The notes under the pieces are model-generated. The model was given only the letters and a program-made list of their open reading frames with translations. It did not search any database and was not told where the DNA came from. Below are positions 1 to 64,000 of a stretch of 64,000 bases of DNA, one piece after another. The first letter of the stretch is position 1; every line of letters begins with the position of its first letter. The stretch is from positions 62,001 through 126,000 of the forward strand of contig NZ_CAJYTI010000011.1 of NCBI RefSeq assembly GCF_913777625.1. Reading direction: 5' to 3'. The position numbers and the translations under genes were made by a program. The DNA comes from an uncultured Sphingomonas sp. (GTDB taxonomy: Bacteria; Pseudomonadota; Alphaproteobacteria; Sphingomonadales; Sphingomonadaceae).

Positions 1-343
1 CCTCCGGGGGATATTCGACCAGCTCGAACCGCCCCGCCCGCCGCTTGCGATCGCGCGCGGTGGCGTCGGACCAGGCGGGATGGAGATGCAGCTGCACTTC
101 CTGCCCCGCCGCACGGATGGCCTCGACCACTGCCGCGATCGGCGCCAGCCCGTGCACCAGCGCCGGCATCGGATCGACGAAGAAGCACGCCTTCAAGCCA
201 TGTTCGGCCAGCCGCGCGAGCTGCCAGCCCACACCCACCCCGGCAGGCTCGAACGAGCGCGCCACCATCTCCGCCAGATCGAGACCGGCGACGTGGTGGC
301 GCCACATCAGCTCGGTATCGATCGTCAGGAACACAAACGGCAT
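1..343 (-). CDS. Polysaccharide deacetylase-like protein, 3'-truncated by window edge
   Basis: Reverse strand reads MPFVFLTIDTELMWRHHVAGLDLAEMVARSFEPAGVGVGWQLARLAEHGLKACFFVDPMPALVHGL...VQLHLHPAW, with TIDTE and HLHP motifs typical of NodB-like deacetylases; open to window start. Confidence 0.6.
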   Translation of the reverse strand, partial: MPFVFLTIDTELMWRHHVAGLDLAEMVARSFEPAGVGVGWQLARLAEHGLKACFFVDPMPALVHGLAPIAAVVEAIRAAGQEVQLHLHPAWSDATARDRKRRAGRFELVEYPPE

Positions 344-472
344 GCCGGGTCTCGCTAGCGCCCCCGCGCGGGGTCGGTCGGTGTCCGGCGTACCCCCAGC
401 ATCATGAAGAATTCACGAAGGCAGCTGCGCCTCTGTGCGGAAATGCGCTGCGGCGACGTTCCAACCTGCCGC

Positions 473-3289
473 TCAGGGCTTGATCCCATAGCGGGCATAG
501 TCCGCATCGACGCGCGGCCAGATCAGCCGGGCCGCCGCGAGATCCTCGGCCGCCGCCTTGTCGCCCGCCTTGCTGCGGATCACCCCGCGCAGGAACAGGC
601 TGGAGCTTTGCAGCGGCGCCACCTCCAGCGCGGCATTCAGATCCGCCAGCGCATCGTCCATCCGCCCCATCCGGAAATAGACCATGGCGCGGCTGTCGAG
701 GATCGAGGCGGGCTGCTCGGCCAGCTCGATCGCCTTGGTGCAGTCCTTCAGCGCCCCCTCCAGGCCGATATTGCCCGTTCCCTTGATCCAGCAGCGGCTG
801 TTGAGCAGCAGCGCGTTCCCCGGCGACTTGGCGATCACCGGATCGAGCACCGCCACGCCTTCCGCCGCACGGCCCGCTTCGCCGAGCAGTTCCGCCTCGA
901 GCGTCACGAAGCCGTTGCGCTCGCTGCCGCCCTTGGCCACCCGCTCCGCCGCCATCGCGACGGCCGCGTCGGTCTGACCGACATGCGCGGTATAGGTCGC
1001 CAGCAGGTTGGCGACTTCGGCATTACCCGGATCGAGCGCCTTGGCCGCCTGCGCATCGGCGAGCGCGCCCTTGTCGTCGCCCAGCGCCGCCTTGATCCCC
1101 GCCCGCTGCGTATACAGCCCCACGCTCGCCTGCAGCCCGATGGCATGGTCGAGATCGGCGAGCGCGGCCTTCCAGTCCCAGATGCCGGCAAAGAAATTGG
1201 CGCGGCTGCTCCACGGCCCGACGTCCTTGGGATTGGCGGCGATCGCGGCGGCATAGGCGTCGAGCAGCGGCTTGAGCCCACCGCTGCGCTTCGCCTCGGC
1301 GACCACCTTCCAGCGCGGCGCCACCTGCTCGGGGCCAAGCGCGGTCAGCAGCCGCGTCTTGGCGAGCGCCACCTGCGCGCGCACATCGGCCACCTTGGCC
1401 GCCGGCACCTCGGCCGCATCGGGGCTGCTGCGGTCCTCGACACGCAGTTCGCCCGCCTCCAGCGTGACCTTGCGGATCAGCGCGCGGCCGGCCAGCGAGG
1501 CGGGCAGCGTCTGGTCGCCGTCGAGCGCAAAGCCCTTGCCGCCATCGGGAAGCCGGATGCGCCAGCGCGCGACACCGCTGGCCAGGTCGTTGACCGCGAC
1601 CGGGATGTCCGCCCATTCGGCACGGGTGCGATCCGGCTCGAAGCCCAGGCCGCTGATCGTCTTGTCGAGCACGGTCTTGAACCGGCCCTCCTCGCGATAC
1701 CAGGGCGAGCTGGCGATGCCGCGCACCGTCACCGTCGTCGCCGCGGCATCGCCGTCATAGGCAATGCTGCGCTCGGCGATCAGCCCGTCGCTGACGAAGC
1801 CATTGGCAAAGTTGCTCGCCATCTGGTCGAGCTGCTCCTTGGTCGCCTGGCCCGATCCGGCATGGACCATTTCGGCAAGCGGCCCGCGCATCGTCAGCTT
1901 GAGGGTGAACGGCGTCGGCAGATCCAGCCCGGCACGCTGATCGAGGTCGACCTCCGCCTCGAAGGTCGGCCGCGCCGATGCCCGCACCGGCAGCGCAAGC
2001 AGCGCCGCGCCGTCGGGGCGCACCGGCAGCACGTTGCGGAACGGCGGCACGTCGCCCAGATCGGCGATCCGCGCGCCGCTGCTGGTACCGTCCAGCCACA
2101 GGCTCTGGCCGTCGATCATGGCGTGGACCAGCACATGGTTGAAGGCGCCGGGCGCCGGCAGCCTTTTCGGCACCAGATCCCCCGCCTCGGTGTTCGCCAG
2201 CACCGGCTCCGCCTCGACGTCGAGCGCGCGGAGCAATGCCAGCAGCAGCAGCGTCTTGGCCTTGCAGTCGCCGTAGCGGCGCGACCAGGTCTCGGCCGGT
2301 GCCTGGGGGGTATAGCTGCCGCCGTCCATGCCGACGAACAGGTAGCGGACATCGTCCTGCACCAGCCGCAGCGCCAGCGCCGCGCGGGTGCGCGGATCGC
2401 TCGCCTTGGCGCGGATCTTCGCCACCTCGGCGGCAAGCGGGCTGCCCGGCGCGATCAGCCCCTCGGTCCGATAGAGCGGCGCCATCACCTTCGATACGGC
2501 GGCCCAGCCGTCATAACTCGACGCCTCGATCAGCGTGATCGGCTTGAACCGGGCGGGCGCATCGTTCGGGATTTCGGGCTGCTTCGCCAGCGGCATCGCG
2601 ATGTCGATCAGCTGATACTCGCCCTCGGTCACCGGCGCCGGCGCGGTGCCGCCCATGTGCACCTTCCAGGCGAGCTTGTTCGCCTTGGGCCAGGACAGCC
2701 GCGCCCGGGCGAATTGCGCGCGCACCGGCTCGGCGAGCAGCGGCAGGAAGGCCTGGGCATTGCCCTGCAGCGCCGCATCCTTATGCGTGGTCGAATAGCT
2801 CAGCCGCAGCACGTCGCCGACGCGCAGCCCCTCCACCGCTAGGCTGGCGGTGAGCGTGCCGCTGATCTGCCACTGCTCCAGCTGCTGCTCGCGGCGCAGC
2901 ACCTGGAAGCGCTGCCCGGCCGCGATCAGGTCGATATGTTCGCTGCCGCGGATGATCTCGGCGCGGTGGATGATCAGGTCGCCGGCATCGGGCTGCCAGG
3001 GCAGCGTCACCGTGCCGACATTGCTGAGCATCTGGGCGGAGACGACGCGCTGCGCCTGGTCATAATAGGTCCACACCTGCCCGTCGGCGATCCGCGCCTG
3101 CTCGTCGAACAGCACGACCATCGGATCGCTCTCGGCATTGCGCTTGGGATCCGGGGCGGGCGCCGCCTTCACCCAGGCCGGCGCCGGTTGATAGAGCGGC
3201 TTGTCACCCGCATGCGCCACTCCGGCCGTGGACAACAGCACGGCCACCAACCCTTTACGCCCCCGCATATTTCCCGGTCCCCAAGACAT
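473..3289 (-). CDS. Secreted DUF3857 / transglutaminase-like / TPR protein (copy 1)
   Basis: 938 aa; signal peptide LVAVLLSTAGVAHA; transglutaminase-like RYGDCKAKT / AFNHVLVHA / WLDGTSS; C-terminal TPR repeats. Confidence 0.8.
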   Translation of the reverse strand: MSWGPGNMRGRKGLVAVLLSTAGVAHAGDKPLYQPAPAWVKAAPAPDPKRNAESDPMVVLFDEQARIADGQVWTYYDQAQRVVSAQMLSNVGTVTLPWQPDAGDLIIHRAEIIRGSEHIDLIAAGQRFQVLRREQQLEQWQISGTLTASLAVEGLRVGDVLRLSYSTTHKDAALQGNAQAFLPLLAEPVRAQFARARLSWPKANKLAWKVHMGGTAPAPVTEGEYQLIDIAMPLAKQPEIPNDAPARFKPITLIEASSYDGWAAVSKVMAPLYRTEGLIAPGSPLAAEVAKIRAKASDPRTRAALALRLVQDDVRYLFVGMDGGSYTPQAPAETWSRRYGDCKAKTLLLLALLRALDVEAEPVLANTEAGDLVPKRLPAPGAFNHVLVHAMIDGQSLWLDGTSSGARIADLGDVPPFRNVLPVRPDGAALLALPVRASARPTFEAEVDLDQRAGLDLPTPFTLKLTMRGPLAEMVHAGSGQATKEQLDQMASNFANGFVSDGLIAERSIAYDGDAAATTVTVRGIASSPWYREEGRFKTVLDKTISGLGFEPDRTRAEWADIPVAVNDLASGVARWRIRLPDGGKGFALDGDQTLPASLAGRALIRKVTLEAGELRVEDRSSPDAAEVPAAKVADVRAQVALAKTRLLTALGPEQVAPRWKVVAEAKRSGGLKPLLDAYAAAIAANPKDVGPWSSRANFFAGIWDWKAALADLDHAIGLQASVGLYTQRAGIKAALGDDKGALADAQAAKALDPGNAEVANLLATYTAHVGQTDAAVAMAAERVAKGGSERNGFVTLEAELLGEAGRAAEGVAVLDPVIAKSPGNALLLNSRCWIKGTGNIGLEGALKDCTKAIELAEQPASILDSRAMVYFRMGRMDDALADLNAALEVAPLQSSSLFLRGVIRSKAGDKAAAEDLAAARLIWPRVDADYARYGIKP

Positions 3290-3358
3290 TCAGGCGACGG
3301 AATGTACCGGGTTGCCGCGTGCGCTCAACTGTTTCTTTCCATCGACGGACCGAGCCGG

Positions 3359-6157
3359 TCAGGGTTTGATCCCCCAGCGGGCATAGTCGGTATCCACTTC
3401 CGGGTTGAGCAGCCGCGCATCGGCGAGATCGGCCGCCGCTTCGCTCTTCTTGCCCAGCCGCATCTCGACGACGCCGCGCATGTAGAGGCTGGCGGCGGCA
3501 CCTTGCCGCTGGTCGAGCGCGGCGTTGAGATCGTTCAGCGACTGGTCCAGACGGTTGAGGCGAAAATACACCATGGCCCGGCTGTCGAGGGCGTTCGCCG
3601 TATCCTGCCCACCCAATTCAATCGCGCGATTGCAATGCTTCATCGCGTCCTCGAGTGCGAAGTTCATCGTCCCCGCAATCCAGCAGCGGTCGTTGCGCAA
3701 TGCGCCATCGTCAGGCTTGTCGGCGATCGCCTTGTCGAGGGCGGCAAGCGCTGCTTCGCCCTCGCCGGCGCGGGCAAGCACCGTAGCCTTTGCCGATAGC
3801 AGGGCGGGAAGGTTCTCACCGCCCTCGTCGATGCGCGGATCCAACAGCGCGAGCGCGTCGTCTTTTTGCCCTGCTTCCGCCATCAGCATGGTCAGACGAG
3901 CGAGTAGCGGAACATTGCCAGGCTCTTGATCCCTGGCGGCCTCGAGGTCGGCGATGGCGCCCTTCTTGTCGCCCAACGACGCTCGAATTGTGGCCCGGGC
4001 AAGCAAGTTCTTGACGCTCGCGTCGATCGCGATCGCCTTGTCGTAGTCCGCTAGCGCCTGCTTGCGTTCAAAGATCAGATCGAGAAAGCTGCCGCGGGTG
4101 GCGTAGCGCGCCGCCTCGTCCGGGCGTTCGGCGACAAAATCGGCCAGCCGCTGCAACGTGACATCGTACAGATGTGCCTGCTTCGCCGCGCCCACGGTGC
4201 GCCAGCGACCAGGATAGCCGACCGCGGTCCGGACCTTCAGCTTCTGGTTCTGGAGTTCGGCCAGCTTGACGCGCACCGCCGAAAGCTCCGTGGGCGGTAT
4301 CTCCGCGCCGGTCGCACTCTCCTCGGTGCGAACCGTCAGGGTATCCCCGTCGAGCGACAGCGCTGCCGTCACATGGCCGCCAGGCTTGTCGAGGTCGACT
4401 GCAGGCTTGCCGTCGATGGCAAAGTCTTTGCCGCCCTGGGGCAGCATCACCTGGATCGTCGTCGTTCGCCTTCCCGCATCGCCGGTAGCGACCGGAATAG
4501 TCTTCCAGATAGCGCGGGACCGATCGGGCAACCGCGTCGCATCAACCACGGCGAAGTCGCCATTGTAGCGCCGGTCGCCATATTGCCACGCAGCCATGGA
4601 GATCCCGCTGAAGCGGATCAGGGCAGTTCCGGCCTTGTCGTCGAAAGTGATATTCGCGGATGTCGTCAGCGCCCCACGCTGGAACGGACGGGGAGTGAAC
4701 TGGCGAACGGCGTTGCGCAGCGCGTCCTTATCGGCATTGGCTGCAAACGCCTTCCACGCGCCCACCGCAGCCCCGTGCAGTTCCACTTGCACATCGAACG
4801 GCGCGGGCAGATTGACGCCGCCGCGCGCATCCATCTTCCCCGTCACGACAACCATAGGCCGCGCCGGCGCGCGGTTCGGCGCGGCGAGCAGCGACGCGCC
4901 CTCGTTGCGGAGCGGCAGCACCCAGCGATAGGCGGGGACATCGCCAAGGTCCTCGTAATGCGTACCGGTAGCCGTTCCCTCCAGCCACAATTGCTCGCCG
5001 CCGACCTTGGCGAGCACGAAAACATGATTGAACGCCCCCGCCGAGGGCAGCCGCGCCGCGACCAGATCGCCCTGCCCCAGATTGGCCAGCGCCGGCTCCG
5101 CCTCGATCCCCAGTTCGTGCAGGATGGCGAGCAGCAGCAGCGTCTTGGCCTTGCAGTCGCCATAGCGCAGCGACCAGGTGTCGGCAGGCTTTTGCGGCAC
5201 GAGATTGCCGTTGTTCATGCCGTTCATCAGATAGCGGACCCGCTCCTGCACCAGCGCCACCGCAGCGGCGACGCGGTGGCGGGGATCCTTCTCCGCCGCG
5301 GCGATCCTGGCGACTTCCTGGGCCAGCGGGCTGCCCGGCGCGATCAGCCCCTCGGTCCGATAGAGCGGCGCCATCACCTTCGACACCGCCGCCCAGTCGG
5401 CGAAGGTCGACGCGTCCACCACCGGGGGACGGGTGAAGCGGCCGGGCGCGTCGGGCGCCGGATCGGGCTGGCGCGGCAAGGGCTGGGTGAAGACCAGCTC
5501 GTGCCAGCCGCCGCTGTCACTCTCGGCGGGCGTTGCACCCTCCGGATAGGCCTTCCAGTGCACCACGGCGCCGGTGGGCCAGAGCAGCCGCGTGCGGGCA
5601 AAGCCGATCTTGACCGGCTGCGAGATCAGCGGCCCGCGCGCTTCCGCATTCCCCTGCAGCGTGGCATCCTTCACCGTGCCGGAAATCCGCACGTCGAGCA
5701 CATCGCCGACGCGCAATCCCTCCACCGCCAGCGTGGCGGTGAGGGTACCGTCGACCGTCATGTTCTCCAGCCCCTGCTCGCGCCGGAGCACCGTGAACTG
5801 CTTGCCCTGCAGCGCGTCGATGCGCTGGCCATCGCGCAGGATGTCGACGCCGTGCACGATCAGATCGCCATGCGCCGGGTTCCAGTTGACCGTCACCGTC
5901 CCCGCCTTGGACAAGGCCTCTAGCGAGGTCGGGCGGACCGCCTGCTCATAATAGGTCCAGCTGGTCCCGTCGCTGATCCGCGCCTGCACGTCGGTAACCA
6001 GCACCGCCGGTGAGGCGCTGGTCAACGTCTTGGTATCGATCGGGGGCGCGGGCTTCACCCAGGAGGGCACCGGCTGGTACAGCGGCTTATCCCCCGCATG
6101 GGCCACCCCCGCCGACGAAAGCAACACGCCAACCAACACACCACGCCGTACCATCAA
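3359..6157 (-). CDS. Secreted DUF3857 / transglutaminase-like / TPR protein (copy 2)
   Basis: 932 aa paralogue of the adjacent gene (shared GVAHAGDKPLYQP, WAAVSKVMAPLYRTEGLIAPGSPLA, YGDCKAKTLLLLA, DSRAMVYFR). Confidence 0.8.
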   Translation of the reverse strand: MMVRRGVLVGVLLSSAGVAHAGDKPLYQPVPSWVKPAPPIDTKTLTSASPAVLVTDVQARISDGTSWTYYEQAVRPTSLEALSKAGTVTVNWNPAHGDLIVHGVDILRDGQRIDALQGKQFTVLRREQGLENMTVDGTLTATLAVEGLRVGDVLDVRISGTVKDATLQGNAEARGPLISQPVKIGFARTRLLWPTGAVVHWKAYPEGATPAESDSGGWHELVFTQPLPRQPDPAPDAPGRFTRPPVVDASTFADWAAVSKVMAPLYRTEGLIAPGSPLAQEVARIAAAEKDPRHRVAAAVALVQERVRYLMNGMNNGNLVPQKPADTWSLRYGDCKAKTLLLLAILHELGIEAEPALANLGQGDLVAARLPSAGAFNHVFVLAKVGGEQLWLEGTATGTHYEDLGDVPAYRWVLPLRNEGASLLAAPNRAPARPMVVVTGKMDARGGVNLPAPFDVQVELHGAAVGAWKAFAANADKDALRNAVRQFTPRPFQRGALTTSANITFDDKAGTALIRFSGISMAAWQYGDRRYNGDFAVVDATRLPDRSRAIWKTIPVATGDAGRRTTTIQVMLPQGGKDFAIDGKPAVDLDKPGGHVTAALSLDGDTLTVRTEESATGAEIPPTELSAVRVKLAELQNQKLKVRTAVGYPGRWRTVGAAKQAHLYDVTLQRLADFVAERPDEAARYATRGSFLDLIFERKQALADYDKAIAIDASVKNLLARATIRASLGDKKGAIADLEAARDQEPGNVPLLARLTMLMAEAGQKDDALALLDPRIDEGGENLPALLSAKATVLARAGEGEAALAALDKAIADKPDDGALRNDRCWIAGTMNFALEDAMKHCNRAIELGGQDTANALDSRAMVYFRLNRLDQSLNDLNAALDQRQGAAASLYMRGVVEMRLGKKSEAAADLADARLLNPEVDTDYARWGIKP

Positions 6158-6277
6158 TCCGTCCCCACCCAGAAGTGAGGCAATGGTAACGGCCGCGCGG
6201 TGCTTCGCAAGTCGAGACGACGAAAAAACAAGAGGATGCCTCCCGTCTTGGAGACATCATCTTGTCTTCATCGGCGG

Positions 6278-8200
6278 TTATCGTGAATGGTAGAAGTCGT
6301 AGACCTGTTGCGCCACCGCCGCCGAGACGCCGGGCGCCTTCTGCAAGTCCTCGAGGCTGGCGTTGCGCACCGCGCGCGCCGTGCCGAAGTGCATCAGCAG
6401 CGCCTTCTTCCGCGCCGGGCCGATGCCGGGCACCTCGTCGAGCGGGCTCGCGCCGATCGCCTTGGCACGCTTGTCGCGGTGGGCGCCGATGACGAAGCGG
6501 TGGACCTCGTCGCGCAGCCGCTGGAGGTAGAAGAGCAGCGGCGCGTTGACCGGCAGCATCCGCTCGCTGCCGTCCATCAGGTGGAACACCTCACGGCCGT
6601 CGCGGCCGTGATGCGGGCCCTTGGCGACGCCGACCATGCACACGTCCTCGATGCCCATTTCCTCGAGCACCGCCTTGGCGGCGTTGAGCTGGCCGCGGCC
6701 GCCGTCGAGCAGCACCAGGTCCGGCCAGTCGCCCTGGCTGCGATCGGGGTCCTCGTCCTGCGCGCGGGCGAAGCGGCGGCTGAGCACCTCGCGCATCATC
6801 CCGTAATCGTCGCCGGCGATGGTCTCGGGACGCTTGATGTTGAACTTGCGATACTGGCTCTTGCGGAACCCTTCCGGCCCCGCGACGATCATCGCGCCCA
6901 CCGCGTTGGTGCCCTGGATATGGCTGTTGTCGTAGACCTCGATGCGGTTCGGCGGCTCGGGCAGGTCGAACAGGTCGGCCATCTCGCGCAGCAGCTTGGC
7001 CTGGGTCGTGCTCTCGGCGAGGCGGCGGTCGAGCGCTTCCTCGGCATTGCGCTTGGCCTGGTCGAGCAGGCGGCGGCGGGTGCCGCGCTGGGGGACCGAC
7101 AGCGCCACCTTGTGCCCGGCGCGCTCGCTCATCGCCTCGGCGAGCAATTCGGCCTCGGGCAGATCGCGATCGACGAACACGTTCCGCGCGGGCGGTACTT
7201 CCTCGTAGAATTGCATCAGGAAGGCGGCGAGCACCTCGTCCTCGGGCACGTCCTGGGTGTGGCTGGGGAAGAAGCTGCGATGGCCCCAATTCTGCCCGCC
7301 GCGGATGAAGAAGGCCTCGATGCCGATCACGCCGGACTTGGCAGCGAGCGCGAAGATGTCGGCATCGCCCACCCCTTCGGCGTTGATCGCCTGGCTGCCC
7401 TGGATGAAGGTGAGCGCCTTCAACCGGTCGCGCAGGATCGCGGCCAGCTCGAAATCGAGATTCTCGGCCGCCGCCTGCATCTGCTCGCCCAGCTTGGCCT
7501 GGACCTTGGTCGACTTGCCCTGCAGGAAGTCGCGTGCGTCGTTGACCAGCTCGGCATAGCCGTCCTGATCGATCCGCCCGACGCAGGGCGCCGAGCAGCG
7601 GCGGATCTGGTAGAGCAGGCACGGCCGGTCGCGATTTGCGAAGAAGCTGTCGGTGCAGCTGCGCAGCAGGAACAGCTTCTGCAGCGCGTTGAGCGTCTTG
7701 CGCACCTGCCCCGCCCCCGCGAACGGCCCGAAATAATCGCCCTTTGCCCGCCTTGCGCCCCGATGCAGCTGGACGCGGGCGAAGTCGTGATCGTGGCGCA
7801 GCAGGATGAACGGGAACGACTTATCGTCGCGCAGGAGCACATTGTAGGGCGGCCGATAGCGCTTGATCAGCTGCGCCTCGAGCAGCAGCGCCTCGGCCTC
7901 GTTGTTGGTGGTGACGATCGTCATCGACCGGGTCTGCGCGACCATGCGCTGGAGCCGCTTCGACAGGCGGTTGACCTGGGTGTAGTTGGTCACCCGGTTC
8001 TTCAGCGCGCGCGCCTTGCCGACGTACAGCACGTCCCCGCGGGCATCCTGCATGCGGTACACGCCGGGACGAATCGGCAGCGTCTGCAGCACGTTGCGGA
8101 TCGCGGCGACGCCGGCCTCCAGGTCCGGCGTCTCGGCACCGCGGACCGCGAAGGTGGCCTTTTCCTCGTTGAATCGCTCGGGGGAATTGGGGTCGTTCAT
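6278..8200 (-). CDS. uvrC: Excinuclease ABC subunit C
   Basis: 640 aa; GIY-YIG-like N-terminus PGVYRMQDARGDVLYVGKARALKNRV; IEVYDNSHIQGTNAVGAMIV; C-terminal HhH VPGIGPARKKALL. Confidence 0.97.
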   Translation of the reverse strand: MNDPNSPERFNEEKATFAVRGAETPDLEAGVAAIRNVLQTLPIRPGVYRMQDARGDVLYVGKARALKNRVTNYTQVNRLSKRLQRMVAQTRSMTIVTTNNEAEALLLEAQLIKRYRPPYNVLLRDDKSFPFILLRHDHDFARVQLHRGARRAKGDYFGPFAGAGQVRKTLNALQKLFLLRSCTDSFFANRDRPCLLYQIRRCSAPCVGRIDQDGYAELVNDARDFLQGKSTKVQAKLGEQMQAAAENLDFELAAILRDRLKALTFIQGSQAINAEGVGDADIFALAAKSGVIGIEAFFIRGGQNWGHRSFFPSHTQDVPEDEVLAAFLMQFYEEVPPARNVFVDRDLPEAELLAEAMSERAGHKVALSVPQRGTRRRLLDQAKRNAEEALDRRLAESTTQAKLLREMADLFDLPEPPNRIEVYDNSHIQGTNAVGAMIVAGPEGFRKSQYRKFNIKRPETIAGDDYGMMREVLSRRFARAQDEDPDRSQGDWPDLVLLDGGRGQLNAAKAVLEEMGIEDVCMVGVAKGPHHGRDGREVFHLMDGSERMLPVNAPLLFYLQRLRDEVHRFVIGAHRDKRAKAIGASPLDEVPGIGPARKKALLMHFGTARAVRNASLEDLQKAPGVSAAVAQQVYDFYHSR

Positions 8201-8427
8201 TGCCGCCGATGTAGGGGCGAGGCGCTCACCTTGCCACTAAATCTCCCCTCCCGCTTGCGGGAGGGGGACGGCGGCAGCGAACGCCCCACATATCCTCCCC
8301 CGCCAGGGGGAGGTGGCCCGCGGCAGCGGGTCGGAGGGGGAGGAAGCACGACGGCCGAGAGGTTCTGGTATCCTCACCCTCCGTCGCCTCCGGCGCCACC
8401 TCCCCCTGGCGGGGGACGATAGCCTTG

Positions 8428-8634
8428 CTACTGCGCCCCCGCCTCGTTCTCCAGCTGGTCCACCTGCGCCTCGATCCGCCGCATCGCCTGGTCCGCCCGC
8501 GCCTTCACGTCGGTCGCGCGCGCATGATCGGTCGCCGCGTGGCGCACTGCCACCACCGCCACAAACGCAGCGAGCGCCAGTGCCACCAGGGCACCGGCGC
8601 TCAGCCAGCGATAGGATTTATGTTCCGCCATCAC
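8428..8634 (-). CDS. Small hypothetical membrane protein
   Basis: 68 aa with one TM segment (ALVALALAAFVAVVAV); complete ORF between uvrC and atpF. Confidence 0.45.
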   Translation of the reverse strand: MMAEHKSYRWLSAGALVALALAAFVAVVAVRHAATDHARATDVKARADQAMRRIEAQVDQLENEAGAQ

Positions 8635-8667
8635 CGCCCCATAGCATGGGCGGCGTGGCGGGCCAGC

Positions 8668-9228
8668 TCAGTTGAGCCGGCCCAGCCCGGCAATGGCCTT
8701 GTCGACCAGCGCCTTGTCAGCCTCGGCGCCGTGCTTCTCCGCGATCACCGCGGCAGCGGCGGTCGTGGCGGCATCGGCAGCCTTGGTGCGGATCGCCTGG
8801 ATCGCGCTGCGCTCGGCGGCGGCGATCTTGTCCTCGGCCATGCGGGTACGGCGGGCGATCAGCTCGGCCGCATCGGCCTCCGCCTTCGTCTGCATCGCGG
8901 CCGCCTCGGCCTGGGCGTTGGCGAGCACGGCCTTGGCATCCGCATCGGCAGACGCGGTGCGGGCCTTCGCCTCGGCCAGCATCGCCTCCGCTTCCGCGCG
9001 CAGCTTCGACGCTTCGTCGAGCTGGGTGCGGATCTTGGAAATCTGCTTGTCGAGCATGGCGCCGATCATGCCCGGCACCTTCTTGACCAGGATGATCAGC
9101 ACGACGACGAGCATCGAGATCGCCACGAAGCCCGGCGCAGTGATCACGCCGAACACAGCCGGCTCGTGATGGAGTTCCACCGTACCGACCTCGGCGTTCA
9201 GGGAATGAGCTTGTTCAGCCATGGGCAA
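8668..9228 (-). CDS. atpF: F0F1 ATP synthase subunit b
   Basis: 186 aa; N-terminal TM followed by a long Ala/Glu-rich helix; last gene of the F0 cluster. Confidence 0.85.
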   Translation of the reverse strand: MPMAEQAHSLNAEVGTVELHHEPAVFGVITAPGFVAISMLVVVLIILVKKVPGMIGAMLDKQISKIRTQLDEASKLRAEAEAMLAEAKARTASADADAKAVLANAQAEAAAMQTKAEADAAELIARRTRMAEDKIAAAERSAIQAIRTKAADAATTAAAAVIAEKHGAEADKALVDKAIAGLGRLN

Positions 9229-9709
9229 GCGCCGCCTTTACCTTCTGTTCGACGCTGGCGCGGTCGACCGCGACGCCCGACAGACGCGCAACGATCGCTT
9301 CGACCGCCTCGACGGTCGCCGCCTCGATCTCGCCGATCGCCGCCTGCTCGCGCTCGGCGATGCTGCGGGTCGCGTCGGCCAGCCGTGCTTCATCGGCCGA
9401 CGTGGCAGCCTTGAGCTTGGCTTCGGCGGCGGTCGCCGCCTGCGCCTTGGCGCCGGCGGTCACCCGCAGCGCCTCGGCACGGGCAGCGTCCAGCCCCGCC
9501 TGATAGGCCTCGTCCGCGGCCTTGGCGGCGTCGCGCGCCGCTTCGGCCGCCGCGAGGTCGCCGCTGATGCGGGCGGAGCGATCTTCCATCGTCCGCTCGA
9601 TCTTCGGCACCATCGCCTTGCCGATCCCGAAGTAGATCAGGGCAAATACGATCGCGAGCCAGAAGACCTGCGAGGCGTAGATCTCCGGGATCTGATCTAA
9701 CTGCGGCAT
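9215..9709 (-). CDS. F0F1 ATP synthase subunit b'
   Basis: 164 aa; MPQLDQIPEIYASQVFWLAIVFALIYFGIGKAMVPKIERTMEDR typical of b'; follows atpE. Confidence 0.88.
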   Translation of the reverse strand: MPQLDQIPEIYASQVFWLAIVFALIYFGIGKAMVPKIERTMEDRSARISGDLAAAEAARDAAKAADEAYQAGLDAARAEALRVTAGAKAQAATAAEAKLKAATSADEARLADATRSIAEREQAAIGEIEAATVEAVEAIVARLSGVAVDRASVEQKVKAALAHG

Positions 9710-9730
9710 CGGCCGAGGCCTCCGTTCTGC

Positions 9731-9961
9731 TTACTTGACGACGAAGAGGATCAGGATCGCGACGACGAACGCGATCAGGCCCAGCAGTTCCGACGCGGCG
9801 AAACCGATGAACAGGCGGCCCTGCTGGCCGTCTGCCGCACCCGGGTTGCGCAGCGCGCCCTCGAGGAACGAACCGAACACGTTGCCCACGCCGAGCGCGG
9901 CGAGGCCGATACCGATCGCAGCCAGGCCGGCACCGATGTACATTGCACCAAGATCAGTCAT
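9731..9961 (-). CDS. atpE: F0F1 ATP synthase subunit c
   Basis: 76 aa, two TM helices; GAGLAAIGIGLAALGVGNVFGSFLEGALRNP...FIGFAASELLGLIAFV. Confidence 0.96.
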   Translation of the reverse strand: MTDLGAMYIGAGLAAIGIGLAALGVGNVFGSFLEGALRNPGAADGQQGRLFIGFAASELLGLIAFVVAILILFVVK

Positions 9962-10012
9962 GTCTAGCTCCCTAGATAATTCGGTAGAAACGATAAGTCG
10001 AAACGGAACGAC

Positions 10013-10795
10013 TTAGTGCAGGTGCACCGCGTCGTGGAGATACAGCGAAGTCAGCAGCGCGAACACATAGGCCTGGATCGCGCAGACCAGCAGCTCGAGC
10101 GCGCTGACGCCGACGATCATCGCGAAGCTCAGCACGCCGACCACGCCACCCAGCGGCGTGCCGCTGGTGAAGCCCTGGACGACGAAGCTGCCGAACACTT
10201 CGAGCAGGATGTGCCCGGCGGTCATCGCGACGAACAGTCGCAGGCCCAGCGAGAACGGACGCACCAGGAACGAGACGAGCTCGACCGGAATGATCACCGG
10301 CATCAGCCAGCCCGGCGCGCCGTGCGGCACGAACAGCGAGAAGAACTTGAAGCCGTGCTTGATCAGGCCGACCGCGAGGACGATGCCGAACGAGAAGAAG
10401 GCGAGCACCGCGGTGACGGTGATGTGGCTGGTGACCGCGAAGGTGTGCAGCCCCGGCAGCACCGCCAGCGGCAGCACGCCGACCAGGTTCGCGAACAGGA
10501 TGAAGAAGAACAGCGAGAAGATGTACGGCGCGAACTTCTTGCCGCCCTTGCCGATGTTCACGTTCACCATCGAGTCGATGAACCCGACCGCGCCTTCCAC
10601 CATCAGCTGCCACTTGCCCGGGATCAGCTTGCGCTGCATGCCGCCCACCATGAAGAGGAACAGCAGCGCGGCGACCACGAACATGAACAGCGCCGAGTTG
10701 GTGAAGGAGATGTCATAGCCGAACAGGTCAATATGGCGGCCCAGAATGGGCTCGACCTTGAACTGCTCCATCGGATCGATTTTGCCGGCGCTCAC
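10013..10795 (-). CDS. atpB: F0F1 ATP synthase subunit a
   Basis: 260 aa; GLRLFVAMTAGHILLEVF and LVCAIQAYVFALLTSLYL. Confidence 0.96.
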   Translation of the reverse strand: MSAGKIDPMEQFKVEPILGRHIDLFGYDISFTNSALFMFVVAALLFLFMVGGMQRKLIPGKWQLMVEGAVGFIDSMVNVNIGKGGKKFAPYIFSLFFFILFANLVGVLPLAVLPGLHTFAVTSHITVTAVLAFFSFGIVLAVGLIKHGFKFFSLFVPHGAPGWLMPVIIPVELVSFLVRPFSLGLRLFVAMTAGHILLEVFGSFVVQGFTSGTPLGGVVGVLSFAMIVGVSALELLVCAIQAYVFALLTSLYLHDAVHLH

Positions 10796-11085
10796 TCTGC
10801 GCGCTCCTTCGAAATCTTGTAGATGTTGCGAAACGCCACGATCACGCTGAGCACCAGCAGGATCAACAGAGCCCAGGGGCTCGTTCCCAGCCAGCGATCG
10901 AGCGCGAAACCGATCACCCCGCCGCCCAGCGGTGCGCCGATCAGTTCGGCGAGCACCCGCGAGCCCTGCTTATAGCCCTTTTCGGGCTTGCGCACCGGCG
11001 TCTGGCCCTCGCGCACCGCCGCCTTCGCATCGGCGATGCGACGGTCGAGGTCGGAACGGATAGGGTCGTCAGACAAAGCGAGCAC
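10792..11085 (-). CDS. atpI: AtpI / F0F1 assembly AtpZ-AtpI family protein
   Basis: 97 aa; two TM segments, ELIGAPLGGGVIGFALDRWLGTSPW; overlaps atpB start. Confidence 0.85.
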   Translation of the reverse strand: MLALSDDPIRSDLDRRIADAKAAVREGQTPVRKPEKGYKQGSRVLAELIGAPLGGGVIGFALDRWLGTSPWALLILLVLSVIVAFRNIYKISKERAE

Positions 11086-11360
11086 GGCGATCCAGATATG
11101 AAAAAGCCGCCGCGCATAGGGCGGGCGACAAACAGCATCGCAAGCCGATGGCCGCGATGTACGGGCGCTTTAGGAAGACCAATCGACCGAGTCAACCGTT
11201 GCAACATTCGCTGCTTCATCACGAATTCATCGGGGGACAACACCTTCGCACCCGCGGAAATCCGCCGTTCGTGGCTGCTGCGGCGCAACGGTGCGCGAGG
11301 GCCGCGCGGTTTCGCGCCCTCGCATTGCGGGCCATCGGCGATCGCTGCATAGTTGCGCGG

Positions 11361-12044
11361 ATGTCCGACGATGCGCCTGACAATAGCGGCCACCGCGCGC
11401 GCCTGCGCCAGCGCCTGTTCGAGGGCGGCACGGAGGCGCTGCTCGATCACGAGCTGGTCGAGTATCTGCTGGCGCTGACCATTCCGCGGCGCGACACCAA
11501 ACCGCTCGCCAAGACGCTGCTCAAGGAATTCGGCGGCCTGCCCGGCCTGCTCGCCGCCGACCCGGAGGCGATGCTGCGGATCGACGGCGTCAAGGACACG
11601 CAGATTGCCGCGCTCAAGGCGGTGCATGCCGCCGCGCTCCGCCTGCTCCAGGCCAGGGTTCGCGAACAGCCGGTGCTCGCCAACTGGCAGGCGCTGCTCG
11701 ACTATCTGCGGGCGGACATGGCCCCGCACGTGATCGAGCGGGTGCGCGTGCTCCACCTCAACAGCCGCAACCTGCTGATCCGCGACGAGCTGATGAACGA
11801 AGGCTCGATCGACGAGGCGCCGATCTATGTGCGCCAGGTGATCGCCCGTGCGCTGCATCTGGGCTCGGCGGCGCTGATCCTGGTCCACAACCACCCCTCG
11901 GGCGACCCGAGCCCGAGCCGAGCCGACATCGACGTGACGCGCAGAATCATGGAAGCCGGCAAGCCGCTCGGCATCACGGTGCACGACCACCTCATCATCG
12001 GCAGCGAGGGCCATGCGAGCTTAAGGGCGAAGGGGCTGATGTAG
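11361..12044 (+). CDS. radC: RadC family (JAB domain) DNA repair protein
   Basis: ATG at 11361 (MSDDAPDNSGHRARLRQRLFEGG); JAB motif ALILVHNHPSGDPSPSRADIDVTRR. Confidence 0.93.
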   Translation: MSDDAPDNSGHRARLRQRLFEGGTEALLDHELVEYLLALTIPRRDTKPLAKTLLKEFGGLPGLLAADPEAMLRIDGVKDTQIAALKAVHAAALRLLQARVREQPVLANWQALLDYLRADMAPHVIERVRVLHLNSRNLLIRDELMNEGSIDEAPIYVRQVIARALHLGSAALILVHNHPSGDPSPSRADIDVTRRIMEAGKPLGITVHDHLIIGSEGHASLRAKGLM

Positions 12045-12128
12045 GAGCCGCAGTAGATAGCGCATCGTCCCCCGCCAGGGCAGGGCGATCGCATGTGGAT
12101 CGAGATCGCGCTCGCCCGAAAGTACGTC

Positions 12129-12223
12129 GTCATTCCCGCGAAGGCGGGAATCCATTTGCCAGGACGCCCGCGGAAAGAACCGAAACTTCGGCGTCAATGG
12201 GTCCCCGCCTTCGCGGGGATGAC
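12129..12223 (+). repeat. REPIN-like palindromic element, copy 1 (95 nt)
   Basis: GTCATTCCCGCGAAGGCGGGAATCCATTTGCC ... GGCGTCAATGGGTCCCCGCCTTCGCGGGGATGAC. Confidence 0.9.
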
Positions 12224-12279
12224 GGCGTGGGATTGCCATTTGCGACTGCCCCCCTGGCGGGGGAGGACCGGGGAATCCC

Positions 12280-12774
12280 CTACTTCTTCCGCTTGAAGTC
12301 CACCGAGACGACGTTCGAGCCGTCCTCGACCGGCTTGGCCACGGGGCCGTCGCCGTCATTCTCGGCATCGTCATGCTCGTGCGGCTCGGGGCCTTCGGGG
12401 CCCTCGGTCGCCTGGAAGCGCAGCTCGAAATTCACCGCCGGATCGTGGAAGCCGGTGATCGCCGCGAACGGGATCGTCAGGATCGACGGAATCTGGTTGA
12501 AGCTGAGCCCCACCGAGAATTTCCGGTCGTCCACCGTCAGGTCCCAGTAGCGGTGCTGGAGGACGATGGTCATCTCGTCCGGGAACCGCTCCATCAGCCG
12601 CTGCGGGATGTCGACCCCGGGCGCCTGCGTCTTGAAGGTGATGTAGAAATGATGCGCGCCCGGCAGGCTGCCCGACTGCGCCACCGAGCCGAGCACACGG
12701 CCCACCACGGCGCGCAGGGCTTCCTGCACGATCTCGTCATACGGAATCAAACTATCGGGCACGGTGCCGTTCAT
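12280..12774 (-). CDS. sspB: SspB-type ClpXP adaptor / stringent starvation protein B family
   Basis: MNGTVPDSLIPYDEIVQEALRAVVGRVL...HHFYITFKTQAPGVDIPQRLMERFPDEMTIVLQHRYWDL. Confidence 0.88.
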   Translation of the reverse strand: MNGTVPDSLIPYDEIVQEALRAVVGRVLGSVAQSGSLPGAHHFYITFKTQAPGVDIPQRLMERFPDEMTIVLQHRYWDLTVDDRKFSVGLSFNQIPSILTIPFAAITGFHDPAVNFELRFQATEGPEGPEPHEHDDAENDGDGPVAKPVEDGSNVVSVDFKRKK

Positions 12775-12846
12775 GCTCCCTTGGGTAGCGGCTGAAATGT
12801 TGGGGTCAAGATTGCATGCACGGCCATCGGCGTTATGTGCACCTTC

Positions 12847-13434
12847 ATGCGTATCGCGACCATCAGCCGCAAGACCAGCGAAACCTCGATCGACGTCACC
12901 GTCAACCTCGACGGCACCGGCGTCTACACCATCAGCACGGGCATCGGATTCTTCGATCACATGCTCGAGCAGTTGAGCCGCCACTCGCTGATCGACATGG
13001 ACGTCAGGACCGTGGGCGACCTCCATATCGACCAGCACCACACGGTGGAGGATACCGGGCTCGCGATCGGCGAAGCCATTGCGAAAGCGCTGGGCGACAA
13101 GAAGGGCATCCGCCGCTACGCCGACGCGCTGTCGCCGATGGACGAGACGCTGACCCGCGTCGCGGTCGACATTTCCGGCCGCCCCTATCTCGTCTGGAAG
13201 ACCGAATTCAGCCAGAAGAAGCTCGGCGAGATGGACACCGAGATGTTCGAGCACTGGTTCCACAGCTTTGCCCAGACCGCCGGCGTGACGCTGCATGTCG
13301 AGACGCTGTACGGCAGCAACAACCACCATATTGCCGAAGCCGCGTTCAAGGGCCTGGCCCGCGCACTGCGCGAGGCGGTGGAGATCGATCCGCGCAAGGC
13401 GGATGCCATCCCGTCGACCAAGGGAGTGCTGTGA
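12847..13434 (+). CDS. hisB: Imidazoleglycerol-phosphate dehydratase
   Basis: [58 protein letters not shown]. Confidence 0.97.
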
Positions 13435-13718
13435 TGATCCTCGTGCTGCTGACCTACAAGGTGGATATCGCCCAGATCGACGCACTGCGCCCCGCGCATG
13501 TCGACTGGCTCAAGCAGGGCGTCGCCGATGGCCGCCTGCTGGTCGCCGGCCGCAAGGTGCCGGTGACCGGCGGCTTCTTCATGGCGCGCGGATCGCTGGA
13601 CGAGGTGCAGGCCTGGGCCGCCACCGATCCGTTCGCGACCGCGGGTGCGGCCGAATACGCGTTCATCGAAGTCGCCCCGAGCGTCCTCGCGCCGGGGCTG
13701 GAGTCGCTCGGCCAGTGA
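13434..13718 (+). CDS. YciI family protein
   Basis: 94 aa; LVLLTYKVDIAQIDALRPAHVDWLKQ...RGSLDEVQAWAATDPFATAGAAEY; ATGA overlap with hisB stop. Confidence 0.85.
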   Translation: MILVLLTYKVDIAQIDALRPAHVDWLKQGVADGRLLVAGRKVPVTGGFFMARGSLDEVQAWAATDPFATAGAAEYAFIEVAPSVLAPGLESLGQ

Positions 13719-14317
13719 CCGTCGCGCTGATCGATTACGGCGCGGGCAACCTCCATTCGGTGCACAATGCGCTGAAGGCGGCGGGTGCTGCCGACATCGC
13801 GGTGACGGCGGACCCGGCCGTCGTGCTGGCCGCCGACCGGGTGGTGCTGCCGGGTGTCGGCGCGTTCGGCGCCTGCGCCTCGGGCCTGCGCGGGCTGCCG
13901 GGCATGATCGAGGCGCTGGAGACGCGGGTGCTGCGCGACGCGGTGCCGTTCCTCGGCGTGTGCGTCGGCATGCAGTTGCTGGCGACCACCGGCGAGGAAC
14001 TGGGCAGCCATGCCGGGCTCGGCTGGATCCCCGGCACGGTGCGGCAGCTTCCCGCTAGCGCGAATCTGCGCGTGCCGCACATGGGCTGGAACGACGTGGT
14101 CCCCACCGTCGACCACCCGCTGATCGAGCGCGGCGAGGCCTATTTCCTTCACAGCTTCGCCTTTGACGGCGACGCGGTGCTCGCCACCACCGAACATGGC
14201 GGCCCGGTGACCGCCGCGATCGGCCGCGACAATATCGTCGGCCTGCAGTTCCACCCCGAGAAGAGCCAGCGCTACGGCATCGCACTGCTGGAGCGGTTCC
14301 TCGCGTGGAAGCCTTAG
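13715..14317 (+). CDS. hisH: Imidazole glycerol phosphate synthase subunit HisH
   Basis: GTG start overlapping the upstream stop; IDYGAGNLHSVHNAL, GVCVGMQLL, GLQFHPEKSQ. Confidence 0.97.
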   Translation: MTVALIDYGAGNLHSVHNALKAAGAADIAVTADPAVVLAADRVVLPGVGAFGACASGLRGLPGMIEALETRVLRDAVPFLGVCVGMQLLATTGEELGSHAGLGWIPGTVRQLPASANLRVPHMGWNDVVPTVDHPLIERGEAYFLHSFAFDGDAVLATTEHGGPVTAAIGRDNIVGLQFHPEKSQRYGIALLERFLAWKP

Positions 14318-14373
14318 AATGCCTCGGCGCACGCCCCTTTTTTGCGGAGCCGTCGGACGTCCCAAACCAGCCC

Positions 14374-14468
14374 GTCATCCCCGCGAAGGCGGGGATCCAT
14401 TGGCGCTGAATTCGAAGTTCCTTCCCCCGGCGGTACGGCAAATGGATTCCCGCCTTCGCGGGAATGAC
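14374..14468 (-). repeat. REPIN-like palindromic element, copy 2 (95 nt, inverted relative to copy 1)
   Basis: GTCATCCCCGCGAAGGCGGGGATCCATTGGCG ... GGCAAATGGATTCCCGCCTTCGCGGGAATGAC. Confidence 0.9.
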
Positions 14469-14551
14469 GGGGGTTTCTTGGCGGGAAATTTCCCCTTCAA
14501 CATCCGTCGCAATACGCCTGCCTCAAACGAGAAGGCAGTTTGGAAGAAATC

Positions 14552-15276
14552 ATGACCCTGCACATCTTCCCCGCCATCGACCTCAAGGCCGGCCAGGTCG
14601 TCCGCCTCGCCGAAGGCGACATGGCCCGCGCCACCGTGTACGGCGACGATCCCGCCGCCCAGGCCGAGCTGTTCGCACAGGCAGGCGCCGAATGGCTGCA
14701 CGTCGTCGACCTCGACGGTGCGTTCGCCGGCGAATCGGTCAACGGCCTCGCCGTCGCCAACATCCTGGCGCGGACGCCGAGCAAAGTGCAGCTCGGCGGC
14801 GGAATCCGGAACCGCGAATCGATCGCCCGCTGGCTCGACCTGGGCGTCACCCGCGTCGTGATCGGCACCGCCGCGCTGGAGAATCCGGACCTCGTCCGCG
14901 AGGCCGCCCGCGCCCATCCCGGCCAGATCGTCGTCGCGGTGGACGCCCGCGACGGCATGGTCGCGACGCATGGCTGGGCCGATGTGTCGGACGTGAGCGT
15001 GGTCGATCTCGCCCGCCGCTTCGAGGATGCGGGCGTCGCGGCGCTGCTCTTCACCGATGTCGGCCGCGACGGGTTGCTCAAGGGCTGCAATGTCGAGGCG
15101 ACCGTGGCGCTCGCCCGCGCCGTGTCGATCCCGGTGATCGCCAGCGGCGGCGTCACCGACATCCACGACATCCATGCGCTCCGCAAACACGTGGCCGACG
15201 GTATCGAAGGGGTGATCTCGGGCCGCGCGCTCTACGACGGCCGGCTGGACCTCGCCGAGGCGATCGAGGCCGGGCG

Positions 15277-15280
<4 letters not shown>
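14552..15280 (+). CDS. hisA: HisA isomerase (ProFAR isomerase)
   Basis: [24 protein letters not shown]...VQLGGGIRN...[13 protein letters not shown]. Confidence 0.97.
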
Positions 15281-16038
<758 letters not shown>

Positions 16039-16125
16039 AGGGAGCGCCTATGCTCTCTCCGACCCTAGTTGCGGTCGCAGAGCATATCTGTCATTTGGAT
16101 GCTCCGTACTTTGCCGGAGCGAGTT

Positions 16126-16461
16126 ATGCGCTTGAAAATCCCCGCGCTGGTCCTTTTCATTTGCACGCCGGTCATGGCTTATAGTGGCGGCAACCACCAA
16201 GATGTTCAAGTGAGCAAGAAGTTGACGGTGTGGGGTCCCAAAGCGGGGGTTACGCGCTTTCTTGCACTGCAAGGTGCGCTAAAACCTGCATTGGCGGTGT
16301 CGGCACCCAAATCTCTTGGAACAGACAAGGCCGAAGCCACCGTCACGCTTCCCGCTGGCTACAAGGGTGAAGACGTCGTTCACACGACGCGCGAGGCCTT
16401 GGCTGCTGGACTCTGGTACAAATACGAGGAACGTCGATCCGCTGTGACGACTCGATCCTAG
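16126..16461 (+). CDS. Hypothetical secreted protein
   Basis: MRLKIPALVLFICTPVMAYSGG signal-like N-terminus; no recognised domain. Confidence 0.3.
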   Translation: MRLKIPALVLFICTPVMAYSGGNHQDVQVSKKLTVWGPKAGVTRFLALQGALKPALAVSAPKSLGTDKAEATVTLPAGYKGEDVVHTTREALAAGLWYKYEERRSAVTTRS

Positions 16462-17026
16462 AATCCTAGCGTCTCGAAGACCTTATAGCCTACTCGACAG
16501 CAGGCCAGCAGCTGCCCACCAACTCCCGGTGTTTGCGGCAATGACCGACGGCGACGTAAAACGCAGCAGCCGCCGTCTTGCAGCACCAAAACTGTTCCCT
16601 ATATGTACCAATTGCCGTCTTCTGGCGGCGGCTCTTTGATCCTGTTTGGCACCGCTTTTACTGCTCACGAAGCGATGCGCTTCGCGGCACCTGCCCAATT
16701 CCGACGGTCTAACTTCGGCTAGAAAGCCCGGGCAACTCTCCACACGCCTAAACTTCCTGAACTTCGCAGGCCGTTTCGATCCCGTCCCCCCACCAGTCGT
16801 CACCCCAGCGAACGCTGGGGTCTCCGGGGGCCTGGGCGAGCCGGCGCCACGCTCCTGCAGGACATGCCGGCGTTCGTTGGCATGATGCTGGGGATGGGTC
16901 GCCGTGCATGCAGCCTGGCCTAAACTTCCTAAACTTCGGTCGGTGGCCACCACCCCGGCGCAGCGGTCCTCCGCCAGTTTCTGCTACCTACCCCGACTTC
17001 AAACTTCAGCGGCACGCGCTCGCGCC

Positions 17027-17434
17027 TCAAACCGCGGTCGGCCGGCTCAGCACATACCACGCGCACCCCAGCATCGCCGCCGCCACGCCGACCGCCAGCC
17101 ACGGCCCCGGCCGCGCACCCCAGGCGAACAGGCCGTAGCCGAGCGCCATGCCCGCACACGCCATCGCCTTGCCCTTACGCGGGATCGCGCCCTGTTCGCG
17201 CCAGGCGACCAGCGTCGGGCCGAATCGCGGATGGTCGAGCAGCCACGCCTCCAGCCGCGGCGAGGAGCGGGCGAAGCAGCCGGCGGCGAGGATCAGGAAG
17301 ATCGTCGTCGGCATCAGCGGCAGCAACGCGCCGACGAAGCCGAGGCCCACGAACACGAACCCCAGCCCCAGCCACAAGGGCCGCGACAGCCGCCCCTGCC
17401 CTGCCCCCGATTCGCGTTCCTGCACCATCGTCAT
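17027..17434 (-). CDS. DUF454 / YbaN-like inner membrane protein
   Basis: LWLGLGFVFVGLGFVGALLPLMPTTIFLILAAGCFARSSPRLEAWLLDHPRFGPTLVAWREQGAIPRKGKAMA. Confidence 0.85.
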   Translation of the reverse strand: MTMVQERESGAGQGRLSRPLWLGLGFVFVGLGFVGALLPLMPTTIFLILAAGCFARSSPRLEAWLLDHPRFGPTLVAWREQGAIPRKGKAMACAGMALGYGLFAWGARPGPWLAVGVAAAMLGCAWYVLSRPTAV

Positions 17435-17536
17435 CCTGCCCTGCTGCCGCGAATCGCTCGCAGCGACCATAAGGGAAGCCCCGCAATCCCGCGCCCCAGG
17501 ATTGACAGCGCCGCACGGCTCCCGCAGCCGGAGATC

Positions 17537-17854
17537 ATGGCCGACCTTCTCGACACGCTCGAACAGACCATCCGCGACCGCCGCCTGGGCGACCCTGCGA
17601 CCAGCTATGTCGCCAAGCTCACCGCCCGCGGCCGCGCCAAGATCGCGCAGAAGCTGGGCGAGGAAGCCACCGAAGCGGTGATCGCCGCGATCCAGGACGA
17701 TCGCGACGAGCTGGTGAAGGAATCGGCGGACCTCGTCTTCCACCTGCTCGTGCTGCTGGCGGACATGGGGCTGAGCCTCGACGATGTCCGCGTCGAGCTG
17801 GCGCGGCGCGAGGGCGTGTCCGGCATCGCCGAAAAGGCGGCGCGGGGGGCGTGA
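17537..17854 (+). CDS. hisE: Phosphoribosyl-ATP diphosphatase
   Basis: LEQTIRDRRLGDPATSYVAKLTARGRAKIAQKLGEEATEAVIAA...ESADLVFHLLVLL. Confidence 0.95.
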   Translation: MADLLDTLEQTIRDRRLGDPATSYVAKLTARGRAKIAQKLGEEATEAVIAAIQDDRDELVKESADLVFHLLVLLADMGLSLDDVRVELARREGVSGIAEKAARGA

Positions 17855-17869
17855 CCCCGCCGGCCCTTC

Positions 17870-18065
17870 GATCCTCCCCGGAACGGGGAGGGGGACCGCC
17901 GCCGAAGGCGGTGGTGGAGGGGGACCGCCGCACCGGACTCGCTTGCTGTACGCCCCCTCCACCATTCGCTGCGCGAATGGTCCCCAGCATCGGGTCGATA
18001 GTGCCCCCGGCACGATCTTGGATTGCCGGGGGCAATCCAACCCGATGCTCGTTCCGGGGAGGATC
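17870..18065. repeat. Long inverted-repeat element, 196 nt (GATCCTCCCCGGAAC family)
   Basis: Perfect 15-bp termini GATCCTCCCCGGAAC / GTTCCGGGGAGGATC with internal palindromes. Confidence 0.8.
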
Positions 18066-18083
18066 TAAGTTACGGAGCTACCA

Positions 18084-18461
18084 ATGCCGATCGATGCCAC
18101 CAAGCCCTATGACGACCAGAATGTCTTCGCGAAGATCCTGCGCGGCGAGATCCCGGCGAAGAAGGTCTATGCGGACGACTACGCCCTCGCCTTCCACGAC
18201 ATCGCCCCCCAGGCGCCGCACCATATCCTGGTGATCCCCACCGGCGCCTATGTCAGCTGGGACGATTTCTCGGCCAACGCCTCGGACGCCGAGATCGCCG
18301 GCTTCGTCCGTGCGGTGGGGGCGGTGGCCCGCGCGGCGGGGCTGGTCGAGCCCGGCTACCGGCTGCTCGCCAACACCGGCCTCGACGCCGGCCAGGAGGT
18401 GCCGCACTTGCATGTCCATGTCTTCGCCGGCCAGCCGCTCGGCCCGATGCTGGCGCGCTGA
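18084..18461 (+). CDS. HIT family protein (HinT-like)
   Basis: 125 aa; NVFAKILRGEIPAKKVYADDYALAFHDIAPQAPHHILVIP ... HLHVHVFAGQ. Confidence 0.93.
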   Translation: MPIDATKPYDDQNVFAKILRGEIPAKKVYADDYALAFHDIAPQAPHHILVIPTGAYVSWDDFSANASDAEIAGFVRAVGAVARAAGLVEPGYRLLANTGLDAGQEVPHLHVHVFAGQPLGPMLAR

Positions 18462-18592
18462 GCTTCGGTTTCGGCGCAATATTGTTTCGCGTTGGTACGC
18501 CGTAAGGGATTGCACGCCCCGGATTTGGGGTTAGGCTCCGCGCTTTACCAATTTGGGGGCGGCGCAACGCTCGCCGCATAGGGGACCAGGAA

Positions 18593-20119
18593 ATGATATT
18601 CGGGCGCGTAAAGCCTCTCGATGCCATTCTAGCCACAGCCGAAAAGAAATCGCTCCACCGCTCGCTGGGCGCCTTCCAGCTGACCATGCTCGGCATCGGC
18701 GCGGTGATCGGCACCGGCATCTTCGTGCTCACCGCCGAAGCCGCGCAGAAGGCCGGGCCGGGCATGATGATCTCGTTCGTCATCGCCGGGTTCGTCTGCG
18801 CGGTGGCGGCGCTCTGCTATGCCGAAATGGCGGCGATGGTGCCGGTTTCGGGCTCGGCCTATACCTACAGCTACGCCGTGATGGGCGAGTTGGTCGCCTG
18901 GATGGTCGGCTGGGCGCTGATCCTCGAATATGCGATCGCGGCGGGGGCCGTCTCGGTTGGCTGGTCCGGTTACATGATGGGATTCATCCAGCACAATTTC
19001 GGGATCGAGGTGCCGCTGCAATTGATCCGGGGGCCGTTCGACGGCGGCCTGATCAACCTGCCCGCGATGGCGGTCGCCGCGATCGTCACGGCGCTGCTGG
19101 TCAAGGGCACCAAGGAAAGCGCCACGGTCAACGCGGTGCTGGTCGGCATCAAGATCCTCGCCCTGGCGATGTTCGTGATCGTGACCATTCCGGTGCTCAA
19201 GACCGGCCAGTTCACGCCGTTCGCGCCGCTGGGCTTTGCCGGTATCTCGGGCGCGGCAGCCTCGATCTTCTTCGCCTATGTCGGCTTCGACGCGGTCTCG
19301 ACCGCCGCCGAGGAGACCAAGAATCCGCAGCGCAACATGCCGATCGGCCTGATCGGCAGCCTCGCGATCTGCACCATCTTCTACATGCTGGTGGCCGCCG
19401 GCGTGATCGGCACGGTCGGCGCGCAGCCGGTCCACGGCCCCGCGGGCGAAGTGCTGTCGCCGGGTACCCCGGCGCTGTCGCAGGCCTGTGCGGCGATGGC
19501 GGAGCAGGTCGTGGTCTGCTCGAAGGAAGCGCTGGCCTGGACGCTGCGCTCGATCGGCCATCCGTTCCTCGGCTGGCTGGTGGGTGCCGCGGCGATCATC
19601 GCGCTGCCTTCGGTCATCCTGATGATGATGTTCGGCCAGACCCGCATCTTCTTCGTGATGAGCCGCGACGGCCTGCTGCCCGAGTTCTTCTCGCGCGTGC
19701 ATCCGAAGTGGCACACACCGCACGTCATCACCATCCTCACCGGCGTGTTCGTGTCGCTGTTCGCGGCGTTCTTCCCGGTGGGCCTGCTGGCGGACGTGTC
19801 GAACTCGGGCACGCTGTTCGCCTTCGCCGCCGTGTCGATCGCGGTAATGGTGCTGCGCAAGACCGATCCGAAGCGCCACCGCCCGTTCCGCACGCCGGCG
19901 ATCATGATCACCGCCCCGGTCGCGATTGCGGGCTGCCTGTATCTGTTCGTCAGCCTGTCGGGCCCGACGATCGCGCTGTTCTTCGGCTGGGCGGCAGTCG
20001 GCCTGGTTGTCTATTATGGCTATAGCCGCTCGCGCAGCCATGTCGGCCGCGGGATCGACGACCGGGACGGACCCGACGCCTATGAGGATCTGGAGCCGCC
20101 GGTGCCCGGCACCCGCTGA
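18593..20119 (+). CDS. APC family amino acid permease
   Basis: 508 aa, about 12 hydrophobic segments; LTMLGIGAVIGTGIFVLTAEAAQKAGPG; FFAYVGFDAVSTAAEETKNPQRNMPIGL. Confidence 0.92.
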   Translation: MIFGRVKPLDAILATAEKKSLHRSLGAFQLTMLGIGAVIGTGIFVLTAEAAQKAGPGMMISFVIAGFVCAVAALCYAEMAAMVPVSGSAYTYSYAVMGELVAWMVGWALILEYAIAAGAVSVGWSGYMMGFIQHNFGIEVPLQLIRGPFDGGLINLPAMAVAAIVTALLVKGTKESATVNAVLVGIKILALAMFVIVTIPVLKTGQFTPFAPLGFAGISGAAASIFFAYVGFDAVSTAAEETKNPQRNMPIGLIGSLAICTIFYMLVAAGVIGTVGAQPVHGPAGEVLSPGTPALSQACAAMAEQVVVCSKEALAWTLRSIGHPFLGWLVGAAAIIALPSVILMMMFGQTRIFFVMSRDGLLPEFFSRVHPKWHTPHVITILTGVFVSLFAAFFPVGLLADVSNSGTLFAFAAVSIAVMVLRKTDPKRHRPFRTPAIMITAPVAIAGCLYLFVSLSGPTIALFFGWAAVGLVVYYGYSRSRSHVGRGIDDRDGPDAYEDLEPPVPGTR

Positions 20120-20142
20120 TCCTTCCCGTACAGGCAAAAAGA

Positions 20143-20172
20143 AAGGGCCGGAGGAGCGATCCTCCGGCCCTT
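20143..20172. terminator. Bidirectional intrinsic terminator between convergent genes
   Basis: 12-bp stem AAGGGCCGGAGG-AGCGAT-CCTCCGGCCCTT flanked by A-rich and T-rich tracts. Confidence 0.85.
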
Positions 20173-20194
20173 CTTCTTTGACTGGCCTGGGCGA

Positions 20195-21193
20195 TCAGCC
20201 GATCTTGGCGGCGGCGAGCGCCTTCAGATCCTTCTCGGCGCGGGCGCCATAGTGCTGGATGATCTCCGCCGCGCAGATCGCGCCGAGCTGGAGCGATTCC
20301 TTCAGGCCCCTGCCCTGCGCCTGGCCGTGCAGGAAGCCGGCGGCGAACATGTCGCCCGCGCCGGTGGTGTCGACCAGCGCGCCGATCGGCTCGGCGGAGA
20401 CTTCCACCCGCTCGTCGCCCTGAAGGGCGATCGCCCCCTTCTCGCTGCGGGTGACGACGAGTAGCGGCACCTTGCCATGGATGTGCTGCACCGCCGCTTC
20501 GAAATCCTCGTGCCCGCACAGCGCCAGCAGTTCGGCCTCGTTGGCGAACAGGATGTCGATCAGGCCGTCGGCGATCAGCTGGCGGAAATCGTCACCGTGG
20601 CGCGAGATGCAGAACACGTCGGACAGGGTGAAGGCCACCTTGCGGCCGGCGGCGCGGGCGATCTCGATCGCCTTGCGCATCGCGGCGCGCGGCTCTTCCG
20701 GATCCCACAGATAGCCTTCGAGATAGAGGATCGCACCGTTCCCGATCAGCTGCTCGTCCAGCGCGCTGGCGGGGAGGAACTGCGAGGCGCCGAGGAAGGT
20801 GTTCATCGTGCGCTGGCCGTCCGGCGTCACGAAGATCAGGCAGCGCGCGGTGGTCGGCTGGCCGGGGCGGACGGCGGTGTCGAAATGCACGCCGGCGGCG
20901 CGGATGTCGTGCGCGAAGACGGTGCCGAGCTGGTCGTCGGCCACCTGGCCGATGAACGCCGCCTTGCCGCCGAGCGCGGCGATGCCCGCGACGGTGTTCG
21001 CCGCCGAACCGCCCGAAACCTCACGACCCGGGCCCATCTTGGCATAGAGCGCATCGGCCTCTTCCGGCGAGAACATCAGCTGCATCGAACCCTTGGGCAC
21101 GCCGATCGATTCGATGAAGGCGTCGTCCGCCTGGGCGAGAATGTCGACGATAGCGTTGCCGATCGCGACCACGTCATAGCTGGGGTTGGTCAA
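20195..21193 (-). CDS. PfkB family sugar/adenosine kinase
   Basis: 332 aa; GGSAANTVAGIAALGGKAAFIGQVADD and DTTGAGDMFAAGFLHG. Confidence 0.92.
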   Translation of the reverse strand: MTNPSYDVVAIGNAIVDILAQADDAFIESIGVPKGSMQLMFSPEEADALYAKMGPGREVSGGSAANTVAGIAALGGKAAFIGQVADDQLGTVFAHDIRAAGVHFDTAVRPGQPTTARCLIFVTPDGQRTMNTFLGASQFLPASALDEQLIGNGAILYLEGYLWDPEEPRAAMRKAIEIARAAGRKVAFTLSDVFCISRHGDDFRQLIADGLIDILFANEAELLALCGHEDFEAAVQHIHGKVPLLVVTRSEKGAIALQGDERVEVSAEPIGALVDTTGAGDMFAAGFLHGQAQGRGLKESLQLGAICAAEIIQHYGARAEKDLKALAAAKIG

Positions 21194-21275
21194 GGTTCAG
21201 GGCTCCAATTGCAATGGGCGTCGCCCTAGAGAGAGGCAGATACAAGTGCAACCAAGGGAAACCCGTTTGAACGCC

Positions 21276-21659
21276 ATGCAGATCGTCAAGCCGTCCGCGC
21301 CGCTCGCCGCGCTGTTGCTCGCCGCGTGTTCGGGTACGGTGCCGACCGCGCGACCGGCGGCCCCGCTGGCTGTGCCGGGCCGGGTGCCGGTGCCGGAGCA
21401 GCCGGCCAATCTCGCGCCGATCCGCGGGCTGAACGCGGCGCAGCTGCTCGCCCGCTTCGGCCAGCCGCGGCTCGACGTTACCGAGGGCAAGGGCCGTAAG
21501 CTGCAGTTCGTCGGGCCGATCTGCGTGCTCGACGCCTATCTCTACCCACCCGAGCATGGCAGCGGCGCGGCGACCGTCACCTGGGTCGATGCACGGCAAC
21601 GCGACGGCAGCCCGCTCGACCAGGCGAGCTGCGTCGCGGCGCTGAGCAGGCGGAAGTAA
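21276..21659 (+). CDS. Hypothetical lipoprotein
   Basis: Lipobox-like LLLAACSG; IRGLNAAQLLARFGQPRLDVTEGKGRKLQF. Confidence 0.65.
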   Translation: MQIVKPSAPLAALLLAACSGTVPTARPAAPLAVPGRVPVPEQPANLAPIRGLNAAQLLARFGQPRLDVTEGKGRKLQFVGPICVLDAYLYPPEHGSGAATVTWVDARQRDGSPLDQASCVAALSRRK

Positions 21660-21686
21660 AGGCGCGGTCCGCTCTCACAAACGATC

Positions 21687-21780
21687 GTCATTCCCGCGCA
21701 GGCGGGAATCCATTCGCCTGTGCGCCGGGGGGAAGACCGCGGCTTCAGCGCCAATGGATCCCCGCCTGCGCGGGGATGAC
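21687..21780 (+). repeat. REPIN-like palindromic element, copy 3 (94 nt)
   Basis: GTCATTCCCGCGCAGGCGGGAATCCATTCGCC ... AGCGCCAATGGATCCCCGCCTGCGCGGGGATGAC; compensatory change in both stem arms. Confidence 0.9.
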
Positions 21781-21816
21781 GTGCTCTTACGTCTGCCGCC
21801 CCCGCGCCAAACGATC

Positions 21817-22791
21817 CTACGGCAGCAGGATCGTCGACCCCGTGGTCCGTCCGCCCTCGATCGCGCGGTGGGCTTCCGCCGCATCCTGGATCGCAAACCG
21901 CTGGCCGATCTCGGGCTTCACCGCACCTTTCTCCAGCATCGCGAACAGCCGCGCGGCGCCCGCCTCGCGCTCCTCCGGCGTGGCATAATAGTCGAACAGC
22001 TTCGGCCGCGTGACGAACAGCGAGCCATGCTGGTTGAGCGTGGCGAGCTTGACGCCCTCCACCGATCCGCTGGCATTGCCATAGCTCACGATCAGCCCGC
22101 GCCGCGCCGCCGCGCCCAGCGACGCCTCCCAGGTCGCCTTGCCGATCCCGTCGAACACGACCGGCACGCCCGCACCGCCGGTGATCTCCTTCACCCGCGC
22201 CGCGACATCGTCCTCGCGCGAGAGCAGCACATGATCGCAGCCGACCGCACGGGCCTTCTCCACCTTGTCCGCATGGCCGACCGTGCCGATCACCGTCGCG
22301 CCGATCGCCTTGAGCCACGCCACCGCGATCTGGCCGACGCCGCCCGCGGCGCTGTGGACCAGCACCGTCATGCCCGGCTGCACCTTGGCCGCGCGCTCGA
22401 CCATGAATTCGACCGTGCAGCCCTTCAGCAGCACTGCCGCTGCGGTTTCGGCACTAATATCGTCGGGCAGCTTGAACAGGCTGTCCGCCTTCAGGTTGCG
22501 TGCAGTGGCATAGGCGCCCAGCGCGGGGCCGAAGGTCGCCACGCGGTCGCCGACCGCAAAGCCCGTCACGCCCGCGCCCACCGCCTCGATCACGCCGGCG
22601 CTCTCGCCACCCAGGCCGGAGGGGAGCTGCACGGGATAGACACCGGTGCGGTGGTACACGTCGATGAAGTTCAGTCCCACCGCCTGGGTGCGCAGCCGCA
22701 CCTCGCCGGGGCCGGGATCGGGCAGGTCGACCTCGACCCATTGCAGCACCTCGGGCCCGCCCGTCGTGTCGAATCGAATTGCATGTTCCAT
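21817..22791 (-). CDS. NADPH:quinone oxidoreductase (zinc-independent MDR family)
   Basis: 324 aa; GLNFIDVYHRTGVYPVQLPSGLGGESAGVIEAVG; VLVHSAAGGVGQIAVAWLK. Confidence 0.93.
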   Translation of the reverse strand: MEHAIRFDTTGGPEVLQWVEVDLPDPGPGEVRLRTQAVGLNFIDVYHRTGVYPVQLPSGLGGESAGVIEAVGAGVTGFAVGDRVATFGPALGAYATARNLKADSLFKLPDDISAETAAAVLLKGCTVEFMVERAAKVQPGMTVLVHSAAGGVGQIAVAWLKAIGATVIGTVGHADKVEKARAVGCDHVLLSREDDVAARVKEITGGAGVPVVFDGIGKATWEASLGAAARRGLIVSYGNASGSVEGVKLATLNQHGSLFVTRPKLFDYYATPEEREAGAARLFAMLEKGAVKPEIGQRFAIQDAAEAHRAIEGGRTTGSTILLP

Positions 22792-22909
22792 CGCCGATCC
22801 CTTCCTTGCCGTCTCCAGCTAGGGATGCGGACCGCGGGCGCAAGGGTGCTTCAGCCCTGGTTCAGCCCGCCCAGCCCATCAGGGCGCGACAATCGGGGGA
22901 AGTCCGGCC

Positions 22910-23233
22910 ATGTCTCTTGCGTTGATGCTGCTCGCGCTGGCCGGGATCGGCGATCGCGCAATCCCGTCTCCGCCCTGTACCACAGACGACCCGGCGCGAG
23001 CGGGCCAGGTCGCGGCCCTGCCCCGCTGGGCGCGCGCCGCGCTGCCGATGCCGATGGCGGACCGCGACCAACCCTTCAACCCGAGCGATATTCTCCAGGC
23101 CGGCGGGCCGCCGCAGCGCCGGCTGATCTGCGCCTATCGCCGCGACGCCGAGTGGGTGGTGGAATATGAGCAGGGCGGGATCGGACATTTCCGGAAGCGG
23201 GTCGTCCTGCGCCCGCCCGCAAAGGCGGGCTGA
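22910..23233 (+). CDS. Hypothetical protein
   Basis: 107 aa with signal-like N-terminus MSLALMLLALAGIGDRAIP. Confidence 0.45.
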   Translation: MSLALMLLALAGIGDRAIPSPPCTTDDPARAGQVAALPRWARAALPMPMADRDQPFNPSDILQAGGPPQRRLICAYRRDAEWVVEYEQGGIGHFRKRVVLRPPAKAG

Positions 23234-23244
23234 AGCCTCCCGCC

Positions 23245-23457
23245 TCAGTGCACCGTGCCGAGCGCCTTGGGCACGGAGAGCAGCACCACCAGTCGTTCGA
23301 TCTGGCGCCAGCGGCAGAAGTGGATGACGTTGCCGCGATCGCGGCTCGCATCGGCGCGGGCCGCGGCTTCGCCGCAGGCCGCCTCGCCGAACCGGCGAAT
23401 CAGCTCCGCCGCGTCGACCACTTCGTCCCGATCGCTCAGATAGGGATAGACGTCCAT
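23245..23457 (-). CDS. Small hypothetical protein
   Basis: 70 aa complete ORF MDVYPYLSDRDEVVDAAELIRRFGEAACGEAAARADASRDRGNVIHFCRWRQIERLV. Confidence 0.55.
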   Translation of the reverse strand: MDVYPYLSDRDEVVDAAELIRRFGEAACGEAAARADASRDRGNVIHFCRWRQIERLVVLLSVPKALGTVH

Positions 23458-23603
23458 TCCAACTCCAACGCAACGGCGAGCCCCCTAGCCCGTGTCGACC
23501 TGATACACCGGTTTCCCTTCCCCTCGGGTGGACGAGGCTGGTGAACGAACGGGCAACCATAGGCCGGGCTGGCGTGCGCGGCGATTTCGTGGCAAAGGGC
23601 ACC

Positions 23604-23783
23604 ATGCAGTCCACCCCTTCGCGCACGCCGATGGCCGGCGGCTTCCTGTTGACGACGAGCATTCTCGTCGGCGCAGTGGCCGGAGCCCTACGCGGTCAAG
23701 CGACGGTGGGGCTGCTGGCCGGTCTGGCAGTGGGGTTCGCCCTCACGCTCGCCGTCTGGCTGATCGATCGCGCGCGAGGATAA
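23604..23783 (+). CDS. Small hypothetical membrane protein
   Basis: Two TM segments GGFLLTTSILVGAVAGAL / GLLAGLAVGFALTLAVWLI; start uncertain. Confidence 0.35.
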   Translation: MQSTPSRTPMAGGFLLTTSILVGAVAGALRGQATVGLLAGLAVGFALTLAVWLIDRARG

Positions 23784-23852
23784 AAGGGGCGCGCCTGCCA
23801 CTGTCGTACGGGCTTGCGGTGCGCCGCGCGTAGCCCCAATTTTAGGGTCTCA

Positions 23853-25571
<1,719 letters not shown>

Positions 25572-25630
25572 AGGTTGGGATATGCTCCCCTTCCCACGCG
25601 GAGGGGGAGCTGGCGTTCTACTTTTAAGCC

Positions 25631-25724
25631 GCCATCCCGGCGAAAGCCGGGATCCATTCGCCACTACACCGCAGCAAAAGCCACGCCGGCGACCCCAATG
25701 GATTCCGGCTTTCGCCGGAATGAC
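25631..25724 (+). repeat. REPIN-like palindromic element, copy 4 (94 nt, divergent stem)
   Basis: GCCATCCCGGCGAAAGCCGGGATCCATTCGCC ... CCCCAATGGATTCCGGCTTTCGCCGGAATGAC. Confidence 0.85.
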
Positions 25725-25762
25725 GGCGGTGAGATCGCGGGCGAGCTGCTGGCCGCTCGCCC

Positions 25763-26485
25763 CTACTCCGCCCGGTGGCGTTTCCGGCCATCCAGCGCGG
25801 AGAGCACCCCGCGCAGCGTGCGCAGTTCCTGGCTCGACCAGCGCGGCTTGGTCAACAGCGTGCGCAAGGTGCGCTTGGTCGACGGCACCCGGTCGGGCGG
25901 AAAATAATAGCCCGAATCGTCGAGCATCGCATCGAGCTGGCCGATCATCCCGTCCAGTTCTTCCTGCGGCGCCGGCGGATCGAGATCGACCGCGGGCGGG
26001 CTCTCCAGCCCGACATGCTTCGACCATTCATAGGCGACCAGGATCACCGCTTGGGCAAGGTTCAGCGAACCGAACTCGGGATTGATCGGCACGGTGATGA
26101 TCGTGCGGGCAAGCGCGACATCGTCGGTCTCCAGCCCCGAGCGCTCCGGCCCGAACAGGATCGCGCTGCGCGTCGGCGCGCCGTGGATCTCGCGCGCGGC
26201 GACCTCGGGCGTCACCACCGGCTTGGTCACGCCGCGCTTGCGCACCGTGGTGGCATAGACCTGCGCGCAGTCCGCCACCGCATCCGCGACGCTCTCGAAC
26301 ACCTGCGCCTTTTCCAGCACGATGTCGGCGCCGCTCGCCGCGGGGCCAGCCGAGGGGTTCGGCCAGCCGTCGCGAGGGCTCACCAGCCGCATCTCGGTCA
26401 GCCCGAAGTTGAGCATGGCGCGCGCGGCCTTGCCGATATTCTCGCCCAGCTGCGGGCGGACGAGCACGATCACGGGAGACTTCAA
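25763..26485 (-). CDS. SPOUT RNA methyltransferase, TrmJ-like
   Basis: [69 protein letters not shown]. Confidence 0.92.
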
Positions 26486-26958
26486 CTTTTGCCGACCTCG
26501 CTGACGTTACCGGCGAATTCCTCGAAATCCTTCGCCTCACGAAAATCCTTATACACGCTGGCGAAGCGGATATAGGCCACCGAATCCAGGCCCTTGAGCG
26601 CCTCCATCACCAGCGCGCCGATCCGCTGGGAGGGGATTTCGCTCTCGCCCGTCGTTTCCAATTGTCGCTGAATGCCGGAGACCAGCCGCTCGATCTGGGC
26701 GGGCTGGATCGGCCGCTTGCGGCAGGCGGTGGAGACCGAGCGCATCAGCTTCTCGCGCTCGAACGGCTCTCGCCGCCCCTCGACGCCATTGGCCCCGCTC
26801 TTCACGACGGTCAGGTCGCGCAGCTGGATGCGCTCGAAGGTGGTGAAGCGCGCCCCGCACGCCTCGCACTGCCGGCGCCTGCGGATCGCCGCCCCGTCGT
26901 CGGTGGGGCGGCTATCCTTTACCTGGCTGGCTTCATTCGAACAGAAAGGGCAGCGCAC
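26482..26958 (-). CDS. nrdR: Transcriptional repressor NrdR
   Basis: [53 protein letters not shown]. Confidence 0.97.
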
Positions 26959-28266
26959 TTAGCCGCCGTAGATCGGGAAGCGTTCGCACAGCGCGCGGAC
27001 GCGGGCCTTCACATCGGCCTCGACCGCGGCGTCGCCCGCTTCGCCCTTGGTGCGCAGCCCTTCGAGCACGTCGGCAACCATGTTGCCGATCTCGCGGAAC
27101 TCGGCCGGGCCGAAGCCGCGGGTGGTGCCCGCCGGCGAGCCGACGCGGATGCCGCTGGTCTTCATCGGCGGCAGCGGATCGTTGGGGATGCCGTTCTTGT
27201 TGCAGGTGATCGCGGCGCGCTCCAGCGCCTCGTCGGCGTCCTTGCCGGTCACGCCGAGCGGCGTGAGGTCGACCAGCGCGAGATGCGTGTCGGTGCCGCC
27301 CGAGACGAGGTTCGCACCGCGCTCCTTCAGCGTCGCCGCCAGCACCTTGGCGTTCTCGACCACCGCCGCGGCATAGCTCTTGAACTCGGGGCGCAACGCC
27401 TCGCCGAACGCAACCGCCTTGGCGGCGATCACGTGCATCAGCGGACCGCCCTGCAGGCCGGGGAACACCGCCGAGTTGATCTTCTTGGCGATCGCCTCGT
27501 CATTGGTCAGGATCATGCCGCCACGCGGCCCACGCAGCGTCTTGTGCGTGGTGGTGGTGACGACATGGGCATGGCCGAACGGGGTCGGGTGGACGCCGCC
27601 GGCGACCAGGCCGGCGAAGTGGGCCATGTCGACCATGAACATCGCGCCGACTTCGTCCGCGATCGCGCGGAAGCGGGCGAAGTCGATGTGGCGCGGATAG
27701 GCCGAGCCGCCGGTGATGATCAGCTTCGGCTTGTGCTCGCGGGCGAGCGCGGCGACCTGGTCATAGTCGATCAGGTGATCGTCGGGGCGCACGCCGTACT
27801 GGACCGCGTTGAACCACTTGCCGCTCATCGCCGCGCGGGCGCCGTGGGTCAGGTGGCCGCCGGCATCGAGGCTGAGGCCGAGGATGGTGTCGCCCGGCTT
27901 GGTCAGCGCGAGCATCACCGCGCCGTTGGCCTGCGCGCCCGAGTGCGGCTGGACGTTGGCGAAGCCGCAGCCGAACAGCTGCTTGGCGCGGTCGATCGCC
28001 AGCTGCTCGACCTCGTCCGAGGGGTGGCAGCCTTGGTAATAGCGCTTGCCGGGATAGCCCTCGGCATATTTGTTGGTGAACACCGAGCCCTGCGCCTCGA
28101 GCACCGCCTTGGAGACGATGTTCTCGGAAGCGATCAGCTCGATCTGATACTGCTCGCGAGCGAGCTCGTGCTCGACACCGGCGAACACTGCCGGATCGAC
28201 GTCGGCGAGCGATTTGGTGAAGAAGCCATCCGGCTGAAGGCCTGCCGTAACGGGATTGGTGCTCAT
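26959..28266 (-). CDS. glyA: Serine hydroxymethyltransferase
   Basis: 435 aa from ATG at 28266; [41 protein letters not shown]. Confidence 0.98.
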
Positions 28267-28715
28267 GCGGGGCTCCTTTCGGGGTTGCCAAGCTTCTCCA
28301 CGCGACGCTGGTGGCGGTCGCCGAGGAAAGCCGTTTCGAGGAAACTGGTGATGCAGGCCTTGGCCATCTCGATGCCGACCAGCCGCGCGCCGAGCGCGAT
28401 GACATTGGCATCGTTGTGCTGGCGCGCAAGGCTGGCGGACAGCGGCTCGGAGACGAGCGCGCAGCGGGCGGCGGGGTTGCGGTTGACCGCGATCGAGATG
28501 CCGATCCCCGATCCGCACAGCGCCACGCCGAAGGTCGCGTCGCCGCGCTCGATCGCCTTGCCCAGGCGATAGCCATAGTCCGGATAGTCGACGCTCTCGG
28601 GGCCGTTGGTGCCGAGATCGAACACGTCGTGGCCGAGGCCACGCAGCCAGTCGACGAGATCCGCCTTCAATTCGTAGGCGGCGTGATCGGAGGCAAGGGC
28701 GATGCGGTGTTGCAT
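28263..28715 (-). CDS. rpiB: Ribose 5-phosphate isomerase B
   Basis: [60 protein letters not shown]. Confidence 0.96.
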
Positions 28716-28808
28716 GGCGGCCCTCTACGCGCGTGTGCGCCCGCTGGCTAGACACCCCGGGGACCATATGGCGAAGACTCTGTCCGGTCGCAGGACCACC
28801 GGGCGCGA

Positions 28809-29063
28809 TCAGCCCGATCGCTGCGCCATCAGCCAGGTGCGGATCGCGCTGGCAAGGTTCGGGGGCGCGTCGGCACCGATCCGGGCATGGTCGATCGCCG
28901 CGACCAGCGCGCTGAGCGGGAGCGCGGCGTCCACCGCCGCCGCCTCGAGCGCCGCCCAGAAAATCGGCTCCAGGCTGATCGAGGTGGCATGCCCGGCGAT
29001 CGTGATCGAGCGCTTTACCGGCCCGTGAAAGCCGCCCGGCGGCGCCACGATCTCCAGCGCCAC
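28809..29063 (-). CDS. Ribbon-helix-helix domain protein
   Basis: GTG start; [42 protein letters not shown]...[11 protein letters not shown]; immediately downstream of cobT stop. Confidence 0.75.
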
Positions 29064-29067
29064 CGCG

Positions 29068-30897
29068 TCACTCGGTGTCGAAGAGTGCGGCCAGCTGCTC
29101 GACCATCGTGCCCGCGAGCTGCTCGGCATCCATGATCGTCACCGCGCGGCTGTAATAGCGGGTGACGTCATGGCCGATGCCGATCGCCGCCAGCTCGACC
29201 GGCGAGCGCGCCTCGATCCAGCCGATCACCTGACGCAGGTGCCGCTCGAGATAGGAGCCGGAGTTCACCGACAGCGTCGAGTCGTCGACCGGCGCACCGT
29301 CCGAGATCACCATCAGGATCTTGCGGTCCTCGGGCCGCGCGATCAGCCGGCTGTGCGCCCAGAGCAGCGCCTCGCCGTCGATATTCTCCTTGAGCAGCCC
29401 CTCGCGCATCATCAACCCGAGCGACTTCTTGGCACGCCGCCACGGCTCGTCGGCCTGCTTGTAGATGATGTGGCGCAGATCGTTGAGGCGGCCCGGCTGC
29501 GCGATGCGCCCCTCGCCCAGCCACTTCTCGCGCGACTGGCCGCCCTTCCAGGCCCGCGTGGTGAAGCCGAGCACTTCGGTCTTCACGCCGACGCGCTCCA
29601 GCGTGCGCGCCAGGATGTCCGCGCTGATCGCCGCGATCGAGATCGGGCGGCCGCGCATCGAGCCCGAATTGTCGATCAGCAGCGTCACCACCGTGTCCTT
29701 GAACTCGGTATCGCGCTCCACCTTGTAGCTGAGCGACTGCATCGGGTTGACCACCACCCGCGCCAGCCGCGCCGCATCGAGCAGGCCCTCGTCCTGGTCG
29801 AAGTCCCAGCTGCGGCTCTGCTGCGCCATCAGGCGGCGCTGCAAGCGGTTGGCGAGCTTGGTCACCGCGCCCTGCAGATGCACCAGCTGCTGGTCGAGGT
29901 ACGAGCGCAGCCGCTCCAGCTCGTCGGTGTCGCACAGATCGGTGGCGGCGACGACTTCGTCGAACTGGGTGGTGTAGGCGCGATATTCGAAGCTCGGCGG
30001 CAGGTCGCTCCACGGGCGATTGGGGCGGACCGGCATCATGCCGTCGTCGCCGTCGTCGCCCGGCTCGCCGTCGCCATCGTCCATGCCTTCGGACTGCTGC
30101 TCCTGGTCGCCTTCCTCGCCCTGCTCCGACTCGCGCTGCTCGCCGCGCGCCTCGGTCTGGCCCTCGCCCTGCTGCTGCTGGGACTCGCCTTCCTCTTCGC
30201 CCTGCTCCTGCTGCTCCTCCTGGCCCTCGTCCTCGCCGCCGCCTTCATCGGCCTCGTCGGGGACCATCTCGCCCTCGGTCAGCTCGAGATCCTGGAGCAG
30301 CTTGGCGGCGAGCGCGGCGAAGGCGTTCTGGTCGTCGATCGCCATCGCCATGGCGTCGAGATCGGCGCCGGCCTTGTCCTCGATCCAGTCGCGGACCAGC
30401 GCGAGGCCGAGCGCGGCGCTGGAGGGCGATTCGCGGCCGGTCAGCCGCTCGCGGACCATCAGCCCGAGCGCGGTGGACAGCGGCACTTCGTCGCGGGTGC
30501 GGGCGCGGCCGATCGGATCGGAGCGCAGCCGCATCGCCAGCGCCTGCTCCAGATTGTCGGCGATGCCGGCATAGCCGCGCGAGCCCAGCGCCTCGACGCG
30601 CGCGGTCTCGATCGCGTCATAGACGGCGCGGGCCACCGGCTCGCGGGGGGCGGTGCGGCCGTGCAGCGTCGCGTCGTGGTGGCGCATGCGCAGCGCGAAG
30701 CTGTCGGCAAAGCCGCGCGCCTCGGCGATCTGCTCGGGCGGCAGGGTGCGTGACGGCATCGGCACCTTGATCGTCTTGCCGCTTTGGAACGGCGCATCGG
30801 CGGTGAAGCCGAATTCGAGCTCGGTCGCGCCCGACAGCGCGCGCGAAGTTCCCGCGAGCACGTCGCGAAGCCGGTCGAGAGGATTGTCCTGCGCCAT
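29068..30897 (-). CDS. cobT: Cobaltochelatase CobT-type subunit (VWA domain)
   Basis: Acidic linker followed by VWA-like [48 protein letters not shown]. Confidence 0.92.
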
Positions 30898-30987
30898 CGC
30901 TCCCACATGCGCCGCACGGGGCAGATGTCAAGGAACGCGCGGAGGAATGGCCGAGGGGGAAGTTCCGCAGCGCATTCCCACCCGTTC

Positions 30988-31082
30988 GTCATCCCCGCGA
31001 AGGCGGGGATCCATTGGGGTCGCCGCTGCGGCTCCTGCTGCGAACGCACTGGCAAATGGATCCCCGCCTCCGCGGGGATGAC
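30988..31082 (-). repeat. REPIN-like palindromic element, copy 5 (95 nt)
   Basis: GTCATCCCCGCGAAGGCGGGGATCCATTGGGG ... GGCAAATGGATCCCCGCCTCCGCGGGGATGAC. Confidence 0.9.
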
Positions 31083-31110
31083 GATGGAAGCGTGGAGAAG
31101 GTGAAAGACG

Positions 31111-31138
31111 AAAAGGCGCCGACACATCTGCCGGCGCC
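31111..31138 (-). terminator. Intrinsic terminator of the SPFH gene
   Basis: On minus strand: GGCGCCG-N10-CGGCGCC followed by TTTT. Confidence 0.65.
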
Positions 31139-31145
31139 CCTTCGG

Positions 31146-32024
31146 TTACTTCACGCCCAGGAAGGGCACCGGACCCGAACCGCCCATATAGGTGGGCAGC
31201 TGCCCGTTCCATTTCTCCACTGCGCGCAGCGTGACGATCTCCGGGTTGGTGCGGATTGCCTCCGCCTCGACCTGGATCGCCTTGGCGTCGCCTGCCGCCT
31301 TGGCGATGCGCGCCTCGGCGTCTGCCTTGGCGGTCTCGACATTGGCCTTGGCGGCGAGCGCCTGCTGCTCGTTGGCGATCTTGGCATTGATCTGGTTGAG
31401 CACCGCCTCGGGCACCACGACATTGCCCGCCCAATAGACCTGCTCCACCTGCAGCCCCACCGGCGCGAAGAAGGCCTGCACCCGCCGGGTAGCGGTCGCG
31501 ATCAGCTCGGCCTTGTGGGTGCCGTAGATCTCCTCGACGCCCAGCTGCGCGGCACGCTCGACGATCGCGTTGCGGATCGCGTTGCGCAGCGGCCCGGCGA
31601 TGATCTCGTCCATGTCCGTGCGGTAGCGCTGGAACAGGATCGAGGCGTGCGCCGGATCGACATGATAGGACACGCCGACGTCCGCCTTCAGCGACAGGCC
31701 GTTCTTGTCCTGGAAGGTGAAGGCCTCGTCGATCGGGCTCTGCTCGGTGTGCGACGCGGTCCAGGTATAGGTGCGGGTGAACACCGGATACTGGTAGATA
31801 TGCGTGCCGGGCAGCGCGATGTACCAGCCGACCGGCAGCGACTCCGGCCGCACGCCCCCGGCGATGTTGTTCACCCGGATACCCACCTGCCCCGGCTCGA
31901 CCCGCGCGAAGCTGCTCAGGCAGAAGATGCCCGCCGCCACCGCGACGGTGATCCACACCCAGCTGCGCCCCAGCATCCGAAACACGCCGAAGCCACCACC
32001 GAAATTCCCCGGTTGATATGCCAT
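31146..32024 (-). CDS. Prohibitin-like SPFH/Band 7 protein
   Basis: ATG at 32024; N-terminal TM; RVEPGQVGIRVNNIAGGVRPESLPVGWYIALPGTHIYQYPVFTRTYTW; long Ala-rich coil. Confidence 0.85.
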   Translation of the reverse strand: MAYQPGNFGGGFGVFRMLGRSWVWITVAVAAGIFCLSSFARVEPGQVGIRVNNIAGGVRPESLPVGWYIALPGTHIYQYPVFTRTYTWTASHTEQSPIDEAFTFQDKNGLSLKADVGVSYHVDPAHASILFQRYRTDMDEIIAGPLRNAIRNAIVERAAQLGVEEIYGTHKAELIATATRRVQAFFAPVGLQVEQVYWAGNVVVPEAVLNQINAKIANEQQALAAKANVETAKADAEARIAKAAGDAKAIQVEAEAIRTNPEIVTLRAVEKWNGQLPTYMGGSGPVPFLGVK

Positions 32025-32393
32025 GTTCAACGTCCATGAAGATGGAGGAGAAGCGTCCTCCCGCGCCACATTCGCGCGTGGGCGACCCCAATGTCGCCCA
32101 CGCGTGGACACGCGCGGCCGAACTGATCGGACCGATGGTCGATGGTCAGGTGGAGGTCGGGCGGGATGCGCGGCCGAAAGACTTCGGTGACGCAGGCAGG
32201 ACGACACAGCAACAGCCAAATCGCGGAACAGATGCCGGGAAGACCGGCGATCCCACAATCCTACAGCTCAAGCCAAAACGTCGTTGATCCCTGCTCCTTG
32301 TGCAGCACCGAATGTGGAGACGAATCTACGCCTTTTGTTGCGGTGCGCAAGCGAATCCGGAAGGCCGACTTACGATTTTTGGAGCGCTGCCGA

Positions 32394-33287
32394 TCAGCCC
32401 AGCATCGCCTGCAGCGCGGGCGAGATTTGCTCGACGACGCGCTCCCCGTCGCGCGTGACCATGTGCACGGCGAGTCCCTGCCGCTCCGCCAGCGTCATGC
32501 CCGCAGGCCCGAGCACGGTGAGCGCCGTCGCCCAGGCATCGGCCCGCATCGCCTCGCGGTGCAGCACGGAAACGGAGACGACCTGGTTGTCGATCGGCCA
32601 GCCGGTGCGCGGGTCGATCGTGTGGGCATAGCGGCGCCCGCCACGTTCGAAGAAGCGGCGGTAATCGCCCGAGGTCGCGACCGACAGGCCATGCAGCGCG
32701 ACCCGCAATGGCGCCAGGGTGATGCCCGGCACCGCCTCCAGCTCGACCCACCAGGGCTGGCCATCGGGCTTGATGCCTTCGCCGCGGAGCTCGCCGCCGA
32801 TCTCGATCAGGAAATCCTCGATGCCGAGCGAGACCAGCCGCTCGGCCACCGCGTCGACGGCATGGCCCTTGGCGATGCCCGAAAGGTCGATCTGCACGGC
32901 CTCGCGCCGGCGGATGCGGCGGGCGTCCGCATCGAATTCGAGATGGCGCACGCCGGACATGTTGCGCGCCTCGCCGATCGCATAGGCGCCCGGCAGATCG
33001 TCGCGCGGGCCGGCGGGGCCGAAGCCCCACAGATCGGCGAGCACGCCGGCCGCAGGATCGAACGCGCCGTCGCTCAGGCGGTGCACGTCGAATGCCGCGG
33101 CCAGCACCCGCACCGCCTCGGGCGACAGTGGGTGCCAATGGCCGAGCATCCCGCGGTTGAACCGGCCGATCCGCGATCCGCTCTCCCAATGGCTGAACTC
33201 GGCGATCATCCGCGCGAGCACAGCCTCGACGGTCTCGCGAATGTCCTCGGGAGGATCAACGACGACCAGGCGCCAAGTGGTGCCCAT
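32394..33287 (-). CDS. apbE: FAD:protein FMN transferase (ApbE); true start may lie upstream near 33380
   Basis: MGTTWRLVVVD; SHWESGSRIGRFNRG; IDLSGIAKGHAVDAVAERLVSLGIEDFLIEIGGELRGEG; HTIDPRTGWPID. Confidence 0.93.
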   Translation of the reverse strand: MGTTWRLVVVDPPEDIRETVEAVLARMIAEFSHWESGSRIGRFNRGMLGHWHPLSPEAVRVLAAAFDVHRLSDGAFDPAAGVLADLWGFGPAGPRDDLPGAYAIGEARNMSGVRHLEFDADARRIRRREAVQIDLSGIAKGHAVDAVAERLVSLGIEDFLIEIGGELRGEGIKPDGQPWWVELEAVPGITLAPLRVALHGLSVATSGDYRRFFERGGRRYAHTIDPRTGWPIDNQVVSVSVLHREAMRADAWATALTVLGPAGMTLAERQGLAVHMVTRDGERVVEQISPALQAMLG

Positions 33288-33385
33288 GGTCGCCCCGCCG
33301 AAGGTGGCGACGGGCGCAGCCGAGCGGCGCCGGTGGAATGCCGCCGGCGACAGGCTCTCGGGTACAGCGATACGCGGTTCTACAA

Positions 33386-34270
33386 TCAGGGGGCCAGTAC
33401 CTCCAGCGTGGTCGTGTAGCTCACACGACGGCCGGAGGAAACGCCTGCCATGCCCTGCGGGCCACCCATAGCGGGACGCGCGGCGGCGCCCTGCGCCTGC
33501 GGACGCGGGCCTTCGCCCTCGGGCTGCGGGGCGGTGGGGGTGACGTTGATCCAGTACATGCCGGCTTCCGGCCACTTGATCGTCACCTTGCCCTGGGCAT
33601 CGGTGCGCAGGTCCAGCTGCTTCTGCGCCGCACGGTAACGGCCGTTGCCGAGAATGGTGGTGACGTAGAGGCCCGCTGCGGGCTTGCCGTCCAGGAGGAA
33701 CTGGAAGGTCGCCGGCTCATTCGAGACGAGATCGTTCGGATGCGTCACCGGCACCAGTTCGATGCCCTGGCCGGTCGGCTTGAACACGGTGTTGGTCGGC
33801 GCACCCTGGGTCACGAAGATCTCGTTGCGGGCCAGCATCTCGCTGGTCTGCACGTCGGTCGCACCGGCGGGGATCACGCTCGCCAGCTGCGCCTTGGTGG
33901 TGCCGCGCGGGATCATCTTGGTCTCGCCGTTCAGCGTGTAGCGGCCGAACACGCCCTGGTTCACCACCGCGATGCGATAGGTGCCCTGCTGGGTGAGGTG
34001 CACGTCGAAAGTGGCGCGGAACTGGCCGACATTGTGATGCTCGGCCTTGCCCTCGCTGCCGTCGGGCTGGGTAATCACGGGGAGCACGCCGAGCGGGCGG
34101 TGGTCGAAATAGAAGAGGTCGTTGGACACCGCAGCGTCGACCGTCACCCAGTTATCGGTGCCCGAGACGACCGTCGAGGACGGCAACAGCCACATGCGAT
34201 GGGCGATCGCGGCGGGAGCGGCGAGCGCCGCGACGGCGGCAACGGCGAACAGCGGCTTGCGGAACTGCAT
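33386..34270 (-). CDS. DUF4198-like periplasmic protein
   Basis: 294 aa; signal peptide ...AAPAAIA then HRMWLLPSSTVVSGTDNWVTVDAAVSNDLFYFDHRPL; FKPTGQGIELVPVTHPNDL. Confidence 0.82.
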   Translation of the reverse strand: MQFRKPLFAVAAVAALAAPAAIAHRMWLLPSSTVVSGTDNWVTVDAAVSNDLFYFDHRPLGVLPVITQPDGSEGKAEHHNVGQFRATFDVHLTQQGTYRIAVVNQGVFGRYTLNGETKMIPRGTTKAQLASVIPAGATDVQTSEMLARNEIFVTQGAPTNTVFKPTGQGIELVPVTHPNDLVSNEPATFQFLLDGKPAAGLYVTTILGNGRYRAAQKQLDLRTDAQGKVTIKWPEAGMYWINVTPTAPQPEGEGPRPQAQGAAARPAMGGPQGMAGVSSGRRVSYTTTLEVLAP

Positions 34271-34287
34271 GACTGGAAATCCCCCGA

Positions 34288-34812
34288 TTAGCGCTTGAGC
34301 GTGAACGAAACGGCGCCGAGCTCGCTCGTGCCCTTGGTGGTGGCGGTGGCGCTGCTGCCGTTCCAGCTGAACGGCAGGCGCACCAGATCCCGGCCGCCGA
34401 CTTCGCGCGCGGCTTCCACCACCAGCGTGTACTGGCCCGGTATCAGCGCGGGCATGCCGCCCTTGCCGGCGACGAGGCGCAGCTTCTGCACGCCCGGCGC
34501 GCGGGTGGCGCCGCTGATGCCGTCGGCCGGGAAGCTCATCGTCCGCCCCGAGGCGCGCCACCACTGGCGCACGTCGTGCAGCCACTTGGTGCCTTCTCCG
34601 CCGCGCTTGTCGACATCGTACCAGACCGAGAGCGTGCGGGGCGCCTGCCCTTCCTTCTCGAGCCAGACGGCGACATAGGGCTTGTGATATTCGGCCACGC
34701 GCATGCGCGGCAGTTCGATCGACAGATCCATGGTCTGGGCCGCCGCCGCGTTCGGCAGCAGCGCGCCGGCGCCGAGCGCGGCGGTGGTCAGTCCGGTCAG
34801 GCGAAACTGCAT
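34288..34812 (-). CDS. DUF2271-like periplasmic protein with an ApbE-type flavinylation motif
   Basis: 174 aa; signal peptide; VWLEKEGQAPRTLSVWYDVDKRGGEGTKWLHDVRQWWRASGR...DGISGATRAPGVQKLRL. Confidence 0.82.
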   Translation of the reverse strand: MQFRLTGLTTAALGAGALLPNAAAAQTMDLSIELPRMRVAEYHKPYVAVWLEKEGQAPRTLSVWYDVDKRGGEGTKWLHDVRQWWRASGRTMSFPADGISGATRAPGVQKLRLVAGKGGMPALIPGQYTLVVEAAREVGGRDLVRLPFSWNGSSATATTKGTSELGAVSFTLKR

Positions 34813-34821
34813 GAAACCCCC

Positions 34822-35463
34822 TTAATGGATGAGGAACAGCGCGATCAGCGCAGGAATGGCGAGGCCGGCCGCGACGATCGGCCAGGTGCTCTTGCGGTGC
34901 TTGGCGTGCATCCACAGCAGCACCAGTCCGGTGAGCGTGAAGACCAGGCAGGCAAAGGCGAACACGTCGATGAAGGTTTTCCACGTCGTGCCGGCGTTGC
35001 GGCCCTTGTGGAGATCGTTGAGATAGGCGATCCAGCCGCGCGAGCTGATTTCGCTGGTCACCTTGCCGGTGGCGCGATCGATCGCGATCCAGCCGTCGCC
35101 GCCCGGGCGCGGCTGGGCGAGATAGATCTCGTAGGGCGACCATTCGGCGACGCCCTCGGCCGACATCCTCAGGTTGGCGCGCAGCCAGCCCGCGACCGGG
35201 GCCGGCAGCGGCTGCTTGGCATCGGGCTTGTCGTCCGGCTTGACCAGCGGCAGCAGCGCCGGCGGCAGCTGGGCGGCGCGGTCGACCGTCTTCGCGCTGC
35301 CCTCGATGTCGGCAGCATGGTTGAGCGTGAAGCCGGTGATCGCGAACAGCAGCAGCCCGACCAGGCTGATCGCCGAACTCATCCAGTGCCAGGTATGGAG
35401 CTGCTTGAGCCAGAAGCTCTTGCGGCTGCGCTTGCGCGCGGCAGGCGGGGACGGGGCGTGCAT
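34822..35463 (-). CDS. PepSY-associated TM protein
   Basis: MHAPSPPAARKRSRKSFWLKQLHTWHWMSSAISLVGLLLFAITGFTLNHA; C-terminal TM pair with HAKHRK. Confidence 0.82.
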   Translation of the reverse strand: MHAPSPPAARKRSRKSFWLKQLHTWHWMSSAISLVGLLLFAITGFTLNHAADIEGSAKTVDRAAQLPPALLPLVKPDDKPDAKQPLPAPVAGWLRANLRMSAEGVAEWSPYEIYLAQPRPGGDGWIAIDRATGKVTSEISSRGWIAYLNDLHKGRNAGTTWKTFIDVFAFACLVFTLTGLVLLWMHAKHRKSTWPIVAAGLAIPALIALFLIH

Positions 35464-35673
35464 CAGGCTGGAACGATCTCGACTGCGGAAACGAAGCGCC
35501 GCGATAACGCGAACCATTCGCAATTACAACGGCCGAAAATGTAACAGGATGTCGCCGGTCGCACGGCGCGGCGGAGCCGGCGGAAACGCAGCGTTCGCGA
35601 TCCTATGCCCTGGTTTGTCTGGGCGGGAGCGGCGCCAGCGGCTATCCCCGTCGCAACAACACGGAGACCGACG

Positions 35674-36573
35674 ATGCGCGACGACCTGGTGACCCAGACG
35701 ATCGAGCCGACCACGCACGACCTGGGCGGCTTCAAGGTGCATCGCACCCTCCCCTCGCGGCCGCGCACCATGGTGGGGCCGTTCATCTTCTTCGACCAGA
35801 TGGGCCCGGCGATCCTCGACGTCGGCACCGGCATCGATGTGCGCCCGCACCCGCATATCAACCTCGCCACCGTCACCTATCTGTTCGCCGGCGCGATCGA
35901 CCACCGCGACTCGCTCGGCACCTTCGCCACGATCGAGCCGGGTGCGGTGAACCTGATGACGGCCGGCCACGGCATCGTCCATTCGGAACGCTCGCCCTCG
36001 GCCGAGCGCGAGAAGGGCCCGGAACTCAGCGGCATCCAGACCTGGCTCGCGCTCCCCGAGGCGATGGAGGAAATGGACCCCGCCTTCGAGCATGTCGCCG
36101 CCGGCGACCTGCCGATCGTCGAGGCGCACGGCGCCCGCGCCCGCGTGATCATGGGGGAACTCTGGGGTGCGTCCGCCCCCACCACCACCTATGCCCAGAC
36201 CATCTATGGGGACATCGCGCTCGACGCCGGCGCCAGCATCCCGATTGATCCTGCGGCAGACGAGCGCGCGCTCTATGTCGCGAGCGGCGACGCCAGCCTC
36301 GACGGCATGCCACTGGTGCCGATGACGCTCTATATCCTCCGCCCGGGCATTCGCGCGACGCTCCGCTCCGAGCGGGGCGCGCGGGTGATGTTCTGCGGCG
36401 GCGAGGCCTTCACCACGCCGCGCCACGTCTGGTGGAACTTCGTCTCCTCCAGCCGCGACCGGATCAACCAGGCCAAGGAAGACTGGAAGGCCGGCGCCTT
36501 CCCCAAAGTGCCGAACGACGACAAGGAGTTCATTCCGATCCCGGAAGTGCCCAAGACCGTCAGTTACCCCTAA
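35674..36573 (+). CDS. Pirin family protein
   Basis: FKVHRTLPSRPRTMVGPFIFFDQMGPAILDVGTGIDVRPHPHINLATVTYLFAGAIDHRDSLG. Confidence 0.93.
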   Translation: MRDDLVTQTIEPTTHDLGGFKVHRTLPSRPRTMVGPFIFFDQMGPAILDVGTGIDVRPHPHINLATVTYLFAGAIDHRDSLGTFATIEPGAVNLMTAGHGIVHSERSPSAEREKGPELSGIQTWLALPEAMEEMDPAFEHVAAGDLPIVEAHGARARVIMGELWGASAPTTTYAQTIYGDIALDAGASIPIDPAADERALYVASGDASLDGMPLVPMTLYILRPGIRATLRSERGARVMFCGGEAFTTPRHVWWNFVSSSRDRINQAKEDWKAGAFPKVPNDDKEFIPIPEVPKTVSYP

Positions 36574-36675
36574 TTTCCCTGTACTTGCAGCCCGGGCGGA
36601 ACCGTCGCATCCTAGGGGCGGGGCAAATCCCGGGCGCATGGAGAGGATGTTGCCACGGGGCACAGGGAGCAGTGC

Positions 36676-37575
36676 GTGACCACCATCCGACAGACGATGT
36701 TGCCGCTTTCCACCGGCGTGACGCTCGACGTGGCGCTGGCGGGCGATCCCACCCACCCGCCGGTGATCCTGCTGCACGGCTTTCCCGAATCGCACCGGAC
36801 CTGGCGTCACCAGATCCCCGCCCTGGCGGAGCGTTATTTCGTCATTGCCCCGGACCAGCGGGGCTATGCCGAATCGTCCAAGCCGCAAGGCGTGGAAGCC
36901 TATGCCGCCGACCGGATCGCCGCCGACCTGTTCGCGCTAGCCGATGCCCTCCATCTCGATCGCTTCACGCTGGTCGGGCATGACTGGGGCGGCGCGATCG
37001 CCTGGATGGCGGCGCTGCGCGAGCCCAAGCGCGTCGCGCGCCTGGTGATCCTCAACGCCCCGCACCCGCAGGTCTTCCAGCGCAAGCTGTTCGACGATCC
37101 CGGCCAGCGCCGCGCCAGCCAGTATATCCGCTTTTTCCGCGAGACCGATCTCGACCGCGCGCCGGACAAGACCGCGCTCGAGCAATTCCTCCTCTCGCTG
37201 TTCGGCGAGCATCTGCAAGTGACGGTGCCGCCCGAGGAAAAGGCGATCTATCTGTCCCAATGGAGCCAGCCTGGCGCGCTGACCGCGATGCTTAACTGGT
37301 ACCGCGCGACCCAGATCGTGGTGCCGGCGATGAACGAGGATCCCCCCCGGCCGAGCTGGGTCGACGGCCCCTTCCCGCTCCAGCCGCAGCCGACCCTGGT
37401 GCTGTGGGGGATGCGCGATCGCGGGTTGCTCCCCTGCCTGCTCGACGGGCTGGAGACGCTGATCCCCGACTATACGCTGGTGCCGATCCGCAGCGCCGGC
37501 CATTTCCTGCCCTGGGAAGCCCCGGAGGAGGTGACGACCGCGATGCTCGAATGGCTTGCGGTGCACCCGCTCTAA
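36676..37575 (+). CDS. Alpha/beta fold hydrolase (epoxide-hydrolase-like)
   Basis: VILLHGFPESHRTWRHQIPALAERYFVIAPDQRGYAESSKP; LVGHDWGGAIAW. Confidence 0.92.
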   Translation: MTTIRQTMLPLSTGVTLDVALAGDPTHPPVILLHGFPESHRTWRHQIPALAERYFVIAPDQRGYAESSKPQGVEAYAADRIAADLFALADALHLDRFTLVGHDWGGAIAWMAALREPKRVARLVILNAPHPQVFQRKLFDDPGQRRASQYIRFFRETDLDRAPDKTALEQFLLSLFGEHLQVTVPPEEKAIYLSQWSQPGALTAMLNWYRATQIVVPAMNEDPPRPSWVDGPFPLQPQPTLVLWGMRDRGLLPCLLDGLETLIPDYTLVPIRSAGHFLPWEAPEEVTTAMLEWLAVHPL

Positions 37576-37599
37576 AAAAAAGCCCGGCCGAAGCCGGGC
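37574..37599 (-). terminator. Intrinsic terminator of the TonB-dependent receptor gene
   Basis: Minus strand GCCCGGC-TTCG-GCCGGGC followed by an 8-nt T run. Confidence 0.88.
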
Positions 37600-37629
37600 G
37601 TCAGGTGGGGAAGGAACCGGAAGCCGGTC

Positions 37630-40461
37630 TTAGAAACGGAATCGCACCCCGGCGCTGAAATACCGGCCCTCGTACCGCGTATCGATCGGGTAATATTGCG
37701 ACTCGTTGAAGTAGCGATAGTTGCTGAATGGCTGCGCGAGGATGTTGTTCACCTCCACGGTCAGCGTGATGTTCTCGACCGGCGTGTACGATCCCGAGAA
37801 ATCAAGCCGCGAGATCGGCCGCACCTGCTGGCCGGTATAGGCCGCATCGTTCGAGTTACGGCTGTAGAAGTCGACATAGGAGCTGCGATAATTGTACGAT
37901 ACACGCAGCGAAACCTTATCGCGCTCGTAAAAACCGCCGAGGTTGTACGTCCACTTCGACAGGCCGGTCAGCGGCACCATCGCGCGCGCCTCGCCCAGCG
38001 CCTTGGGCAGCTGGTTCTTGGCGTCGACATAGGTCAGGTTGGCCTGCGCGCCGAAGCCGCTCAGCCAGCCGGGCAGGAAGTCGAAGAAGCTCTGGGCCGA
38101 AACCTCGAAGCCCTTGATCTTGCCCGTACCTGCATTTTCCGGGCGGCTGACCTGGATCAGGCCGAAGGTGGGGTCGTTGACGTCGCGGGTGTAGCTGCTG
38201 ATGAAGCCCTTGAGATCCCGGTAGAATAGCGCACCGCTGACCGCGCCGTTCCTGCCGAAATAATATTCGATCGTGGCGTCGTAATTCTTCGAGGTCAGCG
38301 GCTTCAGGTCCGGGTTGCCGCCCGAGCCGAACGCGGCGTAGCGCGCATTGCTGCCGGTGCCGGTACCGAAATCGGTGTTGCGGCTGATCGTGAAGGCCGG
38401 ATTGAGATCGCCGAAGCTCGGCCGCGTGCGCGTCATGGTAAAGCCCAGCCGCGCCTGCAGCCCCTGCATCAGCTTGGCGCGGAGGCCGAAGCTGGGCAGC
38501 ACGTCGACATAGTTCTGCCGGTTGACGTTCGTGACCGAGGTGACGGTGTCGACCTTGGTCACCGGATCGGTCACCGTCACCTTCGACGTGCCGACATAGC
38601 GCCCATCGGTGTTGACGATGCGCACGCCGAACGAGCCGTCGATCGGGATGCCCACGTCGAAGGCATAGCTGCCCTGCGCATAGGCCGCGTAGCTCGATTC
38701 CTTCGAGTAGAAGCCGCCATAGGGATCCATCGGGATCGCCTGGGTGGCGAACTTCGCCAGCGCGTCCTTATACCCTTGGTCGTTCGGATTGGCCGCGACG
38801 ATCTTCTGCAGCGACGCATAGGAGAGCTGGCGCAGCGCCTCGGCATTGCTCTGAATGGCGTCGTAGGAAGGCATCAGCCAGTTGCGGAACGGCGGGCCGT
38901 CGCCGCGAAAGCCGTCCTGCACCTGCTCGAGATTGCCGGTCGGCAGGCTGGCGAGCGGGATGCTCAGCGTCGGCGTGTAGGCGTAGCGATTGCCCTGCCG
39001 CTTCTTCGCATCGCGATCGGTGGCGCGGAGGCCGAACTTGATCTTCGGCAGCCACTGGACATCGGTTTCCAGCGCGACGTCGCCCCGCCACTGGATGCCC
39101 GCGCCGGTGACGTAATATTCCTTCTGGTAGAAGCCGCGCCATACATAGTTGGCGGGGTTGGTCATGTCGTAATTGCCGAGGTCGAACCACGACGACTTGT
39201 TCTTCTCGAAGATCACGTTGACCGGCGGCGCCGCGGCGGTCTGGCCGTCGAGGCTCGACTCGTTGTTGCCATATTCCGAGAAGGTATAGGCAAAGTCGCT
39301 CGAGATCACCGCGCGCCCGGTCGTCCAGACGAAGCCGCCGGCGGCCTGGTAGGTATTGGTATAATCCCGCGTGGTCGAGCGGAAGGTCTCTGCCGGATAG
39401 CCGCCGGTCTTGCTGATGCTCACCAGCTTGTTCGGCTGGCCGTCGACCCGGACGATGTTGAACAGGTTCGGTGGAACCTCCACCCCCGCAGCGTTCTTCG
39501 GCGCGGCGCGGAGCAGCGACACGTCGAAGCTCTCGGTCGAACCCTGGTTGCGATAGGCCTGCCACAGCCCGTCGACATAGATTTCGAGATTGTGCGCCGG
39601 CTTCCACTGGAACGAGCCGTTGACCGACGGCCGCTCGCGCAGCCCGCGCGGATAGTAGAGGCCGACGCTGTACGGCAGGCGGAAGTCGGCAGCCTGGCCG
39701 GCCGGCAGCGTTGCCTTGCTGTTCGCCACCGGATCGACGCCGCCATTGGTGTAGCGGATCGCGTTGTTGAAATAGAAGCGGTTGTAGGCGACGTTGACCA
39801 GCGCCCCCATCTCGCCGATCGGCGTGTTCCAGCGATCGCTGATCAGCAGATTGCCGTTCGGGTTCGTCTTCTTCGACTGGTCGTTGTACGAGGCGCGGAT
39901 CGCGCCGGCGATCTCCAGCCCCTTGAAATCGAACGGGCGGCGCGAGCGCACATTGACCAGCCCGGCCAGGCCGGGCTCGATCAGTTCCGCCGTCGCCGAC
40001 TTGTATACCTCCAGCGCCGCCAGCGCGCCCGCGGGAAAGTCGTGCACCTGCACGGTGCGGTTCTCGGCAGTGAAGATCTCGCGCCCGTTGAACGAGGTGC
40101 CCACGTCCGGAAGGCCGCGGATGAGGATTCCCGAGGCTTCGTCGGCATAGCGATTGACCTGCACGCCCGGCAGCCGTGCGAGGCTCTCCGATGCGTTATT
40201 GTCTGGCAACTTTCCAATGTCCTCCGCGACGATCGCGTCGAGGATCGATTCCGAATTGCGCTTGAATTCGCGCGCGGAGGCAAGGCTGGCGCGAATGCCG
40301 GTAACCAGGATTTCTTCTTCCGCCGCCGCGCTAGGCGCCGACGCCGAGGTGCTATCCTGGCCAGAATCTCCGGGATTTGCGTTCGATTGTGCCCAAGCCG
40401 GCGACACGCTCGCCAGCGTGGCCGCGGCTACGCCCAACAACAGAACCTGCTTGTAAGACAC
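37630..40461 (-). CDS. TonB-dependent receptor
   Basis: 943 aa; signal peptide; EEILVTGIRASLASAREFKRNSESILDAIVAEDIGKLPDNNASESLARLPGVQVNR; C-terminal aromatic VRFRF. Confidence 0.96.
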   Translation of the reverse strand: MSYKQVLLLGVAAATLASVSPAWAQSNANPGDSGQDSTSASAPSAAAEEEILVTGIRASLASAREFKRNSESILDAIVAEDIGKLPDNNASESLARLPGVQVNRYADEASGILIRGLPDVGTSFNGREIFTAENRTVQVHDFPAGALAALEVYKSATAELIEPGLAGLVNVRSRRPFDFKGLEIAGAIRASYNDQSKKTNPNGNLLISDRWNTPIGEMGALVNVAYNRFYFNNAIRYTNGGVDPVANSKATLPAGQAADFRLPYSVGLYYPRGLRERPSVNGSFQWKPAHNLEIYVDGLWQAYRNQGSTESFDVSLLRAAPKNAAGVEVPPNLFNIVRVDGQPNKLVSISKTGGYPAETFRSTTRDYTNTYQAAGGFVWTTGRAVISSDFAYTFSEYGNNESSLDGQTAAAPPVNVIFEKNKSSWFDLGNYDMTNPANYVWRGFYQKEYYVTGAGIQWRGDVALETDVQWLPKIKFGLRATDRDAKKRQGNRYAYTPTLSIPLASLPTGNLEQVQDGFRGDGPPFRNWLMPSYDAIQSNAEALRQLSYASLQKIVAANPNDQGYKDALAKFATQAIPMDPYGGFYSKESSYAAYAQGSYAFDVGIPIDGSFGVRIVNTDGRYVGTSKVTVTDPVTKVDTVTSVTNVNRQNYVDVLPSFGLRAKLMQGLQARLGFTMTRTRPSFGDLNPAFTISRNTDFGTGTGSNARYAAFGSGGNPDLKPLTSKNYDATIEYYFGRNGAVSGALFYRDLKGFISSYTRDVNDPTFGLIQVSRPENAGTGKIKGFEVSAQSFFDFLPGWLSGFGAQANLTYVDAKNQLPKALGEARAMVPLTGLSKWTYNLGGFYERDKVSLRVSYNYRSSYVDFYSRNSNDAAYTGQQVRPISRLDFSGSYTPVENITLTVEVNNILAQPFSNYRYFNESQYYPIDTRYEGRYFSAGVRFRF

Positions 40462-40587
40462 GTCGTCCTCCCCTTTTGCCCTCCGCCGGCTCGGGCTTTC
40501 CCGATCGCCACTGCAGAACGAACCGGTCTGGCCCGAGGCCGACCGTGATCGGTTAAGTCTGACAAAAAGAAATGGGTGTCAATGATG

Positions 40588-40625
40588 CGGTAATGAAAAT
40601 TTAATGTCGGTAATGAAAGCGTTTT
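40588..40625 (-). promoter_or_regulatory. Candidate operator upstream of the TonB-dependent receptor
   Basis: Direct repeats CGGTAATGAAA at 40588-40598 and 40608-40618 (20-nt period), abutting AAAGCGTTTT at 40616-40625. Confidence 0.45.
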
Positions 40626-40716
40626 GCCGCAGGCGGTTGGCCGCCGCGCACCGCCGTCGAAGCGCGCGGCCGGTGATTGCACCGGGGCTCAGGCGAATCG
40701 GACGCGCGGGTACGCG

Positions 40717-41805
40717 TCAGCCGTCGGGCGCGCGCATGACATAGGGGTCGGTGGCGAAGGGCGGCGACAGCCCTTCCACCCAGGCGCCGTGCGCGTGGGT
40801 CCGGGCCACTATTTCCATCGGCGTGTCGCCGGGCCAGCCGCGGACGCGAACCTCGTGGGCGGCCAAATCGCGATTGGGTTCCATCATGACCCAGCCCAGC
40901 GGCCGATCGACCGTGGCAGCGGCGCCGGCAGCCTCCATCGCGGCGGCGATCTGCGCCTGCGCCGCGGGGCGCAGATATTGCCATACCACCGAATGCATCA
41001 ACACGCGGGCCACCCCCGCCGGCTGCGGTTCCGCGAGGCGTGTGACCAGCCATTCGGCCGCATCGCCTCGCTCCAGCCGCACGGGGTCGGCGCGCAGCAT
41101 CGCGATCGCGGTTCCCAGCCGGGCCTGCCGCTCCACGGCATCGACCCAGCAATAGGCCTGCAGCCGATCGGCGTCGCGATCGTCGTGCAGGTCGAGCGGC
41201 GCGATATCGACACCCCGCGCCGACACGATCTCGACCGGCGCGTCGGGCGGCGCCACGCCGCGCCACGCCGGCCGAAGCATCAGCGCCGACGCGGCAGGAC
41301 CCGCCGCCACCCCGCCCAGATCGAAGCCATAGCGGCCGATCATCAGGTTCAGCCCCCCGCTTGACCCGATCTCCAGCAGCTCGAACCGCGGCCCGAAGCG
41401 CCGGGCGAGATGCAGGATGCCGGTCATCAGGCCCGAGGACCGGGCGGGCTCGTTGGTCTGGGGCGGGCCGTACAGCCACGGCATCAACGGGAGATCATAG
41501 GCCGAGAGTACCGCGTCCAGCGCCGCGCCGGTCCGGCCAAGATCGGTCTCCTCGCCGGTGAAGATGCGGCGCAGCTCGGGCACCCCGCGCCGATGGAGCG
41601 CGTGCAGCCCGCCGACCAGCCGCAGCACCAGCGCATCCGCCACCGGCTCGCCCGGCCAGTCGAGCACGCGCCGGCCGGTTTCGCTGGCGCGGGTGATCCC
41701 CTGCCCCAGCGCGGTACAGATGCGCGCGGTGATCGGCGCGTCCATGGCGGCACAATAGCCGGCCTGGATGGCAAAACTCTTGCGGTTCTCGGCTTCGGAC
41801 GCCAT
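40717..41805 (-). CDS. DUF2332 family protein
   Basis: 362 aa; [68 protein letters not shown]. Confidence 0.85.
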
Positions 41806-41865
41806 GCGCTTCCCCTTTGGCGCGTGTTGCGCCCATGGCCGCCCCCAAGTAAAGCCCCCGCACCC

Positions 41866-42512
41866 ATGACCGAGCCGTTGATCCTTGCCGTGCCGAAAGG
41901 CCGGATTCTCGAAGAGGCGCTGCCCTTGCTGGCGGCGGTCGGCATCGTGCCCGAAGCGGCCTTTTCCGATAAGAACTCGCGCGCGCTGCGCTTCGCGACC
42001 AACAACCCCGCGATCGACCTGATCCGGGTGCGCGCGTTCGACGTGGCGACCTTCGTCGCGCACGGCGCCGCGCATCTGGGCATCGTCGGCTCCGACGTAT
42101 TGGCCGAGTTCGATTATTCGGAGCTGTACGCGCCCGTAGACCTGGGCATCGGCCACTGCCGCATCTCGGTCGCAGAACCCGTGGCGCTCGCCGAACAGGA
42201 CGATCCGCGCGGCTGGAGCCATGTCCGCGTCGCGACCAAATATCCGCACATCACCCGCGCCCATTTCGAAGCCCGCGGGGTGCAGGCCGAGTGCGTCAAG
42301 CTCAACGGCGCGATGGAGCTGGCCCCGGTGCTGGGCCTTGCGCCGCGCATCGTCGACCTCGTTTCTTCGGGTCGCACGCTCCAGGAGAACGGCCTTGTCG
42401 AAGTGGAGGTCATCGCGCAGGTGACCAGCCGCCTGATCGTCAACCGCGCCGCGTTCAAGACGCGCGCCAGCGAAGTCGTGCCGCTGGTAGACGGCTTCCG
42501 AAAGGCCGTGGC

Positions 42513-42516
<4 letters not shown>
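41866..42516 (+). CDS. hisG: ATP phosphoribosyltransferase
   Basis: [73 protein letters not shown]. Confidence 0.97.
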
Positions 42517-43799
<1,283 letters not shown>

Positions 43800-43811
43800 T
43801 AGAAGTAGAAC

Positions 43812-44273
43812 ATGGCCAGTCCGCAAGCTAAGTCCCGTTCCAAGGCGCGCGCCGCCGCCCGCCTCGCCGCCGTCCAGGCGCTCTACCAGCGCGAGATGGA
43901 GGGCACCTCGATCCCCGCGCTGCTGCACGAGTTCCACCAGCACCGCCTCGGCGCGATCATCGAGGACGTCGAATATGCCGACGCCGACATCGCGTTCTTC
44001 GACGATGTCGTCAGCGGCACCGACGCCCGCCGTGAGGAGATCGACGGCATCGTCGCCGCCAAGCTGAGCACCGGCTGGACGCTGGAGCGGCTCGACAAGC
44101 CGATGCGCCAGATCCTGCGTGCCGGCACCTACGAGCTGCTCGCCCGCAAGGACGTGCCGACCGCCGCGGTGATCAGCGAATATCTCGACGTGACCGACGC
44201 CTTTTACGATCGTCGCGAAAAGGGGTTCGTCAACGGCATCCTCGACGCGATCGCCAAGGAAGCCCGCGCCTGA
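43812..44273 (+). CDS. nusB: Transcription antitermination factor NusB
   Basis: ARLAAVQALYQREMEGTS; LDKPMRQILRAGTYELLARKDVPTAAVISEYLDVTDAFYD. Confidence 0.95.
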   Translation: MASPQAKSRSKARAAARLAAVQALYQREMEGTSIPALLHEFHQHRLGAIIEDVEYADADIAFFDDVVSGTDARREEIDGIVAAKLSTGWTLERLDKPMRQILRAGTYELLARKDVPTAAVISEYLDVTDAFYDRREKGFVNGILDAIAKEARA

Positions 44274-44301
44274 TGCGCGCCCCTGCCCCCGGACGGGCGG
44301 G

Positions 44302-45204
44302 ATGAACGAAGCCGCATTCCTCGCCGGCCTGCGCCGCCTGCCGCTCCATCCCGGAGCGCGCGGGCTGCACGACGATGCGGCCATGCTCGGCGATCTCGTC
44401 CTCACCCATGACGTGCTGGTGGAGGGTGTCCATTATCTGCCGGACGATCCGGCGGAGGATGTCGCCTGGAAACTACTCGCAGTGAACCTGTCCGATCTCG
44501 CCGCCAAGGGCGCGGTGCCGGAAGGGGTGCTGCTCGGCTATCCGCTGGCCGGCGACGACGCCTGGGACGCGGCGTTCCTCGCCGGGCTGGACGCTGCGCT
44601 GGCGGCCTTTGCCTGCCCGCTGATCGGCGGGGACACGGTACAGGCGGCGGCAGGTGCCCCGCGCACCCTGTCCCTCACCGCGATTGGGCGCTCCTCTCAC
44701 GCCCCCGCCCGCAGCGGCGCGCAGGCCGGCGACCTGCTCTACGTGACCGGCACGATCGGCGATGGCGGTGCAGGGCTTGCGGTGGCGCAGTCCGGCGACG
44801 GTCCCGCAACGCTGCTCGCCCGCTATCGCCGCCCGACCCCGCGGCTCGCCGAGGGGCAGGCGCTCGCCCCCGGCGTGCATGCGATGATGGACGTATCCGA
44901 CGGGCTGCTGATCGACGCCGCGCGGATGGCGGCGGCGAGCGGGCTCGCGGTGACGATCGATCTCGCCGCCGTACCGCTTTCGGCCGATTTCCAGGCGGTG
45001 CTCGGGCGGGATCGCGCGGCGCGTCTCGCGGCCGCGACCGCCGGCGACGATTACGAACTGCTCTTCGCCGCGCCCCCGGGACTGCTGCTGCCGCTCGATG
45101 CGACCTGCATCGGCGGGTTCGGCGAGGGCGAGGGCCTGATGCTCCACGATGCCGGCACGCCGCTCCCGCTGCCGGGCCGACTCGGCTTCGAGCACGGCGC
45201 CTAG
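44302..45204 (+). CDS. thiL: Thiamine-phosphate kinase
   Basis: [66 protein letters not shown]. Confidence 0.96.
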
Positions 45205-46223
45205 TCGAACAGCCCGTCCTGCGATCCTGCGGGCGGGTTGAGCCCGAGATGCTTCCACCCCGGCCCGTTCAGGCACCGCCCCCGCGCCGTGCGGGCGATC
45301 AGGCCGAGCTGGATCAGATAGGGCTCGATCACTTCCTCCACCGTGTCGCGCGGCTCGCTGAGGCCGGCGGCGAGCGTCTCCACCCCCACCGGGCCGCCAC
45401 GATAGACGTCGGCGATCATCATCAGATAGCGGCGGTCCATCGCATCGAGCCCGAGCCCGTCCACCTCCAGCCGATTGAGCGCCGCGTCGGCCACCTTGGC
45501 GTGCACCACCGCCTCGCCGAACACATTGGCGAAGTCGCGCACCCGACGCAGCAGCCGCCCGGCGATGCGCGGGGTGCCGCGCGACCGCCGCGCGACTTCG
45601 CGCGCGCCGTCGGAGGAAATGGCGAGGCCCAGCAGCCCGGCGGCGCGGGTCACCACCCGCTCCAGCTCGTCGACCGTGTAGAATTGCAGCCGCACCGGGA
45701 TCCCGAACCGATCGCGCAAGGGGGTGGTCAGCAGCCCCTGCCGCGTCGTCGCGCCGACCAGCGTGAAGCGCGGCAGCTCGATCCGCACGCTCCGCGCCGA
45801 AGGCCCCTCGCCGATCATCAGGTCGAGCGCGCGGTCCTCCATCGCCGGATAGAGGACCTCTTCCACCGCGGGATTGAGCCGGTGGATCTCGTCGATGAAC
45901 AGCACGTCGCCGTCCTCGAGATTGGTGAGCAAAGCGGCGAGATCGCCCGACTTGACGATCACCGGGCCCGAGGTGGAGCGGAACCCCACCCCCATCTCGC
46001 GCGCGATGATCTGGGCGAGCGTGGTCTTGCCGAGGCCGGGGGGCCCGAAGAACAGCACATGGTCCAGCGCATCGCCGCGCGCCTTGGCGGCATCGATGAA
46101 CACGCGGAGATTCTCGCGCGCCGCCTGCTGCCCGACGAACTCGTCGAGCGATTTCGGGCGCAACGCGGCATCGACGTCTTCGGCGCGGCGGCCGGCGGTG
46201 AGGAGGCGATCGGGTTCGGTCAT
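45201..46223 (-). CDS. ruvB: Holliday junction DNA helicase RuvB
   Basis: [53 protein letters not shown]. Confidence 0.98.
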
Positions 46224-46312
46224 CAGGCTGGGATCATTCTGTAGCCGCCGGCGGTGCACCGGTCGACGGGAAGGGCTGGCAAAGCTGCGGGCAAGCGCGC
46301 ATCTGGGCAGGC

Positions 46313-47206
46313 ATGGTCGATCTGTATCTCGCCACCGCCGTTTCCGACGCGCTCCGCGCCGACCTGGCCGCCCGCTTCACGCTGCACGAGGGCGAGCCGC
46401 CCGCCACGACTCGCGCCATCGTCGGCGGCGGGCAGATGCGGCTCGACGCGGCGATGCTCGATCGGCTGCCCGCGCTGGAGATCGTGGCAATCAACGGCGT
46501 GGGCTATGACGGGCTCGACCTCGACGCGTTGCGCGTGCGCGGCGTGCGGGTGACGACGACGCCGGGCGTGCTGACCGAAGACGTCGCCGATCTCGCCATC
46601 GCGCTGCTGCTGGCGGTGTTCCGCCGGATCGCGGCCAATGACGCAGCGGCGCGCGGCGGCGGCTGGAAGGTGCCGCTGGGCAGGCGCGCGAGCGGGCGCC
46701 GGATCGGCATTTTCGGGCTGGGCAAGATCGGCACCGCGATCGCCGAACGCGCCGCGCCGTTCGCGGGCGAACTGCTCTACACGGCGCGCGGCGAAAAGCC
46801 GGTCGCGTGGCGCTATCTGCCCGACATCGCCGCACTGGCCGAAGCGAGCGACGTGCTGATCCTCGCCGCGCCCGGCGGTGCGGCAACCGACAAGATCGTC
46901 GATGCGACGGTGCTTGGGCGGCTCGGGCCGGAGGGGGTGCTGATCAACGTCGCGCGCGGCAGCCTGGTGGACGAAGCCGCGGCGATCGCGGCGCTGCAAA
47001 ACGGCACGATCGCGGGCGCCGGGCTCGACGTCTTCGCCGAGGAGCCGCATGTGCCCGAGGCGCTGCGCGCGCTGGAGCAGGTGGTGCTCGCGCCCCACCA
47101 GGGCAGCGCCACGGTCGAGACGCGCGCCGCGATGGCAGCGCTGGTGCTGGCCAATCTCGACGCGCATTTCGCCGGCCAGCCCCTGCCGACGGCGTTGCGC
47201 TTCTAG
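46313..47206 (+). CDS. D-isomer specific 2-hydroxyacid dehydrogenase
   Basis: 297 aa; [59 protein letters not shown]. Confidence 0.94.
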
Positions 47207-47347
47207 ATCCTCCCCGGAACGGGGAGGGGGACCAAGACGCGTCAGCGGCTTGGTGGAGCGGGGCCTCCCCGCGCGAGCCCCTTGCGGCGGTCCCCCTCCA
47301 CCACGCGGCTGCGCCGCGCGGTCCCCCTCCCCGTTCCGGGGAGGATC
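47206..47347 (+). repeat. 142-nt inverted-repeat element, copy A
   Basis: GATCCTCCCCGGAACGGGGAGGGGGACC ... CCACCACGCGGCTGCGCCGCGCGGTCCCCCTCCCCGTTCCGGGGAGGATC. Confidence 0.9.
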
Positions 47348-47364
47348 GAAGAAACCCTGCCCCG

Positions 47365-47922
47365 TCATCCCAGCAAGGTGCTCAGCACCTCGGGATGGAA
47401 GCTCCATCCTGCGAACCCGCACAGTCCCAGGAACAGCCCGAAGCCACCGAACACCCAGGCGACGATCAGCAGCCAGCTGCTCTCCGCCAGCGCCGATACC
47501 GCGGCGATCGAGATGGCGGTGGCGATCGCCGCGTCGCTGGCGTCGAACTGGTCGTCATGGATGTTGAGCGCGTCATATTGCGCTTCCTGGGCCTTGGCCT
47601 GCTCGGCGAGCTTGGGGGCCTCGGCCTTGTACTTGGCGATGTCTGCGTCCAGCCCCTTCAGGATCGGCGCGACCTTGGCCGCATCGGGCGACACCGCCGC
47701 GATCTGGGCGCGGCTGGTCTCGGCGAGATGCTGCTTGGTCTTGGTCGCCTGATATTCGTTCCACAGATCGACCGAGCTCGACTGCGCCTGCTCCATCGCC
47801 TGGACGATGTTGCCGTCCTTGATGTTGCACAGGCCCGTGGCGACCGAGAGCACCACGACGGTGATCGCGACACGGCGGTTGAGGCGCTTGTCCTTGGCTT
47901 CGGCGGAGACTTCGATTTCCAT
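47365..47922 (-). CDS. DUF4337-like membrane protein
   Basis: 185 aa; MEIEVSAEAKDKRLNRRVAITVVVLSVATGLCNIKDGNIVQAMEQAQSSSVDLWNEYQATKTKQHLAE; C-terminal TM helices. Confidence 0.82.
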   Translation of the reverse strand: MEIEVSAEAKDKRLNRRVAITVVVLSVATGLCNIKDGNIVQAMEQAQSSSVDLWNEYQATKTKQHLAETSRAQIAAVSPDAAKVAPILKGLDADIAKYKAEAPKLAEQAKAQEAQYDALNIHDDQFDASDAAIATAISIAAVSALAESSWLLIVAWVFGGFGLFLGLCGFAGWSFHPEVLSTLLG

Positions 47923-47943
47923 GGCTATTCGACTTCCGATCCA

Positions 47944-48085
47944 GATCCTCCCCGGAACGGGGAGGGGGACCAAGGCGCGCAAGCGTCTTGGTGGAGGGGG
48001 CTATCCACGGGCGAGTCCGGTGAGGCAATCCCCCTCCACCACGCGGCTGCGCCGCGCGGTCCCCCTCCCCGTCCCGGGGAAGATC
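47944..48085 (+). repeat. 142-nt inverted-repeat element, copy B (direct orientation to copy A)
   Basis: GATCCTCCCCGGAACGGGGAGGGGGACCAAGGCGCG ... CCACCACGCGGCTGCGCCGCGCGGTCCCCCTCCCCGTCCCGGGGAAGATC. Confidence 0.9.
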
Positions 48086-48097
48086 GAAAGAAGCACC

Positions 48098-48694
48098 TCA
48101 CTTCGCCGCCTTGCGCAGCGCGAGGCGGACCAGCGCGTCCAGCGTCGCCGCCGGCCCGAGCTCGTCGCTGGCGGCGTTGACCGCCGCGCTCGCCTCGGCC
48201 GGCCGGAAGCCGAGGTTGAGCATCGCCGACACCGCATCCGCCGCCGCCCCGCCGCTCGGCGCGGCGGTTGCGCCGACCCCGCCCAGCACCAGCCCGCCGG
48301 CCTTGTCCTTGAGTTCGTTGACGATGCGCTGGGCGAGCTTCGGCCCCACGCCGTTCGCCCGCGCGATCGTCGCCGCATCGGCGCGGGCGACCGCGGTGCG
48401 CAGTTCCTCGGGCGCGAGGATCGAGAGGATCGCCAGCGCGACCTTCGCCCCCACGCCCTGCACGCTGGTCAGCAGCTTGAACCAGTCGCGCTCGTCGGCC
48501 GAGGCGAAGCCCATCAGCCGGATCGAATCCTCGCTGACCAGCATCTCGGTATGGATGGTGACCTGCTCGCCCACCGCGCCGAGCTTGTCGAGCGTCTTGG
48601 CCGAGGCCCCGACGAGGTAGCCGACGCCGTTCACGTCGATCACCGCATGGTCGGCACCGCTGAAGGCCAATGCGCCACGGAGATGCGCGATCAT
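48098..48694 (-). CDS. ruvA: Holliday junction DNA helicase RuvA
   Basis: [71 protein letters not shown]. Confidence 0.97.
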
Positions 48695-48857
48695 CGGCGG
48701 GGCTCCCGAACGACAGGAGCAGGCGACAGCGGAGGAGCAGGCAGCAGCATAGCCGGTACATAAGCGGAACAGCAAAAGGGAGGAAGCGATTTTCGGCGCA
48801 GCCGTCTGGCAATCCCGCCATCGCTCCCCAACTCCCCGCAAACGAGGGGGCTTCGCG

Positions 48858-49301
48858 ATGATTCAAGCCACGCTGCTGCTGTTCTGGTTCGCGCTGCTGG
48901 TGGCGGAGGGCACGCCGATCGGCCGCGCCCTCCGGCGGTTGCTGGTCGAGGCCCCCGCCCACTGGTGCAACCGATGGTCGCGCGGCGACGTGTTGCTGAT
49001 CCTCACGCTGCTTGCCGGCGCCGCGCTGATCCTCTGGTTGATGGAGGCCGAGGGACGGCTGTTCCTGGGGATGCTGGGACCGGACATCGTTGCAGGCGCC
49101 AGCATGCTCGAACTCGGCACGCTGCTGGATGTGGCGGTAACCGCACTTACCGTGTTCGCCACCCTGCGCGTGAAAGGCCTGCAGCAGTGGGCGACGGCGC
49201 GCTTCGCACGGTGCATGCGGCGCGCACGGCGGATCCGGCGGCCCGCGCGTAAGCCCACGAACGACGACGGCGACGGACCGGCCTTTGCCCTCGCCGCGTG
49301 A
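48858..49301 (+). CDS. Hypothetical membrane protein
   Basis: 147 aa with about three hydrophobic segments and a basic C-terminus. Confidence 0.5.
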
Positions 49302-49304
49302 GGC

Positions 49305-49547
49305 TCAGGACCGCCAGCGCCAGTCGCCGTCGGTCTTGATTCGCGTGATCCAGACAAGCGCGAGCGCGACCGGCGTCAGCAACAGCAGGAAGAGCGGATG
49401 GTCCGGTAGCGCGAAGCGGGTGATCCCGCCGACCAGCACGATGAAGCCGGCGACGATCAGCCAGCCCTGCCACGTCACCGGCGTCGCGCCATAGCCGAAC
49501 GCCTTGGGCTTGAACCAATAGCCCGGCCGTACGCCATCTTCGGTCAT
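49305..49547 (-). CDS. Small hypothetical membrane protein
   Basis: 80 aa; two TM segments; ATGA overlap with the upstream RHH gene. Confidence 0.65.
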   Translation of the reverse strand: MTEDGVRPGYWFKPKAFGYGATPVTWQGWLIVAGFIVLVGGITRFALPDHPLFLLLLTPVALALVWITRIKTDGDWRWRS

Positions 49548-49765
49548 TCCGTGTCTCCTTGCGAATCCTTGGGCGGGCGTCCGCGCCTGGGCCGCACTGG
49601 ATCGGCCAGCTTCACCCCGCGCCGGGCCAGCGCCTCGCGCAGCAGACATTCCACCTGCGCGTTGACGCTGCGCAGATCGGTCGCGGCACTCCGCTCGATC
49701 GCGGCATGGAGCGCCGGATCGAGGCGGAGCGGGAAAGCCTTTTTCTGCGGGGGACCGCTCACCAC
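49544..49765 (-). CDS. Arc-like ribbon-helix-helix DNA-binding protein
   Basis: 73 aa; KKAFPLRLDPALHAAIERSAATDLRSVNAQVECLLREALARRGV. Confidence 0.8.
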   Translation of the reverse strand: MVSGPPQKKAFPLRLDPALHAAIERSAATDLRSVNAQVECLLREALARRGVKLADPVRPRRGRPPKDSQGDTE

Positions 49766-49771
49766 CCTGCC

Positions 49772-50677
49772 TTACTGATAGAGCGAGCCAGCATTCACCA
49801 CCGGCTGGGTGTCGCGCTCGCCGCACAGCACCACCATCAGGTTGGACACCATGGCGGCGCGACGCTCGTCGTCGAGCTCGACAACGTTCTTGGCCGATAG
49901 CTGATCGAGCGCCAGCTCGACCATCCCCACCGCGCCTTCGACCAGCGTCTTGCGCGCGGCGACCACCGCCTGCGCCTGCTGGCGGCGCAGCATCGCGCCG
50001 GCAATTTCCTGTGCGTAGGCGAGATGGGTGAAGCCGCACTCGTCGACGGTGATGCCCGCTACCTGCAGCCGGGCGATCAGCTCGGCGCGAAGCTCGCCGC
50101 CCACCTGGTCGTGATTGCCGCGCAGGGTGACCTCCTGATGCTCGAAATCGTCATAGGGATAGCGCGAGCCGATGGTGCGCACCGCCGCCTCGATCTGGAC
50201 GTTGACGAAGGCCTTGTAGTCGTCGACGTCGAACAGCGCCTGGGCGGTGTCGGTCACCCGCCACACCACCTGCGCCGCCATCTCGATCGGGTTGCCGCGC
50301 AGGTCGTTCACCTTGATCTTGTCCGAGATCATGTTGTTGGCGCGCACCGAGACCTTGGTCTTGATCAGCCACGGCCAGGACCAGCGGAGCCCCGTGGTGC
50401 GATCGGTGCCGCGATAATCGCCGAACAGCAGGATCGCCGCCGCCTGGTTGGGCTGGAGCAGGTAAAAGCCGGCGACGACGAACAGCAGCACCAGTGCGGC
50501 GACGACGATCCAGCTCACCACCACCCAGTCGGGCAACCGGTCGATCTGGGTGAAGGCCAGCCCGCCCGCGACCAGCGCCGCCACCGCGACCAGCAGCATC
50601 CCATAGCCGCTGGTGGTGTGCGCCACCGTCTCGCTGCTCTGCCGCAACGCGGGCGCGGCGCTCCGTGTGTCCGTCAT
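49772..50677 (-). CDS. SPFH/Band 7 domain protein
   Basis: 302 aa; two TM segments then LLQPNQAAAILLFGDYRGTDRTTGLRWSWPWLIKTKVSVRANNMISDKIKVNDLRGNPIEMAAQVVWRVTDTAQALFDVDDY. Confidence 0.9.
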   Translation of the reverse strand: MTDTRSAAPALRQSSETVAHTTSGYGMLLVAVAALVAGGLAFTQIDRLPDWVVVSWIVVAALVLLFVVAGFYLLQPNQAAAILLFGDYRGTDRTTGLRWSWPWLIKTKVSVRANNMISDKIKVNDLRGNPIEMAAQVVWRVTDTAQALFDVDDYKAFVNVQIEAAVRTIGSRYPYDDFEHQEVTLRGNHDQVGGELRAELIARLQVAGITVDECGFTHLAYAQEIAGAMLRRQQAQAVVAARKTLVEGAVGMVELALDQLSAKNVVELDDERRAAMVSNLMVVLCGERDTQPVVNAGSLYQ

Positions 50678-50693
50678 CGTTCCCTCCTGAATT

Positions 50694-50714
50694 ATGATAT
50701 CATATTTATATCGA
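50694..50714 (-). promoter_or_regulatory. Candidate operator/promoter of the SPFH-RHH operon
   Basis: Perfect 12-bp palindrome TATGATATCATA (50694-50705) within AT-rich TATGATATCATATTTATATCG, just upstream of the RBS. Confidence 0.5.
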
Positions 50715-50744
50715 ATCAGGACGGATGCCAAGTGGAATCGGCGG

Positions 50745-50782
50745 AAAAGAAAACAGCCGCCGGAGCACCTGCCCCGGCGGCC
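50745..50782 (-). terminator. Intrinsic terminator downstream of pal
   Basis: Minus strand GCCGCCGG-N10-CCGGCGGC then TGTTTTCTTTTCC. Confidence 0.75.
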
Positions 50783-50807
50783 GAAACATCGGCAATGCGT
50801 CCGTGCC

Positions 50808-51323
50808 TCAGTTGAGGACGATGGTCACCGCGCGGCGGTTCTGCGCCCAGCTGGCTTCGTCCGAACCCAGCGCGATCGGGCGCTCCTTGCCGTAGCTGAT
50901 CGTGGTGATGCGATCGGCCGAGACGCCCTGCGCCGCGAGATAGTTCTTCGCGGCATTGGCGCGGCGGTCGCCCAGCGCGAGATTGTATTCGCGGGTACCG
51001 CGCTCGTCGCAATGCCCTTCGAGGGTGATGCGAACGTTCGGGTGCGCGACCAGCCACTTGGCCTGGCTGTTGAGGATCGTGCGCGATTCCGCATCGACGT
51101 CGAACTGGTCGAGCGCGAAGTGGATCGTGTCGCTCGTCACCTCACGGCGGAACTGCTCGGAGAGCGGCGTCGCCTGCGTCGTCTCGCCATTGCCATAGGG
51201 CTGGCTCGGCGGCGTCGGGGTTTCGGTCGGGGCGGGCGGCAGCACCGCCGGCGGCTTCTTCGAGCAGGCGGCGGTGGCGACGAGCGCTACGCCGAGCATC
51301 AGGCTGGGGACGAGCTTGGTCAT
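50808..51323 (-). CDS. pal: Peptidoglycan-associated lipoprotein
   Basis: Lipobox VATAACS; OmpA-like LEGHCDERGTREYNLALGDRRANAAKNYLAAQGV. Confidence 0.97.
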   Translation of the reverse strand: MTKLVPSLMLGVALVATAACSKKPPAVLPPAPTETPTPPSQPYGNGETTQATPLSEQFRREVTSDTIHFALDQFDVDAESRTILNSQAKWLVAHPNVRITLEGHCDERGTREYNLALGDRRANAAKNYLAAQGVSADRITTISYGKERPIALGSDEASWAQNRRAVTIVLN

Positions 51324-51390
51324 GTTATCCTCCTTGTCACTGGTGGCTGCGCATGCCGCGCAATCGTTACGCTATAGTTTCTACTCGGTG

Positions 51391-52779
51391 TCAGGGACGC
51401 ACGGCACCCCAATTTGGATCCGAGCCATCGAGCGGCGTCGGCACTTTCCGTGTCGCGCGGCCGGTGAGGTCCACCGTCCACAGGTCGGGACGGCCCGAAC
51501 CCTGGGCCGAGCGGAAGAACACGATCACGCGGCCATTGGGCGCCCAGCTCGGGCCTTCGTCGCCCCAGCTGTTGGTGAGCAGCTGCTCGCCGCCGCCCGA
51601 GGGGTTCATCACGCCGATGCGGAACGCGCCGCCGCCCATGCGGGTGAAGGCGATCTGGTCGCCGCGCGGGCTCCAGGCCGGCGCCGCATAGCGCCCGCCG
51701 CCGAAGCTGATGCGGTGCTGATTGGAGCCGTCCGCATTCATCACATAGAGCTGCTGGGTGCCGCCGCGATCGCTTTCGAACACGATCTTCGAGCCGTCGG
51801 GCGAGTAGCTGCCGCCGGTATCGATGCCCGGCGAGTTGGTCAGCCGCTCCGGCGTGCCGCCGCTGGCGGGCACGCGGTAGATGTCGGTATTGCCGCCCAC
51901 CGCCATCGAGAACAGCACATAGCGCGCATCCGGCGACCAGTGTGGCGCGAAGTTGAGCGCGAGGTTGGAGACCAGCGTGCGGTCCTGGCGCGTGCTCAGA
52001 TTGTAGATATGGATCGACGGGCGATCCTTTTCGAAGCTCATGTAGAGGATCGCGTCGAGCTTCGGGCTCAGCCGCGGGGTCAGCACGATCGACTGGCCGT
52101 TGGTGAGGAAGCGGTGGTTGGCGCCGTCCTGGTCCATGATCGCCAGCTGCTTGCGGCGGCGGTTCTTGGGGCCGGTCTCGGCGATATAGACGACCTGCGT
52201 GTCGAAATAGGGGCCCTCGCCGGTGAGGCGCGAATAGATCGCGTCGGCGCATTTGTGGCCGGCACGGCGCCAGTCGGCGGGCGCGACGACGAAGCCCTGG
52301 CGGATCAGCTCCACCTTCGACAGCACGTCGTAGAGATAGCAGCCGACGGTGAGCGAGCCGTCGCCATTGGCGCGGACATAGCCCTGCACCAACGACTGCG
52401 CGCCGGTGCCGCCCCAATAATCATAGGCAGGCGCGGTCACTTCCGGGAAGGCGACGGTGCGCAGCTGCGCCGGCGGCACGGGGGTGAACAGGCCCGAGCC
52501 GCGCAAATCGTTGGTGATCACGTCGGCCAGCTTCTGGCCGAGCACGTCGGTGGAGCCGGCGGGCGTGTCGACCACGGCGGAGGTCGGCATCGCGGGGATG
52601 GCGATCGGCATCGGCGCGGAAATGCCGCCGACGATGTCGATCACCGGCTGGTCCTGGCCCTGCCCCTGGGCCTGCGCAGCCGCCTGCGGGCTGTTCGCGA
52701 TCGGCGGCGGCGGGGTGGTCTGGGCATGCGCCGCACCTGCCAGGCAGAGCGTCGCGAAGGCTATGGTTTGGAGTTTCAT
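51391..52779 (-). CDS. tolB: Tol-Pal system protein TolB
   Basis: WD40-like repeats: SPKLDAILYMSFE, SPDARYVLFSMAVGGNTDIYRVPASGG, SPDGSKIVFESDRGGTQQLYVMNADGS. Confidence 0.96.
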   Translation of the reverse strand: MKLQTIAFATLCLAGAAHAQTTPPPPIANSPQAAAQAQGQGQDQPVIDIVGGISAPMPIAIPAMPTSAVVDTPAGSTDVLGQKLADVITNDLRGSGLFTPVPPAQLRTVAFPEVTAPAYDYWGGTGAQSLVQGYVRANGDGSLTVGCYLYDVLSKVELIRQGFVVAPADWRRAGHKCADAIYSRLTGEGPYFDTQVVYIAETGPKNRRRKQLAIMDQDGANHRFLTNGQSIVLTPRLSPKLDAILYMSFEKDRPSIHIYNLSTRQDRTLVSNLALNFAPHWSPDARYVLFSMAVGGNTDIYRVPASGGTPERLTNSPGIDTGGSYSPDGSKIVFESDRGGTQQLYVMNADGSNQHRISFGGGRYAAPAWSPRGDQIAFTRMGGGAFRIGVMNPSGGGEQLLTNSWGDEGPSWAPNGRVIVFFRSAQGSGRPDLWTVDLTGRATRKVPTPLDGSDPNWGAVRP

Positions 52780-52789
52780 CGCTTCATCC

Positions 52790-53746
52790 TCATCCAGGCA
52801 GCTTGTAGCTGAACGGCAGGCTCTTCCACCCGCCCGGCACAGCGTAGAGATTGGCGGGCAACCCGTGGATTGGGGTGCAGCCCTTGAACGTGGCGATCGC
52901 CAGATCCTTCACCCGGTCCACATACCGCCCATTGCTCGCATCGTTCCCCTGCACGCCGGTAATGTCCGGATTACCCGCCAGCGAGCCGTCCGGATTGAAG
53001 TTCAGGCGGACCAGGATGCGGATGCGCTCGGCGCCGGGGCCAGGCGTGACCTGTCGGTTCGCGCAGGGTTGAATCTGCCGCGCGATCAGCCCGCGGAAGC
53101 TCGCGACCTCCTGTGCCGAGGCCTTGCTGGCCGGATTGTTCAGCGCGGTGCTGTTGGTCTTGTTGTTCGAGCGGCCGAGGTCGAGCCCGGCGAGGTTGCC
53201 GGTCGGCTTCACCGGACGGCGCTCGCTGCCCGTCGCCGCGCTCTTCGAGGCGGAATCGCTCGACTTGGCCGGTGCCGCCTTGGACGGCGGGGCCGGCTTG
53301 CTCGGCTTTTCGGGCTTGCTCGGCTTTTCCGGCTTGGCCGGCTGCGGCTTTTCGGCGGGTGCGGGCTTCGGCTTGGGCTGCGGCTTCTCCGCCGGCGCGG
53401 GCTTGGGCTGCGGCGGCTGGGGCTTTGGCTGCGGCGCGGGCTTGGGCTCCGGCGGCGCCGGCTGCGGCTTGGGCTGGGGCTCCGGCGCGGGCGGGGGCGC
53501 GGCCTCCGGCTCCACCGGGGCTTCCACCGGCGACTTCTTTGCCGCCAGTTCCTCGTGGCTCACCACGGGCGCGGTGTTCTCCGGCCCCACCTTGTCGGCC
53601 AGCGAGATCTCGATCGGGATCGCCTTGGGCGGCTCCTGCGGTGGCGTCTTCAGCAGGCTGAGCGACAGCGCGGCGATCACCGCGGCATGCGCCGCGATGG
53701 AAACGCCGAGCCCGATCCGCTCACTACGGTCCATGGTCTCGCTCAC
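52790..53746 (-). CDS. tolA: TolA-like energy-transducing protein
   Basis: N-terminal TM, long Pro/Lys-rich linker, C-terminal LNFNPDGSLAGNPDI; position between tolR and tolB. Confidence 0.85.
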   Translation of the reverse strand: MSETMDRSERIGLGVSIAAHAAVIAALSLSLLKTPPQEPPKAIPIEISLADKVGPENTAPVVSHEELAAKKSPVEAPVEPEAAPPPAPEPQPKPQPAPPEPKPAPQPKPQPPQPKPAPAEKPQPKPKPAPAEKPQPAKPEKPSKPEKPSKPAPPSKAAPAKSSDSASKSAATGSERRPVKPTGNLAGLDLGRSNNKTNSTALNNPASKASAQEVASFRGLIARQIQPCANRQVTPGPGAERIRILVRLNFNPDGSLAGNPDITGVQGNDASNGRYVDRVKDLAIATFKGCTPIHGLPANLYAVPGGWKSLPFSYKLPG

Positions 53747-53747
53747 C

Positions 53748-54188
<441 letters not shown>

Positions 54189-54192
54189 CGGC

Positions 54193-54879
54193 TTAGCCCT
54201 CCATCTCCAGGCGGCGGCTGAGCGTCGCGTGGAAGCCGTCGGCGAAGCGGTTCAGCCGCGCCTCGACGCGGTTCACGGCGTGACTGTAGCGGTTGTAGGC
54301 GATCACCGCGGGGATGGCGGCGAACAGGCCGATCGCGGTGGCGAACAGCGCCTCGGCGATACCCGGCGCCACGACCGCGAGCGACGAGCTCTGCGCCGCG
54401 GCGATGCCGGTGAAGCTGCGCATGATCCCCCAGACGGTGCCGAACAGGCCGACGAACGGCGCGACCGAGCCCACGGTGGCGAGGAAGTTCAGGCGGTCGG
54501 ACAGGCGGTCGATCTCCATCGCGACCGTGGCCCCCATCGCGGTGGCGAGGCGCTCGCGCGTGCCTTCGCGGTCGATCGTCTTGCCCGCGGTCGAGCGGCG
54601 CCATTCGCTGACGCCGGCGGCGAACACGCGCGCGATCGGCTGGTCGCGGCCGGCGGCGCGGCGGTGGAACTCGTCAAAGTCGTCCGCCTCGCGATATTCG
54701 GTCTCGAAGCGCTGCATCTCGCGGCGCAGGCTGCCGACCTTCGCGGCGAAGCCGATGATGATCGTCCAGGTCCACAGGCTGGCGAGCAGCAGGCCGATCA
54801 TGACCAGCTTCACGACGATGTCGGCCTGGAGGAACAGGTGGATCGGCGACAGGACGGCACCAGTTGTGACGGACGGCAT
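54193..54879 (-). CDS. tolQ: TolQ / ExbB family proton channel protein
   Basis: 228 aa; VGSVAPFVGLFGTVWGIMRSFTGIA; APGIAEALFATAIGLFAAIPAVIAYN. Confidence 0.96.
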   Translation of the reverse strand: MPSVTTGAVLSPIHLFLQADIVVKLVMIGLLLASLWTWTIIIGFAAKVGSLRREMQRFETEYREADDFDEFHRRAAGRDQPIARVFAAGVSEWRRSTAGKTIDREGTRERLATAMGATVAMEIDRLSDRLNFLATVGSVAPFVGLFGTVWGIMRSFTGIAAAQSSSLAVVAPGIAEALFATAIGLFAAIPAVIAYNRYSHAVNRVEARLNRFADGFHATLSRRLEMEG

Positions 54880-54885
54880 GGACGC

Positions 54886-55338
54886 TTACTTCTCCTTCCA
54901 CACGAGCGGTTCGAACGCGGCCAGCCACTCGGCCGGCTGACGCCGCGGGCGACCGCCGGGGGCGACGAAGGCCACCTCCACGGTTGCTTCGGCGACTAAA
55001 AGATCGTCCCGCATGACTCGTTGCTGAATGATAACGCCGGCGGCGCGCAATTTGGTGAGACGGCTGATCACCACCAGCGTGTCGCCGAGCTTGGCCGGCG
55101 CGCGGTAGCGGATGTCGAGCCCGGCGACCGCATAGGCCCCGCCGCCTGCCTCGAACACGGCACGCTGGTCGATGCCCGCGAGCGTGAGCATGTCCGATCG
55201 GGCGCGTTCCATGTAGCGCAGATAATTGGCATGGTAGACGACACCGGTGAGATCGGTGTCCTCGAAATAGACCCGCAGCGCAAAGCGGTGCGCGCGGCCG
55301 TCGAACCGGCCGGCAGGGGCATGGTCGCTGCTGGTCAT
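54886..55338 (-). CDS. ybgC: Acyl-CoA thioesterase YbgC family
   Basis: RVYFEDTDLTGVVYHANYLRYMERARSDML; first gene of tol-pal operon. Confidence 0.95.
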   Translation of the reverse strand: MTSSDHAPAGRFDGRAHRFALRVYFEDTDLTGVVYHANYLRYMERARSDMLTLAGIDQRAVFEAGGGAYAVAGLDIRYRAPAKLGDTLVVISRLTKLRAAGVIIQQRVMRDDLLVAEATVEVAFVAPGGRPRRQPAEWLAAFEPLVWKEK

Positions 55339-55405
55339 GGATTGGCCTCCTAGCGGAGGCGGTGCCCTAGCGGAACCCCAAAGGGACTAAGCTTTGGTGG
55401 ATGTA

Positions 55406-55430
55406 GATCCTCCCCGGCACGGGGAGGATC
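55406..55430. repeat. Minimal 25-nt palindrome of the GATCCTCCCC family
   Basis: GATCCTCCCCGGCACGGGGAGGATC. Confidence 0.7.
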
Positions 55431-55438
55431 TGGAAGTC

Positions 55439-56203
55439 CTAGAACAACAGCCGTTGCGTCCCGCTCCCCCGCCCGACCGGCGCCCCGCCACGCCGGCGCG
55501 CCAGCTCGGTTTCCGCAGTGAACCGCACATCCTCGTCGCGATCGGTGAGGAAGCCTTCGAGCGAATCCTCGGAAATCTCGTTCCATTCCTTGCCGCGATC
55601 GGGGCCGTAGCGGACGCGCGGCAAGAGCCCCGGCTGGCTCGACCATTCGACCAGCTGCGCGACGCTCGCCTCGTTGAGCATGTCGCGGAGGTGGAACGCG
55701 GTCACATAGGCGTCGGGAAACGCACGGTGCGCCGGCAGGCCGCGCTCGTGCTCCATGCCCTCGGGACGACGCCAGTAGCGGAGCATCTGGTTGGAGAAGC
55801 CCGGGCTGTCCGGCCACAACCGCAGCGCGCATTTCCAGGTGCAGATCCAGTCCGCGCCGCGGGTGAGCGCCGGCGTGCAGAACTGCTCCTCGAAGGTCGC
55901 GCGGTGCGCGGCGAGCGCGATGCGGCGCGGCCAGGGATCGAGGATGGGGCGCGCGACGTCGTGCCAATAGGGCGCGTCGGCGACGTCCTCGTCGCGGATA
56001 TGATGGATCGCCATGGTCAGCGGCGGAATGCCGCGGCCGGGATTGACCAGCCGGTTGCCGCCCTCGCCATAGAGCTCCCAGCGGCCGTCGGCGCCCAGCG
56101 CCACGTCCTGCCAGCCGATCTCGCACACGGCATGGGCGGGCGGCTTGTCGCCGGTGGTCTCTAGGTCGATGACACGGATGATCGATTGGGTTGGCGGCGC
56201 CAT
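55439..56203 (-). CDS. DnaQ-like 3'-5' exonuclease
   Basis: 254 aa; IIRVIDLETTGDKPPAHAVCEIGWQDV; IHHIRDEDV; HRAFPDAYVTAFHLRDML. Confidence 0.87.
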   Translation of the reverse strand: MAPPTQSIIRVIDLETTGDKPPAHAVCEIGWQDVALGADGRWELYGEGGNRLVNPGRGIPPLTMAIHHIRDEDVADAPYWHDVARPILDPWPRRIALAAHRATFEEQFCTPALTRGADWICTWKCALRLWPDSPGFSNQMLRYWRRPEGMEHERGLPAHRAFPDAYVTAFHLRDMLNEASVAQLVEWSSQPGLLPRVRYGPDRGKEWNEISEDSLEGFLTDRDEDVRFTAETELARRRGGAPVGRGSGTQRLLF

Positions 56204-56260
56204 GGCCGCGATGTGGGGGTTTTTCGGGCGAAATGCCAGCCGAAAGCGAGCTACCGCACC

Positions 56261-56373
56261 TAAGCCCCTCCCCTTCAGGGGAGGGATTGGGGTGGGGCCG
56301 TGTCTCACGGAGACCAACCTGCGTTCTGGAATCCCTCCATCCCCAAACCCCTCCTCCAAGGAGGAGGGGCTTA
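56261..56373. repeat. Imperfect inverted repeat, 113 nt, downstream of topA
   Basis: TAAGCCCCTCCCCTTCAGGGGAGGG ... CCCCTCCTCCAAGGAGGAGGGGCTTA. Confidence 0.75.
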
Positions 56374-56380
56374 AGTGAGA

Positions 56381-58978
<2,598 letters not shown>

Positions 58979-59104
58979 GAGGTGTTCGATCGATCCCTAC
59001 GTGTACGCGTGTAAGGTGGGGGGCGCCGCTGCGCTGCGTCAAGCCGACGATTTGATCGCGGCCGTAGTGCTGATAGAAGCGCCCAACGCTTCGGGGGAAT
59101 AGAA

Positions 59105-59605
59105 ATGATGTGGCTGACGTTGATCGCGATGACGGCCGTGCAGGCAGAGGATCGGCTCCTATGGCCGATGCCGGAGGGGTTCAAGGTCGGTCACCAGCAG
59201 ACCTCGGCGAGCGGCTCCGAAATCGAAGAGCGCATCCCCAAGGGCGAGACTGTGGAGGATTGGACCCGGATGGCCACCCGCCTCGTCTTCCCGGGCGCGA
59301 TGGACGGCACGGCGTTCAACAACGCCATGGCACAGCGCTGGCAAAGCGCCTGCCCCGGCGCAGTCGCGACGCCGCCCGAGAAAAGTCCCCGCGGCGTCGA
59401 CATTCGCATCGACTGCCCGCGCAATCCCGCGACCGGCAAGCCCGAGACGATGTTCCAGCGAGTCCTTCCGGTGCCTGGAAAGGCCTATATCCTGCAGGTC
59501 GCCTTTCGCGCGGTACCGAGCGCAGAGCAGGTGCGGTGGGCGAAGGCCGAGCTTGATCGGGCGACGCTCTGCAGCGCCGCCGCGACCGAATCCCCCTGCC
59601 GCTGA
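59105..59605 (+). CDS. Hypothetical secreted protein
   Basis: 166 aa complete ORF with signal-like N-terminus; internal Cys pattern. Confidence 0.6.
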   Translation: MMWLTLIAMTAVQAEDRLLWPMPEGFKVGHQQTSASGSEIEERIPKGETVEDWTRMATRLVFPGAMDGTAFNNAMAQRWQSACPGAVATPPEKSPRGVDIRIDCPRNPATGKPETMFQRVLPVPGKAYILQVAFRAVPSAEQVRWAKAELDRATLCSAAATESPCR

Positions 59606-59623
59606 CCCGCAGGCGGGTGGACC

Positions 59624-60529
59624 TCAGCCCGCCTGGGCCGCGCGGATGCGCTCCAGCACCACGTCTATGTCCTTGGCGTCGTGCCGCTCGGGGACGCGCT
59701 GGTCTTCGGGCCCGACGCCGCGATTGACCAGCCGCCCCCGCCGGACGGGCTCGCGATCGGCGATCTCGGCCGCCCAGCGCAGCACGTTCGGATATTCCTG
59801 CGCGTTGAGGAACACGTCCGCGCCCGCATAGGTCTCGCCGCGCACCACCGCGCCGTACCAGGGGAAGATCGCCATGTCGGCGATGGTATAGTCGTCGCCC
59901 ACCATGTAGCGACTGGTCGCCAGATGGGTCTCCAGCACGTGGAGCTGGCGCTTCGCCTCCATCGCATAGCGATCGATCGCATATTGGATCTTGATCGGCG
60001 CATAGGCGAAGAAATGGCCGAAGCCGCCGCCAAGGAACGGCGCCGAACCCATCTGCCACATCAGCCAGCTTAGCGTCTGCGCGCGCTTCGCCGTGTCGGT
60101 CGGCAGAAAGGCGGCGAACTTCTCGGCGAGGTGGAGCATCATCGCCCCGCTTTCGAAGATCGGCAGCGCAGGCGCGATCGAATGGTCGACCATTGCGGGG
60201 ATCTTCGAGTTCGGATTGATCGCGACGAAGCCGCTGCCGAACTGGTCGCCCTGGCCGATATTGATCAGCCAGGCGTCATATTCGGCACCGGCATGGCCGG
60301 CGGCGAGCAGCTCCTCGAGCAGGATCGTCACCTTCTGCCCGTTGGGCGTGCCGAGCGAATAGAGCTGGATCGGGTGGCGGCCGACCGGCAGTTCCTTCTC
60401 GTGCGTCGCGCCCGAGACCGGCCGGTTGATATTGGCGAACTGGCCGCCATTGCCCGGCGCCCATTCCCAAACCTGGGGCGGCACATAGCCGGCGGGGAGG
60501 TTGTTCGCGGGATCGGGTGCGTCGGCCAT
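59624..60529 (-). CDS. YghU-like glutathione S-transferase family protein
   Basis: NRPVSGATHEKELPVGRHPIQLYSLGTPNGQKVTILLEELLA; INPNSKIPAMVDH; GDDYTIADMAIFPWYG. Confidence 0.94.
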   Translation of the reverse strand: MADAPDPANNLPAGYVPPQVWEWAPGNGGQFANINRPVSGATHEKELPVGRHPIQLYSLGTPNGQKVTILLEELLAAGHAGAEYDAWLINIGQGDQFGSGFVAINPNSKIPAMVDHSIAPALPIFESGAMMLHLAEKFAAFLPTDTAKRAQTLSWLMWQMGSAPFLGGGFGHFFAYAPIKIQYAIDRYAMEAKRQLHVLETHLATSRYMVGDDYTIADMAIFPWYGAVVRGETYAGADVFLNAQEYPNVLRWAAEIADREPVRRGRLVNRGVGPEDQRVPERHDAKDIDVVLERIRAAQAG

Positions 60530-60542
60530 GCTCGGTGTCTCC

Positions 60543-61223
60543 TCAGGCGGGTCTTGCGGCCGGGATGTAGGATGCATCCGTCGCCGCGCCAGTCCCTGCC
60601 CCAGGCTCCGGCGGCGCAAGCAGCAGATGGGCCGCAACGGCGAGCGCCCAGGCCGATACCATGCAGGCGGGCGCCACCAGATCGGACGCCAGCACCATCC
60701 ACAGCGGGACCGGGGTGTCGAGCCTGAAGATAGGCAGCATGCTCAGGCAAAGCAGTGCAGCAGGCGCGAAGATTGCCGCTACTGCGACCATTGCCGGGCC
60801 GATCCGAGGGCCCATACGGCGCCAGCTGGTCGCGAGCGCCGCGCGCACGCCCAGCCCCTCGCCGACAACGAGCGGCAAGACGATCAGCCAGCGGGCGTAG
60901 AGGTAGATTGCCGGCACGATCAGGCAAAACGCGCCGAGCACCACGCACAACGTCGTCACAAGTCCCTGCACGACATAGGTCACCGCCCTGCCGGGTGTGC
61001 CCCAGGCGTGGTGCATGCCTTCGCGGCGCAGCAGCGCGCTGGTGAGGAGAAACTGCGCAAAGGTGCCGCCGAGCGAGGCGACGATGTCCAGTCGAGAATC
61101 CAGCCTGCCCGCATCGATGATCACCGAGGGAATCACCATCGCCAGCCACGCCGCAAAGCAAGGCCATGGATGCGCACGCATCAGCGCAGCGGTTCGACGC
61201 AAGAAATACCCACCGTTCATCAC
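60543..61223 (-). CDS. Hypothetical polytopic membrane protein
   Basis: 226 aa with about five hydrophobic segments. Confidence 0.65.
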   Translation of the reverse strand: MMNGGYFLRRTAALMRAHPWPCFAAWLAMVIPSVIIDAGRLDSRLDIVASLGGTFAQFLLTSALLRREGMHHAWGTPGRAVTYVVQGLVTTLCVVLGAFCLIVPAIYLYARWLIVLPLVVGEGLGVRAALATSWRRMGPRIGPAMVAVAAIFAPAALLCLSMLPIFRLDTPVPLWMVLASDLVAPACMVSAWALAVAAHLLLAPPEPGAGTGAATDASYIPAARPA

Positions 61224-61299
61224 GATCCCCCTTGGACGCGGGGATAGGCATCGCGGCGAATGCTGTCACGGCCGATCCCGGGGAAAGCATGCGGGCACG

Positions 61300-61332
61300 A
61301 AAAAGGGCCGGGCATGGCGCACGCCATGCCCG
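61300..61332 (-). terminator. Intrinsic terminator of the OMP gene
   Basis: Minus strand CGGGCATGGC-GTGC-GCCATGCCCG followed by GCCCTTTTT. Confidence 0.75.
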
Positions 61333-61358
61333 ACCCCCTCGTATCGGCTGCGCTACGC

Positions 61359-61988
61359 TTACTTGAAACGCAGGCCGACACCGGCCATCACGCGCTGGCG
61401 CGCGGTATGGTCGCTATACTGCGAATAGACATACTGGGCATTGACGTAGAGCGGCATGCGGGTCTGCTCGCCGGTCAGCGAATATTCGACGCCGCCGCCG
61501 ACCTGATAGCCGTCGGTGTTGAAGTGGTTGTAGTAGGACGTCTGGCCGGCCGGCGCGTCGAAGCGCTTGCGCTGCTCGTTGTTCACATAGCCGCCCTTGG
61601 CGAAGATCAGCAGCTGCGGGGTGGCGAGCACGCCGGCGCGCACGGCCGCGCCATATTCGTCGAACGACTTGTGGCAGACCGCACCGCCGCCGGTCACGCC
61701 CGAGCAATTCTCGTTCCAGTCATTGGCGCGCCAGTAGCTGCCCTCGGCGCCGATCACGATGCGCTGGCCGATCTGGCCGTCGAAACCGACGGTGCCGCCA
61801 TAGCCGAACTTGTCGTTGTGCACGCCCTGCGACTGGAAGCGGTCGCCGCCGGCATTGGCTTCGATGCGGATGCCGCGGAAGCTGGTGCCATTGCTGCTGG
61901 TGGTCGTGGTGTCCTGGGCCTGGGCGGCCGTGGCGGTGAAGCCGATCGCCGCGACGGCGAGGAAAAACGCGTTACGCATACTATACAT
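61359..61988 (-). CDS. Outer-membrane beta-barrel protein
   Basis: Signal peptide AFFLAVAAIGFTATAAQA; alternating strands; C-terminal AGVGLRFK. Confidence 0.75.
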   Translation of the reverse strand: MYSMRNAFFLAVAAIGFTATAAQAQDTTTTSSNGTSFRGIRIEANAGGDRFQSQGVHNDKFGYGGTVGFDGQIGQRIVIGAEGSYWRANDWNENCSGVTGGGAVCHKSFDEYGAAVRAGVLATPQLLIFAKGGYVNNEQRKRFDAPAGQTSYYNHFNTDGYQVGGGVEYSLTGEQTRMPLYVNAQYVYSQYSDHTARQRVMAGVGLRFK

Positions 61989-62215
61989 CCCTTGGATTGT
62001 TGGGTCTTTGCCTCCGCCGTAACCCGCCAACGCGCAAAGGTTTCCGCGCCGCGGCATAAACAGGGAGAGCCGTTGCTAATATGCAACACTTCGCAGATAC
62101 GGCCAGACCCTAGCGTCGCCAGCGATCGCCCCACCCGCTTGCCGATCGATGCCGCTCCGGGCAAGGGCGCGCCATACCCCGGCTTCCCATCCCGTTCCGC
62201 CCCGCGCGCCTGTTG

Positions 62216-63516
62216 ATGGCGGTGGGAACGGTGCTGCTCTGCTATGCGATCGCCCGCGTGCCCCGCGAGGTGCATCCGCTCTACCTCACCTTCAATTCGA
62301 TGCTCGACCATCTGCTGCACGGCCGGTTCGACGTCGATCCGGCGATCGTCGGACGCGAAGGCTTTGCGGTCGGCGGGCGGACCGTCGCCTATTGGGGCAT
62401 ACTGCCGGCGCTGCTGCGGCTGCCCTTCACGCTGTTCCCCGGCTGGCGGACGCTGGATTTCACCACCGGCTCCTGCATGGTCGCGCTCGGCGGCATGCTC
62501 GCCACCAAGCTGTGGACGCTGCGGCGGATCCGCCGCGCGCGGCCGGGCCTGCCGGTCTGGCTGGGCAAGGCAATGGCCGTGGTGCTGGTGCTCGCCGGGG
62601 CGCAAACCTGCTTCCTGCGCTTCAGCCTGTATCAGGAGGTATGCCTGTGGGCGGCCCTGTGGGCGGCGCTGTTCGTCGCGGCGGCGGTCCATGCCCGCCT
62701 GCTGGGGCTTGGTCGCGGCGCGCTGCTCGTGATGGCGCTTGCCGCAGGCCTCGCGATGCTCACGCGGGTGTCGGTGGGGATCGGTCTGGTCGAGACGATC
62801 CGGAACCGCCGCGACCTGCGCGGATGGATCGGCACGGCCGCCCTACCGATGCTGCTGATCGCGCTGCTCGGAGCGGTGACGGCGCTGGTGAATTTCGGCC
62901 GCTGGGGCAACCCGCTCACCTTCGCCGACTATCACCACTATCTCTACAACGCCTGGTACCCCGATCGACTGGTGCGGATGGCCGAGCAGGGCCTGTTCAA
63001 CCTGCACCGCGTACCGTTCGGCCTGGTCTATTATTTCGCGCCGGTCTGGGTGCTGCACGGTGCCGACGGGCAGCTGCTGCTGGAGGCGACCCGCCACAAA
63101 TGGATCGACGCCGCCGAACTGCCGCCGAGCAGCTTCCTGCTCACCGATCCGCTGCTCTTGCTGCTCGGTGCCTGGGCGGTCCGCGCCCTCCAAGCCCGAC
63201 CCGCCCGCGCAGCGCCGCCATCGCGCTGGGGCTCGCTATCCCGCCGGCGCTGATGCTCTGCGCGGTGAGCATGTGTTTCCGCTATCGGCTCGATTTCTAC
63301 CCGCTCTTCGAGTTCCTCGCCGTTTCCGGCCTGATCGCGATCGCGGAGGGCGCACGCGCGCCGGGCAAGCGGCTCGTCGCGGCGCTGGCGGTGGTATCGA
63401 TACTGGGGTCGCTGCTGGTCGGCGCGGCCTATCTGGTCGGACAGCTGGGGCCGGGGCAATTGCTGATCGGGGACGGCGTGGGCGCCTATTATCTCCACGC
63501 CTTCGGGCTGCGCTGA
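62216..63516 (+). pseudogene. Polytopic membrane protein (glycosyltransferase-like), apparently frameshifted near 63190-63245
   Basis: N-terminal frame (62213..63253) is hydrophobic up to LLLLLGAWAVRALQA; continuation ALGLAIPPALMLCAVSMCFRYRLDFYPLFEFLAVSGLIAIAEG lies in the -1 frame, ending at 63516. Confidence 0.6.
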
Positions 63517-63520
63517 CCCG

Positions 63521-64000
63521 TCAGCGCAGCGACACCCGCGCACCGGCATGGCGTTCCAGCCGGCCGGCGAGCTCGCATTCGAGGAGCACGATCTGCACCA
63601 CCGCCGGGGCACAGCCGCTCTGGCGGATCAGTTCGTCGACACCCACCGCCACCGGCCCCAGCAGGCTCGTGATGCGGCGACGATCGGCCTCGCTGGCATC
63701 CTCGGCCGGCGCCGGGTCGAACGGGCCAGGCGCCGGCGCACGCAGCGCCCGCGGGTCGAGCGGCCGCACCGCCTCCCAGATGTCGTCCGCGCTCTGCACC
63801 AGGATCGCCCCTTCGCGGATCAGCAGGTTGCAGCCCTGCGCCCGGGGATCGAGCGGCGAGCCCGGCACCGCCATCACGTCGCGCCCGGCCTCGGCGGCCA
63901 GCCGCGCGGTGATCAGACTGCCCGAACGCGGCGCCGCCTCCACCACCACGGTGCCGAGCGACAGGCCGGCGATGATGCGATTGCGCGCCGGAAAGAAGCG
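63521..64000 (-). CDS. dprA: DNA processing protein DprA, 5'-truncated by window edge
   Basis: [66 protein letters not shown]. Confidence 0.95.

Follow-up and report, generated by a model that had tools for sequence, protein, structure and literature searches.

Four genes packed on the minus strand of a Sphingomonas genome encode proteins with membrane, flavin and metal signatures, and the question raised by this locus is what such a set does together in the periplasm. The window referred to below is the whole 64-kb stretch of DNA that was analysed. The original prediction read the genes as a periplasmic flavin electron-transfer module, which was right and matches a published class, and gave periplasmic reduction of iron or copper as an example of its function. 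The operon is an established kind of system, present here as a Sphingomonadales variant, and iron acquisition is its most likely role.

Layout of the operon and its known relatives

The operon order is PepSY_TM_like_2, DUF2271, DUF4198 and ApbE. All four domain assignments were well over the Pfam cut-offs, and together with the coordinates they confirmed four same-strand genes at 32394-35463 (Table 1). The gaps between them are short as predicted, with exact untranslated lengths of 9 nt (PepSY to DUF2271) and 17 nt (DUF2271 to DUF4198) in place of the 10 and 18 nt given originally, which are coordinate differences. The expected adjacency or overlap into apbE proved to be a 4-nt overlap with DUF4198. 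DUF2271, DUF4198 and ApbE each occur once in the genome. Just upstream of the operon, on the opposite strand, a pirin gene and an alpha/beta hydrolase gene are found, with a TonB receptor farther out. The closest relative found was S. azotifigens, with a PepSY identity of 92%.

Table 1. Features of the operon in the window (positions count from the first letter of the window).
Feature	Position	Strand	Evidence or detail
PepSY_TM_like_2 inner-membrane protein	34822..35463	-	PF16357, E 6.6e-74; 213 aa
DUF2271 exported flavin carrier, Sec-type signal peptide	34288..34812	-	PF10029, 1.1e-44; N-terminus comparison in relatives
Predicted flavinylation motif DGISGAT, FMN predicted on Thr103	34504..34524	-	Sequence
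DUF4198 exported metal-protein-like beta-sandwich	33386..34270	-	PF10670, 1.9e-53
Codon of the predicted mature N-terminal His of DUF4198	34199-34201	-	Codon of His34 of the mature protein: 34100-34102
apbE, FAD:protein FMN transferase, no signal peptide	32394..33389	-	PF02424, 1.7e-77
Apparent apbE start codon CTG	33387-33389	-	CTGA overlap with DUF4198 stop
Fur-type box ATTGCGAATGGTTCGCGTTA	35505..35524	-	Motif match; 41-60 bp before PepSY ATG

The identical gene set was named the PepSY-like flavinylation system by Méheust et al. 2021, who proposed iron reduction as its function (PMC8238504). The survey comprised 3220 clusters, 2833 with DUF2271 and 1500 with DUF4198, its ApbE or substrate genes were filtered by signal, and flavinylation of the A. 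ursilacus DUF2271 at the threonine of [S/T]GA[S/T] was proven by mutation. The Sphingomonas operon shares with this system the four families in one cluster, namely a protein of PF03929 or PF16357 in a flavinylation-associated cluster, a DUF2271 substrate and an apbE gene within the cluster, and also the proposed iron reduction. The DUF2271 flavinylation motif of the original prediction reads DGISGAT, which fits the published pattern and is conserved in relatives. An exported ApbE, which is usual for the class and not strictly defining, was not found here: the protein has no hydrophobic N-terminal segment. In contrast to the published system, the Sphingomonas operon comes without an NADPH-flavodoxin reductase, its ApbE is signal-less with an apparent CTG start, and the Sphingomonadales linkage to PiuC and a Fiu-like receptor is not described in the available part of that paper. 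For the absence of the reductase, the signal-less sole ApbE and the apbE CTG start we found no account in the literature as far as its text was available.

A homologous operon in Caulobacter crescentus, CC_3059-3063 (CCNA_03155-03159), has PepSY, DUF2271, DUF4198 and ApbE in the same order, whereas its fifth gene, a flavoprotein reductase (seen in C. segnis), is missing in the Sphingomonas genome. Fur binds and represses the Caulobacter operon, which is strongly induced when iron is lacking (PMC3751524); mutants of this operon have a fitness defect in EDTA (PMC11870441). Because the system of Méheust et al. is published, and CC_3059-3063 is Fur-repressed and needed in EDTA, the class is already known. 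In Alteromonas, DUF4198 and DUF2271 genes lie beside iron-responsive receptors (PMC7190382). In the available literature the class is backed by bioinformatics, a single flavinylation test in vitro, and data on expression and fitness, for the most part from Caulobacter; no experiment on this Sphingomonas protein set was found there.

Conservation was assessed in 80 named loci fetched by PepSY similarity, almost all of them alpha-, beta- or gammaproteobacterial, and the sample therefore describes this PepSY subfamily and not all DUF2271 clusters. The four genes are in order in 74 of the 75 relatives not cut by a contig end (including L105, entered as in order with a DUF2271 reading frame merely open upstream), so the order is not due to chance and the co-occurrence check proposed with the original prediction was passed. 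DUF2271 is present in 21 of 151 Sphingomonadales genomes, and most fetched loci keep the four-gene order. The sole exception (L108, Sphingomonas sp. IC081) has ApbE directly after PepSY, with neither DUF2271 nor DUF4198 detected between them. Another family of the order carries an ApbE-DUF2271 fusion (L036, L038, L041 and L042) with VTRPT or VSRPT in place of SGAT, and two of these loci have PepSY and a distant DUF4198 close by.

Fur-type box and linkage to iron genes

The Fur-type box ATTGCGAATGGTTCGCGTTA was the only match in the 64-kb window, with 0.04 expected by chance, and 4.17 Mb contained three matches with at most 3 mismatches, this one included (control 1). A similar palindrome precedes PepSY in most relatives, in the majority of cases around -80 to -110 relative to where the PepSY domain starts; it scored at least 12/15 in 61 of the 80. 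Both palindrome arms change together between lineages, as in GCGAATCGTTCGC and GAGAATGATTCTC. The box lies in the promoter, as expected for a member of the Fur regulon, and is a putative Fur-binding site; a promoter scan found nothing. Strong motif matches elsewhere in the genome were located upstream of the nuo operon (G000:C3:38444, L148), recognised by its nuoC and nuoD, and ahead of a sucC-type gene (G000:C14:1476, L147), which suggests iron control of central metabolism. Another strong match precedes a FauA/FhuE-like receptor and a large PepSY_TM gene. This row of box, receptor and large PepSY_TM protein (G000:C20:285605-289153, L146) is a candidate for a second siderophore reductase operon of this genome.

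A PiuC/YbiX/CciO-type dioxygenase was found within the flanks (about 10 kb) in 44 of 80 relatives, a count inflated by relatedness, while two genes are estimated to fall within 10 kb by chance in roughly 0.5% of 4-Mb genomes. The dioxygenase (PRK05467) is often convergent with apbE at a distance of 3-30 bp, and in 29 relatives it has an adjacent same-strand receptor; at these loci, the receptors that were scanned are similar to Fiu or to the siderophore receptor class. A siderophore-type receptor profile detected TonB receptors in the flanks of 49 of the 80 relatives. A scan of the loci with the window's own receptor had missed the siderophore-type receptors, and its result of no receptor nearby does not stand. 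In this genome a Fiu-like TBDT and PiuC form a pair on another contig with their own Fur-like boxes, so the link here would be by shared control, not position. Both the CciT/CciO pair and the PepSY operon affect the fitness of Caulobacter in EDTA, and no mention of the two as neighbours in other genera was found in the literature as far as its text was available. PiuA and Fiu, relatives of this pair, import catecholate siderophores and cefiderocol (PMC12004947).

The receptor within the window (37630-40461) is of the TonB-Xanth-Caul type, has no comparable Fur box, and is probably unrelated to iron. The nearby TonB receptors sought with the original prediction thus exist as Fiu-like receptors linked in other genomes, whereas the window receptor is of a different type and is found near the operon only here and in S. 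azotifigens. As for the metal, iron is the best-supported role because of the Fur-type box and the linkage to PiuA/PiuC-like genes and Fiu-like receptors; no specific support was found for copper, the other metal suggested.

Flavin attachment, metal binding and electron transfer

According to a recent review, export is the rule for ApbE, and the cytosolic forms known act on cytosolic targets (PMC12052999), so the pairing of a signal-less ApbE with an exported DUF2271 is unusual. In the window and in most relatives ApbE has a short polar start (e.g. MTVRIAIPPALSPAAF; MNRVLVP in Caulobacter segnis) followed by the catalytic core, and a clear signal-like hydrophobic segment was confined to Luteibacter, Allopusillimonas and a few other, weaker cases. 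By the same measure, which is one of simple hydrophobicity and not a trained predictor, the DUF2271 N-terminus was hydrophobic in 79 of 79. The role of maturase originally given to ApbE agrees with the presence of apbE in the cluster, but meets a topology problem, as the sole ApbE has no signal peptide and DUF2271 is exported. It could be that periplasmic flavinylation of DUF2271 does not take place here and that ApbE serves a cytosolic target, or that the operon is partly degenerate, which would also fit the loss of the reductase gene. We regard this as unlikely, as motif and order are kept, and this ApbE is well conserved in sequence and has no second copy in the genome. A tentative solution, itself rather doubtful, is that cytosolic ApbE flavinylates DUF2271 before export, the FMN-bearing precursor passing through Sec, and that in this branch another donor stands in for the NADPH-flavodoxin reductase. 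Tat export of a folded, flavinylated DUF2271 was considered and rejected, as the signal peptides have no clear Tat motif.

In about 21 relatives and the window (a tally of 23 of 36 that includes the window and L090, whose arrangement differs), the stretch from the DUF4198 stop to the ApbE core contains no ATG, GTG or TTG. Where relatives have a spaced ATG, their initiator Met lines up with the CTG that overlaps the stop. Among 14 equal-length sequences, codon variability in the CTG stretch was 0.41 at the third position as compared to 0.20 and 0.18 at the first and second, and this twofold difference indicates that the stretch is translated in the ApbE frame. Judged from the sequence, apbE appears to start at CTG. 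A -1 frameshift producing an exported DUF4198-ApbE fusion was rejected, since most relatives have no slippery sequence ahead of CTGA and those lacking the overlap carry an ATG at the aligned position of the CTG.

The DUF4198 protein had been taken for a secreted metal-associated protein, and its signal peptide and modelled fold agree with this. The signal peptide ends in AIA followed by H, which makes His the predicted first residue of the mature protein; this His1 is present in 45 of 48 relatives, as is His34. The AF2 model (pLDDT 88.7) is a beta-sandwich matched by Foldseek to the metal-binding proteins Zcp (5e-12) and Ni-DUF4198 9GCB (2e-7), and phmmer of the PDB gave a weak pointer to Zcp; no paper on the Zcp structures 9MHI-9MHO was found. 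Identity to both is 14-16%. The N-terminal His is common to IsDUF4198 (9GCB), in which His1 and His18 bind Ni, the preferred metal, with a Kd of 18 nM (PMC12537917). In contrast, residue 18 is Trp here and His34 is conserved instead as a candidate ligand, so any second ligand would differ from that of IsDUF4198 or be shifted. Three Sphingobium loci (L068, L069, L078) have AGAARPW or similar in place of AxAH and no N-terminal His, with the operon kept.

The nanomolar Ni binding of IsDUF4198 fits a module that handles Ni, Zn or Cu and not iron, in which the flavin arm would keep or free the metal and DUF4198 would be a periplasmic chaperone. Zcp, which gave the best fold match, has structures with Zn, Cu and Co, and a zur mutation likewise affects CC_3060 and CC_3061 (PMC4176598). 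However, the Fur-type box, the PiuC and Fiu-like linkage and the Fur control in Caulobacter make such a role improbable. Redox cycling by flavins is not expected for Ni, Zn or Co, and the redox arm would therefore be left unexplained.

The path through the inner-membrane PepSY agrees with the module, but the electron input of the relatives is missing here. In 26 of the 28 non-Sphingomonadales relatives whose sequence extends far enough, a membrane-anchored Flavodoxin_1 + NAD_binding_1 protein follows apbE, while an NADPH-flavodoxin reductase follows apbE in 0 of 40 Sphingomonadales loci and none was detected in this genome by profile search with a purpose-built alignment. PF00667 was dropped as a donor test, being uninformative: Caulobacter has no PF00667 either. 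Two Sphingomonadales genomes (G019, G026) keep an NADPH-flavodoxin reductase beside DUF2271 in variant clusters.

The AF2 model of PepSY (pLDDT 87.9) has three TM helices at 9-48, 159-187 and 193-212. His residues near the TM ends were part of the original prediction, and in 49 relatives five of those named were retained: the second His of LHTWHW, those of NHA and NDLHKGR and the first of HAKHRK at 98-100%, and the first His of LHTWHW at 96%. No such conservation was seen for the second His of HAKHRK. Conserved His lie near the cytosolic (26, 186) and periplasmic (49, 152) helix ends, and these four fit two bis-His hemes in a putative two-heme conduit. The PepSY ferric reductases FoxB, HiuB and VciB have in common with this protein a PF03929 match, TM-end His and an iron context, whereas the Sphingomonas PepSY is a three-TM form with a flavin partner, and Foldseek gave no match of its model to FoxB or any heme protein. 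With PepSY or DUF2271, phmmer of the PDB gave chance matches only.

The electrons might instead serve periplasmic protection or repair, or feed another reductase, with the iron control reflecting heme and flavin cost or oxidative stress. In favour of this, protein repair is supplied by MsrQ-like relatives, and flavinylated systems as a whole have many acceptors (PMC8238504). Against it stand the consistent iron-gene neighbourhood and the EDTA-specific fitness in Caulobacter, which leave this reading only a slim chance. It is very improbable that PepSY is a siderophore permease which the other genes only assist, as read for larger PepSY-TM proteins beside Alteromonas iron receptors (PMC7190382), given its only three TM helices, the flavin carrier and transferase in the operon, and the finding in recent work that FoxB-type relatives are reductases (PMC12424826).

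Proposed mechanism and its meaning

We consider it probable that the operon is a Fur-controlled iron-uptake accessory which carries out periplasmic ferric reduction via PepSY, FMN-DUF2271 and DUF4198. PepSY would pass electrons across the inner membrane, probably by two hemes held by His26/His186 on the cytosolic side and His49/His152 on the periplasmic side. The electrons would move to covalent FMN on Thr103 of the exported DUF2271, attached by ApbE, and FMN-DUF2271 may then reduce periplasmic ferric iron, whether free, chelated or siderophore-bound. DUF4198 may bind metal by its N-terminal His and His34 and present or receive it, and Fe(II) would enter by FeoB, which is present in the genome. 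This iron-accessory reading is supported by the four-gene order, the constant-position Fur-type box, the PiuC linkage in 44/80, FeoB and the Caulobacter data. It draws as well on the domain assignments, on the other strong motif matches in this genome and the Fur-like boxes of its Fiu-like TBDT and PiuC pair, on the flavinylation of a DUF2271 (PMC8238504) and on the metal site of a DUF4198 relative (PMC12537917). The missing reductase, the signal-less ApbE, the PepSY without a Foldseek match, and the Ni preference and His18 ligand of the solved DUF4198 count against it.

The recurring PiuC/Fiu-like neighbourhood ties the PepSY module to the CciT/CciO pair. The Sphingomonadales branch also poses the questions of what feeds the PepSY conduit once the dedicated reductase is gone, and of how cofactor is supplied to a periplasmic flavoprotein when the transferase carries no export signal. 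If true, modification before export would be a flavinylation route unlike the usual periplasmic one.

Follow-up and report, generated by a model that had tools for sequence, protein, structure and literature searches.

Results

Gene organization of the locus

The window, which is the whole stretch of 64,000 nucleotides analyzed in the present study, derives from an uncultured Sphingomonas sp. and carries, in one row on the minus strand, genes assigned by Pfam to PF16357, PF10029, PF10670, and PF02424. The features of this operon are listed below in the direction of transcription.

35503-35529, strand not given: Fur-box-like block with the inverted repeat GCGAA-CCA-TTCGC at 35509-35521
34822-35463, minus strand: PepSY_TM_like_2 membrane protein (PF16357, E=9e-74), counted from the ATG at 35463, with an open reading frame that reaches the TTG at 35523
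34288-34812, minus strand: DUF2271 protein, the predicted flavinylated subunit, with a signal peptide (residues 1-25) and a small beta-rich domain
34495-34524, minus strand: putative flavinylation motif DGISGATRAP within the DUF2271 protein, based on translation, a homologue alignment, and a published precedent (PMC8238504)
33386-34270, minus strand: DUF4198 secreted protein (PF10670, E=2e-53)
32394-33389, minus strand: ApbE flavin transferase without an export signal (PF02424, E=2e-77)

The first three genes are separated by gaps of 9 and 17 bases, and the last two overlap by 4 bases, provided that ApbE begins at the CTG codon discussed below. An apbE gene had been placed two genes downstream of the DUF2271 gene on the same strand by an earlier sequence-only reading, in which the strand was unnamed; this arrangement was borne out, with the DUF4198 gene sitting between the two and all four genes on the minus strand. 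No family was assigned by NCBIfam to the DUF2271, PepSY, or DUF4198 proteins, and no NAD- or flavodoxin-type reductase domain was present in the operon.

Regarding the PepSY protein, six histidines (H23, H26, H49, H152, H186, and H213, numbered from the ATG at 35463) were invariant across 21 relatives and appear to be suited to the ligation of b-type heme. A profile search with this protein found no solved structure. The block upstream of its gene was nearly unchanged among related sphingomonads, and the inverted repeat matched the classic Fur consensus at 13 of 19 positions, whereas shuffled sequences reached a mean of 9.3 and a maximum of 11. A TonB-dependent receptor gene (37630-40461) lies upstream in the orientation of the operon; pirin and hydrolase genes, encoded on the opposite strand, stand between the two.

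The window ApbE aligned to the FAD:protein FMN transferase of PDB entry 5mgy (E=3e-69). In the sphingomonad ApbE frame, there was no ATG, GTG, or TTG near the conserved N-terminus. A CTG codon that overlaps the DUF4198 stop codon as CTGA at 33386-33389 was shared by the window with seven close Sphingomonas loci, and the same overlap recurred in three more distant loci. Translation of apbE from a CUG start, with translational coupling, is likely.

The DUF2271 protein and its motif

Minus-strand translation of 34288-34812 yielded a protein of 174 aa, the assignment of which to DUF2271, as previously proposed, was upheld by a match to PF10029 with E=1.1e-44 (151.9 bits against a cut-off of 27.3, covering positions 2-135 of 136). 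The predicted signal peptide was also found and was typical in its N-terminal sequence (MQFRLTGLTTAALGAGALLPNAAAA, followed by Q). The motif DGISGATRAP was confirmed to occupy residues 97-106, with the codon of D97 beginning at 34524, that of P106 ending at 34495, and that of the candidate attachment residue Thr103 at 34506-34504.

In an AlphaFold model of the mature domain (mean pLDDT 77), beta sandwich-like strands were accompanied by one helix, and residues 66-74, which lie directly before and extend into the motif, had pLDDT values below 50. A Foldseek search of this model against the PDB gave no match below E=0.03, with C2 and Ig-like sandwiches as the best, and a sequence search for a solved relative of the protein found none.

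Conservation of the attachment residue

The homologue set consisted of 27 close relatives, 57 strong DUF2271 places from a sample of 299 genomes of the phylum, and the window protein itself; 74 of these, including that of the window, were aligned with one iteratively built profile, and 11 divergent ones were read by eye. Threonine or serine occupied the position of FMN attachment in 85 of 85 homologues. Among the 74 aligned proteins, it was threonine in 73 and serine in one, while the divergent subgroup carried serine in 11 of 11, with a motif that reads (D/N/S)G.[ST]GAS. The residues ahead of the attachment site were more variable than the usual motif allows (SGAT, TGAT, SSAT, TSAT, SGPT, TGPT, and isolated forms, TQPT among them).

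Conservation of the motif had been suggested as a check in genomes with and without a linked apbE. A dependence on linkage was rejected because the terminal threonine or serine was invariant in both groups. Alanine was replaced by proline within the motif only where ApbE is linked or fused (15 of 54 such loci, compared with 0 of the 20 others; kinship is uncorrected in this comparison, and two of the 20 lie on cut contigs), as expected if the enzyme and substrate co-evolve.

In the DUF2271 subgroup L075-L086, GAS replaces GAT, and 9 of 11 members are linked to an ApbE without a signal; the large neighboring frame seen in L076, L077, and L086 encodes, as judged by eye, a PepSY protein joined to a part that resembles a flavodoxin/FAD reductase. 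Weak PF10029 matches were considered as new substrates and, with one exception, rejected, since the sequences, judged by eye, resemble FlgD hook-cap proteins. Such matches in L088, L090, L091, L093, and L094 apparently lie within flagellar FlgD proteins, which suggests that DUF2271 and FlgD have a common Ig-like fold. The exception, in L089 (4506-5552), is a DUF2271-like protein that has 349 residues and a membrane anchor; it combines a weak PF10029 match with the sequence DLDGVTGAT and is a possible further substrate of ApbE.

Co-occurrence of DUF2271 and ApbE

ApbE was found in 56 of the 56 sampled genomes in which a DUF2271 match exceeded the cut-off. In the family to which the window belongs, eight genomes possessed both proteins and eight possessed neither. 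The genome of the window contained one DUF2271 protein and one ApbE, and lacked any match to FMN_bind, NqrB/RnfD, or DUF3570, which leaves DUF2271 as the only recognized ApbE substrate there. In 26 genomes, among them each of the eight from the window's family, the linked enzyme was the sole ApbE, and the threonine or serine of DUF2271 was retained in every one of the 26.

Export signals of linked and unlinked ApbEs

Export signals were assessed from the highest hydropathy of any 12-residue stretch among the 60 residues preceding the catalytic core, and from a lipobox pattern. Among 60 linked unfused ApbEs, a mean hydropathy of 1.9 was reached by one and a lipobox by none, the window ApbE likewise lacking it; absence is judged here by these rules and not by SignalP, and the sphingomonad frames start at a codon other than ATG, GTG, or TTG. 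In contrast, the 20 unlinked ApbEs from DUF2271 genomes all had an export-type, lipoprotein-like N-terminus, with 20 reaching a hydropathy of 1.9 and 18 showing the lipobox pattern. In 22 of the linked ApbEs, an in-frame stop codon lies 45 codons or fewer upstream of the core, and thus no long signal was missed there. The N-termini of the linked Caulobacter ApbEs, such as MTRVLVPQLTEPPARPIGG, were unlike signal peptides, and three ApbE-DUF2271 fusions carried a signal peptide at the N-terminus. An N-terminal segment of the form R-[VI]-[LA]-[IVM]-P was present in 39 of the 60 linked ApbEs (loci L003-L123), but in none of the 20 unlinked ones. In an unrooted ApbE tree built by a quick method, the signal-less linked enzymes were all placed to one side of a single branch (51 rows, SH-aLRT 97).

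Regarding the presumed substrates, 70 of the 71 unfused aligned DUF2271 proteins had a Sec-type signal peptide (by hydropathy, with a threshold of 1.5). Tat export was rejected, since a pattern search for a twin-arginine motif found none in the DUF2271 signal peptides.

Discussion

The flavinylation of DUF2271 proteins proposed for this locus is already published and is not new. DUF2271 was identified as an ApbE substrate by Méheust et al. (2021; PMC8238504), and experiments with the DUF2271 protein of Amantichitinum ursilacus showed that the cognate ApbE flavinylates it on the last residue, a threonine, of [S/T]GA[S/T], a modification that was abolished by the replacement of threonine with alanine (PMC8238504). 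In the same study, clusters of PepSY, DUF2271, DUF4198, and ApbE were regarded as likely iron reductases that are Fur-repressed in Shewanella and Caulobacter. The window operon shares with this PepSY system all four families (PepSY_TM_like_2, DUF2271, DUF4198, and ApbE), the motif, the attachment residue, and probably the iron/Fur context, but differs from it in lacking an NAD- or flavodoxin-type reductase domain and in the missing export signal of its linked ApbE, a trait that we did not find discussed in the PepSY section of PMC8238504.

A close parallel is the CC_3059-3063 locus of Caulobacter crescentus (CCNA_03155-03159; PMC3751524, PMC11870441), in which the homologous genes occur in an identical order and the DUF2271 protein is about 55-61% identical to that of the window; in the Caulobacter loci examined, ApbE is also without a signal. 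Expression of these genes rises strongly when iron is limiting and when fur is mutated (PMC3751524), and their disruption lowers fitness in EDTA (PMC11870441). Regulation by iron and Fur has been demonstrated in Caulobacter and Shewanella, whereas the window offers a conserved Fur-box-like repeat. Caulobacter has an extra gene for a sulfite reductase-type flavoprotein, and a search with PF00667 (FAD_binding_1) found no counterpart of this NADPH flavoprotein in the genome of the window. Covalent FMN on a threonine of the same short motif is also known from the FMN_bind proteins NqrC and RnfG, from which the window protein differs in fold and family.

Considering the sequence comparisons together, the DUF2271 protein of the window is very probably flavinylated by ApbE at Thr103, and the operon is a confirmed, ordinary member of the published system, its oddity being the apparent location of the modifying enzyme. 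There is a good probability that it serves extracytosolic electron transfer in the published PepSY-like manner, with FMN attachment probably cytosolic. ApbE would transfer FMN from FAD to Thr103 in the cytosol, either ahead of Sec export or while it proceeds. The three-helix PepSY protein, predicted to bind heme as does the only PepSY-like protein with a solved structure, FoxB of P. aeruginosa (PMC11334425), would move electrons across the inner membrane to this FMN. The exported DUF2271 protein may then deliver the electrons to an acceptor in the periplasm, of which Fe(III) or a ferric siderophore is the most likely, with the DUF4198 protein in a putative accessory role. In the literature examined, we found no demonstration of iron reduction by DUF2271 itself.

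The sequence-only reading was correct on the family, the motif, the attachment residue, and the linked apbE. Its interpretation is to be qualified regarding the site of FMN attachment, which may be cytosolic and precede export, because no export signal is seen in the ApbE of the operon and the genome has no other ApbE. Cytosolic ApbEs are known from Klebsiella pneumoniae, which resemble the window enzyme as signal-less flavin transferases acting on D-x-x-[ST]-G-A-[ST] but modify a cytosolic fumarate reductase (review PMC12052999), whereas the apparent substrate in the window has a signal peptide and is exported. The signal-less linked ApbEs, their status as the sole ApbE in 26 genomes, and the Sec-type signals of DUF2271 point to flavinylation before or during export. 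Whether this extends to the DUF2271 proteins of the operon class, with a dedicated branch of signal-less ApbEs flavinylating them in the cytosol and covalent FMN in place by the time of Sec export, is in our estimation evenly balanced. We found no statement of the cytosolic flavinylation of DUF2271 before export in the literature, our coverage of which was incomplete.

It is conceivable, if rather doubtful, that flavinylation instead occurs in the periplasm as usual, as in the standard model of ApbE (review PMC12052999), with the enzyme exported by some route that its N-terminus does not reveal, such as a cryptic signal near the conserved R-[VI]-[LA]-[IV]-P segment or one read from an unrecognized upstream start. 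While the N-terminal segment common to so many linked ApbEs may be such a signal, no hydrophobic core of signal length fits in the 22 enzymes with a nearby upstream stop codon, and the Caulobacter N-termini argue against it. The cognate ApbE of A. ursilacus was termed 'signal peptide-truncated' in the methods of PMC8238504, which indicates that export was assumed for at least one linked ApbE, and this wording is the main evidence against the generality of cytosolic attachment. A very improbable alternative is that DUF2271 is a structural or ligand-binding partner with an unmodified SGAT and that a cytosolic ApbE acts on another protein, as in Klebsiella; the invariant threonine or serine in 85 homologues, the strict co-presence of DUF2271 and ApbE in the window's family, the lack of other recognized substrates in the genome, and the proven modification of DUF2271 elsewhere (PMC8238504) all argue against it. 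A chance match is next to negligible: although approximately six motifs of the form D-x-x-[ST]-G-A-[ST] are expected in a whole proteome of 1.25 million residues, the composition-based expectation in this protein of 174 aa is approximately 9e-4, and the alignment, in which the motif is kept at one position family-wide, already refutes it.

The motif itself adds one further genome to a known system. If cytosolic attachment is true, the flavinylation of DUF2271 would not need FAD to be exported to the periplasm, and a second route for the flavinylation of exported proteins would exist beside that of the lipoprotein ApbEs. For these bacteria, a simple answer that may be tested directly in Caulobacter is predicted by the signal-less ApbE branch dedicated to DUF2271, which supplies the only ApbE of at least 26 genomes in the sample.
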